DNA of 64,000 nt from a virus. The notes beneath the pieces are model-generated. The model had not been told where the DNA came from. It was given only the letters and a program-made list of their open reading frames with translations, and did no database searches. Positions 1-64,000 of the stretch are shown here, piece by piece. The first letter of the stretch is position 1. The number at the start of each line of letters is the position of its first letter. The position numbers and the translations under genes were made by a program. Where the stretch lies: positions 1-64,000 of the IMG/VR virus record IMGVR_UViG_3300032132_000248; one strand, 5' to 3'.

Positions 1-1069
1 ATACTGTAGGTTCTACTGATTCGGAAATTCTTTTATATTGTTTACCATTAATAGTAATTGATTCTTCTGATTTACCATGCATCCAAGCATCACCTTTACC
101 ACCTGCTGGGTCTTCCAAATCATCTTCATCTTCGTCACCACCGAATTGTTCATCTCCATACTCAGCCGCCTGTCTAAACATATCCATAACTTCTTTTCTA
201 CCAAATTTTAAACCTTTTTTACCACTAGGAAATTCGCTTTTATATGTTCCAGCATCTACATGATTTGCTAAATTTAACAAATGTTCTCTCGCATCTTCAT
301 CATATATATCATGAATTCCTGCTCTAAATTTTTCCCAATTACCACTCTTTGCTGAATCTACCATTCCAGAATATTTATCAGATGCATCAGGTGCTGAATT
401 AGCTACAGAATCAAACATATGATCACTATCTGGTGAAAAACCTTTACCATATTTTATATCACCAACTTCATCTTTTGGTTTTGTTTTATCAGGATATATT
501 TTTTCATAATCCTCTGGATCATAAAAATCTGGCTCCCCTTCATCATCTGGTTCTCTTGCACCTTCAGGTGGTTCACCTTGAAAATCTGCATCAGTTCCTG
601 TATCTCCGCCCATTCCTTGTTTAGCCAAATCTGATGCTTTATCCATACCCTTAGAATGAAAATCATCATCATCTGTATCTGCATCAGTTTTACCTTTTGG
701 TTTTGCTCTTCCTTCTTCATCATCCCAAGAATCATCAGGGTCTCCACGAGTAGGATCATCATCAAGTGCTGTATCTAAGTTATCAATATCATCGGGGTCA
801 TCATCAAAATCTCTTTCGTAATCTCCACCACTAAATTTATCAGATGGTTTGTCGTCATCTCCCTTTGTACTATCGGGGTCTATATACTTACCTGAACTTT
901 TAGCCTTATCATAGTTGTCTTTATCTTTAAATACAACTGTTTTACCACCACCTTTAGGTTTTAATTTCATTACGGCTTCAGGCATATAATCTTCTAAAGT
1001 AGGTAACGGATCACCCCATTTTCGGTCTGACCATTTAGATTCTTTTATAATATCTTTTAACTTAATCAC
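1..1069 (-). CDS. Acidic core/internal-type protein, 3' end off the left edge
   Basis: An open frame of about 356 codons starts at GTG 1069 and runs off the left edge. The GTG directly follows the TAA of the upstream gene (TAAGTG), so the two are coupled. The start MIKLKDIIKESK has the short amphipathic helix plus (I/L)-x-E pattern seen on many small proteins here. Residues 13-28 (WSDRKWGDPLPTLEDY) nearly repeat residues 215-230 of the neighbouring 338-aa protein. The rest is Asp/Glu/Gly-rich and low in complexity, and the visible part ends near an ESVEP segment. By position after gp21 it could be a core or internal head protein. No enzyme domain is recognised, and the function is inferred from context only. 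Confidence 0.75.
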   Translation of the reverse strand, partial: MIKLKDIIKESKWSDRKWGDPLPTLEDYMPEAVMKLKPKGGGKTVVFKDKDNYDKAKSSGKYIDPDSTKGDDDKPSDKFSGGDYERDFDDDPDDIDNLDTALDDDPTRGDPDDSWDDEEGRAKPKGKTDADTDDDDFHSKGMDKASDLAKQGMGGDTGTDADFQGEPPEGAREPDDEGEPDFYDPEDYEKIYPDKTKPKDEVGDIKYGKGFSPDSDHMFDSVANSAPDASDKYSGMVDSAKSGNWEKFRAGIHDIYDEDAREHLLNLANHVDAGTYKSEFPSGKKGLKFGRKEVMDMFRQAAEYGDEQFGGDEDEDDLEDPAGGKGDAWMHGKSEESITINGKQYKRISESVEPTV

Positions 1070-2086
1070 TTATTTACCAAGTTTCTTAGACCATTTTCCC
1101 TGTTTAGGTGCCGATCCTGAAAGTTTAGCAATTTGATCTTTTAAAGAATCTCTTTGTTTTCTAAGATTTTCAGCTCTTGCAGATCCACCAGGCTCATTCT
1201 CCATTTGTGCAATTCTAAGTCTTAATTTACTTAACTTTGATCTCATACTTTTAAGTTTTGGGTCAGCTGCAGCTTCATCAACTTTATCATCATCATCTTT
1301 TCCTTTTTTCTTATCTAACATTTTTTTAAATGCAGCTTTCTGTGCAGATGATTGTGCTTCTTCAACTTTTTCCTCTTTTTTCAACGTAGATTTTACATAA
1401 TCTGCCAAAGTAGGTAAAGGATCACCCCAATTTCTATCTTTCCAAGGATCTGTAGATTCTTTTTTTACTGATTTTGAAATAGCCTTTCTGCGATTTCTCA
1501 AATATTCATCACTATCATCTGAATCTCCGTCATTATCTATATCATCATCTTCCTGTCCTACTGGATCCAATTCTTTCTCTTCTTCTTCATCCATATCATA
1601 ATATCTATTAATAATATGTCCCATATCTTCATATAAAGCTGACATTCTCTCTTGAAGTGATTTTGCTTCAGTGGAAATTTTATTAAATTGTCCTGAAAGA
1701 GCACCTAATTCTTTCATATTACGATTAACAGTAATTTTATCAAACCATTCTTCAGTTTCACTTAAAGCATGTTGTCTGGATGTTTTTGCTAAATAAGAAA
1801 GAGTTTCAGCAACACTTTTTAGATCATGTTTACCATAAATTGCTTCACCCAATTTTGGAAATGCTTTCAATGCATGATTAAATTTACCTGCATTGACTGG
1901 TGCGTGAGTTTCCTCTTCTTCAACAAGACTTTTTAATTTAATATTAGGTTTCTTATCTTCCACTTTTTTTGGATTAATTTTAGTTCTAAATATATCCATA
2001 TCCATCATTGCAGGTTGTGATACAAATCCACCAGCTATAATATGTTCTGCCATTTGTTTTAAAGTTGTTTTCTTCTTTTTAGCCAT
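1070..2086 (-). CDS. Putative prohead core/scaffold-like protein
   Basis: A 338-aa highly charged protein with a predicted helical or coiled-coil region (about residues 120-165), an acidic run (165-195) and a Lys/Glu-rich C-terminal coil (270-325). The N-terminus is very basic (MAKKKK). Residues 210-230 repeat a segment of the next gene (WGDPLPTL core). VEEA (240s) and VDEA (269-272) resemble gp21-type cleavage sites. It lies three genes after gp21, roughly where T4 encodes the gp22 core protein, so a scaffold or core role is plausible; sequence similarity to gp22 is not evident by eye. GGAG lies before ATG 2086. Confidence 0.7.
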   Translation of the reverse strand: MAKKKKTTLKQMAEHIIAGGFVSQPAMMDMDIFRTKINPKKVEDKKPNIKLKSLVEEEETHAPVNAGKFNHALKAFPKLGEAIYGKHDLKSVAETLSYLAKTSRQHALSETEEWFDKITVNRNMKELGALSGQFNKISTEAKSLQERMSALYEDMGHIINRYYDMDEEEEKELDPVGQEDDDIDNDGDSDDSDEYLRNRRKAISKSVKKESTDPWKDRNWGDPLPTLADYVKSTLKKEEKVEEAQSSAQKAAFKKMLDKKKGKDDDDKVDEAAADPKLKSMRSKLSKLRLRIAQMENEPGGSARAENLRKQRDSLKDQIAKLSGSAPKQGKWSKKLGK

Positions 2087-2101
2087 TTTTATTCTCCATA
2101 A

Positions 2102-2419
2102 TTATCTCAATTTTCCAGTAGGTGTGTATCTTCTAAATCCACTTCTTACCTTAGTCCATAATTGTTGTATAAAATTTATTTCTCCATGATGGGTTCTTCG
2201 AACATCACCCTGTTGAATTCCTCTTTGTAAATCCATTGCATCATATTTATGACTTTTTACTCCATTCATCATAGTTTTAATAACTTGTTCTGATGCTTTA
2301 CCTAAAATCTTTGACATTTTAACAAGATCAATATCAACTTGTTTAGATGCTTCTGGTGAACTAAATGCTGGAAGTTCATTCAATTCTCTTTCCATTATAT
2401 TTTTATATGATGATTTCAT
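2102..2419 (-). CDS. Small head-module protein, unknown
   Basis: A 105-aa protein starting MKSSYKNIMERELNELPAF, with ATG overlapping the upstream stop (ATGA). The first 20 residues form a possible amphipathic helix ending at a hydrophobic-x-E site. The rest is basic and helical with no recognised domain. Its place between gp21 and the core-like protein suggests a capsid-assembly or internal protein. Function unknown. Confidence 0.7.
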   Translation of the reverse strand: MKSSYKNIMERELNELPAFSSPEASKQVDIDLVKMSKILGKASEQVIKTMMNGVKSHKYDAMDLQRGIQQGDVRRTHHGEINFIQQLWTKVRSGFRRYTPTGKLR

Positions 2420-2646
2420 TTAACTCTTTCCTTTTTAATTCTTACATGCTTCCAAGCTTCTGAACCAATATTGTCTTCCATATATTTTTCTGCTGCCTTC
2501 TTTGAATTAAACACCGCTCTCATTCCACCATAAATTTGTTTAGGTAGAGTTAAAACAAACTTATAATCCGATTCTTCAAAAACATCATTCTTTTCAAGAA
2601 TAAAATCATTCCATTTACGCCAACTAAAAGTTTCATGCATTTTCAT
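2416..2646 (-). CDS. Small head-module protein, unknown
   Basis: A 76-aa protein rich in aromatic and basic residues (RKW, YKF, YMED), starting at ATG 2646 in a TAATG overlap with the gp21 stop. The phrase FNSKKAAEKYMEDN resembles a small alpha/beta unit, but I do not recognise the family. Tight coupling to the protease gene implies co-expression with head assembly. Confidence 0.65.
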   Translation of the reverse strand: MKMHETFSWRKWNDFILEKNDVFEESDYKFVLTLPKQIYGGMRAVFNSKKAAEKYMEDNIGSEAWKHVRIKKERVK

Positions 2647-3269
2647 TATGCACCTCGCAAAATATCATTAATAATAGATTCTGCTTTACAATAATCACCA
2701 CAAGTTCTACCTACAGGATTCTGACGATCTACTGATTCTTGCATTGGATACATAAAAGCTCCTTGTGTAGATGGATTGGAAACGAAGTCAAATGCTATCA
2801 ATTCAAAATCTGGTTGCACTTCTTGTGCTTCGTCATCACCTGATTCTGATACAGTTTCTACTGAACCCATTCCACGAGATGAAATACCCAACTTAATACC
2901 TGCTTTAAATAATTCTGTTAAAATATTACCTGCTGGAGTTCCTAATACCTCTACTGTACCAACCAAATCATGATTATTCCAATGCATTTCTTTAATATTA
3001 TGAGAAACATTTTGTAAGTTTACTACCGAACTTTCTGGATGATCTAATTCACCTAAAGCTCGTTGTTCTTTAATAAAAGATTCCGTATATTTTTTAGCTT
3101 CTCTCATCAATACTTCTTTTGGATATACTCTACCATTTTGATTTTTAGCTTCTGCCCTCTGTAATACTCCGCGAACAACTAATCTACCGTTATTTTCTTT
3201 CATAGATTCATTTATTTGTTCTCTTGTTATTTCAAAAGGTAAATAATCTACTAATAATTCTCGATTCAT
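2646..3269 (-). CDS. gp21: Prohead protease, T4 gp21-like (peptidase U9 family)
   Basis: A 207-aa serine protease that would mature the prohead by cutting core, capsid and internal proteins. GELDHPE carries the likely catalytic His (H77) and KLGISSRGMG carries the Ser nucleophile (S130 or S131), the typical herpesvirus/T4 protease arrangement. The fold ends near residue 165, where QPDFELIAFDFVSNPS is also typical. The C-terminal part, with GDYCKAESIINDIL, may be autoprocessed. In T4 the recognised site is (I/L)-x-E, and many proteins in this window carry such sites near their N-termini or between domains. Length matches T4 gp21 (about 212 aa). Confidence 0.93.
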   Translation of the reverse strand: MNRELLVDYLPFEITREQINESMKENNGRLVVRGVLQRAEAKNQNGRVYPKEVLMREAKKYTESFIKEQRALGELDHPESSVVNLQNVSHNIKEMHWNNHDLVGTVEVLGTPAGNILTELFKAGIKLGISSRGMGSVETVSESGDDEAQEVQPDFELIAFDFVSNPSTQGAFMYPMQESVDRQNPVGRTCGDYCKAESIINDILRGA

Positions 3270-3270
3270 A

Positions 3271-3513
3271 TTATTTCATCCTCTTTACTAATGAGATCAT
3301 TTCTCTCATAAATTTTGTTACATTTTTCTGATATGAGTTAGTTAATTGGTCTGATAACTTTCCATTCGGTATATCAGCTCTCATCCTATCTGCTAACGCA
3401 TTCATATGTAATCTCATACGACTTTCATCTCCTTGAATCTGTCTTTTAATTTTTTTAGCCTTTGCTATATCTTTTATATCTTCCGTAAATAAAAGATTTT
3501 TTAATTTCAACAT
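3271..3513 (-). CDS. Small helical head-module protein
   Basis: An 80-aa basic, all-helical protein starting MLKLKNLLFTEDIKD, one of the targeting-like N-termini found across this window. It sits between the 145-aa protein and gp21, where T4 encodes the small core proteins gp67 and gp68, so a core role is possible. No sequence family recognised. Confidence 0.65.
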   Translation of the reverse strand: MLKLKNLLFTEDIKDIAKAKKIKRQIQGDESRMRLHMNALADRMRADIPNGKLSDQLTNSYQKNVTKFMREMISLVKRMK

Positions 3514-3950
3514 TAATATAATTGTCCTACTCTTTTAGCCAACTTTATTAATCGCTCACTAATTCTTCGCATAGCCTTATGAGTATTTTTCCAATATGAC
3601 CTTGAATCAACATCCATCTCATTCTTCAATCTTACATTCATTTTAGTCAATTTATCAATTTCTGCAAGATGATCTCTAATCTCTCTCATAGATCGACCAA
3701 TTTTTTGTTTAGGTGTTATACTATCATCATTTCTATAATCGTGATATTTACCTTCAACAATTTTATACCCAGTTGAATTAGTAGCTAGCTCTTTCTTTTT
3801 CTTCTTACTAACTTTCCCCTTTCCACTAAATGCAAACGGAGTCTGATATCCTGGTACATTTCCAGTAAAAGTTGTTTCGGCCAACTTTTCATCATCTAAC
3901 AATTCTATTATTGTTCTACGAATGAAGTTTTTTAGATTTTCTTGAGACAT
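3513..3950 (-). CDS. Small head-module protein with TGNVPGYQTPFAF motif
   Basis: A 145-aa protein. Residues 1-25 form an amphipathic helix ending in an acidic stretch (LLDDEKLAE). Then comes TTFTGNVPGYQTPFAF, a segment I associate with small proteins beside the portal in marine T4-like phages, although that memory could not be checked here. A Lys-rich linker and a helical C-terminus follow. The start overlaps the upstream 294-aa gene by 35 nt. Likely a core or assembly protein; no enzymatic motif. Confidence 0.7.
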   Translation of the reverse strand: MSQENLKNFIRRTIIELLDDEKLAETTFTGNVPGYQTPFAFSGKGKVSKKKKKELATNSTGYKIVEGKYHDYRNDDSITPKQKIGRSMREIRDHLAEIDKLTKMNVRLKNEMDVDSRSYWKNTHKAMRRISERLIKLAKRVGQLY

Positions 3951-4800
3951 CTTCTAATTCCTTAACAAGTTCATAATATCGCATTAGAGTAATTACTTTA
4001 TTTTCAGTCCCTTTATTATTCTCCGAAAGTGCATCAGCCTGTGCAATTACTTCTTTTAATTTTATACTAGTAATATCATCAGTTACACTAGGTACCAAAT
4101 TTTTCAAAGCATCCTTAATATTAATCACCTCACCTTCAATAAATTCTGATAAGGAGTTTGTATTTGATACGTTATTAATATATTTTCTCAAAACTTCTTT
4201 TTGAGCATGACTTAATGTACTATATTTTTTATTAAATTTTTCTACCATTAAAGTATAGGCTAATAATTTAACATCTTTAGACTCATCAATATATTCTTGA
4301 GCTAATTCACTTTTTGGTTTCTGTTTAGAAGTTTCTGTAATTAGCGATTCAACTATATAATCTCTAGAATCTACAATTTCTTTCGGATTTATATCTTCCC
4401 CAGTAGTTTCATATAAAAATAATTTATAAATAGATGCTAATCGTCTATAATTTGGCATTCTAGTAGAAAATAAAGCACCTACGTCATAAGTTTCTTTAAT
4501 ATCTTTAATAAGATTAAACTTTTCTGATCTAAGTGTTTTATTTGAAAGTCTTTGTCTACTTTTAATTACTGCGTCCACCAATCTATCAGCCTTATCACGA
4601 CGCTTATATGTTTCTGTAGTAAGTATATTATATAATTCTAACTCTTTTCCTAAAGCAGAATTTTTATGAAAATGCTTTTTAATCAAAGCTACTGCCTTTG
4701 ACTCTACATTTTCCATTATATCCGCAGTCACCTGTCGGGTCAATACTTCAAATAGCACACCAGTATTTTTAATCTTAGTGTGTCTTAATCGTTTAGACAT
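3916..4800 (-). CDS. Conserved-looking helical protein next to portal
   Basis: A 294-aa mostly helical protein, basic at the N-terminus (MSKRLRHTKIKN), with no recognised catalytic motif. It follows the portal gene after a 60-bp gap and precedes the small core-type genes, so a structural or assembly role in the head is inferred. ATG 4800 has TTGGAG about 8 nt upstream. Its last 35 nt overlap the next gene. Confidence 0.75.
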   Translation of the reverse strand: MSKRLRHTKIKNTGVLFEVLTRQVTADIMENVESKAVALIKKHFHKNSALGKELELYNILTTETYKRRDKADRLVDAVIKSRQRLSNKTLRSEKFNLIKDIKETYDVGALFSTRMPNYRRLASIYKLFLYETTGEDINPKEIVDSRDYIVESLITETSKQKPKSELAQEYIDESKDVKLLAYTLMVEKFNKKYSTLSHAQKEVLRKYINNVSNTNSLSEFIEGEVINIKDALKNLVPSVTDDITSIKLKEVIAQADALSENNKGTENKVITLMRYYELVKELEDVSRKSKKLHS

Positions 4801-4860
4801 AAATCACTCCAATATAGTTTGTCATAAATAAATATAAAACTTCTTAAATATTGATTAACT
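4801..4860. other. Intergenic gap with ATAAATATA element
   Basis: A 60-bp AT-rich gap between portal and the 294-aa gene. It holds ATAAATATA on the plus strand (4828-4836) and TTGGAG for the next gene. No terminator seen. Confidence 0.4.
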
Positions 4861-6699
4861 TTACTTATTATTAACATCTTCTTTATACTCTTCATCTATT
4901 TCATCAACTTCATTTATTAGGGTTATATCAGATTTACGTTTTAAAGTATTCTTAAGCTTATCCAAATGTGCTAAAGCCATAATTTTACCGTATTTTGGAT
5001 TACTAGATGCTTGTTTTTTCTTTTCATGCGCCCCTAATGGGTCTCTGCCTCTAATATGACTGTCTTTTTTATAATGTGATGGTTCCTTGGGTCTACCTGC
5101 ACCTTCCCAGCCACCTTCTGGACTTCCACCTTCTGGACCTAAATCATCATCTTCTAATTCATGTCCAGTTCTTCCCATCGCCATATCTGAAGGTGTTCCT
5201 TGTGATTCGCCAGATTTTGATGGATCGTTTCCTTCATTTTCAATTTGACCTCGACGGAATTTTTGTTTATAATCATATACAATCTTATTATCTTCTGATT
5301 TAATTTCTTCATCTGTAAACTTAAATATATTCTTATAAATCCATTCCGAAGAAAGTAAACCATCAGTTAACATAGATGACGCAAGAGAAGTTTTTTCATT
5401 CCACAAAGAAATTTTTTCTTGTTCATAAATTGTAGATGGACTCATTAATTCTAAATCAAAATTAACTAATTCTTCATCTGTAAATCCTTGAGCATACAAA
5501 TGAACAATACCAATCTTCATTAATTCACTCATTACAATTCTTTGAATTCTTTCAATAGTGCGAGCAAATCTTACATCTTCTGCCGCAAGTGTTGCCTTTT
5601 CCCCTACATTCTCATCAAATCCCAAATATGGTTTTGGGATACGTAATGAAGCCAATAATTTATTTCTTAAATACTCTATATCTTCTACTGCTTCATATGT
5701 CAATCCTGGCAATGAATCAACTTGAGTTCCACTATCTCCACCTCTAACTGGCATAAAGAAATCTTCAGTAATATTCTGCATATTATATCTAAGATTATAA
5801 TCGCCAGTAGCCTTATCTACAACTGGTGCTTTTTTCATCTTATCAATAATTTGATTCATATAATTATCAACTTCTGCAGGAGGGATATTACCAATATCAA
5901 CTTTAAATATTCTTTTTTCAGGTGCTCTCATGATTCTGTGAATCAACATAGCATCTTCCATAAGAGATAATTGTTTCCAAGTCTTTCTACCACCTTCAAT
6001 CATTGATTTGCCATAAGGAAGATAATTTGAATCGGAAAGTAATCTGAAATGTGCTATTTCATAATTTTCAAATTCTTCTATCCTACTGCTAATAGAATGT
6101 TGAGCAGCCCCACCAGAAGTTCCTGATTCTAATTTAAATTTTACGTATTCTGGATTCTCTGGATCTTCGTTTTCTAATCTAGTTACATCATAAACAGATA
6201 AAGGTTCTACATTTCTAATACCGAAACGGTCATCAATATCTAATCTTAAATAGAAATCTCCATACTTACACATATTACGAACCCACGGCCATAAATTAAA
6301 TTCTATATTTAATACATCGTAATATAAATTATGTAAAATTTTAAAAATATTATCATTGGGTGTATTGATTTCAAGTACATTTCCATACTCACTTTTCATC
6401 GTAGATTCATCTGCATATATATCTAATGCAGAAGAAAGTATAGCATCCCCATCCATTGATTCGTAATCTCTAAATAACCCAAGTCGTAACGACTTAACTA
6501 ACTGATTATCTGAATAACCAGACAGTCCTGCACCACCAGTAGAATAAATCTTCTTATATCTATCAATCAATCCTCTAGTTGGCATATATTGAGATTTACT
6601 AGTATCAACCACTTTTAATCGTCGTCCACCTACATTCCTAACAATTACGTTTGTTGAAAATAATCTCCTTAATCTATTTCTTAAGCTTGTATCAGCCAT
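4861..6699 (-). CDS. gp20: Portal vertex protein, T4 gp20-like
   Basis: A 612-aa portal subunit that forms the DNA-translocation channel and nucleates head assembly. The stretch DAILSSALDIYADEST (about residues 84-99), followed by the clip and wing region with GDFYLRLDID, MPVRGGDSG and SLRIPKPYLG, is typical of T4-like gp20. Residues about 485-565 are an acidic Gly/Pro/Ser-rich tail extension and the last 45 are helical and charged. It is 11 nt downstream of the terminase gene, as expected for a packaging module. T4 gp20 is 524 aa, so this one is longer, mainly at the C-terminus. Confidence 0.92.
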   Translation of the reverse strand: MADTSLRNRLRRLFSTNVIVRNVGGRRLKVVDTSKSQYMPTRGLIDRYKKIYSTGGAGLSGYSDNQLVKSLRLGLFRDYESMDGDAILSSALDIYADESTMKSEYGNVLEINTPNDNIFKILHNLYYDVLNIEFNLWPWVRNMCKYGDFYLRLDIDDRFGIRNVEPLSVYDVTRLENEDPENPEYVKFKLESGTSGGAAQHSISSRIEEFENYEIAHFRLLSDSNYLPYGKSMIEGGRKTWKQLSLMEDAMLIHRIMRAPEKRIFKVDIGNIPPAEVDNYMNQIIDKMKKAPVVDKATGDYNLRYNMQNITEDFFMPVRGGDSGTQVDSLPGLTYEAVEDIEYLRNKLLASLRIPKPYLGFDENVGEKATLAAEDVRFARTIERIQRIVMSELMKIGIVHLYAQGFTDEELVNFDLELMSPSTIYEQEKISLWNEKTSLASSMLTDGLLSSEWIYKNIFKFTDEEIKSEDNKIVYDYKQKFRRGQIENEGNDPSKSGESQGTPSDMAMGRTGHELEDDDLGPEGGSPEGGWEGAGRPKEPSHYKKDSHIRGRDPLGAHEKKKQASSNPKYGKIMALAHLDKLKNTLKRKSDITLINEVDEIDEEYKEDVNNK

Positions 6700-6709
6700 T
6701 TTTACCTCT

Positions 6710-8287
6710 TTATTTAATTAACCATTCTAATGATTCTTTTTTCTTATCAATTTCCCATTTCCAACTATCATTTTCATCAGTTTGAGTATATATAGCTGGA
6801 TTCATACTTATACCAGAAATAGCTTTCTTCTGTAATTCTATTCCTTCCGCTCTTAAACGTAAAGCGGTATCTCGTATCCATAATCCCATACCAAATGACA
6901 TCACTAAGTCATCATTATATCCTGACATAGCTTCTGCCCTATTATTGTTATATATAAATACGAATAATTCATCAATTAACCTCTGGGAAGAAACTATAAC
7001 AGATTTCTCTCTAAAAAATTCTTCTAATTTTGCTATAACTAATGGTCTTGTCTTCATAGACATTGTAAAACCAGGAACCATTTGTTTTTCTTGTCCATAA
7101 ATTTTATTTGTCATTTGTTTTTGTGTATCTACATATTGTAAATCTTTTGACATATAAAATAAGTTTTCATAATCTCTATCTATACACTGTTGTATAGCTG
7201 CCCAACCAATTGATGCATTCTCAATAACTAATAATGCATTGTTATATTCCTGTGATATATTTACAAGTAAGTTACCAAAATCTTTAGTTCCAATCTTTCC
7301 TTTATATTCTGCTACTTGTTTACAATCTTCTACTTCCATAACATGAAATGCTGAATAATCTGTTCCATCGCCCCTACTAACGTCAGCACTCACTACATAA
7401 TCTTTTGTATAATTTGGTTGTTCCCATACCCAAACATTACTATCTACTCCTCGTCGTTCAATTGGATCTCTAACATGATCAACTTTATATTCTTCCAATA
7501 TACGACCATCAATTACCATCTGACCAGAAGTTACAAAATCACAATCACATTCTTGTGCTGCCATTGAAGGACCTAATAATTTATCTTGATGATCTCTCCA
7601 CTCTTGGTCCCTATCTGGATGTACTGACCAATGTAACTTTAAAATATTCCATTCATTTAAACCATCTTCAGCATCAATCCAAGTTTTATGAAACCAATTA
7701 CCAACACCATTTGGTGTAGAAAGTGCTATACATCTTCCACCTAATGCCAAAGTTTGAGATGCAGCAGTCCATATTGAATCTATTCTAGGAATAAATGCAG
7801 CCTCATCTAAAATCAACAATGACAATGCTTCTGATCTACCAGCCTCTTCAGAACTTGCTACTGCTTTTATTTGAGAACCATTCTTATATCTTAATGACAA
7901 TTTATTATCTTCTACACATTTTTGTTTTAGCCAAGTTGGTAAACTAGCATGCATTACCCTAACTTTAGTAACCAAATTTTTAGCTACATCTTGTTTAGTT
8001 GCAATAACCAATATATTCTTATCATCATAAAATGTCATCATCCATAATGCATACCCTGCAGTTAATGTTGATATACCTAACTGTCGGGCTTTTAGAAGAA
8101 CATTATAATCCTTATTAACAAATTCTTTTAAAGTTTTCTCTTGATAACTGTATAAATCAAATTTTATTTTACCTTTTTGTGGATGTTGAATATAACAATA
8201 TCTTCTTAAAAAATGTACAGGATCTTTTGCACACTTTTTAAATTCGAGTCTAATAGCTTCTTTTATTTGTTTTTTATCTGTATTCAT
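6710..8287 (-). CDS. terL: Terminase large subunit, T4 gp17-like
   Basis: A 525-aa packaging motor and headful nuclease. The ATPase domain has a Walker A-like KARQLGIST (66-74), Walker B LLILDEA (157-163) and the coupling motif STP (190-192). The RNase H-like nuclease domain shows SADVSRGDG (D302), LVIEN (E356) and YNDDLVMSF (D459/D460), the three expected acidic clusters. Length is near that of marine T4-like homologues (T4 gp17 is 610 aa). It lies immediately upstream of the portal gene. No small terminase (gp16) was recognised nearby. Confidence 0.95.
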   Translation of the reverse strand: MNTDKKQIKEAIRLEFKKCAKDPVHFLRRYCYIQHPQKGKIKFDLYSYQEKTLKEFVNKDYNVLLKARQLGISTLTAGYALWMMTFYDDKNILVIATKQDVAKNLVTKVRVMHASLPTWLKQKCVEDNKLSLRYKNGSQIKAVASSEEAGRSEALSLLILDEAAFIPRIDSIWTAASQTLALGGRCIALSTPNGVGNWFHKTWIDAEDGLNEWNILKLHWSVHPDRDQEWRDHQDKLLGPSMAAQECDCDFVTSGQMVIDGRILEEYKVDHVRDPIERRGVDSNVWVWEQPNYTKDYVVSADVSRGDGTDYSAFHVMEVEDCKQVAEYKGKIGTKDFGNLLVNISQEYNNALLVIENASIGWAAIQQCIDRDYENLFYMSKDLQYVDTQKQMTNKIYGQEKQMVPGFTMSMKTRPLVIAKLEEFFREKSVIVSSQRLIDELFVFIYNNNRAEAMSGYNDDLVMSFGMGLWIRDTALRLRAEGIELQKKAISGISMNPAIYTQTDENDSWKWEIDKKKESLEWLIK

Positions 8288-8289
8288 TA

Positions 8290-8661
8290 TTATAAAATAT
8301 TAGTTATACGATTAAAAGTATACGTTATCGCCGCAGATATAATTGCGCCAGATGTAAAATATAACCATTTATTTTCGTACCAAGATGATTTAACTAACTT
8401 TGTTTTTTTTTCAAGTAACTTAACATCATTTTCTAAAACATCAATTTTTTCTTCTAATTTTAATGTGAGAGTACTGTCCGAAAATATAACTTCCTTATGT
8501 ATATATATCAACTTATTTTGTAGATTTACAATATTTTTTAAAGAATCTACTTCAAACTGTAAATTCTGAACATTTATTGCAATTTTTTTTGATTCTTCAT
8601 CAGTAAGCGTAACTTGAGCAGAACAAAATGCAGTTATTAATAATATTAATATCCATTTCAT
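8290..8661 (-). CDS. Exported coiled-coil protein with C-terminal TM; possible u-spanin
   Basis: A 123-aa protein with an N-terminal signal-like segment (MKWILILLITAFCSAQ, C13 a possible but imperfect lipobox Cys), a long heptad-like helical middle (about 25-90) and a C-terminal membrane helix (about 97-115). An exported or lipidated N-terminus, a coiled coil and a C-terminal TM is the layout of a unimolecular spanin, which fuses inner and outer membranes at lysis. The family was not recognised by sequence and the lipobox has Phe at -1, so the lysis role is inferred from topology only. Confidence 0.6.
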   Translation of the reverse strand: MKWILILLITAFCSAQVTLTDEESKKIAINVQNLQFEVDSLKNIVNLQNKLIYIHKEVIFSDSTLTLKLEEKIDVLENDVKLLEKKTKLVKSSWYENKWLYFTSGAIISAAITYTFNRITNIL

Positions 8662-8680
8662 TATAATTAAAAAGATCCAA

Positions 8681-8968
8681 TTATCTCAATAAAGTTACGG
8701 TAGTACCGCCAACATTGACGACCTTTTTTAATGCGATTGGATATATTTGTCCTGTTACTAATCCTGCGCTAATTGTTCCTGTACCATTAACTGGAGTCAA
8801 AGTATAATTAGTTCCAGCATTAACTATAAATGCTGTACTAAAATTTGACCCTGTAGCTTCAAAGGTTGTACTTGCTCCTACCGCCTGCACCACTTCTCCA
8901 TATGCATTTTGAGTAGTTTCAACTGCTTTAGTTCTCCCTACAAATGATCCTTGTACTGCTGTTGCCAT
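8681..8968 (-). CDS. Small beta-rich protein, possible virion decoration
   Basis: A 95-aa protein rich in Thr, Val, Ala and Gly, without Cys or Trp, and with beta-strand-like alternation from about residue 30 to the end. This composition fits a small capsid-decoration or fibre-type protein, but no family is recognised. It is in the packaging/head cluster and has GGAG before ATG 8968. Confidence 0.65.
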   Translation of the reverse strand: MATAVQGSFVGRTKAVETTQNAYGEVVQAVGASTTFEATGSNFSTAFIVNAGTNYTLTPVNGTGTISAGLVTGQIYPIALKKVVNVGGTTVTLLR

Positions 8969-8977
8969 TATTTACTC

Positions 8978-9271
8978 CTATTTTTTTGCAAATTTTCTTA
9001 AAAAATCTTCAGCGTCTTTTGAATCTTTAATTTCCTTACGCTTCTTACTGCCTTTTTTAACACTTTTTATTTCTTTTTCTATATCTGCAGCCTTAGTTTT
9101 CAAATTTTTAGATTCTTTTTTTGCTGTTTTAACCTTTTTACCGATAGATTTAATCTTTTTAGTAGAATCTTTTAATTTTTTATCAATCTTTTTTACTTTT
9201 GCCCGTTTTATGGATGATGCTTTGCCTGATATTCCTAAAAAAGCTAAAATTAGAGCTATTATTTTTCCCAA
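8978..9271 (-). CDS. Lys-rich coiled-coil protein with N-terminal hydrophobic segment
   Basis: A 97-aa protein beginning MGKIIALILAFLG, a short hydrophobic segment that could anchor in the membrane, followed by an extremely Lys-rich heptad-like coil (residues 25-80). It could be a small membrane protein (holin/spanin-like) or a DNA-binding internal protein; the sequence does not decide. Function unknown. Confidence 0.6.
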   Translation of the reverse strand: MGKIIALILAFLGISGKASSIKRAKVKKIDKKLKDSTKKIKSIGKKVKTAKKESKNLKTKAADIEKEIKSVKKGSKKRKEIKDSKDAEDFLRKFAKK

Positions 9272-9273
9272 AC

Positions 9274-9543
9274 CTATAACTCCCGTTTTATTTTAGTAAT
9301 ATATCTGGCTAATTCCTTCCTATCCAACCCCAAACCATCAATTATTTTAGCTAATGCTGCAATTTGTTTCCTACGATTTAAATTAGCACCTTTTATCGCG
9401 CTGACCGCCTTAGTTAAAAATCTTTGTGCTTGAGCTGGTAATTTTACATCAAGTTTATCTAATCCACCTTCTGACTGTTTTTCTGATATAATGGATTTGA
9501 TTTCTTCTCGTACCATACTTCTAAGTTTCTTTATGTCCGACAT
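9274..9543 (-). CDS. Small basic protein with targeting-like N-terminus
   Basis: An 89-aa helical basic protein. The first 22 residues (MSDIKKLRSMVREEIKSIIS) match the amphipathic, (I/L/V)-x-E-ending helix found on several proteins of this window and could be a capsid-targeting peptide. The remainder (about 30-89) is a compact three-helix-like unit rich in Lys and Leu. AGGAG lies 8 nt before ATG 9543. Confidence 0.65.
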   Translation of the reverse strand: MSDIKKLRSMVREEIKSIISEKQSEGGLDKLDVKLPAQAQRFLTKAVSAIKGANLNRRKQIAALAKIIDGLGLDRKELARYITKIKREL

Positions 9544-9592
9544 GAACTTCTCCTATTGTATATAATCCTACACCTATAAATATATAAATATA

Positions 9593-10144
9593 TTAAATTG
9601 ATTCTTCCAATTTTTTTAAATATTCTTCGGCTTCTTCAATTTCTTTGTTAATATTGTCTTTATCTACTTCCCACTGCTCTTCATCAAGTGAATATCCATC
9701 TGGTTTAACCTGATTAAGAAAAGTAACTGTATCTGGAGCTTTTTTCCACTCTTCAATAGACTGTTTCATTTCTTTAAGATAAGATTTTTTATTTTGTCTA
9801 ACAGTTTCTTTGATATGATCATTTAATTTTCCCTGTACCGCTAATTTATTCTCAAATTCTACCTGACAATCCAAACAATGATTATATCTACGATAATACT
9901 GACTATCAATCCTTTTTTTCATTATCCTATCACATTTAGGACAAAACCAAGGCGTTCTAGCTTCCTGTAAAATCTCTGATCTTTCATCTTTTATTTTTTT
10001 CTCTATTGCTTCTTTTTCTTCTAATTCTTTTTTAAACTCTTTATCAACACCACTTACAAATACTCGTTTTTCAGGCTTTCCCCCATCCATAATATTTTGT
10101 AATGCCTCATTCTGTCTTTGATTTTCTTTACTATATCCTGCCAT
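9593..10144 (-). CDS. Zinc-ribbon protein, unknown
   Basis: A 183-aa hydrophilic protein with a CPKC...CLDC zinc-ribbon (Cys at about 68, 71, 90 and 93) between two charged helical regions. EILQEARTPWFCPKC just before it contains a hydrophobic-x-E site (LQEA). It is encoded between the giant gene and the head module. The family is not recognised; a nucleic-acid or protein-contact role for the ribbon is possible. Confidence 0.7.
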   Translation of the reverse strand: MAGYSKENQRQNEALQNIMDGGKPEKRVFVSGVDKEFKKELEEKEAIEKKIKDERSEILQEARTPWFCPKCDRIMKKRIDSQYYRRYNHCLDCQVEFENKLAVQGKLNDHIKETVRQNKKSYLKEMKQSIEEWKKAPDTVTFLNQVKPDGYSLDEEQWEVDKDNINKEIEEAEEYLKKLEESI

Positions 10145-10152
10145 AATTTCTC

Positions 10153-13100
10153 CTAAAAAGTTAATAACCCTAAAATTTGATTTACTGGTGCAAATGCGCC
10201 AGTGAATTTGTAAACTTTACCTTTATACTTAAATACAATTCCTTCTGATGGAACTATAGAATCTAACCCGCCTATTGAATTTAATTTACTTACTTGTAGT
10301 TTTAATGCTTCCAATTTCTTAATATCTTTGGCGGTTTTTACTTTAGCTATTGCTCCAATTACATTCTTTCTTATTTTTTGTACTGCATCATCTGGAGATG
10401 CGGCTAAGTATCCACTGATATTTTTTAAAATTTCAGTTCCTACTGCAAAAAATAAAACTTCAAAAGGCCTCATATTTTGTTTTACCATTTTTTGATGATC
10501 TACCTTATCTGTAGTTAATACCCAATCCAAAAAATCAGGATATTTCTTAAAATCTTTTTTAATCATTGGTATTTTATATGATTTATCAAAGAATGCCCAA
10601 CGTTTTACTAAAGATTTATATGCTTTATTTGTTATTTTTACTCTAAATTGTTTTTCTGCGTTAAAAATAAATTCTTCCCAATACCTTTGATGGTAAAGTG
10701 CTAAAGTATCTTTATCTTTTAATGCATATTCTTTTTGTAATTTACTTAACCTACTTAAAAAAGTTTTCTTCTTAGCATCAAAGTTTTGTGATTTAGGAAC
10801 ACTTAAAAATTGTGGTTTACCAATTTTATAATGTTTTTGTATATGTTGATTAACTTGTTTAATCATACCAGCTAACATTCTTGCAGACCCTTTAGGCTGT
10901 CCTATAGGATTTCCACTATCATCATATTCTAAAGTACCGTGAAATACTATTTGTGCTTTATCATAATCTATGACATTTGATGACTTAGGCCACATAACTT
11001 CGAGATTCATCCATCTCTTACCATTACCAAAAACCTTTTCCTTTTGAGCATCCGATAACGCTCCTATAGATTTACTTAAATCTTTCATTGCAAAAACAAA
11101 TGCATTTTTAATATCACCCCTACCTGCAAATTTAGAAGCAACACCTTTAGTAGTCATAGCCTTTTCACCAAAATTCTTTAATTGTCCTTTATTTCTGGCT
11201 GTAACTAATTTTCCATCTTTCCAACTAATCATTAAATTTTGACCATCTAATTTTTCTGTAACACCATCTTCTCTATTAAGATTTCCGCCTAATCCATCAG
11301 TAATTATTTTCTTTAAATCTCCAAATGTCAAATCTTTATCATCAAATGGATGATTCATATGTCCATATGCTCCACCTTCAATTAATAAATCTAAATCCTC
11401 AACTATTGATATTTTTTCAGACAAACTTTTTACATATTTTTTAGCCGCCTTATCTCCTTTATTTTTAGCCACCCATTGAACTGCACTTTTACGACTTATT
11501 GTTTTCTTTCTACCTTTTGGATTGGGGTTTTTTACTGTATCAGGTGCGTTCGCCATAAACTTTCCTGCATCTTTCTTTTCTGCATCTGATTTCTTTTGTT
11601 TCCGAGCTTTATATGCTCTATAAGCCCCAAATGAAACTCCCGCCGCCATTGTTCCAACACGACCAAAAGCTTTTACATAAGGTGCTGTCAACCCTGTCGC
11701 TGCTCCCACTGCAGTTAATACTAAAAACTTAGTTCCCATTTCACCACTAAATAACTGTGCAAATGAAACATCTCCAACCGCCGCCGCTGTCGCTGCAGCT
11801 GATAAATCTAAATCATATTCTGGGTCTCCGATAAAAGTCATCTTTGTCCATGCGTAAGTTACCGCTGCTGCCGCACCTATACCCATTACTCTTTTTAGTT
11901 TTGGATGTTCTCTGAGATAATTATCTAATTTAACTAAAGACTTTTCTTTCTTTTGCCCAAATTTAGTTGTTGCTAATTTCTGTGCTATCTTATCAGGTAC
12001 ATAATTAATAATTTTTTGATATGCTTTAAATCCTTTCTTAGCGCCCTCAAATACTTTATCCACACTAAAATCATTTAATTTAGCAACAGAAAAAGTATTC
12101 TTATTCATCATAGACTTTCTAACTTTAGATAATGGTTGTTTTGCCCTTTTAGACCAATCTTTTAGAAAGTTATTAAACTTGACTCCCTCTTCTAAAGTCA
12201 TACCTTCTATTATAACCGATTCTGTTGCAGATTCTTGTTTCTTCCATCCACCTACAACATCGCCCATTGAATATGAGTGTGATGCACCTGGTGTTACTAT
12301 AGCAACAGTTTTGCCATCAGATTCTATTTCTTTTATTTTTTTATCCATTTGAATATCACGAGCTTTATTGAAAGATTTAGCTGATTTTCCAGCTTTACCT
12401 TTAACTAAACTACTTAAATGGTCTTTACCATATTTCTTTTCTGCCCATTTAAAATCTTTATGTCCAGACTCAAAATCACCAGGATATGACATTAGATATA
12501 ATAATTGTTTATCAGCTTCGTAATCTGCATCACCCTCTAATGATTCAACTTCTCCATTACCTGATCCTGGTGGAAATCCACCTTTATACCCAGCATCTCT
12601 TAATGCTTTTTTATTTTGTTTAGTTAATTTATCTGCGGGAACAGAATCCTCATCACCTTGACCAAACATATTTGCAAACATAAAAGCCTGTTCTTCCTCT
12701 TTTATATTTCCTGTTTCGTCTGCGATTTGGTCATATATTGGCGCGTCTGGATTTGATATATCTGAATTTTCTCCATCCCAAGTTTTTACACAATCTATTT
12801 TATCACCAAACTCTTTCTTTAATTCTTTAACTATATATTCTTGTTCATCTCCACCACCACCTGCAAATGGATCATCATCACTTTTACCACCTTCAGTCAA
12901 AAAACAAACTTTCTTTTTTGCATCTAATGCATCTTTTACTTTCTGTTTTACTTCAGGAAGTACCTTATTCTCTATTGCCCAATTTTTTGAATGTTCTATA
13001 GCATAAATATCCGTATCTTGTTCTTCATCATATACCTTATGACCATGATTTGTTCCAATTATACTACTTCCACCCTCTGTTTGATGTATATAATTGTCTC

Positions 13101-16100
13101 TCCAACGATTTTCTTTAAAACCTTCCTCTGTGTTATCTCCAAAATCTGGAGCATTATCATAATCTTTATAATTTAGATTAAAAGGATCTCTTTCTTTTTT
13201 ACCTGATGGATTATCTGGTTCTACATTTTTAGAAGTTTTATGTTTACTTATATAATCTTGTTGAGCGTCTACCGACTTATCCGTCCAGTATTCTTCGCCA
13301 GCTTCTTTTAACAATTCTTTATTCCACCACTCTTTTGAAAACAACTTTGATTCTTTTAAATCAGTATTTTCTGTTTCATCATCTGCTCCAGGTAATACTG
13401 GTTCTTGTACTTGTACTTTTAACACATTATCTTCTAAACCTAACCACTTAATAACTTCAAATCCTAAATTAGACAATACAAAATTTAATCTTTCTTTATA
13501 CTTGTTATGTAAATTACGTTCACTCTGTCTACCCTTTATTCCTACAGTTCCATAAGAAGGTGTTGGCATAAATCTATAATTTAATGTATAATCAAAAGCT
13601 GGGTCATGTGCTTCATCAGCAAGCATATAATTTAAAACTGTCCATCCTGTTTCTTTAAAAATAGAATCTAACCACTCAGTAGATCCTTTTTTATAATCGC
13701 CAAAACCTTTATAATAATGAGCGGGCCCATCATCTATAGGAGCATTAGTCTGAAAAGTTGCTTCATTCAAATATTTTGATACATCTACATCTACTAAAAA
13801 TTCATTTATAAGTTCTTTTGTTATTACAACATTTTCACCAAATAATTTACTAAATTTATTAGTCATCATATTATAAACACCTTTATCAAAATAACCAAAG
13901 AATTTTTTAAATCTCCGTTCCCTATCATCTGCATACTTTGGTGAACCTAGTAATTGTCTCATAGCAGTACCACTTACTTCCATACCACCTGCCTGTATAG
14001 AAAAATGTGGAGCGGTTAAAATATATCCATGTTTATTATGACCCACTAAATTTTTCTTATTCTTTTTATAATCTTGATAATAAGTTTTTTCGCCACCCTT
14101 TTTTGTACCACCAGATAATCTATCAGCATCTTTCTTTCCAAAAATATAAACTACTGCAGTAGTATCTTCTGTAAACTTTTTAAGTGTATTTACCGCGACA
14201 TATGGTTGTCTTTCTTTAACAATTTTATTAGATGGAATTCCCATTTTAAGCATATGTCGTTTCTTCTCTTTAAAATTCATTGGATGTTTAGGTGGTTTTT
14301 TGATGTCTGATGTAGTTATATACGCATCATCAAATTGTTTCTTCATCCACTCATATACTTTTTTATGATGAGGTCCAAATGGTTGAAACCTACCTGCATA
14401 TATTCCTACTATTTTTTTAATCTTTGAAGTTTCCTCTTTAAATAATTTATCAGCTTTCCAAATATCTTTTGGATCTTGTGCCATATCTAAAACTTGTATT
14501 CTAGCTTTCGTAACTCCATGTTTTGCTGTTAATATTTTTATTATCTTTTTAGCTTCGGAATGAGATTTGGCTTTTGTATAAAGTATATCTTCTTGTCTCT
14601 TACCTGGAGGAATACCCCAAATTACAAATTCTTTTTTACTTTCATTAATATTTTCACCAAGTAATCTTAATAATTGTGTCATTACTAATGGATTGTTAGA
14701 AAGAAATGTTTGTAATTTACTTATATTCTTAGCATAATTTTTTGGTAATACGTTTTTATCAATTAATGTTTTCAATGCCTTTTTCATCTTTGGTTTATTT
14801 ACAAATTCCAAAATAAAATCTTCATCAACTTTTAAACCACCCGTATCCATTTTATCACTAAATTTTTTCAATTTATCATAAGACCTAAATTGTTTTAACT
14901 TTCTTTGTTTTGCTATCTTCATGACATCTACATTCTTAACTCTCATATGTTGTTTTACTATATAATAAATATCAACTGGATTACCACCCATTGATTTAAT
15001 CCACGTACGATATTTCTTAACTAATTTAGCAGAAACATGTTCATGTCCATAATGAGTTGGATGTCCTTTTTTTGGATGAATGCCTGCGGTTTCATCTTTA
15101 CCTATATCGTGGAATAATGCAGCCAGTGCCAAATCTATATCACCTGGATTCAATTTCATTGCTCTATTAACTACAGTTATAGTATGTTTTAAAACATTAC
15201 CCTCTGGATGAGCATCTTTTCTCTGCGTTACCTTTTTTAAATCCATTACTCTCTTTTTTAAATCAGATGGTAATGCAGTATATAAATCTCTGAATGATTT
15301 AATTGGTCTAATTGCTATTTCATTTAAAAATTTCTCTTTCTCCTTTGTTTTTATTGCTTTACCTATTTCAGGCCCTTTTAAATCTTTAGAAACATCTTTA
15401 CTACCAACAGATAATTTAAATTTAGCCATCTTTACAACATCTGACTCATTACCAATTAATTTTCCATATTCCTTTATTTGAGCAATTGTTAAATTTGTTT
15501 TTTCTTGAAACTTCTTAAACATATAAATTTCTTCTGATTTAAAATTCTGTAAAGATACTAAAAATAATACATTTGTAGATTCCTTAACTGTATATCGCAT
15601 GGAATTTAATTTATTACCTAATTTACCAGGATTATTATCTTTTAACAAATATGCAAGTTGTACTATATAATCTTTAGAATTTATAAATTTTTTATTTATG
15701 CTAAGTCCTGGCAATATTTGTTGTAACATTCCAAGATTATTAGCCAATTGAAGATATTTCTTTGGTGATTTTGCTTTAATCAAACTCTTTACAAATTCTT
15801 CTCTAATTCTTTCACTACTTACTCCATTTAAACTTGGGTTTTTCTTTAATGCTGCAAATGTATCTACATGCATCGTTCCACCAAGTGCTGCATTAAATCG
15901 TAGTGCTCGTAGTTTTCTTAATGGGTCTTCATCGAATCTTTCATCTGCTAATCCTACTGTACGAACTTGTTTCTTTTTTAAATCTTTAATTCCACCTACC
16001 AAATCTACTATAGTATTTTTATCAATATCATAAAATAAAGCATTGATAGTAAGATCTCTACGTTTAACATCTCCTTTTATATCAGTAAAATCTACCGCAT

Positions 16101-17544
16101 CTGGTCTCCTACCTTTACCAATATCTTTTCTGAATGTAGCAATCTCATGTCCATTAACCATAACAACACCAAAAGATTTTCCAACTTCTACTGTTTTAAA
16201 TTTACCTTGTTTTGCAATAGCTAATACTTCGTCTGGTTTGGCGTCAGTTGCCATATCAAAATCTTTTGGACTTTTACCCAAGATGGCATCTCTCACAGCT
16301 CCACCTACCACATAAAGTTGTTTTCTATTCTTTTTAAATAACTTATGTATTTTTTTTATATCTGCTGGTATATTTAATTTTAATTTTTGTTTAGCTTCAT
16401 CTATCGTACGATATTGGTCATCTTCTCTTTCTTTATCTAATTTTTTCTTGATTTTCCTAACTTTTTTAGGATCGGGTGCACCAGATATAGTTCCATCTCC
16501 AGCAGTTATTCCAATAAACTCTTTAACAATTTTTTGTTTTTCAATCCACTTTTTAGCTTGTCTGCTTTTTATTGGTTTTTTAATAAATTTACCAATACCC
16601 TTTTTCACCAACATATTAAACTTTTTCTGTGCTTGTTTTGGATTTAAAGTAGCATTATTATCAACTAACATAAAATTAGAACCACCAAACATCCCTTGAA
16701 AATATGCCATATTTTTTTGTACATTATTCCAATATTTTTCTACAAGTTCAGAAGGTAAAATTCTATCTCTTAATTTATTTCTCATTTGTGCAACTTCTAA
16801 TGAGGTATTTACAAATACCATATAGGTATCATAACCTAAATCAATCAATTTTTGTCGTTCTTTCTTAACATCTTTAAATTTATGACCAGTTCCATCTATA
16901 ATAACTCCAAGTCTACCTTGTGAATATAACTTTAATCTTTGTTTACTCAAGGCTTTAGCATGTTTTCTAACACCCATATGTGCACTATAACTTGGGTCTG
17001 TAATCTGTCTAAATAAATCATCTGGCATATTATCTAAATCCGTTGTACCAAAGTATTTTTTCAGAAAATTTTCTAATTCTGTATCTTGATTAACAAGTTT
17101 TAATCCATAAGCAGAAACATTTACTTTATCTGGTATTCCAAACAATCCACCAGCAACATATGACTTTCCACTTCCAGGACCACCTGCAAGAAAAACTGCT
17201 TTAAATATACCTGGGTCATTTACTCCTTCTCTAATAGAACGATTTAATCTACCATAAACCCGCTTCTGTCGCTTTCTCATACCCAACCCTGTAGGTATCC
17301 AATTTTTAGGCCACTCTTCAGTAACTTCTTCTTTATCAAAAATATTAGTTTTGGGCATTAATCTGAACTTTAAAGCTGGTCTACCGTTTATTAGTAAATC
17401 ACCTTTTTCATTCCAATCTATTTTCTTAACGACTACCTTTTTGTTTTTAAATTTTCCCATCTTGACTGTATCACCAATCTCTATAGGTAAATCTACACTC
17501 TCATCCAAAAAAGGTTTAGTTAACCATTCAGTTAATTTATCCAT
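10153..17544 (-). CDS. Giant polyvalent protein: kinase, CCA-type NTase, HD, NMNAT-like, membrane and ligase domains
   Basis: 2463 aa. Order seen: targeting-like N-terminus ending FLDES (1-15); SH3/KOW-like patch (20-62); P-loop kinase, GGPGSGKS at 121-128; class II polymerase-beta-like (CCA/poly(A)) nucleotidyltransferase, YVVGGAVRD (411-419), DFD (428-430), RRDLTINALF (495-504); HD domain, LFHDIGK (810-816); a small module; nucleotidyltransferase of the NMNAT/cytidylyltransferase type, GRFQPFGPHH (1051-1060) and SGTAMR (1191-1196); unknown 1262-1390; a TraB/ChaN/EreA-like region (about 1490-1765, tentative); hydrophobic helices (1885-1975); covalent-nucleotidyl ligase domain, EKLDG with K2098, LEVMWP (2181-2186), EGIVFK (2434-2439). 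Sites such as INES, LNEA, LKES, LKEA, IIEG and LIEG fall between modules. The parts resemble RNA end repair and NAD synthesis. Packaging and processing are inferred. Confidence 0.9.
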   Translation of the reverse strand: MDKLTEWLTKPFLDESVDLPIEIGDTVKMGKFKNKKVVVKKIDWNEKGDLLINGRPALKFRLMPKTNIFDKEEVTEEWPKNWIPTGLGMRKRQKRVYGRLNRSIREGVNDPGIFKAVFLAGGPGSGKSYVAGGLFGIPDKVNVSAYGLKLVNQDTELENFLKKYFGTTDLDNMPDDLFRQITDPSYSAHMGVRKHAKALSKQRLKLYSQGRLGVIIDGTGHKFKDVKKERQKLIDLGYDTYMVFVNTSLEVAQMRNKLRDRILPSELVEKYWNNVQKNMAYFQGMFGGSNFMLVDNNATLNPKQAQKKFNMLVKKGIGKFIKKPIKSRQAKKWIEKQKIVKEFIGITAGDGTISGAPDPKKVRKIKKKLDKEREDDQYRTIDEAKQKLKLNIPADIKKIHKLFKKNRKQLYVVGGAVRDAILGKSPKDFDMATDAKPDEVLAIAKQGKFKTVEVGKSFGVVMVNGHEIATFRKDIGKGRRPDAVDFTDIKGDVKRRDLTINALFYDIDKNTIVDLVGGIKDLKKKQVRTVGLADERFDEDPLRKLRALRFNAALGGTMHVDTFAALKKNPSLNGVSSERIREEFVKSLIKAKSPKKYLQLANNLGMLQQILPGLSINKKFINSKDYIVQLAYLLKDNNPGKLGNKLNSMRYTVKESTNVLFLVSLQNFKSEEIYMFKKFQEKTNLTIAQIKEYGKLIGNESDVVKMAKFKLSVGSKDVSKDLKGPEIGKAIKTKEKEKFLNEIAIRPIKSFRDLYTALPSDLKKRVMDLKKVTQRKDAHPEGNVLKHTITVVNRAMKLNPGDIDLALAALFHDIGKDETAGIHPKKGHPTHYGHEHVSAKLVKKYRTWIKSMGGNPVDIYYIVKQHMRVKNVDVMKIAKQRKLKQFRSYDKLKKFSDKMDTGGLKVDEDFILEFVNKPKMKKALKTLIDKNVLPKNYAKNISKLQTFLSNNPLVMTQLLRLLGENINESKKEFVIWGIPPGKRQEDILYTKAKSHSEAKKIIKILTAKHGVTKARIQVLDMAQDPKDIWKADKLFKEETSKIKKIVGIYAGRFQPFGPHHKKVYEWMKKQFDDAYITTSDIKKPPKHPMNFKEKKRHMLKMGIPSNKIVKERQPYVAVNTLKKFTEDTTAVVYIFGKKDADRLSGGTKKGGEKTYYQDYKKNKKNLVGHNKHGYILTAPHFSIQAGGMEVSGTAMRQLLGSPKYADDRERRFKKFFGYFDKGVYNMMTNKFSKLFGENVVITKELINEFLVDVDVSKYLNEATFQTNAPIDDGPAHYYKGFGDYKKGSTEWLDSIFKETGWTVLNYMLADEAHDPAFDYTLNYRFMPTPSYGTVGIKGRQSERNLHNKYKERLNFVLSNLGFEVIKWLGLEDNVLKVQVQEPVLPGADDETENTDLKESKLFSKEWWNKELLKEAGEEYWTDKSVDAQQDYISKHKTSKNVEPDNPSGKKERDPFNLNYKDYDNAPDFGDNTEEGFKENRWRDNYIHQTEGGSSIIGTNHGHKVYDEEQDTDIYAIEHSKNWAIENKVLPEVKQKVKDALDAKKKVCFLTEGGKSDDDPFAGGGGDEQEYIVKELKKEFGDKIDCVKTWDGENSDISNPDAPIYDQIADETGNIKEEEQAFMFANMFGQGDEDSVPADKLTKQNKKALRDAGYKGGFPPGSGNGEVESLEGDADYEADKQLLYLMSYPGDFESGHKDFKWAEKKYGKDHLSSLVKGKAGKSAKSFNKARDIQMDKKIKEIESDGKTVAIVTPGASHSYSMGDVVGGWKKQESATESVIIEGMTLEEGVKFNNFLKDWSKRAKQPLSKVRKSMMNKNTFSVAKLNDFSVDKVFEGAKKGFKAYQKIINYVPDKIAQKLATTKFGQKKEKSLVKLDNYLREHPKLKRVMGIGAAAAVTYAWTKMTFIGDPEYDLDLSAAATAAAVGDVSFAQLFSGEMGTKFLVLTAVGAATGLTAPYVKAFGRVGTMAAGVSFGAYRAYKARKQKKSDAEKKDAGKFMANAPDTVKNPNPKGRKKTISRKSAVQWVAKNKGDKAAKKYVKSLSEKISIVEDLDLLIEGGAYGHMNHPFDDKDLTFGDLKKIITDGLGGNLNREDGVTEKLDGQNLMISWKDGKLVTARNKGQLKNFGEKAMTTKGVASKFAGRGDIKNAFVFAMKDLSKSIGALSDAQKEKVFGNGKRWMNLEVMWPKSSNVIDYDKAQIVFHGTLEYDDSGNPIGQPKGSARMLAGMIKQVNQHIQKHYKIGKPQFLSVPKSQNFDAKKKTFLSRLSKLQKEYALKDKDTLALYHQRYWEEFIFNAEKQFRVKITNKAYKSLVKRWAFFDKSYKIPMIKKDFKKYPDFLDWVLTTDKVDHQKMVKQNMRPFEVLFFAVGTEILKNISGYLAASPDDAVQKIRKNVIGAIAKVKTAKDIKKLEALKLQVSKLNSIGGLDSIVPSEGIVFKYKGKVYKFTGAFAPVNQILGLLTF

Positions 17545-17569
17545 TTAACTTTCCTATGCCATTTAAGCA

Positions 17570-18151
17570 CTATACTTCCAACGCACGTCTAAACCACCCA
17601 AACAAAAATCTTTCCTGCTCAGGTTTTCTCGCTACTAAATCCATATAATATTTAACTCTATAGCAACGAACTCTATCTAATTCGGGGGTATGTTTTGCTA
17701 ATGCTGCCTTTGTTCCAGGTCCAAAACCACCATCAACTGTTAACTTACCACCTTTACCATTTATTGCTCTCTGTAATATTTTGACTGCCGAACCTCTTCC
17801 CTGATTGACTGCCATATCAAAGAATATATGTTTTAAGTTTTCTGGTAAGTCATCTACCTTATTCTTATCCCAATAGTCTTTTTTATAAATATCTTTTGCC
17901 TGCTCTTTGGTTAAATTTTTAATATCTACATCTGGATAAAATCTTTTTGCGATTCCAAAATTAGTTTCCCCGCCTAAATCTTTTGGATCATTAACGTAAC
18001 CGCCTTCGTGTTCTAATGTTAATTCAATTATCTCGTCAAATGACGTTAAAACTTCTTCTCGCATTGTATTGCTCCTACTATTTTGATCTGTTTCAATATT
18101 GCTTTTTTTAAACAATGAAATCAAAAATTCTATTATTTTACGTAATTCCAT
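17570..18151 (-). CDS. Endolysin, glycosyl hydrolase 108 family with PG-binding C-terminus
   Basis: A 193-aa muramidase-type lysin expected to cut peptidoglycan at lysis. The GH108 signature lies at residues 48-70, with the probable catalytic E49 in HEGGYVNDP followed by GGETNFGIAKR. GKLTVDGGFGPGT (about 134-146) matches the C-terminal peptidoglycan-binding repeat (PG_binding_3-like). The first 29 residues (hydrophobic then polar) precede a second Met (M30, MREEVLTSFDE) that aligns better with the usual family start, so the true start may be 18064; the N-terminal stretch could also be a signal-arrest helix. It is flanked by the giant gene and the ESVNE-repeat gene. Confidence 0.88.
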   Translation of the reverse strand: MELRKIIEFLISLFKKSNIETDQNSRSNTMREEVLTSFDEIIELTLEHEGGYVNDPKDLGGETNFGIAKRFYPDVDIKNLTKEQAKDIYKKDYWDKNKVDDLPENLKHIFFDMAVNQGRGSAVKILQRAINGKGGKLTVDGGFGPGTKAALAKHTPELDRVRCYRVKYYMDLVARKPEQERFLFGWFRRALEV

Positions 18152-18176
18152 TACTTATAAATATAACTTTCATTTA

Positions 18177-19877
18177 TTACTTTGTAACTTTAGATTTTTC
18201 CTTTATAGGTTTAATATCTGATTTTCCTGTTAATTTATAACCCAAAACTTCAGCATTTTTCTGTCTTGTTTTTTCAAATACTGCTAGGTCTTTTTTTCCC
18301 ATTAATTCTGAGCTACCAAATCCTTCTTCTATTTCAAGTGATTCTTTCTCATATTTATCTTTAATTTTACCTATTTCTGCATGAGATTTTCTTTTACCCG
18401 CGGCTTGTTGTATTTTACGCATTCCTTCTTTACCATATTTTTTTACACCAGCACGATATAAAATACCACTTTCATCTACGGATTCGGATTTCCATCCTTT
18501 TTGTTGTGCCATTTTATCTATTTTAAGCCACTCTCCCCCCAACTTACGTTCCATTTTTTTCCAATCTCTTGGGTTAGTTTTTGCCATCCGCTTAAAAAAT
18601 CTCCACATGCCTTCCCAATTAGGTTCTACATTAATAGTTCTAGCTTCATTTACGGATTCGTTCGCAAGTCGAAGAGCATCTTTTACTTTTTTGTCGTTAG
18701 ACAATCCCTTTTTAATTTTTTCAATCTTCTTAGTAGCCCCCGTCATATTACCACTCATTTCTATAGCTATCGATATTGCTTTCTTTTGATAAGAACTTAA
18801 TTTTCTCTCATTTACAGATTCCTTAATTTTCATCTTTAATTGAGTTTTTGGAGCACTTCTCATATATCTTATAACACTCTCTATGGCTGTTCTAAAATTG
18901 TGATTATCTTTATTTTTAATTGCTCTCTCAAAATTCTTTTGCATCGTTGGAAAAAATTTATTTCTTATAAAAATGCCGTGAGCTATTCGCCATTCTTTAT
19001 CGGTTAAAATTTTAGCTTCATTTACGGATTCTTCAGAACAACACTCTTTACCTTCTTTACAATTACCACAACAATCTTTACCACCTTCTAACTTAGCTTT
19101 ACGTTTTATTAATTCTTTTGCAATCATTCTAAAAATTAACGCAGCCCCACTAGATAATCTTTCATCCGCCATCTGTTTATATATTTTTACTAATTTTTTT
19201 GTAGGTGTTTTTGGAATCTGAGAACCTGCCATAATTTCATTTACAGATTCACTTTTAACTTTATTTCCTAACAATTTTTTCCAATCATCCGCCTGTAGCG
19301 ATATTGAATTTACTCTTATGTTACCATAATTTACATTATCCCAATCTCTGACTCCACTTGCACCAATAACTTTAGCGGCCTTTTTCCTGAAATCATTTGG
19401 GATTATATCTTTTCCAAATCTAGCCACTCTTACATCAATCCAGGGATTATGATTAGCTTGTTTTATAACTTTAACTCTTAATGGTACTTTAAAAAGTTTT
19501 TGTAAATAGGGTTTTAATTTTCTTGCATACTTCGGATATTGTGCCCATTCATCTCTTGAAATAGCTTCTTTCTTTAACCTACTCTTTTCGGCTCTACCAC
19601 GATTAGTTGATTCTTTTTCGAATCCCACTATTTTGCCTCCCTTGTGTGATGCATCTTTACCATCATTATTACCATAAGTACCCTTTTGTCTATTATATTT
19701 ATTTAATTCTGCTCTGTATTTTTTTGCTTTATCAGATGACTGAAATTTTTTATATTCATCCTTATAATCCCTTTTCTTTTCCTCGTCTACAGATTCTTCT
19801 TCCTTTTCCCACTTCTTAGCCATTTTAGGTTTATTAGCGTGCATCCATTTTCTCTGTTTTTCTGATTTGAAAGGCAT
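18177..19877 (-). CDS. Multi-module internal-type protein with six ESV(N/D)E repeats
   Basis: A 566-aa basic protein built from small modules separated by ESV(N/D)E at residues 28, 210, 283, 353, 407 and 466, with a weaker KESLEIEEG at 511-519. The N-terminus MPFKSEKQRKWMHANKP is a motif I associate with many small marine-phage proteins. Module 210-283 ends in a Cys cluster (CCGNCKEGKECC, 269-280), which could bind metal. The 467-511 module contains GVKKYGKEGM. Hydrophobic-x-E followed by a small residue fits gp21-like cleavage. I infer a polyprotein or processed internal protein; no enzyme is recognised. It lies between the endolysin and a series of small targeting-like proteins. Confidence 0.85.
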   Translation of the reverse strand: MPFKSEKQRKWMHANKPKMAKKWEKEEESVDEEKKRDYKDEYKKFQSSDKAKKYRAELNKYNRQKGTYGNNDGKDASHKGGKIVGFEKESTNRGRAEKSRLKKEAISRDEWAQYPKYARKLKPYLQKLFKVPLRVKVIKQANHNPWIDVRVARFGKDIIPNDFRKKAAKVIGASGVRDWDNVNYGNIRVNSISLQADDWKKLLGNKVKSESVNEIMAGSQIPKTPTKKLVKIYKQMADERLSSGAALIFRMIAKELIKRKAKLEGGKDCCGNCKEGKECCSEESVNEAKILTDKEWRIAHGIFIRNKFFPTMQKNFERAIKNKDNHNFRTAIESVIRYMRSAPKTQLKMKIKESVNERKLSSYQKKAISIAIEMSGNMTGATKKIEKIKKGLSNDKKVKDALRLANESVNEARTINVEPNWEGMWRFFKRMAKTNPRDWKKMERKLGGEWLKIDKMAQQKGWKSESVDESGILYRAGVKKYGKEGMRKIQQAAGKRKSHAEIGKIKDKYEKESLEIEEGFGSSELMGKKDLAVFEKTRQKNAEVLGYKLTGKSDIKPIKEKSKVTK

Positions 19878-19883
19878 TTGGAA

Positions 19884-20249
19884 CTACATTCCTCTAGATT
19901 TTCTAATTTTCATAGATTTAGCACGTTTCTTCAAAATTTTTGACATTTTACGTTTTCTTTTAATTGCCGCCTTTTTTGCTCCTCTTCTTTTTCTAAATTT
20001 TTCAGCTCCACCAACCCTAACACATTGTTTTTTTGTAGATACATACTTTTTACCTTTAGGACAAATAACTCTATATTTAGCTTTTTTACCACGAACTACC
20101 CGTTTTCTTTTCAATTCTGATAAAAATGCCCTCATCAAATAAGACATTTCCGTATCATCATTTAATATATCTTCTGTTATTTCCTCAAAAAACCCATCTT
20201 TATAGGCTTCCCTAATAACTTCTCGTAATTGTGCTTCAGTTATTTTCAT
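19884..20249 (-). CDS. Very basic small protein with targeting-like N-terminus
   Basis: A 121-aa protein. Residues 1-15 (MKITEAQLREVIREA) are the targeting-like helix; an acidic patch follows (20-35). Residues 48-121 are Arg/Lys-rich, with two Cys (CPKG at about 63 and QCVRVGG at about 75). The composition suggests nucleic-acid binding, like T4 internal proteins ejected with DNA. Function inferred from composition and context only. Confidence 0.7.
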   Translation of the reverse strand: MKITEAQLREVIREAYKDGFFEEITEDILNDDTEMSYLMRAFLSELKRKRVVRGKKAKYRVICPKGKKYVSTKKQCVRVGGAEKFRKRRGAKKAAIKRKRKMSKILKKRAKSMKIRKSRGM

Positions 20250-20256
20250 TTTATTT

Positions 20257-20676
20257 TTACCACACTCGGTTAATTATTGTTTGTAATTTTTTAAATTGCA
20301 TAGCTAACAACTTTAAATTCTGTTCTTCATCAAATTCTTTACTGTCCTTAACTTCATTACTTTTCCAACCCATTCCTTGACCTACATACCCTGAAAAAAA
20401 CCCAGAATATGAAGTTTTTCCTTTAATAAGATGTTTTTCTATTATACCGTATGATGGATTATCTTTATGTTTCACATCAAATTTTGCCACCTTTAATGTT
20501 TTGATGTGCCCACCTTTTTCAATTGAAAATTTGTGCATTTTACCATCAACTTTTACTTTCGTCCTTTTTATTAACGCTTTTTCTTCCTTTGTCCATTCGG
20601 CATTTTCTGTGGCTTCTTTAATAGATTGAATTTCTTCCCTAATGATTTCTCGTAATTGTGCTTTAGTTATTTTCAT
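20257..20676 (-). CDS. Small protein with targeting-like N-terminus
   Basis: 139 aa from ATG 20676, chosen because it begins MKITKAQLREIIREEIQ, matching the recurrent N-terminal helix, and lies 1 nt after the upstream stop. An in-frame ATG at 20727 would add 17 residues inside the upstream gene. SIKEATE at about 18-24 contains a gp21-like IKE|A site. The rest is a beta-rich unit with GGHIKTLKVAKFD and SGYVGQGMGW. Family not recognised. Confidence 0.7.
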   Translation of the reverse strand: MKITKAQLREIIREEIQSIKEATENAEWTKEEKALIKRTKVKVDGKMHKFSIEKGGHIKTLKVAKFDVKHKDNPSYGIIEKHLIKGKTSYSGFFSGYVGQGMGWKSNEVKDSKEFDEEQNLKLLAMQFKKLQTIINRVW

Positions 20677-20677
20677 T

Positions 20678-20914
20678 TTAATATCCCACTTTTTGATGTA
20701 AGCAAATTGGACAAGTTCTTGAATCATGATCTGGGTCTGTTAAATAAAGTCCTGCCTTCATAACATCCACATCTTCCTTCAGCTCAGTTACTTCATACCT
20801 AAGCAACGAAACTTCACTTTTCAATTCATCTACGGTTGATAATACCCAACCACCCATTCCTGTTAAAATCAAGGTAGCTCCTGATAAAATTATATGTGAT
20901 ATATCCATTTTCAT
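20678..20914 (-). CDS. Small membrane protein with coiled coil and C-terminal CPIC
   Basis: A 78-aa protein with one N-terminal membrane helix (about residues 7-27), a heptad-like acidic coil (28-55) and a C-terminal DSRTCPICLHQ with two Cys and a His. One TM plus a coil in a lysis-proximal position could fit a spanin- or holin-accessory role, but nothing decides this. Unknown. Confidence 0.6.
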   Translation of the reverse strand: MKMDISHIILSGATLILTGMGGWVLSTVDELKSEVSLLRYEVTELKEDVDVMKAGLYLTDPDHDSRTCPICLHQKVGY

Positions 20915-21510
20915 TATTTATTTTCTTCAATCCAACTAGCGTTTTGTTCACAAATACCTTTTAATGTCTCCAAAGCACTAATGTATTTCTTTACACTACT
21001 TTTATTTACATTCTCTAAAGCATCTGATACAGGTAATTTATTTAATTCACTTAACATTTCCATAATTTTTTGATTAACAACACCTACAGCCTTCATAGTC
21101 TGTTGTCTTTCACGAAGACTCAATGCTTTTTGTTTAAACTCTCCCTGATGGGTATCATACTCTTGTTTAAACTTTTCAACATCACTTTTAAACCCATATT
21201 CTTTAACTTTACTTTCATTAAATTTTTGTAATTCTTCTTTAATGATTTCTTTTATTTGTTCTTTAGAAACTGTTAAATTCATTTTCTTCCTTTTAGAAGA
21301 TCGTTTTTGACCTACCTTTTTCTTTAATAAAGCCAATAATTTAGCATTCTTTTCTTTATCTGTATCAAAGGTTATTTCCATCCCTACTTTATCATCCGGG
21401 AGTTGAGGTTTTATTATAGTAATCTTTACCTTCATAATTCCAGCGTCTTTAGTCATTGGTAATATTGTTTTTTTCATAAAATCTATATTACCTTTTATAG
21501 TTTGTTTCAT
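20914..21510 (-). CDS. Two-part protein with internal targeting-like segment
   Basis: 198 aa from ATG 21510, selected because AAGGGG lies 6 nt upstream; an in-frame ATG at 21534 would put that site inside the coding sequence. Residues 1-75 form a small alpha/beta unit (VKITIIKPQLPDDKVGMEI). Then comes M77, NLTVSKEQIKEIIKEELQK, the targeting-like helix, followed by a helical C-terminal unit. An AAGGA site precedes codon 77 (ATG 21282), so a shorter product of 122 aa is possible. Function unknown. Confidence 0.7.
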   Translation of the reverse strand: MKQTIKGNIDFMKKTILPMTKDAGIMKVKITIIKPQLPDDKVGMEITFDTDKEKNAKLLALLKKKVGQKRSSKRKKMNLTVSKEQIKEIIKEELQKFNESKVKEYGFKSDVEKFKQEYDTHQGEFKQKALSLRERQQTMKAVGVVNQKIMEMLSELNKLPVSDALENVNKSSVKKYISALETLKGICEQNASWIEENK

Positions 21511-21525
21511 TTCATTTCCCCTTAA
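21508..21525 (-). promoter_or_regulatory. Ribosome-binding site fixing the start at 21510
   Basis: AAGGGG lies 6 nt before ATG 21510; an ATG at 21534 would leave this site inside the gene, so 21510 is preferred. Confidence 0.6.
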
Positions 21526-21838
21526 ACGAATCAATAGCTCTAAAAACTGGCATCTGATTCTTCAATTTCTTAATTTTTGATTCAACCCTACTAAATTCTT
21601 TTTGAACATTTACTAAATCTTTATATAATTTATTTAAAAGTTTATATTCTTTATCCCCCTTCATTCCTTCTCTTTCCATCAAACTTAACATTTCAACTAA
21701 AGAATTAACAAGTAAATGCTGTCTATGTGAATTAGTTGGTACAGCATTAAACATATCATAATGCATATCCAACTGTCTCCGTTGCCAATCAAAATTTGGA
21801 TTTTTACTTTCAATTATTAATTTTTTTAGTTTAATCAT
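21512..21838 (-). CDS. Small helical protein with targeting-like N-terminus
   Basis: A 108-aa protein starting MIKLKKLIIESKNPNFDW. The N-terminal helix ends in IIE|S. The rest is helical (residues 35-100), with a His/Arg-rich central part and a Lys-rich coil. It belongs to the series of small proteins between 19884 and 23315. Function unknown. Confidence 0.68.
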   Translation of the reverse strand: MIKLKKLIIESKNPNFDWQRRQLDMHYDMFNAVPTNSHRQHLLVNSLVEMLSLMEREGMKGDKEYKLLNKLYKDLVNVQKEFSRVESKIKKLKNQMPVFRAIDSFKGK

Positions 21839-21839
21839 C

Positions 21840-22154
21840 TTACATTCTCATATATTTAGCAAAATCTTTAGCACCTTCAATATATCCCAACATTTCTTTT
21901 TTATCTACACCTTTAAAATGTCCACTCTTAATTACAAGTCTTAATATTGCAGCAGCATTTTTATTTTTATGTTTCATTACTAATCCCTGCAATATATCTG
22001 CTTGATCTTTAGATAATATACCCATTCCACCTTCTTTAATTAAATCTTTTAACTTAATCATTTTACTCTCTTTTTTAACTTTCTTTTTCTTTTTATCATC
22101 AAGTTCCTTACCACTTCGTGAGTGAGAATGTTGAGATTCATCAACTGGTTTCAA
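21840..22154 (-). CDS. 3' part of an interrupted gene; internal MIKLKDLIKEGG segment
   Basis: The open frame is 104 codons from a TTG at 22154. A better start is ATG 22061 (GAGAG about 8 nt upstream), giving a 73-aa product that begins MIKLKDLIKEGGMG, the targeting-like helix. The frame continues upstream to ATG 22337 through one in-frame TGA (22302-22304), so this may be the 3' portion of a 165-codon gene. The C-terminal unit (LSKDQADILQGLVMKHKNK onward) is helical and not recognised. Confidence 0.6.
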   Translation of the reverse strand: MKPVDESQHSHSRSGKELDDKKKKKVKKESKMIKLKDLIKEGGMGILSKDQADILQGLVMKHKNKNAAAILRLVIKSGHFKGVDKKEMLGYIEGAKDFAKYMRM

Positions 22155-22337
22155 ATGTTTAACACTTACATTTTCATAAACCCTACTACCAAATTTAATA
22201 TTTACAAATTCTACTTTACCATTTTCCGTTAGTGAATGCCAAGTTACTTCACCAACACCTTTATTTTCATACTTGGGTGACCCCCAAGTTGCGTGGTGAA
22301 ATCATGTATGTTGTATTGATTTATTATATTTATCCAT
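22155..22337 (-). pseudogene. 5' part of the same gene, interrupted by an in-frame TGA
   Basis: ATG 22337 follows the upstream TAA by one base, typical spacing for this genome, and reads MDKYNKSIQHT before TGA (22302-22304). The same frame continues FHHATWGSPKYENKG, GEVTWHSLTENGK and VNIKFGSRVYENV, a coherent SH3-like beta unit, then joins the following frame without a break. Loss by nonsense mutation, a sequencing error (TGG to TGA) or programmed readthrough are all possible. Confidence 0.5.
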
Positions 22338-22338
22338 T

Positions 22339-22611
22339 TTATTTACCACTATGTTTAATTTCTGTTTCTAAAAATACCTTCAATGCATTACGATTATATA
22401 ATGCTGAGTGAGCTTTTTCTACTTCTCCCTTACGAATATACTTAGACACTTCAGTAACAAACCTCTGAATACTTTTTTGCATTTGTTTTCTAGTCATTAC
22501 ACCATATCCAGGTATCTGTACTTTTGCATCCAAAGGGGACTCCACACCTTTTTTTGGCACAGTTATCTGTGCTTCCTTCAAATTTTTAAGTAATGATTTT
22601 AAACTAATCAC
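22339..22611 (-). CDS. Small helical protein with targeting-like N-terminus
   Basis: 90 aa from GTG 22611, which overlaps the upstream TGA as GTGA; this start gives MISLKSLLKNLKEAQ, the recurrent N-terminal helix with LKE|A. A more distal ATG at 22626 lies inside the upstream gene. GYGVMTRKQMQKSIQRFV and a Lys-rich helix follow. Function unknown. Confidence 0.68.
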   Translation of the reverse strand: MISLKSLLKNLKEAQITVPKKGVESPLDAKVQIPGYGVMTRKQMQKSIQRFVTEVSKYIRKGEVEKAHSALYNRNALKVFLETEIKHSGK

Positions 22612-23315
22612 TTCAATTCTGTCCAATCTTTTGGATTACTATATCGTGATTTATAATACCATTTTTTATCTTTCACAGACCAAACATACCCGTATTCTTC
22701 ACCACTATTAAATTTTACTGCATCCCTATTTTTCCAAGTCTTTGAAAAATTACCTTTCTCGCCTCTATCACGTCCATAAAATACTGTTTGACCGTCTACT
22801 GGTTCAGAAAATGAATGATCTTTTGCGCCACTAATATCCTTATCAATTGAAGAAATACCTTGTTTTCCAAGCTTTAATAACTTTTTTATTTTTGATGGAT
22901 TTTTATAATGTTTTTTCAACATTTTACCAACGTGTTCAGGATATCCATCCCAATGCCCATATACTGATGCTATTTTACCACTCGGTGCTTCAATACCCAC
23001 CAACCAACGAGTTCCTTCAGTTAATACTGACTTAAGTTCTTCTTTAATTATTTCTTTTAATTGTGATTTAGTTATTTTCATAGGAACTTCCTCTTTATAT
23101 AATGATTTCCACTTACCATCTACTTTTTCTATTATATTAAAAACACTATTGCTATTATTCTCATAAGCAATAGCGATAACATTTTCCCCTAATTTCTTAT
23201 ATGTCTTAACAGTATAAGGATTCTTATACGGGTGGTCAAATTCTGACTCAGACTCCTTCTTATATGTACGAAATTTATCTGATTGCGCCTTTACACCAGA
23301 TTTCATATTAATCAC
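22608..23315 (-). CDS. Two-part protein; internal start with targeting-like segment
   Basis: 235 aa. Residues 1-78 form a short beta-rich unit (NVIAIAYENNSNSVFNIIEK). Codon 79 (ATG 23081) begins MKITKSQLKEIIKEELKSVL, the targeting-like helix with LTE|G. It is followed by TRWLVGIEAPSGK and SVYGHWDGYPEHVGKML, a module I associate with small marine-phage proteins. A strong AGAGGAAG ribosome site precedes codon 79, suggesting a separate 157-aa product. The long start at 23315 has TTGGAG upstream. Function unknown. Confidence 0.72.
   Translation of the reverse strand: MINMKSGVKAQSDKFRTYKKESESEFDHPYKNPYTVKTYKKLGENVIAIAYENNSNSVFNIIEKVDGKWKSLYKEEVPMKITKSQLKEIIKEELKSVLTEGTRWLVGIEAPSGKIASVYGHWDGYPEHVGKMLKKHYKNPSKIKKLLKLGKQGISSIDKDISGAKDHSFSEPVDGQTVFYGRDRGEKGNFSKTWKNRDAVKFNSGEEYGYVWSVKDKKWYYKSRYSNPKDWTELK
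23075..23098 (-). promoter_or_regulatory. Internal ribosome-binding site, AGAGGAAG before ATG 23081
   Basis: AGAGGAAG precedes the in-frame ATG at codon 79 of the 235-aa gene by 5 nt, and the following residues are the targeting-like helix. A separate shorter product is likely. Confidence 0.5.
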
Positions 23316-23360
23316 TCCAATTTTAATGATAAGTACTCTATGTATAAATATATATAATAT

Positions 23361-24320
23361 CTATTTTATACTGTTCATTTGTTTTTCAATCCACTTATAA
23401 GTTTTTTCAATACTAACTCGTAATGGTTGTGTTGGACTCCAACCAAGTTTTTCATTTATCAAGGTATTATCTGAATTTCTACCTCTAACACCAAGTTGTG
23501 GTACATCTATATTATTAATACTAACATCTTTTTCGGAAATATCTATAATCATTTGTGCAAAATCATTAATAGAAAGAACTTCATCTGAACCAAGATTTAA
23601 TGGTTCTATACACTCCGATTTCATCAATAGTCTAATTCCTTCAATACATTCGTCAATATAAAGAAATGAACGAGTTTGTTGTCCATCTCCATAAACTTCT
23701 ATTTTCCCATTGGATTCAATTACCTTCCTACATAGTGCCGCTGGTGCTTTTTCTCTACCACCATCATATGTTCCTTCTGGACCAAATATATTATGAAATC
23801 TTGCTATTCTTACATCAAAATCATAATTCTTTGCATATGCTAAATATAACCTCTCACTAAAAAGTTTCTCCCAACCATATTCAGAATCAGGATTGCCAGG
23901 GTATGCCATATCTTCTCTTAATGCGGGAACATCAACTTCTAATTGATGATCTTCAGGATACATACAAGCAGATGATGAATAGAATACTTTCTTCACTCCG
24001 TGTCTTTTCATAGAATCTACTATATTGAGATTTATCATCGCTGAATTGTGCATTATATCTGAATCATTCTCACCCGTAAAAATAAAATCAGCTCCACCCA
24101 TATCTGCTGCTAACTGATATATCTCATCAACTCCATCTACACACATATCTACAACAGATAATTTTCTTAAATCATCTTTAATAAATACATCTGCTTCTGA
24201 TTCACTAAACTCAGGATATTTTAAATCGACTCCACGAACAAAATAACCTTCTTTTTTTAATATTTTAACTAAATGTGAGCCTATAAATCCACCTGCCCCA
24301 CAAACTAATGCTTTTTTCAT
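23361..24320 (-). CDS. GDP-mannose 3,5-epimerase-like enzyme
   Basis: A 319-aa extended SDR. The Rossmann motif is GAGGFIG (8-14), and the matches to GDP-mannose 3,5-epimerase are specific: AADMGG (71-76), SSACMYPE (C119), EYGWEK (Y148, K152), GREKAPAALCRK (K191, C197), GDGQQTRSFLYIDECIEG and VRGRNSDN. All four residues used by the plant enzyme (Cys, Tyr and two Lys) are present. It would convert GDP-D-mannose to GDP-L-galactose or GDP-L-gulose. It is the first glycan gene after the internal-protein module and couples to the upstream glycosyltransferase-like gene by a 4-nt overlap. Confidence 0.88.
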   Translation of the reverse strand: MKKALVCGAGGFIGSHLVKILKKEGYFVRGVDLKYPEFSESEADVFIKDDLRKLSVVDMCVDGVDEIYQLAADMGGADFIFTGENDSDIMHNSAMINLNIVDSMKRHGVKKVFYSSSACMYPEDHQLEVDVPALREDMAYPGNPDSEYGWEKLFSERLYLAYAKNYDFDVRIARFHNIFGPEGTYDGGREKAPAALCRKVIESNGKIEVYGDGQQTRSFLYIDECIEGIRLLMKSECIEPLNLGSDEVLSINDFAQMIIDISEKDVSINNIDVPQLGVRGRNSDNTLINEKLGWSPTQPLRVSIEKTYKWIEKQMNSIK

Positions 24321-25543
24321 TTATTCATCTCTCTTTTCTTTTCTATATCCTTAAATAACTTTATTATTATTTTTTCTATATCTATATTATGTAATATTTT
24401 ACAGTTATGTCTTATTTTAGGTATTATTGAAACATATATTTTATGTAATTCTTCATCATCCATATCACAAAGTTTCTTAACTTCCTTATATATAAAATCA
24501 ATTCTTTCATAATTATCTTCTATATCATCATAACTTTCATCAAACATTTCAGGAAAAGTTTTGAATCCCAGACTTCTAATATATTTTAGTATACCACACC
24601 CACCAATAATTATAAAAGGATGAAATGATATAGCCTTGTAAATTTTTTCTGTTATCTTACAAGGATTATCTTTAAAAAATGGAAGCATCTCTGCTTCAGT
24701 TACCAGACTAAAATATGATTTTTTAAGATTTAAAATATAATCTTTATTAACTAACATTGAATTTGTAAAATAAATAGGATTTTTAAAATCATCCGAACTC
24801 ATATCAAATGTTATTGGTAGTTTACTTATAGTTCTACTAATAGACTTTTCATCAATACTTTTAGAAAATTCTTTTAAGTCTGATAACATTTTATCTTCTG
24901 AATCATTACACTTATTTACCATAGATATCATAGATTTCTTATCCAATTCTCCATCTAATATTTTACTAATTATCAATAATCTCTGGGGTGTAGAAGTAGC
25001 ATTTAAACATATAAATCTATGTGTCTTTTTATACTCAGACAAATCTTTAAAATAAAAATCATCCACATCATCTAAAACTTTTGGTACATACAATGCACAT
25101 TCAACAAGTTGTTGGTCAAACCCAACTTCTTTATTATACTTTTTTCCAAGATTCATTGTTATAAAAACTATATCTATATCTAAATTATATTTACTTATTT
25201 TTTGTATTATACTTGATACATCAAATTCATTGATAAGTTCACCTCCCCTATCAATAACTAATTTTATTTTACCTCGTGATAACTCTTTCAATATTTTTTC
25301 ATCAAATACAATATTCGTTTCTAAAATATCATTATAAGAAAGTAGGAATAAATACAAATTATCTTCGGATACATCAAATTCTTCAAGTTTTATTAACTCT
25401 TTTATATTTGGCGATTCATCATTATTTTGAATACCTATCATTTTTACATATTCTATTTCTTCGGTATTTGAAAATAGTTGATTATCGAGCATTAAATAAC
25501 CGAAAAAGTGGCCACTATCACCACATACAATAATCTTCTTCAT
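24317..25543 (-). CDS. DESYD-family putative glycosyltransferase, paralogue A
   Basis: A 408-aa member of a family with nine copies here. It shares block 1 (FICLNATSTPQRLLI, about residue 173) and block 2: SYFSLVTEAE, then ITEKIYKA, HPFIIIGG, LGFKTF and DESYD (335-339), ending 69 residues before the C-terminus. Acceptor and donor are unknown. The TEK block recalls GT10/GT-B C-terminal donor sites, which is an analogy only. It overlaps GME and the 2OG oxygenase gene by 4 nt on each side. Confidence 0.72.
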   Translation of the reverse strand: MKKIIVCGDSGHFFGYLMLDNQLFSNTEEIEYVKMIGIQNNDESPNIKELIKLEEFDVSEDNLYLFLLSYNDILETNIVFDEKILKELSRGKIKLVIDRGGELINEFDVSSIIQKISKYNLDIDIVFITMNLGKKYNKEVGFDQQLVECALYVPKVLDDVDDFYFKDLSEYKKTHRFICLNATSTPQRLLIISKILDGELDKKSMISMVNKCNDSEDKMLSDLKEFSKSIDEKSISRTISKLPITFDMSSDDFKNPIYFTNSMLVNKDYILNLKKSYFSLVTEAEMLPFFKDNPCKITEKIYKAISFHPFIIIGGCGILKYIRSLGFKTFPEMFDESYDDIEDNYERIDFIYKEVKKLCDMDDEELHKIYVSIIPKIRHNCKILHNIDIEKIIIKLFKDIEKKREMNK

Positions 25544-26202
25544 AATTCTTTATAATACCCTCCCAGTAAAAACTTCTTTAATTTATCGTTAGATGCTTCC
25601 TCAAAATTTGGATCATATTTAGAAAGTGGCATAATTCTAAAATCTAAACTAATTCTTGTCATATTTGTTACATTAGGTTTATTTCCGTGCATACAAACAT
25701 TCCCCTCATTAGTCCAAAAGTTTCCATAATCTCCTTCTAATGGTTTGAAATCTAATTTGAATGGTTCGGACTCAATCCACATAGTATTTGTTCCATAACA
25801 TTTAGTTAATGGTATCCAAATATTTATTTCACCTTTAGGATGTTTATGTAATTGATCTGAATCTGAATGCCAAGTATGTATAGCCTGATTATTATATGGC
25901 AAATGTATTCTAAAACTTGGTAAATATTGATAATGAAATTTCTCATTAAATATCGGAACAATTTCAGTATGTATAAAATCATCATAAGACTTGTACAATT
26001 CTGTCCAATTATCATTTAACCTTTTATAAAATATTTCGTGAAAATCAGTAGTGTTCTCATTATGAACATTTAATTTTTTATATTCATCTCTAACCCAATC
26101 AGATTTATCTTCATGTATTTTCTCTAAATCATCTACTTGAAATAATTCAGATACCAATTCTCTAAATCTATATTTGTCTGTATTATATTTATACTTTTTC
26201 AT
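25540..26202 (-). CDS. 2OG-Fe(II) dioxygenase-like enzyme (StrG-like)
   Basis: A 220-aa protein with the metal triad of 2-oxoglutarate/Fe(II) oxygenases: HSD (H112, D114) and distal H172 in CMHGNKPNVTN, followed by MTRISLDFR (R183 or R189 for 2OG). The arrangement and spacing resemble the streptomycin-biosynthesis StrG-type group. It probably hydroxylates or oxidises a sugar or small molecule in the glycan pathway. Translationally coupled to neighbours by 4-nt overlaps. The substrate is unknown. Confidence 0.7.
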   Translation of the reverse strand: MKKYKYNTDKYRFRELVSELFQVDDLEKIHEDKSDWVRDEYKKLNVHNENTTDFHEIFYKRLNDNWTELYKSYDDFIHTEIVPIFNEKFHYQYLPSFRIHLPYNNQAIHTWHSDSDQLHKHPKGEINIWIPLTKCYGTNTMWIESEPFKLDFKPLEGDYGNFWTNEGNVCMHGNKPNVTNMTRISLDFRIMPLSKYDPNFEEASNDKLKKFLLGGYYKEL

Positions 26203-27089
26203 TTTATTTTATCACCTATTGCATATGAGATACATAAACGATTAACTTCCGTTCCCCTATTTAATTCTTTATATTTATCTCCACCAAATGCAAATATAAC
26301 ACAATCACTTGGTTTCAAATTATTCTCTTTACATACCTCAAGTTGTTTATCTTTCCATTTATTTACCGTAAAATCTGGAGGGAAATGAGATAACAATTCG
26401 GTACCAAGATGTGCTGATAAAAAACTATATTGATGAAATTCTATAGACATATGAATATTATCATCATAATATTTTTTAGAATATCTAGTTCCTGCACGTA
26501 ATCTATTAGCTAAATGAAAACCTTTACTTAAACTAAATGTTATATCTTCAATACACTTATACTCTGTAAAATCAAACTCTATATCTTGTCCAATTAAATA
26601 ATATGCACAATCAATCAATACAGGCACTTCCCATCTTTCACACTCATCTAATATCTCTCTCATCTTTGGATGTTCTTTACCATAATCTGAAAATGGTAAA
26701 CTAATAACTACCGCATCATTTGTTTGAATATGGTCATCTTCCAAATAACACCAATTATGAAATTTTTTCCAATTAGCCTGATGATAGAAAAATTCTCCTT
26801 TAAAACATCTAAACCTTTTTTTATTGTGTCTAATCCAAAAAGAATCAAATGCTTGACTTGTACCATGAATAAAGGATCTATGTTTATAATCATCCAATCC
26901 TTTCAAATTATTTAACTTTGATGATTTAATATATTTGTCAAATTTATCTACAAAAATTTCACCAGTGTTTGGAAATGAATAATGCTCACTATTCATAATA
27001 GGATTAACTCCGTCTTTAAAAGAATCTCTCCAAAATTTAGCTACTTCTAAATCTGGAATAGCTATTGTATCATTATATATTTTTACCAT
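26199..27089 (-). CDS. PLP-dependent fold-type I aminotransferase-like protein
   Basis: A 296-aa compact protein with VPVLIDCAYYLIG (Asp for the pyridine N) and SLSKGFHLANRLRAGTRY, which contains a likely Schiff-base Lys and the downstream Arg seen in aspartate-aminotransferase-like enzymes. It is shorter than a full aminotransferase (about 390 aa) and lacks an obvious Gly-rich phosphate loop, so it may be reduced or non-canonical. Placed between the oxygenase and paralogue B; a role in making an amino sugar or amino-acid substituent is possible. Confidence 0.6.
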   Translation of the reverse strand: MVKIYNDTIAIPDLEVAKFWRDSFKDGVNPIMNSEHYSFPNTGEIFVDKFDKYIKSSKLNNLKGLDDYKHRSFIHGTSQAFDSFWIRHNKKRFRCFKGEFFYHQANWKKFHNWCYLEDDHIQTNDAVVISLPFSDYGKEHPKMREILDECERWEVPVLIDCAYYLIGQDIEFDFTEYKCIEDITFSLSKGFHLANRLRAGTRYSKKYYDDNIHMSIEFHQYSFLSAHLGTELLSHFPPDFTVNKWKDKQLEVCKENNLKPSDCVIFAFGGDKYKELNRGTEVNRLCISYAIGDKIK

Positions 27090-28294
27090 TTTAAAAAATT
27101 CTCTAATTTTTTATGCTCATCAATAATAAAAGTATTGAAAAAATGATTATAATTATATCTCAAAATATCTTCCATTTTCCAATACCAATCATCTAATTCT
27201 TCTATACTTTTAGAACACAATCTTTTTATCTCAGAATAAATTATTCTTTTCCGTTCCTCATAAGTTTCTAATCCATCATAAGATTCATCAATAAAACCGT
27301 CAAATGTTTTAAATCCCCATTCCTGTAATTTATTTAAATTATTTTTAGTTGATATTAAAATAAATGGTTGAAAAGATATTATAGGTTTCCATACTTTTTC
27401 TGTAATCATAATTTTTTGTGGATTTGTATTATCATAACCAGGACCCCAAGCACTTTCCGTAACTATATTAAAATAGCAATCAAAATGTGGTACTATATTC
27501 AAGTAGTCCTGTTGTCCAAGAACTTTTAAATCTCCTTTATTACCAATGAGTTTTTTTTCTTCATCAGTAAACTTATACATACTATCATAAATATTTAATA
27601 TCGAAGAAGTTAATCCAGAATCTTCTCCTGTAAACCAAGATGTTAATCCATATTTCAATAAATTTTCTTTATTCAAATATCTTAATAACTCAAATCTATG
27701 TTCTTTAACTGCGTTATTAAATGTAATATATTTATACTTTCTATAATAATTTCTACTATTATCTAATATATGAAAAAAAGTGTTATCCTTCATATGGTTG
27801 TGTGCGGAGTATATATTATTCGCACACCTGTTATGTGTTATATATTCTCCCTTTAATTCAAATGCCTTTTTCTCTTTATTAATAATAGATTCGAATAACA
27901 TATATTTTACATTTTTGGTAGAAATTTTATTATTGTTAAGAATATCTGTAATATTAAACAAAGAAGAATTAGGTCTATAATCTCCATCCACAATTTCAGG
28001 AGTAAAAAGAATTACTTTACACAAATCATTTCTCATATCATCAACAATTTTTTTATAATTACTATCTGTTGTTAATTTTAACATCGAATTATAAAAATTT
28101 GAAGATTCATAAAATACAAAATATTTTTCCTCTGGAATTGTCATCAAAACATTTAATTGAGTATAAAACGTATGAGACTCAATACTCGGATTTGTTTTAC
28201 AAATATAATCTATAAAAGTCTTTTTATCATGAGAATTTTTAATATCATTATCATTAGATGGTAATTCTTCACTTATAAAAATTAAATTATTCAT
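27083..28294 (-). CDS. DESYD-family putative glycosyltransferase, paralogue B
   Basis: 403 aa. Block 1 is YITFNNAVKEHRFELL; block 2 has CYFNIVTESAWGPGYD, MITEKVWKP, FQPFILIS, WGFKTF and DESYD (336-340), 63 residues from the C-terminus. It is closest to paralogue G at 51386, with near-identical block 2 and strongly similar DNA there. It overlaps the PLP gene by 7 nt and paralogue C by 4 nt. A GT-like function is inferred. Confidence 0.72.
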   Translation of the reverse strand: MNNLIFISEELPSNDNDIKNSHDKKTFIDYICKTNPSIESHTFYTQLNVLMTIPEEKYFVFYESSNFYNSMLKLTTDSNYKKIVDDMRNDLCKVILFTPEIVDGDYRPNSSLFNITDILNNNKISTKNVKYMLFESIINKEKKAFELKGEYITHNRCANNIYSAHNHMKDNTFFHILDNSRNYYRKYKYITFNNAVKEHRFELLRYLNKENLLKYGLTSWFTGEDSGLTSSILNIYDSMYKFTDEEKKLIGNKGDLKVLGQQDYLNIVPHFDCYFNIVTESAWGPGYDNTNPQKIMITEKVWKPIISFQPFILISTKNNLNKLQEWGFKTFDGFIDESYDGLETYEERKRIIYSEIKRLCSKSIEELDDWYWKMEDILRYNYNHFFNTFIIDEHKKLENFLKW

Positions 28295-29604
28295 AATGTA
28301 TTCTCAATATCTTCAATTAATTTATTTTTCAACTTAGGAATAAATGTTTTATAAAAATAATAATAATTATGTTTTAAAATATCTACGATTGACCAATACC
28401 ATTCATGAATTTCTTCTATTGGTTTATTACATAATTTAATAATTTCATTTTCTATCATATCAAATCTTTTATCTATATCTAAAACGTCATCATAACTCTC
28501 ATCAATAAATGGTGAAAAAGTTTTAAATCCATATTCCCGTAATTTTTTTAATGCTCCCACATCATCTAAATAAATAAATGGTTGAAAATTTGTTATTGGT
28601 TTCCATATTTTTTCACTAAAAATTAATTGATCACTAAAATCAGTAAAATTATTACCAGTAACAATCTGAAAATAGCTGTCTAGATAATATTTTACATCAA
28701 ATTGTTCATATGAATATTTTGTAGTACTTAAATCTTCTACATCAATTACTAACGGCATTTTTTTCTCTAAAGATTTTTCTTCATAATCCAAAACCATATC
28801 TCTCCAATTAAAAGTCGAATCTTTTATATTATTTGCAAAAGATACATATCCTTTATCCAATAATTTATTTTTATCTAAACTTAAAACTAAATCAACTCTA
28901 TGATCTTTCGGTATCCTGTTAAATGAAAGATAATATTTATTTCTTAATTTATCTCTAATATTCAACCACTTTTTCATATTTTTTGATGATTTTAAATTAC
29001 CGTGATATAACATTCTTGCGTACTGTGATGTATATCTCCACCAATCTATTGCACAATATTCATATTGTATAATATTAATATCTGTATCTATCTGTGATTT
29101 ATCTAATCTATTATTACTATCCATATAAATAAAATCTTTTTGTGCAATTTTATTTTTATCTAATAAAAAATGTAATCTTTCAAGTAGAGGTTTATGTAAA
29201 ATAGAATCTCTATGATGTGATCCTAGTCCCTCATATCCATAATTAAGTAAAATTTTACACTTTCCATCCTGTGCATCTTTTATTACTTTACTTGAAATAG
29301 AATCAAAAACACTCACATCTTCAAATGTATCAGGCCATTTATTATATCCCATAGAGTATGCAAAAGAATTTATATCAATAGGATAAACATAATTAGATTT
29401 AATTTTATCTACAGGTAAAGTTTCTACATTTAAATGTTCCCATTCTCGGATTGAACTTTTTATATAATCTATAGTAATATCCTGAAACATACCTAAAAAT
29501 ACATTCCCGCAATTACAAATTTTTCTTCCTTGAAATTCATAATCTTCACAATTAGGTAATGGATCACCATTTTCTTCTTTAAATTTATTAAAACCAAAAA
29601 TCAT
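28291..29604 (-). CDS. DESYD-family putative glycosyltransferase, paralogue C
   Basis: 437 aa. Block 1 is YLSFNRIPKDHRVDL; block 2 has SYFQIVTGNN, IFSEKIWKP, FQPFIYLD, YGFKTF and DESYD (368-372), 65 residues from the C-terminus. The TEK motif reads SEK. The N-terminal half has three Cys (CEDYEFQGRKICNCG) not seen in the other copies. Donor and acceptor unknown. Confidence 0.72.
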   Translation of the reverse strand: MIFGFNKFKEENGDPLPNCEDYEFQGRKICNCGNVFLGMFQDITIDYIKSSIREWEHLNVETLPVDKIKSNYVYPIDINSFAYSMGYNKWPDTFEDVSVFDSISSKVIKDAQDGKCKILLNYGYEGLGSHHRDSILHKPLLERLHFLLDKNKIAQKDFIYMDSNNRLDKSQIDTDINIIQYEYCAIDWWRYTSQYARMLYHGNLKSSKNMKKWLNIRDKLRNKYYLSFNRIPKDHRVDLVLSLDKNKLLDKGYVSFANNIKDSTFNWRDMVLDYEEKSLEKKMPLVIDVEDLSTTKYSYEQFDVKYYLDSYFQIVTGNNFTDFSDQLIFSEKIWKPITNFQPFIYLDDVGALKKLREYGFKTFSPFIDESYDDVLDIDKRFDMIENEIIKLCNKPIEEIHEWYWSIVDILKHNYYYFYKTFIPKLKNKLIEDIENTL

Positions 29605-29629
29605 TTTATATCCTTTATTAATATTCTCA

Positions 29630-31585
29630 CTATATTGTATTTATTATATTTGCCTTTCCTGCTCCACTCTTTCTTATATACCATAACTCTTTACCATATT
29701 GATGATAATCACCATCATAATTATTTGCATTTAATTCAAATTTATAATCACCCAATTTAAGTTTTTTATTATTGTGTATAACTTCTGTAAAATTATACAG
29801 TGTATTCGTCTGCATTGGATAATAATTAGTAGGATCTACCATATTAATTTTTTGAAAATTAATCAAAGAATTTAATACTTGTATATCAATATCAAAATTA
29901 CTTTTTAAAAACAAACTAAATTCTTTATAAAATTTATTTTTATTTTTTATAAATACTAATGCCGATACTTCTTCTTTTTCTCCTTGAAAATTACCAAATT
30001 CTTTTATAGTTCTGCCCCAAAGTGTCTTTGGTGTTGGTTCTGTAATTATTTTAGTTATATGATTTTTAGTTTCTATTAACTCTTGTCCTATAATAGACAT
30101 TGGGTTATCAAATGCATATCTAAATAACTTTTTATAAAATTCTTCATATTCAACATCATTATGTTCTCTGAAAAATCTTGAAATATATTGTGTGAATCCC
30201 ATATGATGACACGTAGAAACTATCCACGAAAATAAATACATATCTACCCATTCAGGTGTTGTCAATTTATTATGTTCAATTACTAAATCAACTTCTTCAT
30301 AAATCTTATCTGAAGGTTCTACCCATCTTGCTATTGGTGCCAATATTCTCTTTGTTTTTATTCCATGTTTTTTAATATAATTCTTATCACCAAAAGGTGT
30401 ATTTCTAAGTGCAGATAAAACATACATACCTACATAATTATGTTCACCCAATTCTAGTATTTTACATAGTCCTTGTTTAAAACTTTCTAATGTTTCATCT
30501 GGCAATCCAAGTATTATTTCAACATATGTAGATATTCCTGCATCCTCATATAATTTAGTAATCCGTTTCATATCACTATCATCAACAAGATTTTTTCTTT
30601 TGATAGATTTTAAAGTTGGTTCATTCATTGATTGTAAAGCCAAAGTCATACCCCTATGTAATCCTACACTATGAAGAACTTTTGCTATATTAAATAGTTT
30701 TTCAGCTTTACTCTTTGCCCAATCAACACGGTAAGTTTGTGGATTATCATACTTTTCATTACATTGAACTAAAAATTTTGCTATTTCCATATCTCTATCA
30801 TAATACAATCCAAAATTAGAATTTGCATCATCAATATAATCTATTCCATGTGAACCAATCCATTCTATTTCTGAAAATAACTGTTCTAATGGTTGTTGAT
30901 TTACCTTAGTGAAATATGAATCACCTATTTCACAAAAAGTACAAGAATATGGACATCCTCGTGCACTTTCAAGAACAGCTGAAAAAATAAAACCTTCTTT
31001 TTTATATTTTTCATAAATATCATCAAACAGTCCATCCAAATAAGGTGATGGTGATTCTCTTAAATCTGTTATTCTTTGTCGTGATAAAGTAGTTATATAA
31101 CTATTTTTATTTATAATACTACATCCTTCAATAGTTGTATAATCTGGTTTATCTTTTAGAGTTTCAAGTAATATTTCTTCAAATGTTAATTCCCCCTCAC
31201 CATGAACTATGATATCTAAATATGGATAATCCTTATACCATTCTGGATTTTGTAATAACCATTGTTCATTTGGTGGTTCTTTTCCACCAAAAACTATTAA
31301 ACAATTTGGATATTTATCTTTTATTTTTTGTGCTAAAATTTTATTAAATTTCCAATTCCAAGTAAAACAAGAAAATCCAACAATTGACGGATTCTCTATC
31401 TTATCAAAAACTTCATCTATATCATCTCTATAACAAATCCAATCGGATAACTCATAATTATTTTTGATTTCTTGGTTTTGTAAACAATACGACCAAATTA
31501 AACCTGTACTATATGGTAACTTTAATTTTTTTTCAAAATTAGAATATACGGAATCTACTTCAACAAAATATAATTTTTTCTTCAT
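29630..31585 (-). CDS. Radical-SAM enzyme with B12-binding-like N-terminus (tandem copy 1)
   Basis: 651 aa. The N-terminal cobalamin-binding-like domain (about 60-150) includes IVGFSCFTWNW, CLIVFGGKEPP and IVHGEGELTFEEIL. The radical-SAM core follows, with CPYSCTFC (C211, C215, C218) for the 4Fe-4S cluster, IDYIDDANSNFG and GLPDETLESFKQG. A long C-terminal region (400-651) is shared with the next gene. The pair is a tandem duplication. It could catalyse methylation or another radical reaction on a glycan or cofactor; the substrate is unknown. Confidence 0.8.
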   Translation of the reverse strand: MKKKLYFVEVDSVYSNFEKKLKLPYSTGLIWSYCLQNQEIKNNYELSDWICYRDDIDEVFDKIENPSIVGFSCFTWNWKFNKILAQKIKDKYPNCLIVFGGKEPPNEQWLLQNPEWYKDYPYLDIIVHGEGELTFEEILLETLKDKPDYTTIEGCSIINKNSYITTLSRQRITDLRESPSPYLDGLFDDIYEKYKKEGFIFSAVLESARGCPYSCTFCEIGDSYFTKVNQQPLEQLFSEIEWIGSHGIDYIDDANSNFGLYYDRDMEIAKFLVQCNEKYDNPQTYRVDWAKSKAEKLFNIAKVLHSVGLHRGMTLALQSMNEPTLKSIKRKNLVDDSDMKRITKLYEDAGISTYVEIILGLPDETLESFKQGLCKILELGEHNYVGMYVLSALRNTPFGDKNYIKKHGIKTKRILAPIARWVEPSDKIYEEVDLVIEHNKLTTPEWVDMYLFSWIVSTCHHMGFTQYISRFFREHNDVEYEEFYKKLFRYAFDNPMSIIGQELIETKNHITKIITEPTPKTLWGRTIKEFGNFQGEKEEVSALVFIKNKNKFYKEFSLFLKSNFDIDIQVLNSLINFQKINMVDPTNYYPMQTNTLYNFTEVIHNNKKLKLGDYKFELNANNYDGDYHQYGKELWYIRKSGAGKANIINTI

Positions 31586-33585
31586 TTTGATTCCTCTATT
31601 ACATTGGTTTTATATTCCCCACGATGTCTTAACCACCATAATTTTTCACAGGCAAACTGAAATGTATCACCATAATATCCATCTTTATTTTCTGGTTGTT
31701 CAAATCTAAATTTATGTCCACTATTTTTTGGTATATTTGTTTTACCTACAACACACTCATGAATATTATAATCAAAAGTTTCCACAATAGGATACACATC
31801 AAACGGATTAACGACTGAATTTAACTGATATTTAAACAAATTCTTTTTAATCTTATTGTCAAATTTAACATTTAAATTATTAGTTATAAAATCTTCAATT
31901 TCTTTATATAGTGTTTCTTTATTTCCCAAGTGTATTTTTATTGCCGTAGCTTCATCATAGTCCCAAATAAGTTGATTTTTATTAATATCAATATCCACTT
32001 CTTCTATTATTCTACCTAATGAAGATGCATTTTTTATTGCATATTCTAAACTCTCTACTGTTTTCCTATATTCACTACCAATAAAAGTATTCTTATTATT
32101 TTCTGCATATTTAAAAAGTCCCCAATAAAAATCTTTATATGAAATATTAAGAACTGACCTTAAATATCTACTTATAGATTGGGTATATCCTAACCAATGT
32201 GCCCATCCTGTCAACCATTTAAACATATATGCCCGTTTCCATTCTTTATGTGGCATAGTATTTGTTCCAATAACAATATCCCAACCACCAGATTGTGCTT
32301 CTGGATTATATGGTGTATGATTTGATTCATAAATGGATGCATACTCTATACCATACTTTTCCCCATATTCTTTTTCTGCTATAGGTGTATTCGGTAATGC
32401 TGCCAATGGAAAAGTTTTTACTGAAGTATGTTGATTTATTTCCATTAAATAACATAACCCATCTACCCAAGATTCTAAAGTTTCTTCTGGTAATCCCATA
32501 ACCAATTCAACATAAGAACCAAGATCCTTTAAATCGTATTTTGCAATAAATTCTTCTAATTTCCCATTATCAATATTCTTTCTTTTAACTGCTTTTAATG
32601 TATCTGGATTCATTGATTGTAGTGCTATAGTTACTCCAGTTTTATCAAGTTCTGCATCCGCCATTATTTTATATATTTCAATCACTCTGTCGGCATGTCC
32701 CTTTGACCAAGCTACTGAAAATCTAATTGGGAATCCAGTTTCTTGTTTTAACTTTGCCATATGTTCTGTCAAATCTTTATGTTCTGGAAATAAACCAAAA
32801 TTAGAATCTGCACAATCTATAAACTCTATTTCTCTTTTTGCTGCCCAATCTAATTCTGCACATATTTTTTCAATAGAATGTCTTTCTATTTTAGTATATA
32901 AAGTATCTCCAATTTCACAAAATGTACATGCATATGGACAACCTCTTGATGGTTCAATAGTCATTTTAAATTTCTTTATATGGTTTGGCATCGTATCATA
33001 TAATTTATCAAATGTTCCATCAAGATAAGGACTTGGCATTGAATTTAAATCTTTGATTCTATCCCTTTGTAAATTTATATTCGTAGAAAAATCTTTACTT
33101 TTATAAGAAATTCCCAAAATCTTACTTAAATCTGGTTTATCATTTAATAATTCTACTAATAACTCTCTTGTAGTTTCTTCACCCTCGTGATGAACAATAA
33201 CATCTACATATGGTCTTACTTTAAAAAAATCAAAAATTGATGGATTTTTTCTAACCCACCTTGTATCATTAGAACGGGGTGGCATTTGTCCACCATAAAC
33301 AACCACACAATTAGGCCATTTCTGTTTAATTAATTCGGCAACTTCATTGGATAAATTCCAAGACCATACATTACAAGAAAAGAATACCACATCTGGTTTC
33401 TCTGTAATATGTTCCATAATAGAATGTTTATTATCTTTCCAATATATCCAATTACTAACATCATAGTTTTTAGATATTATTTTATCTGCTCTACAATGAC
33501 TCCATATTACACCAGTACTATACGGCAACCGAACTTCCCCGTATCCAAAAATATTACTAAATTCACATATTAAAAGGTTTTTCAT
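31582..33585 (-). CDS. Radical-SAM enzyme with B12-binding-like N-terminus (tandem copy 2)
   Basis: 667 aa from ATG 33585, 1 nt after the upstream stop; a more distal ATG (33618) lies inside paralogue D. Matches the adjacent gene from LPYSTGVIWSH through to the C-terminus. B12-like region CVVVYGGQMPP and VIVHHEGEETTRELL; Fe-S motif CPYACTFC (C216, C220, C223); core motifs EFIDCADSNFGLF and GLPEETLESWVDG. Both copies keep all cluster cysteines, suggesting distinct substrates rather than decay. It overlaps the downstream copy by 4 nt. Confidence 0.8.
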   Translation of the reverse strand: MKNLLICEFSNIFGYGEVRLPYSTGVIWSHCRADKIISKNYDVSNWIYWKDNKHSIMEHITEKPDVVFFSCNVWSWNLSNEVAELIKQKWPNCVVVYGGQMPPRSNDTRWVRKNPSIFDFFKVRPYVDVIVHHEGEETTRELLVELLNDKPDLSKILGISYKSKDFSTNINLQRDRIKDLNSMPSPYLDGTFDKLYDTMPNHIKKFKMTIEPSRGCPYACTFCEIGDTLYTKIERHSIEKICAELDWAAKREIEFIDCADSNFGLFPEHKDLTEHMAKLKQETGFPIRFSVAWSKGHADRVIEIYKIMADAELDKTGVTIALQSMNPDTLKAVKRKNIDNGKLEEFIAKYDLKDLGSYVELVMGLPEETLESWVDGLCYLMEINQHTSVKTFPLAALPNTPIAEKEYGEKYGIEYASIYESNHTPYNPEAQSGGWDIVIGTNTMPHKEWKRAYMFKWLTGWAHWLGYTQSISRYLRSVLNISYKDFYWGLFKYAENNKNTFIGSEYRKTVESLEYAIKNASSLGRIIEEVDIDINKNQLIWDYDEATAIKIHLGNKETLYKEIEDFITNNLNVKFDNKIKKNLFKYQLNSVVNPFDVYPIVETFDYNIHECVVGKTNIPKNSGHKFRFEQPENKDGYYGDTFQFACEKLWWLRHRGEYKTNVIEESK

Positions 33586-33586
33586 A

Positions 33587-34978
33587 TTAATAAATAGGAG
33601 TTTCATCAACGAGTTCATAAAAAATGTCCAGAAAAAACTTTCTAATATCTATCTTTTTAAACTGTTCTTGATTGTATTTAATTGTAGGAATTGATTCTAA
33701 ATATAATTGATGTTTTTCATCTTCACTCAAAGAACAAATTCTTTCCACTTCTTTAACTAAATGTTTATGTCTTGTAACATTATCCTCTATCTCATCATAA
33801 GATTCATCAAATATATTTGGAAAAGTTTTAAATCCAAATGAATGAAGTATATCTAAACTTCCTGCACCTGCAACAAGTAAAAATGGATTTAATAAAATTG
33901 TTTTTACTGGTGAGCTAGTTAGTCTTGTAATCTCAAAATTTGTTTCATTACATATTGCAAAATATGTTTGATTATGATGACTTTTTTTTGGATTTGAATC
34001 ACCTATTTCAGATACAACGTGTATATCTTTTCCATCCCATATACGTCCAACTTGTGCATCTGGATATGGATTATTCCAATCTCCCACATCAAGATATATA
34101 GGTAATTTATCCAAAAGTTTACACTCCTCTACACTTCTCACTATTTCACCGTTTGCACCCCATTCTTTATCTGCAATAACTACTTCTTTCATTAAATCTT
34201 CTTTAGAATATTCATATCTATTTAAAGCAGAAAATAAAATTTTACTATCCAATCCCCTATTAAAAATTTCTGATAATAACCACATTTTATGGGACATAAG
34301 GGAACCATTATAATTTAAAAAAGTGTATGGTCTTTTTTCTAATAATTCAGTACTATCTAAATCAAGTAACCATTTTCTATAGTCCACCAAATCTCCTTCA
34401 TAATCATCATTTATTAATTTATCTACTTCCATAGATTGATAACCAAAATCTTTATCATTTAATTGAAATCTCATTGTTCGTACAAATAATTCCCAGGGAA
34501 AATGAACAGTAATATTTGGTTCAGAATTATCCATTCCACCAGATAACCATTTAATTCTTTTTGAATTATAACCCAACTCTTCGAATTGTTTACCTGCCAC
34601 GTGGGCAAAATTATTACGTATATGCTCTATCCTTCTATCAATTACAATTGTCAATGTATCATCATTCCAAGTTTGTTCTTTTGGTGGGAATATGTCTTCA
34701 AGAAATTGTCCCATAGTTGGTTCATTAATATGTGACATCAAATCATTGGATGGTACAAACCAAAGATGATATTTAAAATTTGGATTAACACGAGCATTGA
34801 TCATTCCATAATGATCCGGAGCGATAAGATTATTCCATGGGTCGTACCCATGTTGTCTATTTGTAATCTTAAACTCTTTAAAACCACTTGTTTGAATAGA
34901 ATACTTTTGTATTTGACTCATGCATGTATCACATCTTGATATAAAAGGAAACTCTTCATTACCCATCTTCATCGACAT
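33587..34978 (-). CDS. DESYD-family paralogue D with degenerate TEK motif
   Basis: 463 aa. Block 1 is FLNYNGSLMSHKMWLL; block 2 has TYFAICNETNFEITRL, NPFLLVAG, FGFKTF and DESYD (391-395), 68 residues from the end. The usual (T/S)EK(I/V)WKP is missing: the sequence runs TSSPVKTILLNPF. If TEK contributes to the donor site, this copy may be inactive or use another donor. A CDTCMSQIQ near the N-terminus is specific to this copy. Confidence 0.7.
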   Translation of the reverse strand: MSMKMGNEEFPFISRCDTCMSQIQKYSIQTSGFKEFKITNRQHGYDPWNNLIAPDHYGMINARVNPNFKYHLWFVPSNDLMSHINEPTMGQFLEDIFPPKEQTWNDDTLTIVIDRRIEHIRNNFAHVAGKQFEELGYNSKRIKWLSGGMDNSEPNITVHFPWELFVRTMRFQLNDKDFGYQSMEVDKLINDDYEGDLVDYRKWLLDLDSTELLEKRPYTFLNYNGSLMSHKMWLLSEIFNRGLDSKILFSALNRYEYSKEDLMKEVVIADKEWGANGEIVRSVEECKLLDKLPIYLDVGDWNNPYPDAQVGRIWDGKDIHVVSEIGDSNPKKSHHNQTYFAICNETNFEITRLTSSPVKTILLNPFLLVAGAGSLDILHSFGFKTFPNIFDESYDEIEDNVTRHKHLVKEVERICSLSEDEKHQLYLESIPTIKYNQEQFKKIDIRKFFLDIFYELVDETPIY

Positions 34979-34987
34979 TTTATAAAA

Positions 34988-35941
34988 TCACCCATTATAT
35001 TTCTCATACCATTCTACAGTTTCTTTTATACCTTGTTCAAATGTATATTTAGGTTTAAACCCTAATTCCTTTGTAATTCTATCTGTATTAAAACTTCTAA
35101 AAGGAATAGTTGTTGGTTTTGTATTATCCCATTCAACATTAGGATTTTTACCTGTTACCTTTAAAATTGTATCAACTATCTGACCTATGTTTATAGTTGA
35201 ACCATAACCAAGATTGTATGGTCGCATAGATTCACCTTTTTCTAATACCAATAATGCACCATTTACAACATCCTTTACATAGAGAAAATCTCTAACCACA
35301 TCTGGACTTCCCCATACTACAAACGGATTCTCATCCTTTAAAACTCTATTAATAAGTGCTGGTATAACATGACAAGTTTTAGGATTAAAATTATCATGTG
35401 GTCCAAACATAGCAGTTCCTCTACATATTAAAATTTTCATATCTGAAAAATGTGATAAATGTTCCATCATCTTTTCTCTATACCGTCTTGACCATCCATA
35501 ACCATAATAAGAAATATATGGTTCATCATCCCAATACTCATCTTCTGTAATTGGATGTTCTCTATTAGGATATCCAGTAGAACTATTAATATCTACAAAT
35601 CTTTTTACACCACTCTTATGACATGATTCTAATAAATTAGATACTAAAGTTACTTGATTAAGTGCTATCCTAAAATCAGTTGGAACTTCAGATGGATGAC
35701 AGATTTTACCTGCTGAATGTATTACATAATCTGCTCCTTCTACAAGTTTCATACAATCATCAAACTTCTCTAAATCAATATTTTCCAATACCTCTATCCT
35801 ATCATCAACTACATTCAAAGGTCTATTATGTGTATGTGTTCTAATTTTAGCACCACGATTTAAAAGTTCTTTTATGTAGTGTGTTCCAATCATCCCAGCA
35901 CCACCAGTAATTACTATTTTTTTATCTTTAAACTGTCTCAC
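34988..35941 (-). CDS. NAD-dependent epimerase/dehydratase, GDP-fucose synthase-like, YxxxR variant
   Basis: A 317-aa extended SDR with a TGGAGMIG Rossmann motif. FGPHDNFNPKTCHVIPALI closely resembles the GDP-L-fucose synthase substrate loop, and VRDFLYVKDVV fits too. The catalytic YxxxK appears as YGWSR, so Lys is replaced by Arg; this may lower or change activity. With the GMD/RMD-like enzyme encoded at 45092 it could act on GDP-4-keto-6-deoxymannose. Its stop overlaps the radical-SAM gene upstream by 4 nt. Confidence 0.75.
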   Translation of the reverse strand: MRQFKDKKIVITGGAGMIGTHYIKELLNRGAKIRTHTHNRPLNVVDDRIEVLENIDLEKFDDCMKLVEGADYVIHSAGKICHPSEVPTDFRIALNQVTLVSNLLESCHKSGVKRFVDINSSTGYPNREHPITEDEYWDDEPYISYYGYGWSRRYREKMMEHLSHFSDMKILICRGTAMFGPHDNFNPKTCHVIPALINRVLKDENPFVVWGSPDVVRDFLYVKDVVNGALLVLEKGESMRPYNLGYGSTINIGQIVDTILKVTGKNPNVEWDNTKPTTIPFRSFNTDRITKELGFKPKYTFEQGIKETVEWYEKYNG

Positions 35942-37227
35942 ACTTCCTTCTTTTTTAAATTAATTAATTCTGGAAAAACATTAAATAAATTTTGATTTCT
36001 AACTTTATCTAATCTTTTCATATTTTCAAAATACAAAGGTAATTGTGATGATTCATCTTTATCATTCATATAAATTATATAATTATCAAGTTTCTTAAAA
36101 AATTCAAGATAATCATCAGAATTAAAATTACTCTCTACCCATTCTTTTAATTCACTAATATTCTTTTCTACTTTTTTCTTATATTCAATTGATAATGAAG
36201 TAATACTTAAAAAGTCTGCTCCACCAACATCATTAAACGTCAATCTATTCGGAGTATCAACAATTTTTAACTCTAACATTTCTTTAAAAAAATCAGTCAT
36301 ATGTAATGAATTTGTATTTCCCCACACAGAAGTAATATCAAAATTTATGTCTGGACATTTCTCATCAAAAGCTTTTTTATTTTCAATAAATTTGTCCCAC
36401 GATAATCCATGTCTTATATATTCACCTCTTTTATGACTACCATCTATACTAGCATTGACTGTGATCTCACTTCCGCCCTCACTTAATTTATTCCACATAT
36501 CTAAAACATTATGATCTTTATATTCTATAATACTAAAATTAGAAGTATACCATAAATTAGGATATTTTTCTAACTCTATTAGTCTTTCTAAAATTCTATA
36601 ATGATTTTCAGTTATTAATGGTTCACCACCAGCAAAATATATAAATTCGATGGGTCCATGTAATAATGGTTCTATTTTACTCCACAAATCATCATCAGTT
36701 CCTGGAGTAATTACTTGTGGATCGTTTTCATTATACAACCACCAACCATCATATTGTAATTTTTTTGCATCTTCATGCCATGCAGAACTAAACTGATGAT
36801 TACACATAATACACTTAAAATTACATAAATTACTAAATCTAATATCAAGATATTGTATATCTTTTAATGATTTTAATTCTCCATCTTTTTTTGTATTCTT
36901 TAAAAGTTTATCTCTCTGTTCTTTTAACTTAAAACCATTATTTTTCCCCCAACGAACACTTTGATTTCCCAAACTTTCTTGATAATAACAAGTTTCACAG
37001 GCTGGATTCTCTATACCATTCATCATATTAACTCTAAGTTGTTTCATGAATTTACTATTTGTAGCTTCAAGAACACTATGATTACTTATACTGAGAGCTT
37101 TTGGTTCGTAGTTTCTATATACACTATGATTCGCAACACAACAAGGTCCTACCATTCCATCTGTATTAGTATACACATGATTCCATGGCAAAATACACAT
37201 AGTATCTTTTTTATCTTTATTAGACAT
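35938..37227 (-). CDS. Twitch-type radical-SAM protein
   Basis: 429 aa. The N-terminus holds a Cys cluster (MCILPWNHVY, GPCC, ACETC) placed before the radical-SAM motif CNFKCIMC (C135, C139, C142). YFAGGEPLI and VNASIDGSHKRGEYIR are typical of AdoMet radical enzymes with auxiliary clusters. The layout fits the twitch-domain radical-SAM group seen in other phages and sugar clusters. The reaction is unknown. Its start shares TAATG with the SGNH gene upstream. Confidence 0.8.
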   Translation of the reverse strand: MSNKDKKDTMCILPWNHVYTNTDGMVGPCCVANHSVYRNYEPKALSISNHSVLEATNSKFMKQLRVNMMNGIENPACETCYYQESLGNQSVRWGKNNGFKLKEQRDKLLKNTKKDGELKSLKDIQYLDIRFSNLCNFKCIMCNHQFSSAWHEDAKKLQYDGWWLYNENDPQVITPGTDDDLWSKIEPLLHGPIEFIYFAGGEPLITENHYRILERLIELEKYPNLWYTSNFSIIEYKDHNVLDMWNKLSEGGSEITVNASIDGSHKRGEYIRHGLSWDKFIENKKAFDEKCPDINFDITSVWGNTNSLHMTDFFKEMLELKIVDTPNRLTFNDVGGADFLSITSLSIEYKKKVEKNISELKEWVESNFNSDDYLEFFKKLDNYIIYMNDKDESSQLPLYFENMKRLDKVRNQNLFNVFPELINLKKKEV

Positions 37228-38042
37228 TATATTTCTTCTATTATACCTCTATCAAATACTTGTTTATATAAATAATCTGCCCATAACTTTTGTCCTTCGG
37301 GTCCAATGTGTCCTTCATGAATAGGATATTTTGGTGGTGTAATAATATCTTCACGACAATAATGTCTATAAGTTGTATCTAAGATATAATTTTTAGTATT
37401 AAAATAATTACTATATTGTTTTATATATTCCAAATCTGCAGTGGGATCTTTAGATACAACGGGTTTTCCAACGTGCTGATAATTCCAATCATTATTAAAA
37501 AATGCATCATAGTGAAATTGTAAATATTTTATATTTTGACTACTAAGAAACGAACTTAATCCGAATATATAAGGAAACAAATTAGTATAAGTATAATAAT
37601 TTAAAGCTTTTACATCAAAACCCCAGGAAGATCCTGAAGTCTCAAAGCCTGGAGAATAGATAGTATTTGAACCACGCGGTAAATTTGGTATATATAATAA
37701 TTTCTTATATTTTAAAATCTTATGAGTAGAGTCATCCGAATGAAATTCTCCTCTTAATGTTATAGCTCCTCTATCTGGATAAGTCCAACCAATAATAAAT
37801 AATGTATCTTTAACTTTATCTTTATTTTCCATTATCCACTGTATTACTTTCAAATACAAATTAATATTAGGTGCTCCATCTTCACCTAAATTAATTTCTT
37901 CAAGATTCAATTTTTTTGATAATAAAGCACTATATCTATATATTTTCTTGACATTCACTCCACCTTCAGTATCATGACCTAAAGCTTCTACTAGTCCAGT
38001 GCCTACAGCATGACTACATCCACCAATAACTAAATACTTCAT
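37227..38042 (-). CDS. SGNH-like hydrolase family, member S1
   Basis: A 271-aa protein. Block I is VIGGCSHAVGTG (GxS nucleophile region), the central block is FIIGWTYPDR, and the C-terminal block is HEGHIGPEGQKLWADYLY, matching the Asp/Gly-x-x-His region of SGNH/GDSL enzymes. This is one of seven paralogues in the cluster. Members of this superfamily often add or remove acetyl groups on glycans, and that role is inferred here. Confidence 0.65.
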   Translation of the reverse strand: MKYLVIGGCSHAVGTGLVEALGHDTEGGVNVKKIYRYSALLSKKLNLEEINLGEDGAPNINLYLKVIQWIMENKDKVKDTLFIIGWTYPDRGAITLRGEFHSDDSTHKILKYKKLLYIPNLPRGSNTIYSPGFETSGSSWGFDVKALNYYTYTNLFPYIFGLSSFLSSQNIKYLQFHYDAFFNNDWNYQHVGKPVVSKDPTADLEYIKQYSNYFNTKNYILDTTYRHYCREDIITPPKYPIHEGHIGPEGQKLWADYLYKQVFDRGIIEEI

Positions 38043-38051
38043 AATCTTCTC

Positions 38052-39032
38052 CTATACTTTAAACGAATTATATCTAAAATTTAAATTTTCTTTTTTATTT
38101 TTATTTTCTAAATACCAAGATATAGTATCATCTATCCCATCATCTATATCAACTGTATTCTTAAATCCATAAGAATATGCACGTGACATATCTAATATTC
38201 TCTTATGATCACCATTTGGTTTTGACTTATCAAATTCAATTCCACACTTAAAATGTGCCGCTATACTTGATGCTAACTTTGCAATACTAACACCCTCTCC
38301 ACTAGCAAGATTTAATGGTTCAGTTATTTTATTTTCTACTGCAAAAATCATTCCTCTTGCAACATCTCGTGCATGAACAAAATCTCGAATTGGTGTTCCA
38401 TCTCCCCACACACTTAAAGTTCCACCTTCTCCTGCCTCTTCTGCCTTTCTAATTAAAGATGGAATTACCATCGCTGTTTCTGCATCAAATTCATCCCACC
38501 TTCCATAAGTATTTGCTGGTCTTACTATTGATATATTATCCCAACCATATTGAATTTTATAACCTTCAGCCTGTAATTCACCCATTCGTTTTGACCAACC
38601 AGGTAATTTATCATTGTCTGATGGAAATGTTTTCCACACATCATCCTCTTTCATTATTTCTGCGGGACTATACACTCCTACAGAGCTAGTATAAAGAAAC
38701 CAATTAGTACCACTTTGGTATGCAGCTTCCATCATGTTTGTATTAAACCTAATCATAGGTATAAAATAATTCAATGGTTTTATTCTTGGCATTTCTGCTG
38801 AACATTTTATTCCTGCTACGTGAAATATAAAATCCATCCCCTCACATACCATTTCACAATTCTTATAAATTGTTAAATCAACTTTATGAAATTCCACATT
38901 TTCGAAAAAATCTACTGATTCATCGAGTGAAGCAACTCTAATTTTTGCACCTTTATCTAAAAGAATCTGAACTAACTCTCTCCCTATCATTCCAGTTCCG
39001 CCAGTTACTAATACATTTTTATTTTCAAACAT
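38052..39032 (-). CDS. NAD-dependent epimerase/dehydratase with missing catalytic Tyr
   Basis: A 326-aa extended SDR: TGGTGMIG Rossmann motif, FHVAGIKCSAEMP, SSVGVYSPAEIM, SIVRPANTYGRWDEFD and WGDGTPIRDFVHARDVARG. The position of the YxxxK tyrosine reads PGWSK, so Lys is present but Tyr is replaced by Pro. This could be a binding-only or altered enzyme, or a neighbouring residue may act. The substrate is a nucleotide sugar of unknown type. Confidence 0.75.
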   Translation of the reverse strand: MFENKNVLVTGGTGMIGRELVQILLDKGAKIRVASLDESVDFFENVEFHKVDLTIYKNCEMVCEGMDFIFHVAGIKCSAEMPRIKPLNYFIPMIRFNTNMMEAAYQSGTNWFLYTSSVGVYSPAEIMKEDDVWKTFPSDNDKLPGWSKRMGELQAEGYKIQYGWDNISIVRPANTYGRWDEFDAETAMVIPSLIRKAEEAGEGGTLSVWGDGTPIRDFVHARDVARGMIFAVENKITEPLNLASGEGVSIAKLASSIAAHFKCGIEFDKSKPNGDHKRILDMSRAYSYGFKNTVDIDDGIDDTISWYLENKNKKENLNFRYNSFKV

Positions 39033-39040
39033 TTTAACTC

Positions 39041-40006
39041 CTATAATTCTTGACCATATTTTATTGGAAATCCATTTCTAAATTTACTTAAATCGTTGTT
39101 AATTATTATTTGATATCCACTTATAAGTTCTTCTATTCCATCATCCAAAGAATATTTTGGTTTCCAACCACAAGATTCAATCTTTTCATTTGAAACTATA
39201 TAATCTCGTTTATCTGGATCTTCATAATAATCAGACTGATTTACAACAAAATCTGGTATATATTTTTTAATTCTTTCTGTAAGTTCTAATTTACTTATAT
39301 TAGTATCACTCAACCCAACATTAAATGCTTCACCTTTATGTGTTTCATAATGAACAATCATCCATTCAAAAGCTGAAGATACATCTTTAATATGAATATA
39401 ATTTCTAATTGCTTTTGCTTGAAATAACGTAATATATCTATCTGTTAATGCCTTATATACAAACTCATTTACTAATAAATCTAATCTCATTCTTTCAGAC
39501 ATACCAAAAACCGTGGCCAATCTTAAAGTTATTGCTCTACCACTATCTAAAAGAAGATTTTCAGAATCACATTTGGTAACTCCATAATGACTTATAGGAG
39601 TTAATTTTTGATCCTCTGTACATATACCTTCTGTCCTTTGGCCATACCCACTATTAGTATTTGGAAAGATAATTCTCTGAGATTTAGAAGTATTTTTTAA
39701 AATATTTTTAATTTGATAATAATTTATCGCGGTGGCTAATGATTTATCTCTATCACATGCCGGGAATCCAACTATTGCCGCTAAAGGTATAATAACATCC
39801 GCCTTATTAACATAATTACTCAATTTAGTATAATCTCTAACATCTCCATACACAAATTTAAAATTTTTATTGTTAAACAAGCTTAATAATGATGTTTGAT
39901 TGTATAATAAATTATCATATACAGTTACATGATGTCCTTTTTCTAATAAAGTAGAAACAATTACTGAACCTAGATATCCTGCACCGCCTGTTATTAAAAT
40001 TTTCAT
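39041..40006 (-). CDS. NAD-dependent epimerase/dehydratase
   Basis: 321 aa from ATG 40006, 1 nt after the upstream stop; ATG 40018 lies in the upstream gene. TGGAGYLG Rossmann motif, PNTNSGYGQR, intact YGVTK (YxxxK), LRLATVFG and RNYIHIKDVSSAF are typical of UDP-glucose 4-epimerase-like and related sugar-nucleotide SDRs. The substrate cannot be fixed by eye. Confidence 0.8.
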   Translation of the reverse strand: MKILITGGAGYLGSVIVSTLLEKGHHVTVYDNLLYNQTSLLSLFNNKNFKFVYGDVRDYTKLSNYVNKADVIIPLAAIVGFPACDRDKSLATAINYYQIKNILKNTSKSQRIIFPNTNSGYGQRTEGICTEDQKLTPISHYGVTKCDSENLLLDSGRAITLRLATVFGMSERMRLDLLVNEFVYKALTDRYITLFQAKAIRNYIHIKDVSSAFEWMIVHYETHKGEAFNVGLSDTNISKLELTERIKKYIPDFVVNQSDYYEDPDKRDYIVSNEKIESCGWKPKYSLDDGIEELISGYQIIINNDLSKFRNGFPIKYGQEL

Positions 40007-40007
40007 C

Positions 40008-40622
40008 TTATTTACCAAATGAAATTAAAGATAATCTTGTTTCTTTTGCATAATCAGCAACATGACTAACAAAATGTGGAAATCTATATTTCTTATGATT
40101 ACTAAAAACTGCACGATTAAACTTTGGAAAGATTGGAATAACTGAATCACTATCATCTTCCAATCCTAAATATGTTATTCCGCCCCAATCCCAAACCCAT
40201 CTTTTATGAAAATAATACATACATCCAATATCACCTACCCAATCGTCCATATGTTGTCTGTAATGACACCCTTCATCCATCTTATAACATCTAATATCAA
40301 ACTTAGTTAATTCTGACTCTGATAATTTATTAAACACTTCAATAAAATGATTTTCAAATATTATTTCAATATTCTCATTGGATTCCAATTCCTCATTTCT
40401 CCAAAATTTTGCAGTATATACTTCGTCTTCGGCCGGGAAAAATGGGGATCCTGTTTTACAATGACCATATTTACCACTTCCATATTTTTTATCCCTATAT
40501 TGATCAATTAATTCCCAATTCTCATGTTCTGTAAATATATATTCTAGTTGATGGGCAATATCTACTGGTAAAAAGTCATCAACAATTACATATCCATTTT
40601 CTACAAACTTATCAAGTTTCAT
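40008..40622 (-). CDS. 2OG-Fe(II) oxygenase (prolyl-4-hydroxylase-like fold)
   Basis: 204 aa from ATG 40622, which overlaps the DegT-type gene by 11 nt. The metal triad is HMD (H124, D126) plus H183 or H187, and TRLSLISF supplies the 2OG Arg (R196). VIVDDFLPVDIAHQLE at the N-terminus is typical of this oxygenase group. A second oxygenase lies at 25540. It could hydroxylate a sugar or lipid; the substrate is unknown. Confidence 0.75.
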   Translation of the reverse strand: MKLDKFVENGYVIVDDFLPVDIAHQLEYIFTEHENWELIDQYRDKKYGSGKYGHCKTGSPFFPAEDEVYTAKFWRNEELESNENIEIIFENHFIEVFNKLSESELTKFDIRCYKMDEGCHYRQHMDDWVGDIGCMYYFHKRWVWDWGGITYLGLEDDSDSVIPIFPKFNRAVFSNHKKYRFPHFVSHVADYAKETRLSLISFGK

Positions 40623-41784
40623 TACAAACTCCCGATATAAAATCAATATCTTCTAAATCTATAGACGGGTGGGTTGGAACAATAAAACCCCTTTCATAAA
40701 TTCTATTAGCAACTTCTCCATTAAATTCACCGTATCTACTTGTCCAAAATTTATGTTTTCCAAGATTTCCATGTGACCAAACTCTTGTTTCAATACTATT
40801 TTTGTTACATTCTTCAATTACTGATTTTCGATGTTCATTTGATTCTGCCAATATCCCAATATGTAAACTAACTGGTGTAGTATTTTCACAATTTTGTAAT
40901 TCAAATCTATCGTTTAACATTTGTGTATATCGTATATGATTTTTATTTCTTTTTGTAAATATTAATCTAGCCTTTTCTAATTGTCCTAATCCAATATATG
41001 CCTGTAAATCTGTTGACCTTACATTAAAACCAGGTTCATTGAATATAAATGGGAAATTTTCATCATTTCTATATTCATCATTAACAACATCTTTTACCCA
41101 ACCGTGTGATCTTAACTTTAACAATTCTTCATATAAAAACTTATCATCTGTATTAATAAACCCACCTTCTATTGTAGATAATTGATGTCCAAAATAAAAC
41201 GAAAAGGATGACATATCTCCAAGTGTTCCAACATAACTTTCATCATCGTACTTAGCACCTACAGATGCACAAGAATCTTCAAGAATATAACATCCGTATT
41301 TTTCTTTTAAATACAACAATTCTTTTCGTCTATGTGGGACACCAAGAACATGAACAAAAATAAAACCATCTATATCACCTCGTTTCAAATAATCTTCTAC
41401 TATATTTAAATCAATATTATAATTACCATCTTCCGCGTCAACCATGATTGGTTCAATTCCAAATTGAATAAATGGACTTAATGTAGTAGCCCATCCACAA
41501 GATGGAACTAAAAATTTATTATTTTTAAGTTTACCCGCATTTAATAGTGAATAAACCATTAATAAATTGGCAGACGAACCACTATTAAGATAAACTGAAT
41601 AATTAGTTCCAATAAAATCTGCCCACTTCCGTTCAAATTGCTTTGTAACTTTTCCCATAGTAAGTCTAGGATTTGTTCGTAACCAATTTATTAGTGAATC
41701 TATATCATTCTCATCTATAGTATCACTTGCAAGTGGATATTTCCATAATGATTGTCCTGTTAAATCTAACGATTTATTTTTCAT
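40612..41784 (-). CDS. DegT/DnrJ-family PLP enzyme, ColD-like (His replaces Lys)
   Basis: 390 aa. SGSSANLLM (68-76) for phosphate binding and EDSCASVGAKY (169-179) for the PLP ring are typical of sugar aminotransferases, but the Schiff-base Lys position is His (H200 in FYFGHQLSTIEGG). This substitution and the STIEGG context mark the sugar 3-dehydratases such as ColD, which make GDP-3,6-dideoxy-4-keto sugars by deoxygenation at C3. Together with the GMD-like gene it suggests a GDP-3,6-dideoxyhexose. It overlaps E1 beta by 11 nt. Confidence 0.85.
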   Translation of the reverse strand: MKNKSLDLTGQSLWKYPLASDTIDENDIDSLINWLRTNPRLTMGKVTKQFERKWADFIGTNYSVYLNSGSSANLLMVYSLLNAGKLKNNKFLVPSCGWATTLSPFIQFGIEPIMVDAEDGNYNIDLNIVEDYLKRGDIDGFIFVHVLGVPHRRKELLYLKEKYGCYILEDSCASVGAKYDDESYVGTLGDMSSFSFYFGHQLSTIEGGFINTDDKFLYEELLKLRSHGWVKDVVNDEYRNDENFPFIFNEPGFNVRSTDLQAYIGLGQLEKARLIFTKRNKNHIRYTQMLNDRFELQNCENTTPVSLHIGILAESNEHRKSVIEECNKNSIETRVWSHGNLGKHKFWTSRYGEFNGEVANRIYERGFIVPTHPSIDLEDIDFISGVCNET

Positions 41785-42304
41785 TATAATAATCGCCCCA
41801 CTCGATTAATAATGTAGAACAATCTGTATTATATGCATTTTCAAATTCTGGAAATATTTCTTCGGGTTCATTTAATAACACAACATTAACCTCGCGCAAC
41901 ATATGTTTAAAAGGCTCAGTATAATCATTTGTATGTTGAACTCCACCATTTAACGGACTTGTTGAACCAATAGAAGTTCTCATTATTACTTTGGGTTTAA
42001 AAGTATTCTCAGTCATATGTTGCATTTTATCCAAGTGATTTACTAATGCATCCATACATCTCATAAAAAAATCAAATCTTGGAAAACAACTAATGGGAAC
42101 TAAACCATTCATCGCCATACCTGTGCTCATTCCCATTTGTATTTCTTCAAATACAGGTAATTCAAGTCTTTTTTCTTCAGGTAATGTATTCAATGTATTA
42201 TAAATTGCATTACCACTATACAAAACTGATTGTCCCATGAAGATTGTATCATCTTTTTCAGATAACCACTCCATACTTCTTATTATTTCATCTTTATATT
42301 TCAC
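41774..42304 (-). CDS. TPP-enzyme subunit, E1 beta/transketolase pyrimidine-binding domain
   Basis: A 176-aa protein equivalent to the pyrimidine-binding half of 2-oxoacid dehydrogenase E1 beta: FMGQSVLYSG, LPVFEEIQMGMSTGMAMNG with the activating Glu, and FPRFDFFMRCMDALVNHL. The C-terminal transketolase_C domain is absent (a full E1 beta is about 325 aa), so it is a reduced form. Its partner (alpha, 43190-43777) is two genes upstream. Similar pairs attach two-carbon units to sugars, for example the AviB1/AviB2 proteins of avilamycin synthesis. That function is inferred. Confidence 0.8.
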   Translation of the reverse strand: MKYKDEIIRSMEWLSEKDDTIFMGQSVLYSGNAIYNTLNTLPEEKRLELPVFEEIQMGMSTGMAMNGLVPISCFPRFDFFMRCMDALVNHLDKMQHMTENTFKPKVIMRTSIGSTSPLNGGVQHTNDYTEPFKHMLREVNVVLLNEPEEIFPEFENAYNTDCSTLLIEWGDYYNEK

Positions 42305-43190
42305 TACAATACTCCTTAATTTTATCTTCTATGTATTCACCAAATAACTTATTTGCACCGTCACTTGGATGAGTTGTATCTATTCCATCACCCCACCCTA
42401 ATGGAATATCATTATAGATACTAAACTCTGCATTTCCACCCATTTCAATTTCTGAGTTTTCATAAAAAATAAACTTATCAAAATCTATCATATCCCAATA
42501 AATTTTTGACATTGGATAAACATCTTTCATCAATGGTTTATCACAAGACTTAAAATATATTTTATCCAATTCACATTGTCTAATTTCTTCTCCTATTCGA
42601 TGATGAAAAATATTCTGCCATACCGTAAAAAAATAATCTATATTTCTTTCTTTACAAAATCCCTGTAAAATTAAAATTTCTTTTAAAGTATTAACAAACA
42701 TACTTTCTTTTGAATAATATTTTTTATACCACTCCCTAATAAATTTTAAGTAATTATCACGGCCAGTATCTCTCTCTAATCCACCAGTTTTTAAAAACGC
42801 CTGATTTGGATATGGTATTTTATTTAATTCTTCTCTACTATGTCGTTCTTCTATACCACCATTATCATCTATAAACATTATTCTATCTACTCCACCATAA
42901 TCATATGCAGTATCTACAATTTGACTATATTCAATAATATCTTCTTTGTTTATAAGAATATCTGCACGATTATAATCAGTCAACATATTAACTACTAAAA
43001 TAGACTCTGGTTCAATACCTGATTGAATAAGTTTATTAATTTCTGTAATCAGTCTAAATATTATTTGAGTATTACCGCCACCTGGATTTGAAAGAAGAAT
43101 CGAGTTCTCGCCCAAACTTTTATTAATCGGATTTAACCAAGCTGGTCTACCAAAACTACATCCAGATCCTATAGCGTATTTGTATTTCAT
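42294..43190 (-). CDS. SGNH-like family, member S2
   Basis: 298 aa from ATG 43190 (TAATG with the upstream stop; an earlier in-frame start would lie inside it). Block I is AIGSGCSFGRP, the central block is VVNMLTDYNRAD and the C-terminal block is THPSDGANKLFGEYI. It lies between the two TPP-enzyme subunits. The family suggests an acyl transfer or hydrolysis role; the substrate is unknown. Confidence 0.6.
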   Translation of the reverse strand: MKYKYAIGSGCSFGRPAWLNPINKSLGENSILLSNPGGGNTQIIFRLITEINKLIQSGIEPESILVVNMLTDYNRADILINKEDIIEYSQIVDTAYDYGGVDRIMFIDDNGGIEERHSREELNKIPYPNQAFLKTGGLERDTGRDNYLKFIREWYKKYYSKESMFVNTLKEILILQGFCKERNIDYFFTVWQNIFHHRIGEEIRQCELDKIYFKSCDKPLMKDVYPMSKIYWDMIDFDKFIFYENSEIEMGGNAEFSIYNDIPLGWGDGIDTTHPSDGANKLFGEYIEDKIKEYCSEI

Positions 43191-43777
43191 TAAAATAAAA
43201 CCCAATTTCCTGTTCCGTGATGTGGATAATCACTTTTATATTGATAATAAATTACATCATCAGGTACATCTTGTTTTCCACCCCAAGTTTCATCAACTGG
43301 GGTATTTGTAGAAAGATTATTATCTTCAAGAACAAATTGAAGTGGTAAATCAAAATTCTTTGCATATTTATATGATTCATGAAAAATACCACTTTCAAAA
43401 GTCATATCTCCAATGAAACACCACACTTTATTCTTCTCACCTTTCATCTTAATTGATTTTGCAACACCCAGTGCTATTGGTATAATACCACCAACAATTG
43501 CAGATGAATAAAATTTAGGATTTTCTGAATATACACTCATACTCTTACCACGAACAATTAAATCCATAAGTGTATCTCTTGGAATACCATGTAGTAATGC
43601 GTGATAATGATTTCTCCAACTACTGAATACCCAATCATCTTTACCAACATCTTTGAATATTTCTATAAGTTGTTCTTCATTATTAGAACTTAAATGAACT
43701 GGTGCTGTAATCTCACCTGCTTCATATCGTTCTTTGACTTCTGTTTCAAAATCTATTAAAAATTGTTTATCTATCAT
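43190..43777 (-). CDS. TPP-enzyme subunit, E1 alpha-like
   Basis: 195 aa from ATG 43777, which has TTGGAG 8 nt upstream; a TTG 12 nt earlier would place that site inside the gene. The TPP-binding motif runs from GDM (123-125) to EDNN (151-154), about 30 residues apart, as in E1 alpha, with Met replacing the usual Gly of GDG. FHESYKYAKNFDLPL between them is also typical. It is shorter than a full E1 alpha (about 330 aa). It is expected to form the active site with the beta subunit at 41774. Confidence 0.8.
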   Translation of the reverse strand: MIDKQFLIDFETEVKERYEAGEITAPVHLSSNNEEQLIEIFKDVGKDDWVFSSWRNHYHALLHGIPRDTLMDLIVRGKSMSVYSENPKFYSSAIVGGIIPIALGVAKSIKMKGEKNKVWCFIGDMTFESGIFHESYKYAKNFDLPLQFVLEDNNLSTNTPVDETWGGKQDVPDDVIYYQYKSDYPHHGTGNWVLF

Positions 43778-43803
43778 TTGTCTCTCCAATTTAATCCAGA
43801 CAT

Positions 43804-44574
43804 TTATAATTTTTCTTTTTTTAAAAATTTATATAATTCTTCTGACCACATCTCATGAGATTTTCTATTTGGGTGCCCATGTATATGTTCTTTTGCATCT
43901 TCAAAATCATCAAAAATAAATTTCATAAACTGTTCCATACTTTTATAATCTTCAGTCATAACTATATTATCAAAATCTAACTCTTTATATAATTTTGGGT
44001 GATCCTTACAAGGAGTAGATATTTTTCCCTCATTTTCATAATTCAAATCTTCATCTTCTCTAAAATGATGTCCAAAAGTATCAAAAAACAAATAATTTAA
44101 ATTATAAAATTTAAAAAATGATTGTAAATAAACCATATCTAATGTAGTTTTATATAACATCTTATTTATATCAAAATATTCTCTATGAAAATTATTCCAC
44201 CATTTATTTGGTAATCCATATTCAATATCACCATGTTCATAATCAAGACAATATGAAGCATAACATTTTTCCCAATCTTGTTTAAAATTACTCCACCATT
44301 CCCACCTGTCTGATATTGTCCATCCAATTATAAATAAAGTTTCATTAATTTTATCTTTATTATCTACCACCCATTCTATTGTTGACCTTAATATTCTCTC
44401 ATTGGATGACCCATTTTCTGCTATATTAATAACTTCAATATTTAATTTTTCACCTAAAACTTCGGGCCATTGACCGCGTGGTTTTCTCTTGTGAGGAAAA
44501 GGGGGAAACACTTGATCCTCTTGTAAACCTTGTCCCCATGTCCAACTATCTCCGTTTGTAAATAAATATTTCAA
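43804..44574 (-). CDS. SGNH-like family, member S3
   Basis: 256 aa from TTG 44574 (TTGA overlap with the upstream stop, GGAGAGA about 8 nt before). Block I is FTNGDSWTWGQG, nearest to canonical GDS; the central block is FIIGWTISDRWEW; the C-terminal block is GHPNRKSHEMWSEELY. This member most clearly resembles GDSL/SGNH hydrolases. Its catalytic Ser and C-terminal His are present. Role inferred as glycan O-acylation or deacylation. Confidence 0.65.
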   Translation of the reverse strand: MKYLFTNGDSWTWGQGLQEDQVFPPFPHKRKPRGQWPEVLGEKLNIEVINIAENGSSNERILRSTIEWVVDNKDKINETLFIIGWTISDRWEWWSNFKQDWEKCYASYCLDYEHGDIEYGLPNKWWNNFHREYFDINKMLYKTTLDMVYLQSFFKFYNLNYLFFDTFGHHFREDEDLNYENEGKISTPCKDHPKLYKELDFDNIVMTEDYKSMEQFMKFIFDDFEDAKEHIHGHPNRKSHEMWSEELYKFLKKEKL

Positions 44575-45095
44575 CTATTGTCTCTCCAATTTAATATAGG
44601 GTTTTTTATAGGCCACTCTATACCAATTCTTTCATCATTCCACTTCAACACATCTTGATCCATCCAATCTACATAATCATTTGGATATGATTGTGTATAA
44701 TGAAATAAACATTCTTCACTTAAACACAAGTGAGCATTTAAAAATTCTGGTGGAACTAAAACACTTAAATGATTTCTTTCTGATATAATAAAACTATCCC
44801 ACTTTAAATAATTTTCGGATTCTGGTCTGTTATCCACTACTACTAAATAAATCTCGCCCCACACACAACTAATATTTTTCCAAGTCACATTATCTCCGTG
44901 TAATCCACGAAGAACATTTTTTCTTGAACGAGTAAATTTAGATATTTTCCATTCGTTTCCTTCTGGTAATATCTCATTTTCCTTTTCCCAAAAAGTCCAC
45001 ATCTCACCTCTATAATCAAAAAAGGGATCGGGTTTTAATATCTTCACTTCAGGTAATACCTCTGAAGTTTTTATTTCTACTTTAAAATTACTCAT
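44571..45095 (-). CDS. RmlC-like sugar 3,5-epimerase (cupin)
   Basis: 174 aa from ATG 45095, chosen because GGGGGAAG lies 5 nt upstream and the start forms ATGA with the upstream stop. Motifs FDYRGEMW, KNVLRGLHGD, VVVDNRP, SVLVPPEFLNAH and CLFHYTQSY match dTDP-4-dehydrorhamnose 3,5-epimerase-type cupins. The usual HYQ after RGLH is replaced by GD, so the substrate may differ; GDP-4-keto sugars would fit its neighbours. Confidence 0.82.
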   Translation of the reverse strand: MSNFKVEIKTSEVLPEVKILKPDPFFDYRGEMWTFWEKENEILPEGNEWKISKFTRSRKNVLRGLHGDNVTWKNISCVWGEIYLVVVDNRPESENYLKWDSFIISERNHLSVLVPPEFLNAHLCLSEECLFHYTQSYPNDYVDWMDQDVLKWNDERIGIEWPIKNPILNWRDNS

Positions 45096-46090
45096 AATAC
45101 TTCCCCCCAATACTCTAACAAATCATCACATATTTCTTTCAACCCTTTAGTTGGTTTCCAACCCGTTTTTTCTCTAAACTTCGTACTATCAGGTATTTGT
45201 AGTGTGATATCTGTTGGTCTAATTCTTTTTGGATCCGGTAATTTTATAAAAGACTCTGGATTTTTAGATTTAGAAATCAACATATCTAAAGCGTCACCAA
45301 TAGTACAAGTTTCATCGCCCCCTATATTATAAACTTCACCATAATCACATTTATTTACTGCTAACCAATAGGCGTGAACAGCATCATCTATGTGATTATA
45401 TGTTCTAACTGAATCTAAATTACCATGATGTATTTCATACCAACTACCTTCTTTACCAAAATCTTTTTTCTTTTCATATTGAACAATTTGGTGTGCAAAT
45501 GAAGATAGTGCGAATCTCTTACCTCGTCTTTTACCTTCATGAGAAAACATACGAGTAATAATAACTTTCATATCAAATGCTTTATGATAATACTGAGATA
45601 TTAAATCGTGTCCTACCTTTGATATTGAATATGGATTAGCTGGTCTAATATAATTATTTTCTGTAATTGGTATTTCATCTTCGGTTGGATTACCATAAAC
45701 TTCTGAAGATGAACAACTCAATATAATAGGATTACATAACTTTCTCTCCTTTGCTAAACGTAATTCTTCTAATATATTTGTAGTTCCTATAATATTTGTT
45801 GTTAGGGTACTAACTGGTGTAAGAAAACTTGATTCTGGAAAACTTTGAGCAGCAAAATGATAAACTATATCTGGTTTAGATATTTTTATCATTCTAGCAA
45901 TACTACCTCTATCTAATAAATCACATTCTTCTAATATAACTCTATCATCACCAAATAAATGTTTAATATTATCTTCTTTACTTCTCCACCTTCGAGTGGC
46001 AAAGATTTCTACATCTGGAACATTTTTTAATAAATAGTCAGCCATATGACTGCCGACAAAACCTGTTATTCCTGTTATTAAAACTCTCAT
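45092..46090 (-). CDS. GDP-mannose 4,6-dehydratase/GDP-6-deoxymannose reductase family SDR
   Basis: 332 aa. TGITGFVG Rossmann motif, FAAQSFPESSF, SSSEVYGNPTEDEIPIT, intact YSISK (YxxxK), TRMFSHEGKRRG, GNLDSVRTYNHIDD and RIRPTDITLQIPD. The combination is typical of the GMD/RMD group; the FAHQI and TGWKP features lean toward RMD. With ColD-like, fucose-synthase-like and GME genes nearby, it points to GDP-mannose as the hub sugar. It overlaps RmlC and SGNH member S4 by 4 nt each. Confidence 0.8.
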   Translation of the reverse strand: MRVLITGITGFVGSHMADYLLKNVPDVEIFATRRWRSKEDNIKHLFGDDRVILEECDLLDRGSIARMIKISKPDIVYHFAAQSFPESSFLTPVSTLTTNIIGTTNILEELRLAKERKLCNPIILSCSSSEVYGNPTEDEIPITENNYIRPANPYSISKVGHDLISQYYHKAFDMKVIITRMFSHEGKRRGKRFALSSFAHQIVQYEKKKDFGKEGSWYEIHHGNLDSVRTYNHIDDAVHAYWLAVNKCDYGEVYNIGGDETCTIGDALDMLISKSKNPESFIKLPDPKRIRPTDITLQIPDSTKFREKTGWKPTKGLKEICDDLLEYWGEVL

Positions 46091-46794
46091 CTATATTTTT
46101 CCTTATAGAAAGAATATAACTTATCTGCCCATTCTATTTGAACTTCTGCGTTTGGATGATTACATTCCGTTACTCTATTTCCAGCACTACCCAAAAATGG
46201 TTCTTGATAAAAATAATCAAAATCAACTAACTTCGCAGTATTGGTAGTTTTAATTAATTTACCTTCAGGATCTCTAGCTCCTTCAAAAAAGATATATTTA
46301 ATATTGTTAATTTTAAAAAACGATTGTAATGATATTACATATCTACAAGTTATTTCTGATGCTGTTCTATTATCAGGAATATAATTAAAATTAAATTTAT
46401 CTTTATCTACTGAAGTATCTCTTTCGCTATGTTCCCATGCAGTATACCCATCGTGCCCAAATTGTGAACCAAACCAATGACTCTTATTTCCATAAAATGT
46501 GCTTAAAGTCTCAGTATCTAGCCAAGTTCTACTTACCCATATTTCATTTCTAACTGGATATGATAATTGTAATACAAAGAAAGTATCTTTTAATTTATTT
46601 TGGTTTTCAGAAATCCAATCATACGTAGTCCTAAATATTCGTTGATTAGAACCACCACCTTCAGATTGATTAATATCTTCTGCACCAAACTTATCGGCAA
46701 GAAATTTGGAATATCGTTCTTTTTCTGGATTATCTAAACCACAACCTTCGGTGTAACTACAACCATTACTATATACATATTTTATATTGTCCAT
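46087..46794 (-). CDS. SGNH-like family, member S4; gene after the structured leader
   Basis: A 235-aa protein. Block I is YSNGCSYTEGCG, the central block is FVLQLSYPVRNE and the C-terminal block is NHPNAEVQIEWADKLY. It is the first gene downstream of the promoter and attenuator-like leader at 46795-46946. Its likely Shine-Dalgarno (AGAGGA) is part of the terminator hairpin, so both transcription and translation of this gene could be controlled by that structure. Confidence 0.65.
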   Translation of the reverse strand: MDNIKYVYSNGCSYTEGCGLDNPEKERYSKFLADKFGAEDINQSEGGGSNQRIFRTTYDWISENQNKLKDTFFVLQLSYPVRNEIWVSRTWLDTETLSTFYGNKSHWFGSQFGHDGYTAWEHSERDTSVDKDKFNFNYIPDNRTASEITCRYVISLQSFFKINNIKYIFFEGARDPEGKLIKTTNTAKLVDFDYFYQEPFLGSAGNRVTECNHPNAEVQIEWADKLYSFYKEKYR

Positions 46795-46856
46795 AAAACT
46801 AAAAATCCTCTGGTTAAAGAGGACACTATTTCAAGTGCCTCCGTGTTTATAGTCAT
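46782..46856 (-). CDS. Possible 24-codon leader ORF overlapping the S4 start
   Basis: ATG 46856 to TAA 46784-46782 encodes 24 codons (MTINTEALEIVSSLT... ending FLVLWTI). Its stop overlaps the first codons of S4, and its start codon is in the 3' strand of helix P1 of the leader. No convincing Shine-Dalgarno precedes it. It may be a coupling or leader peptide, or chance. Confidence 0.35.
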   Translation of the reverse strand: MTINTEALEIVSSLTRGFLVLWTI

Positions 46857-46917
46857 TTTATTGTGGTTGGTTAGGACTTTCAGGGTTGTTTACCCGAGTT
46901 AGTACCACATGACTTCA
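46795..46917 (-). ncRNA. Structured 5' leader, riboswitch/attenuator-like
   Basis: On the minus strand a nested fold is readable. P1 pairs 46909-46914 (AGUCAU) with 46851-46856 (AUGACU). P2 pairs 46904-46908 (GUGGU) with 46863-46867 (ACCAC), with a six-base bulge at 46857-46862. P3 (46892-46899 with 46876-46886) is ACU-C-GGGU facing ACCC-UGAA-AGU. An internal loop carries CUAA on both sides. Downstream, GAGG-CACT (46834-46841) can pair with AGTG-T-CCTC (46819-46827), competing with the terminator. This is an aptamer-plus-expression-platform layout. I recognise no known class, and the ligand is unknown. Confidence 0.6.
46797..46823 (-). terminator. Intrinsic terminator in the leader
   Basis: TCCTCT (46823-46818) and AGAGGA (46811-46806) form a 6-bp stem with a TTAACC loop, followed by a T-run and AGTTTT up to the S4 start. 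Four of its 5' arm bases also belong to the alternative antiterminator helix, so only one can form at a time. Confidence 0.6.
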
Positions 46918-46946
46918 TATATAAATATCTCACTAATAAATTACAA
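46918..46946 (-). promoter_or_regulatory. Putative sigma70-like promoter for the leader
   Basis: On the minus strand, TTGTAA (46946-46941) and TATATA (46923-46918) are 17 nt apart, each matching 4 of 6 consensus bases. The predicted start would be about 46911, just at P1 of the leader. It overlaps the stop of the upstream gene. Confidence 0.4.
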
Positions 46947-48023
46947 ACATATTTCTTTTATTAAAATATCATCTATATCATTTATATACTTTTTTAAATG
47001 TAAAAAATTATGTACTAAAATATCTTTAAATTGCCAAAATATTCTATCCACTTCAGTGATAGGCATCTCACTAAACTTTTTTATTTCCTGAATAACCATA
47101 TCCATTCGTTTTTCACTATCTCGTTCGCTATCATAATCTTCATTTATTATTGGTGAAAAAGTTTTAAATCCATAGCTTTTTAAAGTTTTCAATGTTTCAT
47201 ATTGTCCTACTATTATAAAGGGCTTTAAACATGCAAATGATTTATATATTTTTTCATCTAAATATACACCCCTATTATCATATTTTGCCATAGTAACCAC
47301 ATCAATATATGAATTAAAATATAAAGGTAAATTTAGTAAAGTTGTTCCAAATTCATTACCAAAATCTAAATGCATAGGTAACATTTCTTTAGGTAATAAA
47401 AGAGAATCATATACATGCAACATCTCTTCTTCTATAACTGTAAGATTAAATCTATTATTTTCAACAGTAAACCAAGATAGAAATGAAATATTAAAATAGT
47501 CTAATAAATTATTTTCATAAAGTTTATTTACATAATTTATTCTATGGGGTTTTGGAGTTCCATTAAATGATAAAAAATGTTTAAGTCTACCCCATTTTTC
47601 ACTCTTCTTAAATAATCCCATAATTAATTTTCTATCATTTTGTTGCTGTTCTAATACAGGATCTGCCATTGAATAATTATTCAAAATTTTAAAAGGATAA
47701 TCATTTTTAATATTCATATCTGGAGTAATTTTTATAATATCTTCACCTATCTGATGTAATTGAATAATTCTTCCATCATAATAATCATCAAACGTGCTGT
47801 GATCAAGAAACCACACAACTAATTTATAATTTTTACCAACTACCGAATCAATAACTTCAAACACATCATCATTATCATGTGGTACAGGTATAAAAAAAAT
47901 ATGAGTTTCTTTATTAATATTTTCTTTTAATAACTTCTCAGTACAAATTCTATTTGTCCACATATGAGTATGATATTCTTCATCTGGTTTATTATTCCAA
48001 TAAAATATAATTTTATTCTCCAT
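46941..48023 (-). CDS. DESYD-family putative glycosyltransferase, paralogue E (NEDYD variant)
   Basis: 360 aa from ATG 48023 (GGAG about 9 nt upstream; ATG 48038 is also in frame but without a good site). Block 1 is FLSFNGTPKPHRINYV; block 2 has SYIDVVTMAK, YLDEKIYKS, KPFIIVGQ, YGFKTF and NEDYD in place of DESYD, 62 residues from the C-terminus. It is the last gene before the leader promoter. Role inferred from family membership. Confidence 0.7.
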   Translation of the reverse strand: MENKIIFYWNNKPDEEYHTHMWTNRICTEKLLKENINKETHIFFIPVPHDNDDVFEVIDSVVGKNYKLVVWFLDHSTFDDYYDGRIIQLHQIGEDIIKITPDMNIKNDYPFKILNNYSMADPVLEQQQNDRKLIMGLFKKSEKWGRLKHFLSFNGTPKPHRINYVNKLYENNLLDYFNISFLSWFTVENNRFNLTVIEEEMLHVYDSLLLPKEMLPMHLDFGNEFGTTLLNLPLYFNSYIDVVTMAKYDNRGVYLDEKIYKSFACLKPFIIVGQYETLKTLKSYGFKTFSPIINEDYDSERDSEKRMDMVIQEIKKFSEMPITEVDRIFWQFKDILVHNFLHLKKYINDIDDILIKEICL

Positions 48024-48540
48024 TGAATATAACTCCATATAATTGTAATAATTCTATTTTATGTTTTTTACAAGTTTTTTTAACTCTATCTATCAAATAA
48101 GTGTATAATGAAACATCATTTTTAATATCCGTATATAAATCCTCTGAATCTAACATTATATGTTTGATACGATTTGTTTTTAATAAATCGTTTAGATTTA
48201 ACACACCATTGAGTGTTTCTATTTTTGGTACAAACTGGACATGACTTGGTATAATATCACAAATCATATTGACCTCTGATACATCCTCGATGTTAGATAG
48301 AGCAAAATATTTAATATTTTTATATTGATTCATAACTTTCAACGCATCATTAATATTCAAAGTTGGGATAGGTGGTTTAGTTCTACCTTTAGGATAATCA
48401 AGAAATATATCATAATCAATTTTGAGGAACTTTTTCAACTCTGATATATCTTTTACATGGGCCATATTGATTCTAATGACTACACCTTCTACTTTTTCAA
48501 ATTCTTGTAGAGTCAATAAGTGGTTTGATAATAAAATCAT
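48013..48540 (-). CDS. HpcH/HpaI-aldolase or pyruvate-kinase-like barrel fragment
   Basis: A 175-aa protein with RINMAHVKD (24-32), FVPKIETLNGVLNLNDLL (about 103-120) and IKHIMLDSEDL, which resemble the barrel segments of HpcH/HpaI (CitE-like) aldolases and pyruvate kinase (KIExxxGVxN). It is shorter than either, so it may be a half-barrel or divergent enzyme. It could supply or condense a 2-oxoacid, but this is tentative. Confidence 0.5.
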   Translation of the reverse strand: MILLSNHLLTLQEFEKVEGVVIRINMAHVKDISELKKFLKIDYDIFLDYPKGRTKPPIPTLNINDALKVMNQYKNIKYFALSNIEDVSEVNMICDIIPSHVQFVPKIETLNGVLNLNDLLKTNRIKHIMLDSEDLYTDIKNDVSLYTYLIDRVKKTCKKHKIELLQLYGVIFNGE

Positions 48541-48561
48541 TTTTCTGTTCCTAATTTTTTG

Positions 48562-49332
48562 TCATGGTAAGTTCTTAAAAGAAAAGTTATTGTAATTTTG
48601 TAAATCTTCGGTATAATCAATACCAAATTTTTTCAAGTCATCGGTTATTGGTAAACTCAGATTCCAAATTTCTTGATTGAAAACCAATTCACTTTTTTTA
48701 TTTTTTTGTTTTTGAATTCTATTATAAAAAACATCATCATATTTTTCGTACCATTTAAATTTAATATCTAAATATTTTTTGAAGAAAAATGTCAATTCTT
48801 CTTTTAAAACATTCTTTGGTAAACAAGAAAGTAAATCAGTAGGGAACGGTATAATTTTTTTACCATCGATTGAAGAATATAATCTATTTAACATATTAAT
48901 AACGCATTCTCTTCTTTCGCGGTCAGTACGTATATAATAATCATCATTATATTGTCTTAATAATGACAAGTAAGGATGTCTAAGGGGAACAAGTATTATA
49001 AAATTAGATGGTGGATTATCCAATAAATCATATACCCATTGTTTATCAACTAACTGATCAATATGTGTCTTATAAATCTGATATTCTGTATCAACTGGTA
49101 TATTTATTAAATCTATAAATTGTTCTTCAATTACATTCCCTGGATTACCAATATATTGATATGGTTTTATATTATCGTAATCATGGTATATAGTAATTTC
49201 TTCATATAAAGGTTCATCGCATTTCATATCACTGTCTTTAAACTTAATAAATAATTCTAACGCAGAATTTGAAGCCGTTTTTCCCAAAGAAGGTTGAAAA
49301 ATCACTTTATGTTTTGTATCAAATCTATTCAA
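48562..49332 (-). CDS. Sulfotransferase-like protein
   Basis: 256 aa from TTG 49332 (TTGA overlap, GGAGAT upstream). The N-terminus QPSLGKTASNSALE resembles the 5'-phosphosulfate loop of PAPS-dependent sulfotransferases, and LVPLRHPYLSLLRQYND (about 133-149) resembles the 3'-phosphate motif (RxP...S). It could sulfate a sugar of the cluster. The fold assignment rests on two motifs only. Confidence 0.6.
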   Translation of the reverse strand: MNRFDTKHKVIFQPSLGKTASNSALELFIKFKDSDMKCDEPLYEEITIYHDYDNIKPYQYIGNPGNVIEEQFIDLINIPVDTEYQIYKTHIDQLVDKQWVYDLLDNPPSNFIILVPLRHPYLSLLRQYNDDYYIRTDRERRECVINMLNRLYSSIDGKKIIPFPTDLLSCLPKNVLKEELTFFFKKYLDIKFKWYEKYDDVFYNRIQKQKNKKSELVFNQEIWNLSLPITDDLKKFGIDYTEDLQNYNNFSFKNLP

Positions 49333-49400
49333 CTATTATCTCCAACTGGTTTTTCATCAAATACTTTCTTTATATATTCAAGTTCTTCTTTTCTAATCAT
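49329..49400 (-). CDS. Possible 23-codon coupled ORF
   Basis: ATG 49400 overlaps the stop of S5 as ATGA and reads 23 codons, MIRKEELEYIKKVFDEKPVG followed by DNS and TGA. The stop overlaps the TTG start of the sulfotransferase-like gene. It may be a small gene or only a coupling device. Confidence 0.4.
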   Translation of the reverse strand: MIRKEELEYIKKVFDEKPVGDNS

Positions 49401-50065
49401 TTTAAAAAATTATGTTTTATTTTATCATATAAAAGTTCACTAACGTTCCGTTTAGATTTTGGTCCTGGATGATCATCACCAATTGAAATCTTATCTATTT
49501 GTAGATATTCGCTAGGTGTATATGAATTGGTATAGTTATGATAAGGTTTATCAAAATAAAATTTATTACAATCTAATAATTTTTTATGTTTTTTAATTTC
49601 AGATAAAACCTTACTGTCAGCAAAAAAGTGATAATTATTTATGTTTAAATTCTCCAAGATATTATGAAGTCCTATAACATAATTTACAGCAGTAGTCGTA
49701 AATAGTTCATGGCCAGTTGAATTTTTATCACCAATGTTAAATAAATCCCAAAGATAGGGATGATCTTCCCAGGTAATAAATTTATATCTACCATCGGAAA
49801 AATATTCTCTTCTCGGTTCAAATGACCAACAAATTATTACCATCAAGTCTTTATAATATTTAACATTTAAATTTTCTAAATATTCTATTGTTGTTCTATA
49901 AATTCTATCATTACCACCACCACCATATGCTAAATTTGTATAACTATCTAATACTCCAAGTTTTCTTGCTAATAACGTCCCCCAATTATCTATAGGAGGT
50001 TCGTCCTTCATAGTCACGCTCTCAACAGTAAAACTACAACCATTTACTAATAGTTTTTTAACCAC
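49397..50065 (-). CDS. SGNH-like family, member S5
   Basis: 222 aa from GTG 50065, placed 6 nt after GGAGG; the first 51 codons of the longest open frame lie entirely inside paralogue F and lack sense. Block I is LLVNGCSFTVES, the central block is IICWSFEPRREYF and the C-terminal block is DHPGPKSKRNVSELLY. The GTG start overlaps the end of paralogue F by 8 nt. Confidence 0.65.
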   Translation of the reverse strand: MVKKLLVNGCSFTVESVTMKDEPPIDNWGTLLARKLGVLDSYTNLAYGGGGNDRIYRTTIEYLENLNVKYYKDLMVIICWSFEPRREYFSDGRYKFITWEDHPYLWDLFNIGDKNSTGHELFTTTAVNYVIGLHNILENLNINNYHFFADSKVLSEIKKHKKLLDCNKFYFDKPYHNYTNSYTPSEYLQIDKISIGDDHPGPKSKRNVSELLYDKIKHNFLK

Positions 50066-51389
50066 CCATAACCTCCGAAATTTCATTCCATATATTTTTA
50101 TGATCTTGCATTTTATAATTTGCAAAATGATTTTGGTTGTGTATAAGTATATCTTCCATTTCATAATACCATTTATGTATTTCTTCTTTTGACATACTAC
50201 ATAATCTTTTAACTTCATCCAATATCATAAAAAGTCTTTTATCATTATCAACTTCGTTATCATAAGACTCATCAATCCAGGGACTAAATGTTTTAAATCC
50301 TATCTCTTTCAACTTATCAAGAAAAAATGGATTAGATACTATTATAAATGGAACTAAATTACTAATAGGTTTAAATATTTTCTCACTCATATAAATACAA
50401 TCTTCATAATAGCAACTTTCTGTAACTATATTAAAATAAATTCTTTTGTATTGATGTGAAAAATTAGACCATTGACCTACCATTCCACCAATGATCTCGC
50501 CTTCCTTATCATATATCCAATTTGCATCTATATCACCATCAGCATCAATAGGATATAATGGTTTAATCTTTTTTACTGCATCACTGACTATCTCATTCTG
50601 TTTTTTATCTTCTATAAAATCACTAATTTTATTTGGCCAGACGCCACCAAAAGCACTATCTACTTTTTCTGCTCCAAGACTTATGATTCCCTTATCATCT
50701 AATCCCATTTCATAAATCATTGCAATTAACGCCAATCTATATTCTCTGATTACTCTATTATAAGATAAAAAATACTTTTCCCTTATAGTATCTCTCATGT
50801 CATCTAAATCTTTTTTACTAACGAATGATTGTTTATATGGTTGAACTTTATCTATTCTTTTATCATAATTATTTGTCAGAACAAGATTATATATTTCATT
50901 ACTACCTTCCAACATATGATTTGCTTCTAAAATATGTATTTTTTCTTTTGTTAATGTTGGCATCTTATCACAAAAAGTTTTATATTGTTTTTTACCATTT
51001 AGATTACTTGCCGCGAATAAAACTTTATTTGCAGGTATTTTACGTTTAAATAATTCATTATGCAATTCTTTATAATTTCTGCGCGTAACATGACCTTCTT
51101 GTATATAACTTATCAAAATATATCCATTTTTGTTTCTAACTAAATCTACTATCCTTTCATTAGTAAAATCCAAAAAAGTTTTTTCATCACCTTCATCATA
51201 CAACCCAAGATATGCGTTTAGCCCAATACAACTTATAGGTAAGATAAATTGAATATCATCGTTTAAATCTGAAAAATTTATTTCATTTAATTTAAAATTA
51301 GCATCTGGTTTCAAAGGTCCCAAATCATTTTCATATGCATATCCTTTTTCATGTCTGACTTCACCTAATAAAATATTAATTTGTCTCAT
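50058..51389 (-). CDS. DESYD-family putative glycosyltransferase, paralogue F
   Basis: 443 aa. Block 1 is FLSYNRVIREYRLALI; block 2 has IYFNIVTESCYYEDC, YMSEKIFKP, VPFIIVSN, IGFKTF and DESYD (373-377), 66 residues from the C-terminus. The N-terminal half differs from other copies. It overlaps paralogue G by 4 nt, so the two are adjacent tandem members. Substrates unknown. Confidence 0.72.
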   Translation of the reverse strand: MRQINILLGEVRHEKGYAYENDLGPLKPDANFKLNEINFSDLNDDIQFILPISCIGLNAYLGLYDEGDEKTFLDFTNERIVDLVRNKNGYILISYIQEGHVTRRNYKELHNELFKRKIPANKVLFAASNLNGKKQYKTFCDKMPTLTKEKIHILEANHMLEGSNEIYNLVLTNNYDKRIDKVQPYKQSFVSKKDLDDMRDTIREKYFLSYNRVIREYRLALIAMIYEMGLDDKGIISLGAEKVDSAFGGVWPNKISDFIEDKKQNEIVSDAVKKIKPLYPIDADGDIDANWIYDKEGEIIGGMVGQWSNFSHQYKRIYFNIVTESCYYEDCIYMSEKIFKPISNLVPFIIVSNPFFLDKLKEIGFKTFSPWIDESYDNEVDNDKRLFMILDEVKRLCSMSKEEIHKWYYEMEDILIHNQNHFANYKMQDHKNIWNEISEVMGG

Positions 51390-52747
51390 ATTTTATTCCA
51401 TCCATTTTCAAACATTTTCTGTAAATTATTATATTCTGAATTTATAAATTTTGGAAAATTATCAAAATTGTGCACTAAAATATCTTCCATTTCCCAATAC
51501 CATTTATCTAATTCTTTTCTTGACATATTACAAAGTCTTAAAATTTCTTTATTAATAACCTTTTTTCTTTCTTCATAAGTTTCCAACTCATCATAAGATT
51601 CATCAATAAAACCATCAAATGTTTTAAATCCCCACTCTCTCAATTTTTTTAAATTATTTTTAGTTGATATTAAAATAAATGGTTGAAACGATATTATTGG
51701 TTTCCAAACTTTTTCAGTAATATGTATTTTTTGTGGACTAGTCCATTTATTTTTTTCAATATCATACCCTGGACCCCAACCACTTTCTGTCACTATATTA
51801 AAATAGCTATTATAATACGGAATAACATTTAAATAATCTTGTAATCCATCTATTTTATAATCATAACTATTAGGAATTAAATCTTGTGCAATATCAACCA
51901 CTTCTTTTCCATATATTCTACTATAATCCATAATTGTACCATAATGGGGGGGTGATTGACGATTATATTTAGTAAAATCTAATTTATCAACTCCGTGTGC
52001 CTTTGGTTCGAGGCCACCAAACCACGTTGTAATTCCTTCTTCCAATAAATTATTTTTTATTAAAAACATTAATAAATCAACACGATTATCTTTTATATTA
52101 TTATTATGAGAACAATATTTAAATTGTCTATAATATCCCTTTGTATTATTAAATAATTTAGTTAATGTCAATATATCTACATCAGAAGTTTTAGCGAAAT
52201 TATCAGGGCGATAAGTATATATAGCGTTTCTATTATGGTAAAAAATATCCACGCCTATATTATTTTTTACTTTCCACTTATCTTCATTTAAAACTATTTC
52301 ATGAAAAATAAACCCAAATCTATCTAATTCTATATTATATTCTTTTATTAAATTTTTAAAAGTTATCCAATAATTTTCTTTCCCATCTATACTTGATATT
52401 GTATTAAATTGCCACGGAACACAGTCCTGATGAAAAAATAAAATATAACATTTTTTGTTTCTCAATTCATCAATAATTCTTTCATAATTATTAATTAAAT
52501 TTCGAAATGAAGCGAACCCATCTTCCACATCAAAAAAAATAATATATTTATCAGATAAATCTTCCTTTAAATAATTAAGTCCGTTGAAAAAATCATAAGA
52601 CTCTAAAGATTTATCAACTTTAATATAATCTATAAGCCTATCATCCGTTTCAGAGATTTGTATATGTGCATTTCTTGGTAATTTTGATTTACCAAATTCA
52701 CTATCATTTTGTTCAGTGAAGATATCACTTAAAAATAATACATCCAT
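51386..52747 (-). CDS. DESYD-family putative glycosyltransferase, paralogue G
   Basis: 453 aa. Block 1 is YCSHNNNIKDNRVDLL; block 2 has SYFNIVTESGWGPGYD, HITEKVWKP, FQPFILIS, WGFKTF and DESYD (382-386), 67 residues from the end. Block 2 is nearly identical to paralogue B (27083), and the underlying DNA (about 51570-51740) is strongly similar to 27240-27420, so the pair is a recent duplication or recombination product. Confidence 0.72.
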   Translation of the reverse strand: MDVLFLSDIFTEQNDSEFGKSKLPRNAHIQISETDDRLIDYIKVDKSLESYDFFNGLNYLKEDLSDKYIIFFDVEDGFASFRNLINNYERIIDELRNKKCYILFFHQDCVPWQFNTISSIDGKENYWITFKNLIKEYNIELDRFGFIFHEIVLNEDKWKVKNNIGVDIFYHNRNAIYTYRPDNFAKTSDVDILTLTKLFNNTKGYYRQFKYCSHNNNIKDNRVDLLMFLIKNNLLEEGITTWFGGLEPKAHGVDKLDFTKYNRQSPPHYGTIMDYSRIYGKEVVDIAQDLIPNSYDYKIDGLQDYLNVIPYYNSYFNIVTESGWGPGYDIEKNKWTSPQKIHITEKVWKPIISFQPFILISTKNNLKKLREWGFKTFDGFIDESYDELETYEERKKVINKEILRLCNMSRKELDKWYWEMEDILVHNFDNFPKFINSEYNNLQKMFENGWNKI

Positions 52748-54234
52748 TAAAAAACCTTAACATTATATTTCTTAGAAAATCCAACTCCATCAAGATAACT
52801 ATTCACTATTGGTTTACCCTTTACATTTAAACTAGTATTTAACACCATAGGACATCCCGTTTTCTCATAAAATTCCTTAATAAGTTTATAATAACCTGGA
52901 TTATCATCTTTACTAACTGTCTGAACTCGTGAAGTGTTATCTACATGACATATTGCAGGATACTTATCGGGTTCTTTACAGGGTGCTACAAACTGCATAA
53001 ACTGAGACTTCTTAACTGGCATATCAAAGATATCATTAGCATATTCTTCTAGGACAGATGGAGCAAATGGTCTAAATTCTTGTCTATGTTTTATTTCATT
53101 AACCTTATCTTTTATTTCTATTCCTCTTGGATCTGCTAATAAACTTCTATTACCTAGGGCTCTCGGTCCAAATTCTGCCCTACCGCTTGCCACACCAACT
53201 ATATTTCCTTGTAACAATTCATTTAATACTTTCTTTTTTGGATAACGACCTTGTATATTATAACCTGTAAATGGTGTAGTCCAATTTACGTGTTCGCCAA
53301 ACACATAAGCTGCGCATCCTAGTGAGGAACCTGCATCGCCTGGATTTGGTAATATCCATAAGTTAGGATAATGGTCACGAGCTATAATTGAGTTTGCTAC
53401 ACAATTAAGTGCCACTCCGCCCATATAAACACAATTATTGGTTTCAGGAACTAATTGTTTTGTTAATTCAAATACCTTTACGATTTCTTCTTCACATATT
53501 GCCTGAACATTTGCTGCTATATCAAATTTCCATTTTTCACTATCATCATCTGGATAATATTCTGGATTCCAACTTAAACAACCTCTATGTAAATTATCTT
53601 TTAAATCAATAAGTTTATCACTATCTTTAAAGAAATCGTTTCGTATGTTCTGTTTTAATTCTTCATCAACCGTTCCCCAACCTGCCATTCCCATAAGAAT
53701 GTATTCATCCTCTTGTGGTTTCAATCCTAATCGTTGAGTCATCGCACTATACCACAATCCAAGTGATTTTGGATATTTTAGTGTATATCGTTTCTCAAAA
53801 TGACTACCCCACGCATACCAAATACTACACGTCTCAAATTCTCCTATAGCATCTATAACTACAATAGCTGATTCTTCGTATGGACTTGTAAAATAACCTG
53901 CTGCAGCGTGAGATTGGTGATGTTGGACATACTCTATTTCTGCATTACCAATATAATCTCGTAAATAATAAGATGGTAAATTATCACGTGAAAATACTTC
54001 ACCATATTGACCAGCCCGTAATTGTCTTGTTTTCTTTAACCATGGCCGTTCAAAATATACAATTTTATCTGGACTACCATATCTAAAACAATCTTTAAAT
54101 AATCTTCTATTCAAATCAGAGTCATTCTTAATTCCACTATATCTTTCACTATGACCGGCAAATAAAATCTCACCATCTTGTATCATAGTTATAGCAGCGT
54201 CATGATTTAATGCGTTTATTCCTAATATTTTCAT
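52747..54234 (-). CDS. NodU/CmcH-type carbamoyltransferase
   Basis: A 495-aa protein. GINALNHDAAITM at the N-terminus, HHQSHAA (105-111) with the conserved His residues, YMGGVALNCVANS, EFGPRALGNRSLL and RPFAPSVLEE are all family landmarks. The enzyme transfers a carbamoyl group from carbamoyl phosphate to a hydroxyl, here probably on a sugar. It is slightly shorter than typical members (about 550-600 aa), and the last 20 residues diverge from the usual end. Confidence 0.88.
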   Translation of the reverse strand: MKILGINALNHDAAITMIQDGEILFAGHSERYSGIKNDSDLNRRLFKDCFRYGSPDKIVYFERPWLKKTRQLRAGQYGEVFSRDNLPSYYLRDYIGNAEIEYVQHHQSHAAAGYFTSPYEESAIVVIDAIGEFETCSIWYAWGSHFEKRYTLKYPKSLGLWYSAMTQRLGLKPQEDEYILMGMAGWGTVDEELKQNIRNDFFKDSDKLIDLKDNLHRGCLSWNPEYYPDDDSEKWKFDIAANVQAICEEEIVKVFELTKQLVPETNNCVYMGGVALNCVANSIIARDHYPNLWILPNPGDAGSSLGCAAYVFGEHVNWTTPFTGYNIQGRYPKKKVLNELLQGNIVGVASGRAEFGPRALGNRSLLADPRGIEIKDKVNEIKHRQEFRPFAPSVLEEYANDIFDMPVKKSQFMQFVAPCKEPDKYPAICHVDNTSRVQTVSKDDNPGYYKLIKEFYEKTGCPMVLNTSLNVKGKPIVNSYLDGVGFSKKYNVKVF

Positions 54235-55667
54235 TATTTTCTCACTAATTTTATTTTTAATAAATCTTTATAAATATCAACTGTTTCTTGTCCAAATTTA
54301 TTTCTAATCTTATCAAACCATTCTTTTCTATTATAATATTTAATAAAAGCATCATCTCTAAATTTAAGAATTTCTTCTCTTGTTAAACTATCTGTTGGAT
54401 TTGGATAGGAATCTTTAGAATAATATGAATAACCTGAATATGTTGGTGGTAATTTAAATCCTTTACTATGAAGTTCTGTGAAAAGAGGAGAACCAGGGAA
54501 GATCATTGTCGGATTAAAATTTGCCCAACTTGTATTTAATTCTATTGCCAAATCAAGAGTTTCTTGCATAGTTTCCATAGTATCTCCAGACATACCAAAC
54601 ATATAATTACTAAGTACCTCTATATCAAATGATTCAATTTTTTTCACTATATCAACAACATCGATTTCTTCAAACTTACCTTTTACTGCATCAGTCCGAA
54701 TCTTTCTATTACCACTTTCAACTCCCAGAGCTAACCAATTTACTCCTGCCTTTTTTAGCTTTTCTAAATATTCTTCTCTAACAGTATCTACTCGAGCGTA
54801 TGCCCAAATATTAAAATCATATCCCCTTTCAATAATCAAATCACATACCTTTAAAAAATGATTTTTATTTAATACAAACATTTCGTCTGCTATTTTAATA
54901 TTTCGTATCCCCATATCAGCAATCTTATCAAACTCTGTTATTATAAATTCAGGATTCCAATATCTAAAAATAGCCTTTCCAAATGGTGCATTAATACAAC
55001 AAAATTCACATTTATAAGGACAACCAAGTGAAGTATAAAGTGCTACAAATGGTGATCTATCATTATTATTTGTCATTGAAAAATGAACTGTATTTTTGTA
55101 TTTATCCATTGATGGTAATAAATCCCAGGCCATACCAGGTAAACCTTCTTCAAGATTACCAATAATTGATGTCATATGTGTAAATTTTATTTCTTTACCA
55201 TCACGATACCACAATCGTGGAACTTTACTAACGTTAATTAAATCACTCTGGAATAATCCTAATAAAGTATCTACTCCCTCTCCTTCACATACAAAATCAC
55301 ATTTCTCATCTTGTAAAGTTTTTATTGGTAATGCTGATGGATATAACCCAACCAATATAGTTTTAAATTCATAATCCATTACTTCTAACAACTCGTGTGT
55401 TCCCTGCATACTTTGTGCAGATGCTGATGGATGTTGTCCAAACTGAACAAAACATACCAACTTAGGATTTATTTGTTTTATATGATTATAACTTTCTTCA
55501 GTAGACAATTGTAATGCTTCGCAATCTAATATATCTACTCTGACACCGAGGATTCTCATACTATTCGCTAACAAGGATGCCCAAATAGGCAATTCTATAG
55601 CAGAATATTTTACTAGAGATTGAAAAGTAGTCTTTGATGAATTAGTTTGTACAAATAAAATATCCAC
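54234..55667 (-). CDS. Radical-SAM enzyme with B12-binding-like domain
   Basis: 477 aa. An N-terminal cobalamin-like domain (about 1-135; TILVGLYPSALP, CDFVCEGEGVDTLLGLF) is followed by the 4Fe-4S motif CPYKCEFC (C216, C220, C223), INAPFGKAI, WAYARVD and LGVESGNRKIR. The layout matches B12-dependent radical-SAM enzymes often linked to methyl transfer. Coupled to the carbamoyltransferase and to SGNH S6. The substrate is unknown. Confidence 0.82.
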   Translation of the reverse strand: MDILFVQTNSSKTTFQSLVKYSAIELPIWASLLANSMRILGVRVDILDCEALQLSTEESYNHIKQINPKLVCFVQFGQHPSASAQSMQGTHELLEVMDYEFKTILVGLYPSALPIKTLQDEKCDFVCEGEGVDTLLGLFQSDLINVSKVPRLWYRDGKEIKFTHMTSIIGNLEEGLPGMAWDLLPSMDKYKNTVHFSMTNNNDRSPFVALYTSLGCPYKCEFCCINAPFGKAIFRYWNPEFIITEFDKIADMGIRNIKIADEMFVLNKNHFLKVCDLIIERGYDFNIWAYARVDTVREEYLEKLKKAGVNWLALGVESGNRKIRTDAVKGKFEEIDVVDIVKKIESFDIEVLSNYMFGMSGDTMETMQETLDLAIELNTSWANFNPTMIFPGSPLFTELHSKGFKLPPTYSGYSYYSKDSYPNPTDSLTREEILKFRDDAFIKYYNRKEWFDKIRNKFGQETVDIYKDLLKIKLVRK

Positions 55668-56635
55668 TATATTAGATTTCTCTCATTTAAAAATTTCCAA
55701 TCATCTAGCATTGGTGCTATAATTTTAACATAAAACTTTTTATGTGATTCTGGTGATGGATGTCCTGGATCCTCATAGCCATTTCCCCAAGGATCTCTAG
55801 CTCCTAAACAAACCCATTCTGCCAACCCCCCATACTCTACTTGATCATCTTCATAAAACCAAAACTTATCAAAATCTATCATATCCCATAAATAAGTTGC
55901 ATTTGGATATAAGTCTTTTAACAATGGTGTATCTTTTGATATTTTTCCAGTAGCATTGTCTGGCCAATATCTATCAGGTTTCCATTGTGTATTATCTCTC
56001 CAAGCAAGATTCCATATTTCATGTCCAAATATTTCATCACCTTCTTCTCTTGCCCATCCGCTTGGAACCTTAAATGAATACTTATTAAATATATTTGCCC
56101 AACACATCATCTTATATTTTATTCCTAATCTATCTAAATACCATTGAGTTCTCAAAATAGATTCAAATGTATTTATTAAACTCTCTTCCTCTGAATAAAA
56201 ATGCTTCCAATATAAATCTAAAAACTTTGTTACCGCTCTATTACCCCACTGCATATAAGGGATACTACTTTTTATCCAAGTAGAATCTTCATTTGGATGT
56301 CGATTCCATTGTTGATCATGAATAAAATTACCCATCCAATTTTTATGGGGTCCATCGACCCAAAGTTTATGCATTAAATTTTCTCTTTTGGTGGATAAAA
56401 ATTCTTTTCTTGATACACCAGACCACATAATCAAAACGACTATTTCTTCTGGGTTCTTTCCAAGCTTTAACTGGTTATTTACTTCCCATATTACACTTCT
56501 ACTAATATATGAATTTCCTGCACCCGTATCTCCCACATTAAAATAATGCCCATATTTTTCTTTATTTATATGATATGGCCAAGTTCCCATTGAATTAGTA
56601 AAACTACAACCTGATGTTATTATTATTTTATCCAT
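55667..56635 (-). CDS. SGNH-like family, member S6
   Basis: A 322-aa protein. Block I is IITSGCSFTNSMG, the central block is VLIMWSGVSRKE and the C-terminal block is GHPSPESHKKFYVKI. It is the longest member and most similar to S7 next door (shared GGLADWV/GGLAEWV segment), so the two are probably tandem copies. An acyltransfer or hydrolase role is inferred from the superfamily. Confidence 0.62.
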   Translation of the reverse strand: MDKIIITSGCSFTNSMGTWPYHINKEKYGHYFNVGDTGAGNSYISRSVIWEVNNQLKLGKNPEEIVVLIMWSGVSRKEFLSTKRENLMHKLWVDGPHKNWMGNFIHDQQWNRHPNEDSTWIKSSIPYMQWGNRAVTKFLDLYWKHFYSEEESLINTFESILRTQWYLDRLGIKYKMMCWANIFNKYSFKVPSGWAREEGDEIFGHEIWNLAWRDNTQWKPDRYWPDNATGKISKDTPLLKDLYPNATYLWDMIDFDKFWFYEDDQVEYGGLAEWVCLGARDPWGNGYEDPGHPSPESHKKFYVKIIAPMLDDWKFLNERNLI

Positions 56636-57363
56636 TTTGAAACAACCTTCTCTGTAAACAATTTTTGTGAATTTGCCAATGGATGTCCAGTATTTTTACC
56701 TGCCCCATCAAATCCATCTGTTATATTATCATTAACCCAATCCGCTAATCCACCAAATTCATTATGAAACCACCATTTATTCCAATCCATTATATCAAAT
56801 AAATAAGAAGTATTAGGATATTTTTTATCTATCCTTGTTCCCCTACCCTTTGTTAAAAAATTTTCTTCATCTAAATTTGCAAACAAATTACAAAATCCAA
56901 AAAACTTATAATCAACATTATTTGCTCGTAAAAAATCTTGTGTTCTAATCATATGTTCTAAACTAATAACTATATTTTGTTCCTCTGTAAAAAATTTAAG
57001 GTATTCCTCATCAAAATCTTGCCAACTACCTATATGAGCTCCTCTCATAGTTTCTTGGTCGTTCATTTCCCAATCTTTAAACCTATAATGCATTTTTGTA
57101 GTTTCATTATTCACTAATATAGCACGTCTTTGTAACCCTGACCAACCAACTATTACAAAAATATCATCCGAATTATTATCTTTTAATAACTGATTGACTT
57201 TATATATAACAGAACGACTTATATAATCTTCACCTTGACCGCATGCACCAAGAAGATAAAAACGATATTTATCTTGTATTAAATCTTGTAAATGCAATGG
57301 CCAAGTTCTGTTTGTATTTTCATAGTCCGAAAAACTACAACCACTTGTTACTAAATGTTTCAT
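56623..57363 (-). CDS. SGNH-like family, member S7
   Basis: A 246-aa protein. Block I is LVTSGCSFSDYEN, the central block is VIVGWSGLQRRAI, then GGLADWVND and the C-terminal block GHPLANSQKLFTEKV. It overlaps S6 by 13 nt. Its start forms ATGA with the stop of the small upstream ORF. Confidence 0.62.
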   Translation of the reverse strand: MKHLVTSGCSFSDYENTNRTWPLHLQDLIQDKYRFYLLGACGQGEDYISRSVIYKVNQLLKDNNSDDIFVIVGWSGLQRRAILVNNETTKMHYRFKDWEMNDQETMRGAHIGSWQDFDEEYLKFFTEEQNIVISLEHMIRTQDFLRANNVDYKFFGFCNLFANLDEENFLTKGRGTRIDKKYPNTSYLFDIMDWNKWWFHNEFGGLADWVNDNITDGFDGAGKNTGHPLANSQKLFTEKVVSKWIK

Positions 57364-57464
57364 TTATAAATAAAAGGATCTCTTTTTCGTAATTCTTTTA
57401 TTTTTTTCTTATATAGTCTATGTGATTTAATCTTAAACCACAAATATTTTAACCATTTTATCAT
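57360..57464 (-). CDS. 34-aa small gene with RDPFIYK C-terminus
   Basis: ATG 57464 follows GGAGGG by 6 nt and reads MIKWLKYLWFKIKSHRLYKK, then KIKELRKRDPFIYK and TGA. The stop overlaps the S7 start (ATGA). The amphipathic basic helix ending in RDPFIYK is a pattern I associate with tiny phage proteins, though this could not be checked here. A membrane-associated role is possible; function unknown. Confidence 0.65.
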   Translation of the reverse strand: MIKWLKYLWFKIKSHRLYKKKIKELRKRDPFIYK

Positions 57465-57465
57465 T

Positions 57466-58404
57466 TTATACCCTCCAGTGGGATAAATATTTTACTGCAA
57501 ATTCGTCATCTTCCAAATGTAACATTCTTTTTCTATTATGTTCTACTTTCCATAAAACAGATTTATATATTTCTTCTAATTCAGTTTTATCCATATTACA
57601 TAATCTTTCTATTTCATCTAAAATTAAATTAAATCTATCTTGGGGATTTTCTATTAAATCATAACTCTCATCAAATAATTCTGGATATGTTTCAAATCCC
57701 CCTTCTTTCAAATACTTTAATATTTCATAATTACCAACAACCATAAAAGGTTGTGTTATCAAAGCCTTACAAGTTTTTTCTGTTATAAAACATCCGTCCG
57801 ACCCAAGTGGATTAGATTGTGACTTGGGTTGCAACCCACATTCGGTAACTACATTAAAATATGTTTTACTTACCATATCAGGTATCAAAGTATCCCATCT
57901 CCAATTAGGAATAGTAATATCTTTATCTTTCGGTAAAAATACATCTTCTTTGCGGTAAGAAACAAAACCATATCTTAATAATTTTCGTTCTTTCAATCCA
58001 TCAAATATAAATGTCCGGTGTGCCCTAATATTATTATTCAAACAATTATATATCTTTTCTTTTTTTATATCATAATTTATATCTTGATAATTACTATATT
58101 GTTTTTTACCAAAAGCATATTTTCCAAACCTTAACACTCGTTTACATTCCATAAAATAATAATCATAAGAATATAAAAATTCTCTTTCCACCATTGGATT
58201 ATTATTTAACACTAAAATTTTATTAATTGGAATATCATTATCTCTACAAAATACTTTCCAATCGTTAGCTATAGATTCTGTCATTCCTTCATCACTTTGG
58301 TCCACTATTAATTTATCTAAATCTTTATCATAAAAAATTCTACTGTCAGGTCCAATAAGTGCTAAATTACTATCCTTTTTTATTTTTTTTATTACTTCAT
58401 TCAC
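57466..58404 (-). CDS. DESYD-family putative glycosyltransferase, paralogue H (short)
   Basis: 312 aa, the shortest copy. Block 1 is CLNNNIRAHRTFIFD; block 2 has TYFNVVTECG, FITEKTCKA, QPFMVVGN, GGFETY and DESYD (245-249), 63 residues from the end. It lacks about 90 N-terminal residues present in longer copies, suggesting the N-terminal half is variable and may set acceptor specificity. It overlaps the dehydrogenase gene by 4 nt. Confidence 0.7.
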   Translation of the reverse strand: MNEVIKKIKKDSNLALIGPDSRIFYDKDLDKLIVDQSDEGMTESIANDWKVFCRDNDIPINKILVLNNNPMVEREFLYSYDYYFMECKRVLRFGKYAFGKKQYSNYQDINYDIKKEKIYNCLNNNIRAHRTFIFDGLKERKLLRYGFVSYRKEDVFLPKDKDITIPNWRWDTLIPDMVSKTYFNVVTECGLQPKSQSNPLGSDGCFITEKTCKALITQPFMVVGNYEILKYLKEGGFETYPELFDESYDLIENPQDRFNLILDEIERLCNMDKTELEEIYKSVLWKVEHNRKRMLHLEDDEFAVKYLSHWRV

Positions 58405-59669
58405 GTATTTTCTCCTATATGAATAACTTCACACGTATCTTGTTTAGGAATATATCTCCAAGGATCAATTATAATAGAACCGTCATTATATTCATAAGAA
58501 GTAAAATCAGGATGTTTAGTTCCAATAAAATAAATCATTGGTTCTTTACCAGTAGGTAACTTATTAGTATCTACATATGGATCCCACATTAAAACTTTAT
58601 GACCTCTTTCTTCTAATATATTCTTTAATAATATAGATGGACTACCAACTGTAAGATTAGTTTCTGGTTTAAATGATTTACCAAGTATTAAAATTGGATA
58701 ACCATCTAGACATCCTTTATATTTAAAAGACGTTTCTTCTATTAAATCTGCCAACCAATCTGTTTGATTTTCTCTTTGTTTCATTATGTTATCAAACCAA
58801 TCATGAGATAAATTTAACTCTCGTGATAACCAACTTAACGCTATATTGTCTCGTGGATGACAACCACCACCATCTCCCATTCCACCACTTAGATACTTGT
58901 CTGAAATTATTCTATTATCGCACATCTTTAATGCATTTGTAACATCATCTACATTAGTATTTGGTAACTTATGACACATCTCCATAACTGTATTTACAAA
59001 TGAAATTTTAGTTGAAATAAAAGTATTATAAATTACTTTTATTAATTCCGCATTTTCAATTGTGGTATCATAAAAGGGTGCATGATGTAATGTCCTATAA
59101 AATTTCTTTGCTTTTTTTGCAGCTTCTATATCATCAACTCCAAAAAGAACTATCTCTGGATCAAGAAAATCTCGCATTGTAGTTCCCATAGCTATAAAAA
59201 AAGGATTATAACATAATTTGAAATATGGATTATCTTCAATAATAGGTTTTATTTCTCTACTAATCGTTCCTGGTAGAACTGTAGAAATTATAATTACTAC
59301 CTTTGTAGATTGTTGATACCAAATTTCCTCTGCTAAATCTTTAATACCTTTTTTCAAATAAGTGTAATCAAAATCCACGCGTTCATCTGGGAGTCTTGTA
59401 TTTCCTTCATATAATGGGTCGTGTGGAGTTTGTATTGGAACAAAAATAATCTCTGATTCTCCTACAACATCTTCTATAGATTTAATTTCTATCTTACTTT
59501 TATCTAAATGTTCTTGTGCCCATATTTCTTGATACTGTAATTTCTTTGTATCAATAATATCCTTAACTTGTTCAGAAGGATCATAACCAACTACTTTATG
59601 ACCTCTTGATTCTACTGCTAATGCACAAGGTAAACCAAGTTTTCCTAATCCTATAAAACCTATATTCAT
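58401..59669 (-). CDS. UDP-glucose/GDP-mannose dehydrogenase family
   Basis: A 422-aa protein. The NAD-binding motif is GFIGLGKLGLP (4-14). The catalytic region has AELIKVIYNTF (K211, N215) and GGGCHPRDN with the thiohemiacetal Cys C270. GKSFKPETNLT is in the C-terminal domain. It oxidises C6 of a nucleotide sugar to the carboxylate; UDP-glucose or GDP-mannose cannot be distinguished by eye. Its ATG follows a GGGGG run. Confidence 0.88.
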   Translation of the reverse strand: MNIGFIGLGKLGLPCALAVESRGHKVVGYDPSEQVKDIIDTKKLQYQEIWAQEHLDKSKIEIKSIEDVVGESEIIFVPIQTPHDPLYEGNTRLPDERVDFDYTYLKKGIKDLAEEIWYQQSTKVVIIISTVLPGTISREIKPIIEDNPYFKLCYNPFFIAMGTTMRDFLDPEIVLFGVDDIEAAKKAKKFYRTLHHAPFYDTTIENAELIKVIYNTFISTKISFVNTVMEMCHKLPNTNVDDVTNALKMCDNRIISDKYLSGGMGDGGGCHPRDNIALSWLSRELNLSHDWFDNIMKQRENQTDWLADLIEETSFKYKGCLDGYPILILGKSFKPETNLTVGSPSILLKNILEERGHKVLMWDPYVDTNKLPTGKEPMIYFIGTKHPDFTSYEYNDGSIIIDPWRYIPKQDTCEVIHIGENT

Positions 59670-59690
59670 TTTAACTCCCCCTCAAACATT

Positions 59691-60803
59691 TTAATAACTC
59701 TCATATCTATAAATTTTATTAGCTTGATTTTTCAAAACATCTAAACCTTGTCCACACATTACAGCACACCTTTCCATCTTTCCACTTTTAATTTTTTCTT
59801 TTGTCCAAGATTCACTAATTTTTCTAAACAAATCACCCTCTACTATTTCCTTTATACTATGTTTTTTAGCATCCAATTTATCTTTTCCACCAGTATCATT
59901 AATCATATCCCAAAATTGTTTAGAAGATTTACTATCCTTAACATATTGTCCATACATTCGATCGTGTAACCATCCGCATGGTACCACAAGTCCTTCAGCA
60001 GAAATATAGATTTCTTTCTTTGCCTTTACATGACATTTAATAGAAAGTTCATCTAGATGGTTGTCAAAAGAATTATTCTCTTTTATAATTTTATCTATTT
60101 TTTCCATTGAAACATTTCTATATTTAGATTCTTCAGGTTTTTCTAAATAATATTCTATATTTCCTTCTTTATCTAAAACCTCTTGCTTTTCAATTATAAT
60201 ATGATCCTTTGTTAAAAACCTTGCTGTTTTCTTTAATGTAAATTTTTGAAATCCAAGTTCTTTAGAAAGTTTTTCTATATCTTCAACTTGATGTTCATTA
60301 TGTTTAAAAACAAGAAACTCCCATACAGCATTCCCACCACTCTTTATAAAAGATTTTGCATTTCTAATAACTTTATTATAATCTAACCACCGTCTGTAAA
60401 TGTGATTAGTATCTTCTAACCCATCTATACTAAAACTTATATAACCATTATCACTAAGAACTTCTGCCAGTTCACTCCACCACTTTTCAGTTCTGGCAGC
60501 ACCATTTGTATTTAAACCAATTTCCAGACTTGAATTTACTTCTCTTAACCACTTTATTACTGGTAAAAGTTCTCTTGCCCATATAGGATCTCCATAAGTA
60601 CCACAAAAATATACTAGATTTAATCGTTTTATTAATTCTACTGGTAATATTGTCTTAATATCCTCTAAAGATAATTCACATATTGGTAAATCTTTAACTG
60701 TTTCTCCCCCAAAAATATTTCTTGGACATTGTGGACATCCTGCTCCACATTCACTAGTCAATTCTATTTCACAAATTTCTAAATCATCATAAGATACTAT
60801 CAT
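59691..60803 (-). CDS. Radical-SAM protein with SPASM-like C-terminal cysteines
   Basis: 370 aa. The cluster motif CGAGCPQC (C19, C23, C26) opens the protein, YFCGTYGDP and SFSIDGLEDTNHIYRR are core features, and additional Cys (KCHVKAKKE, VPCGWLH, CAVMCGQG) suggest auxiliary clusters of the SPASM/twitch type. These enzymes modify peptides or sugars; no substrate is implied by the neighbours. Confidence 0.8.
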   Translation of the reverse strand: MIVSYDDLEICEIELTSECGAGCPQCPRNIFGGETVKDLPICELSLEDIKTILPVELIKRLNLVYFCGTYGDPIWARELLPVIKWLREVNSSLEIGLNTNGAARTEKWWSELAEVLSDNGYISFSIDGLEDTNHIYRRWLDYNKVIRNAKSFIKSGGNAVWEFLVFKHNEHQVEDIEKLSKELGFQKFTLKKTARFLTKDHIIIEKQEVLDKEGNIEYYLEKPEESKYRNVSMEKIDKIIKENNSFDNHLDELSIKCHVKAKKEIYISAEGLVVPCGWLHDRMYGQYVKDSKSSKQFWDMINDTGGKDKLDAKKHSIKEIVEGDLFRKISESWTKEKIKSGKMERCAVMCGQGLDVLKNQANKIYRYESY

Positions 60804-60807
60804 TTTG

Positions 60808-61386
60808 TTATCCTCTTATTTCCATACTACTAATAACTACACTCTCTGGTTGATTTAATATCCAATGAATAACTCCTACAATATATGATGGTTCTAAAGG
60901 TATAACTTTATCAAATTTATATTTTAACATTTTTGTATTTATTTGTCCTGGTTCTAAAGTTGTAACCTTTACAGAATTATTTTTAGAAAGTTGTAACATA
61001 TTACTAAACTTTTTAAGAGATGACTTAGAAACATTATAAGTTAGTCTATCATAATCTATACCTGGCCAACCACTTGAATTCGCAGAAGAACTACATATAT
61101 TAATAATATGTCCACTTTTCATTTTTTTGTAAAACTCTAAAGTCAAGAACGAAGCAGACAAAAAATTACTTTCAAAAGTTTCATAAAAACCCTTTTCAAA
61201 AACTCCAGCACAATTCAATACAACACTTGGGTTATATTTATCTACCAATCTTCGTAAAAAATCTTTATCTCTTAAATCACCTTGTTCTCTTGAAATTGGA
61301 ATAACTTCATACATTGTTGAAAAATGTTTTACACATTCTTTTCCAACTCCACCATTAGAACCTATAATTAACATTTGGTTATTCAT
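60808..61386 (-). CDS. Short-chain dehydrogenase/reductase
   Basis: A 192-aa classical SDR: IIGSNGGVGKE cofactor motif, LNCAGVF (NAG variant), ICSSSANSSG catalytic Ser region, YNVSK (YxxxK) and LEPGQINT. Shorter than usual (about 245 aa), with the C-terminal substrate loop reduced. Probably a sugar or keto-intermediate reductase in the cluster. It overlaps paralogue I by 8 nt. Confidence 0.8.
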   Translation of the reverse strand: MNNQMLIIGSNGGVGKECVKHFSTMYEVIPISREQGDLRDKDFLRRLVDKYNPSVVLNCAGVFEKGFYETFESNFLSASFLTLEFYKKMKSGHIINICSSSANSSGWPGIDYDRLTYNVSKSSLKKFSNMLQLSKNNSVKVTTLEPGQINTKMLKYKFDKVIPLEPSYIVGVIHWILNQPESVVISSMEIRG

Positions 61387-62707
61387 TTGTTATCGCCTCT
61401 AATTCTTTAAATGCCTTATTAATAAGATTATGATCCTTAATAAGTTTTTCATAATTATATTCTGCTATATATTTTATTTTAGTTAAAAAATTCTTAATTT
61501 CTTTATCATTCATTTGTGATAATCGCTCAACCTCATCTACAATCTTTACCATTCTCCTATACGGATTTTCTATTTCATCATAAGATTCATCAATATATGG
61601 ATGATATGTTTTAAACCCTACTTGTCTTAAATATCTTATAACTCCTAGATTACCTGCAATTATAAATGGATGTTTATTTGCTATTGCTTTCCATATTTTC
61701 TCAGTTAAAAAAATAGTATCTTGAACAAAATTAGTCTCACTTACAAGTGAAAAAAATGATTCCTCATAAGGCCAAGATGGAGATGTATCAAAATGATTAG
61801 TTTCCCATTTATCTACATCTACCACACTCGGCGATAAAACTGCAAGTTCTTTTAAAGTTTTAAGTTTTTTATCTATAAGCTTTTGCCTAAATTTAAAATA
61901 ATGTTTTAAATTTCCTTTCATTAATTTAAAATGAAAATCTTTTTGTATTTTATCAAATGAAACCATTCCTGATGACAATAAATTTCTTTCATATAACATT
62001 GTAAGAAGTACTAATCTATGTGGATTAATTAAATTTCTATTAAAACATAAAAATTTTTTCTTTGTAATTTTATTTTCATCAAAATTAGCAAGGTTCCATG
62101 TTTTTGGATAATCAACATGCCTGTAACTTGTAAATTCTATCATATGAATATCTTTCTGATCGTTATATTCACTATTTCTTTTCCAATATTTATATTGACT
62201 TTTTATTTTTAAATTACCATTCACAAATACAAAATTAGATGGATTTATATCCTTTGATTTCAATTCCTTATGAAATTCTTCAAATAAATTTATATCCACG
62301 TGGTTTATACTAGGTGCTTCCCCTGCATGCCAAACACATATAATAGCATTATCATTACGAACACTTTTTAAAGCAGTTTCACTTATTCCACTAAATAATG
62401 AATCAATAATTTTTTTACCATCTTGTTCTGATGAATCTAACCATTCTTGTTCATATCCTAACCAACCATATGGATCACCAAATGGTTCTAGTAAATATAT
62501 CCATTTAGTAGTCAGTTCCTTACCTGATAAATCTTCTACACTTCTAACCTCAAAATCTAAATTTATACGCCTTAATAAATGACCCCACCAGGGAGGCAAA
62601 TACAATTTAAAAACTCTTCCATCAGCATTTTCTTGATTTAAAACCCCATTAGGTAGTAATACTTTTTGTTTATCATTATTATAAAAATCATATCCAAATC
62701 TAAACAT
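61379..62707 (-). CDS. DESYD-family putative glycosyltransferase, paralogue I
   Basis: 442 aa. Block 1 is FLCFNRNLINPHRLVLL; block 2 has SFFSLVSETNF, FLTEKIWKA, KHPFIIAGN, VGFKTY and DESYD (373-377), 65 residues from the end. ICVWHAGEAPSINHVDIN in the N-terminal part is specific to this copy. It lies between the SDR and a radical-SAM gene. Confidence 0.72.
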   Translation of the reverse strand: MFRFGYDFYNNDKQKVLLPNGVLNQENADGRVFKLYLPPWWGHLLRRINLDFEVRSVEDLSGKELTTKWIYLLEPFGDPYGWLGYEQEWLDSSEQDGKKIIDSLFSGISETALKSVRNDNAIICVWHAGEAPSINHVDINLFEEFHKELKSKDINPSNFVFVNGNLKIKSQYKYWKRNSEYNDQKDIHMIEFTSYRHVDYPKTWNLANFDENKITKKKFLCFNRNLINPHRLVLLTMLYERNLLSSGMVSFDKIQKDFHFKLMKGNLKHYFKFRQKLIDKKLKTLKELAVLSPSVVDVDKWETNHFDTSPSWPYEESFFSLVSETNFVQDTIFLTEKIWKAIANKHPFIIAGNLGVIRYLRQVGFKTYHPYIDESYDEIENPYRRMVKIVDEVERLSQMNDKEIKNFLTKIKYIAEYNYEKLIKDHNLINKAFKELEAITNE

Positions 62708-62721
62708 TAATAAAACCTCTT

Positions 62722-64000
62722 TTAAATATTTTTAGCTATCTTTTGTTTATATACTCCTCTATGATAAACATTATAAGTTATATCTAATTTTTTAAATAAT
62801 TCTTCTATCCTATCTAATCTATCTAATCTATCATCAACAGTATTATATTCTGTTTCCCATTCTACATTATTTTTATATTCTAAATACTTTCCTTCCTTTT
62901 TCCAACTTTTCTCTAACGGATCCCATAATAAGAAAGCGGAACAAGTTAAAACTTCATGTATAACATCATGAAATTCTTCAACAAAATCCATAGTCTTTTG
63001 AAAATCTTCTTCACCTTCATTTAAATACCCAATTATTAGTTGAAGCATTATCTTTATAGGCCTTTTACTAGTTTTATTAACTTCCCTAATATTTTCAAAA
63101 ATTTCTCTGGTGCCTTTTATACTACCATACTTTTTCATATGTTTTAATACTGGTTCAGAAGCTGATTCTAACCCAATAATCATTCTATCAACTCCAGCAT
63201 TATTATATAATTTTAAAGTTTCTAAATTTCTCATTGGGCTTTGTAATCTAAAATTACCACCCCAAGTTATATTTCCACTGGTGTCCGAATATGGCTGGCC
63301 ATCTGCCCATCCTTTATCAATTATAGCATTACATAATCTTTCTACCCATTCTGGATCCCCATTTACGATTGAATCATGACAAAAAAATGCTCTTTTATCT
63401 TGTTTTATCCACGACTCCATTTCTTTCAGTACATTATCTAAAGGTCTATATCTAAATAAAGGAATAAAAGTAGGCACTGAACAAAATGTACATCTATATG
63501 GACACCCCCTACTAAAATTTATTGGTACGGCTCCACCATAACTTTGTTTATAATAATAATTATCCATCAAATCACTATAATCTGGATACGGTAATATATC
63601 CAATTCAGTATTATCTCGTGGTATGTTATCAACTATTTTATTATGTTCATTTCTCCAAATTAAACCTTTTATATTTTTCAAAGTTTTTGGAATTTGATCC
63701 GATAATACAAGCTCTGTTAATGTAACCTCTCCATCACCTCTTACAATATAATCAACGAAATTATAATCGTCATATTTATATTCAGTGATTGGTGCATATC
63801 CCCAATTTAATAACTGCACACCATTACCACCTATAATAAGTTTTATTTCAGGCCATTTTTCTTTTACTAATTTACAGATAGCAAGTGTCGCATCTACATT
63901 ACCATCAATTATACTAAATCCTACAAATTTTGGTTTTCCTTTTTCTATATATTTTGAAATATAACTGTCTACTATATCGTTTATTTCCTTATATTTAAAT
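62722..64000 (-). CDS. B12-binding radical-SAM protein, 5' end off the right edge
   Basis: The frame is open through 64000, so the gene starts outside the window. The region above 63819 still reads a cobalamin-binding-like domain (KFVGFSIIDGN, KLIIGGNGVQLLN), then VRGDGEVTLTEL, the cluster motif RGCPYRCTFC, FFCHDSIVNGDPEW and GLESASEPVLKHMKK. This is the sixth radical-SAM enzyme of the cluster. The substrate is unknown. Confidence 0.82.
   Translation of the reverse strand, partial: FKYKEINDIVDSYISKYIEKGKPKFVGFSIIDGNVDATLAICKLVKEKWPEIKLIIGGNGVQLLNWGYAPITEYKYDDYNFVDYIVRGDGEVTLTELVLSDQIPKTLKNIKGLIWRNEHNKIVDNIPRDNTELDILPYPDYSDLMDNYYYKQSYGGAVPINFSRGCPYRCTFCSVPTFIPLFRYRPLDNVLKEMESWIKQDKRAFFCHDSIVNGDPEWVERLCNAIIDKGWADGQPYSDTSGNITWGGNFRLQSPMRNLETLKLYNNAGVDRMIIGLESASEPVLKHMKKYGSIKGTREIFENIREVNKTSKRPIKIMLQLIIGYLNEGEEDFQKTMDFVEEFHDVIHEVLTCSAFLLWDPLEKSWKKEGKYLEYKNNVEWETEYNTVDDRLDRLDRIEELFKKLDITYNVYHRGVYKQKIAKNI

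Follow-up and report, generated by a model that had tools for sequence, protein, structure and literature searches.

A candidate pseudoknot riboswitch family in the leaders of phage nucleotide-sugar gene clusters

A 2022 review (PMC9971707) called the scarcity of sugar riboswitches surprising, with the glmS ribozyme riboswitch being the only class that directly regulates sugar metabolism. Marine metagenomes and cyanophages contain the wcaG RNA (RF01761), an orphan riboswitch candidate with unknown ligand, and manA RNA (RF01745) is a candidate leader found before sugar-metabolism genes in marine bacteria and cyanophages (PMC2864571). In the preQ1 riboswitches, a small pseudoknot aptamer frees a terminator in one case and buries the Shine-Dalgarno sequence in others (PMC11625349). 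Here we analyzed a leader, referred to as W, in a window of 64,000 nucleotides (the whole stretch of DNA examined) that derives from a 70,894-base virus record (IMG/VR IMGVR_UViG_3300032132_000248) of a T4-type phage. The portal and terminase of this phage matched T4-type PHROGs, and its nearest GenBank terminases were those of Microcystis phage Mel-JY01 (54%) and Flavobacterium phage immuto (53%).

W and its relatives resemble wcaG as leader RNAs located before nucleotide-sugar/exopolysaccharide genes in T4-like phages; however, wcaG differs in length, sequence and its three-hairpin fold, and the wcaG region of cyanophage S-SM2 gives no hit with our covariance model R2. The wcaG model matched neither the window nor any of L002, L004, L008, L015, L016, L017 and L074 (L-numbers are our own labels), with cyanophage S-SM2 as the positive control scoring 93 bits. 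In S-SM2 (L150, 2987-3082), wcaG lies directly before a nucleotide-sugar epimerase gene, the phage also has a transketolase-like sugar gene, and the same kind of regulatory place is occupied there by an unrelated RNA. The manA RNA shares the place before sugar genes but has no Rfam match to any leader of our family, while glmS shares the control of a sugar pathway but is self-cleaving and has an unrelated fold. In its inferred working mode the family would come closest to the preQ1 riboswitches, which also have an A-rich linker crossing the pseudoknot (AUAAA in the W family), and its pairing and covariation agree, by computation only, with a pseudoknot that hides a Shine-Dalgarno sequence or frees a terminator. 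In contrast, the helices and core are different, the gene context is sugar rather than queuosine, and there is no Rfam match; membership in the preQ1 class is not supported. In searches against Rfam 15, nothing in the window reached the gathering score, and the members tried gave only scattered weak hits at chance level (E up to 10); preQ1 and all other Rfam 15 riboswitch families did not reach the gathering score. In the literature searched on phage riboswitches, nothing closer than wcaG was found.

Leader W occupies positions 46795-46940 on the minus strand (146 nt); no other real non-coding gap of the glycan cluster exceeds 100 bp. A second large computed gap in the cluster, at 49333-50057, is an artefact of ORF selection, with an ORF at 49397-50218 covering most of it. 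An earlier note, made from sequence alone, had claimed that this was the only such gap lacking a gene of normal size, that three helices, an antiterminator and a terminator could be read on the minus strand, and that the leader matched no known class. These claims held, the last one against Rfam 15; all elements named there are readable from the minus-strand sequence, and every listed pairing was found. The aptamer domain (46846..46914; this and all further coordinates of W and its cluster are on the minus strand) consists of P1, P2, P3 and a core, ending with AUAAA, and is scored by covariance models R1 and R2 at 78 and 75 bits (E about 1e-12). P1 is formed by AGUCAU (46909..46914) and AUGACU (46851..46856), P2 by GUGGU (46904..46908) and ACCAC (46863..46867), and P3 is a hairpin, CGGG-UAAACAAC-CCUG (46881..46896), in which 46896-46893 pair with 46884-46881, adjoining the invariant AAAG. 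The core AAAGUCCUAACCA (46868..46880) contains AAAGWCCNANCC, conserved in all aptamers. When folded alone, W has an MFE of -29.0 with z = -1.0, and 30 of 200 shuffles fold equally well, which is not convincing. Since single-sequence folding is no better than shuffles, the status of W as a real element rests on comparative evidence.

Using DNA-pattern and covariance-model searches, we recovered this leader from another 20 IMG/VR phage records and from one phage contig binned in a metagenome-assembled genome (MAG), i.e., 21 virus records including W and one MAG contig (L128), with 17 distinct aptamers. The close relative L002, reached via the downstream DUF6071 gene, has diverged enough to be informative, with UAUGAU/AUCAUA as P2 vs GUGGU/ACCAC in W. 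Patterns from the shared core led to L004, L006, L008, L010, L015-L019 and L022. A first covariance model, built from nine aptamers, then detected L043, L074 and L083 in loci fetched only for encoding a related dehydratase, and these three are therefore independent of the core pattern; the same model confirmed L100, L102, L106, L111, L116 and L128 from further pattern scans. Scanning whole records with a second covariance model added L148 and found exactly one copy per carrier record scanned. GTDB places contig L128 (NZZP01000015.1) in a Gammaproteobacteria MAG; over 5.8 kb it shares 97.7% identity with the IMG/VR phage contig L015, and it is a phage contig binned into a bacterial genome. Further pattern hits (L005, L007, L009, L011-L014, L020, L021, L023-L031) are incompatible with the structure and seem to be chance matches, and L109, L112 and L126 scored at chance level. 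No homologue was detected among 50,697 GenBank phage records searched with the W, L008, L015, L017 and L148 leaders. A weak whole-record scan with the covariance model found nothing in cyanophages Bellamy, SynMITS9220M01, P-TIM68 and S-SM2 or in phages Mel-JY01 and immuto, a first look having given no candidates at all; a tRNA search was also negative. The sample is limited to 17 aptamers from related clusters, and the patterns fixed part of the core and part of the P1 3' strand.

Covariation was analyzed on a hand alignment of 15 rows and 55 columns, partly manual and checked against the raw sequence, using an R-scape-like test (G statistic with APC correction) whose null re-places the observed substitutions on the tree. 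The best five of 1,485 column pairs were all helix pairs: P3.3 (E=0.002), P2.3 (0.026), P2.5 (0.11), P3.1 (0.7) and P2.1 (1.0). Double changes were present in 11 of the 19 proposed pairs, compared to a mean of 2.6 and a maximum of 8 in 500 tree-based nulls, and 268 of 285 cells were paired (null mean 197, maximum 228). When the 3' partners were slid by 1-3 columns, pairing fell from 94% to 29-45% (14-row version of the alignment). RNAalifold also predicts P3, and P3.1-P3.3 all covary. The comparison thus establishes P2, P3 and the existence of a conserved RNA family. P1 is almost invariant, with AGUC in 17/17 aptamers and GACU in 16/17, the latter partly imposed by the search patterns, and covariation neither supports nor contradicts it; L148, found without the P1 constraint, retains 3/4 of the AGUC/GACU pairs. 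Lack of covariation or disrupted pairing in relatives would have refuted the earlier note, and the opposite was found. Its observation is confirmed and its interpretation supported, with corrections to P3 and the promoter: P2 held, P1 is present but too invariant for the covariation test, and P3 failed in the proposed register, where GGGU/ACCC and the ACU/AGU extension are unsupported, while the hairpin itself held as CGG(G)/(C)CUG. An additional, sixth pair in P2 (G-C in some members) was rejected as well; that base covaries instead with the base preceding GGN'GG.

That covariation is part of a 6-bp pseudoknot, missed by the earlier note, between the core and the 5' arm of the antiterminator. 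With AAAGWCC-N-A-N-CC-n as the core sequence and n'GGN'GG as the segment after P1, CCN/N'GG and CCn/n'GG give six pairs with a two-base bulge. In W the strands are CCU-AA-CCA (46868-46875) and CGGAGG (46838..46843). Across the 15-row alignment, N-N' is U-A (7), A-U (3), C-G (2) or U.U (3), and n-n' is C-G (8), G-C (4), U-A (1) or A.C (2); the remaining four pairs are C-G throughout and never vary. Among the members with mismatches, L015, L022 and L043 have U.U at N-N', and W and L074 have A.C at n-n'. Single-pair p-values were 0.0095 for PK.3 and 0.0031 for PK.6; corrected for all column pairs (E=14 and E=4.6, respectively), neither is significant alone. The first half of the pseudoknot was proposed only after inspecting the sequences, while the CCn/n'GG half was proposed independently by RNAalifold on a plain MAFFT alignment fitted to no model. 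Since N' = U also produces a mismatch in the antiterminator, changes to U at N' are explained by the pseudoknot and not by the antiterminator. With two covarying pairs, four invariant C-G pairs and the half found by RNAalifold, we consider this pairing well supported.

Two hairpins that share a strand follow P1, as the earlier note had noticed, and the alternative is kept in nearly all relatives. The first, the antiterminator, has GGN'GGC as its 5' arm; in W it is GGAGGCACU/AGUG-U-CCUCU (46818..46842), the MFE structure of the 3' half at -11.5 kcal/mol, with an equivalent hairpin in relatives. In most members the second hairpin is an intrinsic terminator; in W, UCCUCU-UUAACC-AGAGGA followed by UUUUU (46801..46823; stem 46823-46806) has -10.1 kcal/mol when the GGAGG arm is blocked, was also found by a terminator scan, and precedes the ATG at 46794. 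Across the 14 leaders folded, with energies computed for isolated 3' halves, the antiterminator was favoured by 0.5-2.2 kcal/mol (5.2 in L016); forbidding the GGN'GG arm yields the second hairpin, and a U-run follows the latter in 13/14. L111, which carries an additional hairpin and a further terminator-like stem, was not counted. The fold as drawn for L004 and L017 runs into the U-run, so the printed tail seems shorter. The hairpins are mutually exclusive, as shown by comparison and in silico only. The likely Shine-Dalgarno sequence lies in the terminator 3' arm (AGAGGA in W, as claimed earlier), with the start codon usually right after the U-run. An early idea, taken from the MFE of W, that AAAGUCCU pairs with the terminator 3' arm was rejected, as L002 and others have AAAGACCU. 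In L016 the hairpin is present without a U-run, which possibly points to translation control. The most divergent member, L148, has neither hairpin; AUAGGAGGCAAAUG follows directly and its GGAGG is the Shine-Dalgarno sequence itself, so the same pseudoknot would probably cover it and block translation, an inference from sequence only. A riboswitch platform is expected to compete with the aptamer fold, and this is met in silico by the pseudoknot and antiterminator sharing GGN'GG.

The leader is always found directly before genes of a nucleotide-sugar cluster. In W these are a DUF6071 (SGNH-like) protein (46087..46794; PF19547, E=1.2e-7), an NDP-sugar 4,6-dehydratase/epimerase (45092..46090; GDP_Man_Dehyd, E=6e-69), which is the first gene in several relatives, an RmlC-like 3,5-epimerase (44571..45110; PF00908), and a thiamine-diphosphate (TPP) enzyme split into an E1-alpha-like part (43190..43789; Pfam E1_dh) and a transketolase-pyrimidine part (41774..42304; Transket_pyr just under the curated cut-off, E1-beta-like in NCBIfam). 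The cluster also encodes an RfbH-like aminotransferase, which is below NCBI's cut-off. The 4,6-dehydratase, RmlC-like epimerase, split TPP enzyme and RfbH-like aminotransferase lie together at 40612-46090, and the combination recurs in relatives. RfbH-like aminotransferases together with TPP enzymes recall branched-sugar pathways such as that of yersiniose, which is a lead only. The first gene encodes DUF6071 in W, L002, L004 and L006, the dehydratase in L008, L017, L018, L043 and L083, another epimerase in L015, L019 and L022, the RmlC-like protein in L100, L102, L106, L111, L116 and L148, the transketolase-pyrimidine half in L016, and probably a B12-binding radical SAM protein in L074. RmlC-like and TPP-enzyme genes are present within 13 kb downstream of 18/18 leaders checked, the TPP enzyme being either E1-like, usually with a transketolase-pyrimidine partner, or a split transketolase. 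In L074 (746-2281, plus strand), the B12-binding radical SAM gene and a split transketolase replace the E1-type TPP enzyme. Because the RmlC-like/TPP context is constant while the first gene varies, a pathway metabolite fits better than autoregulation by a single protein. From this context we infer a pathway metabolite as the most natural ligand, leaving open which one; the suggestion of the earlier note that a sugar nucleotide or cofactor is sensed, and the metabolite-riboswitch nature of the leader, likewise remain inferences. As expected of a riboswitch, the aptamer is conserved, it has helices that covary, and the genes whose 5' leader contains it are functionally related.

Taken together, W is likely a member of an undescribed cis-regulatory RNA family and most probably an OFF-type pseudoknot metabolite riboswitch, in which ligand binding, the OFF direction and ligand identity are inferred. 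In the proposed mechanism, P1-P2-P3 and the core AAAGWCCNANCC would constitute the aptamer, stabilized by a ligand for which an intermediate, a product or a cofactor of the sugar pathway is the most likely candidate. The core CCN-AN-CCn would then close the 6-bp pseudoknot with the downstream nGGN'GG and remove the 5' arm of the antiterminator, the terminator would fold, with its U-run before the ATG and the Shine-Dalgarno sequence in its 3' arm, and expression would stop. Without ligand, the antiterminator would form and the genes would be read. As inferred from the topology, members of the terminator and Shine-Dalgarno types predict the same sign, the pseudoknotted aptamer being OFF. A bolder reading, offered tentatively as it may well not hold, is a phage riboswitch class sensing an intermediate of a TPP-enzyme-dependent sugar pathway, for instance a nucleotide sugar, with one pseudoknot serving termination and, in divergent phages, Shine-Dalgarno occlusion. 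With the pseudoknot counted in, the RNA measures only about 75 nt; it precedes a sugar-nucleotide pathway in every carrier examined, and there is a natural set of candidate ligands. If the riboswitch reading is true, T4-like phages regulate glycan clusters by a metabolite-sensing RNA, with wcaG in the corresponding position in a cyanophage.

A phage or host RNA-binding regulator, and not a small molecule, could instead bind and stabilize the pseudoknot, thereby switching the platform. Phages use RNA-binding translational repressors (T4 RegA, gp32 and gp43), the leader is present in one copy per phage, and a conserved core suits protein binding too. We nevertheless consider this unlikely; the first gene differs among members, so that simple autoregulation by its product does not fit, and the equivalent place in S-SM2 is filled by wcaG, itself a riboswitch candidate. 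Less plausible still is a constitutive element without sensing, i.e., a promoter, an mRNA-protecting 5' structure and a leaky terminator that sets a fixed expression level. The promoter-like block right before P1, the nearly invariant P1 and the closeness in energy of terminator and antiterminator would suit such an element; however, an unpaired core of ~18 conserved bases and a pseudoknot competing with the antiterminator would be superfluous in it, and L148 retains the aptamer without a terminator.

Attenuation by a translated leader peptide can practically be ruled out. W has a possible 12-codon frame, MKSCGTNSGKQP, beginning just before P1; however, no short leader ORF is conserved among relatives, with L043 lacking an ATG in its leader and the others having unrelated frames or none near P1, and P2 and P3 covary as RNA. 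A chance fold in AT-rich DNA, for which the z of W alone could be cited, is contradicted by the covariation and all the comparative results, and hardly remains tenable. The preferred reading remains that of a metabolite riboswitch.

Immediately upstream of the aptamer, W carries a promoter-like AT block, GATATTTATATATGA (46915..46929), that abuts P1, its promoter function being inferred. The earlier note had proposed a promoter pair with 17-nt spacing (TTGTAA-17-TATATA). The -35 part is not conserved, and only a TATTTATATATA-like block abutting P1 is kept, in 18/18 leaders and with small variations. In the rest of the window this block (46909-46920 in W) is not overrepresented; it could represent a phage-type promoter that lacks a -35 box. 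The idea of a palindromic promoter (CTTATATATAAG) was dropped, there being no excess of such sites in the window. As for the remainder of the window, the glycan cluster encodes several diverged DUF6071 (PF19547) paralogues, at 46087-46794, 43804-44574 and 49397-50218, all without a PHROG match, and the longest open frame, of 2,463 codons, is located at 10153-17544 on the minus strand.
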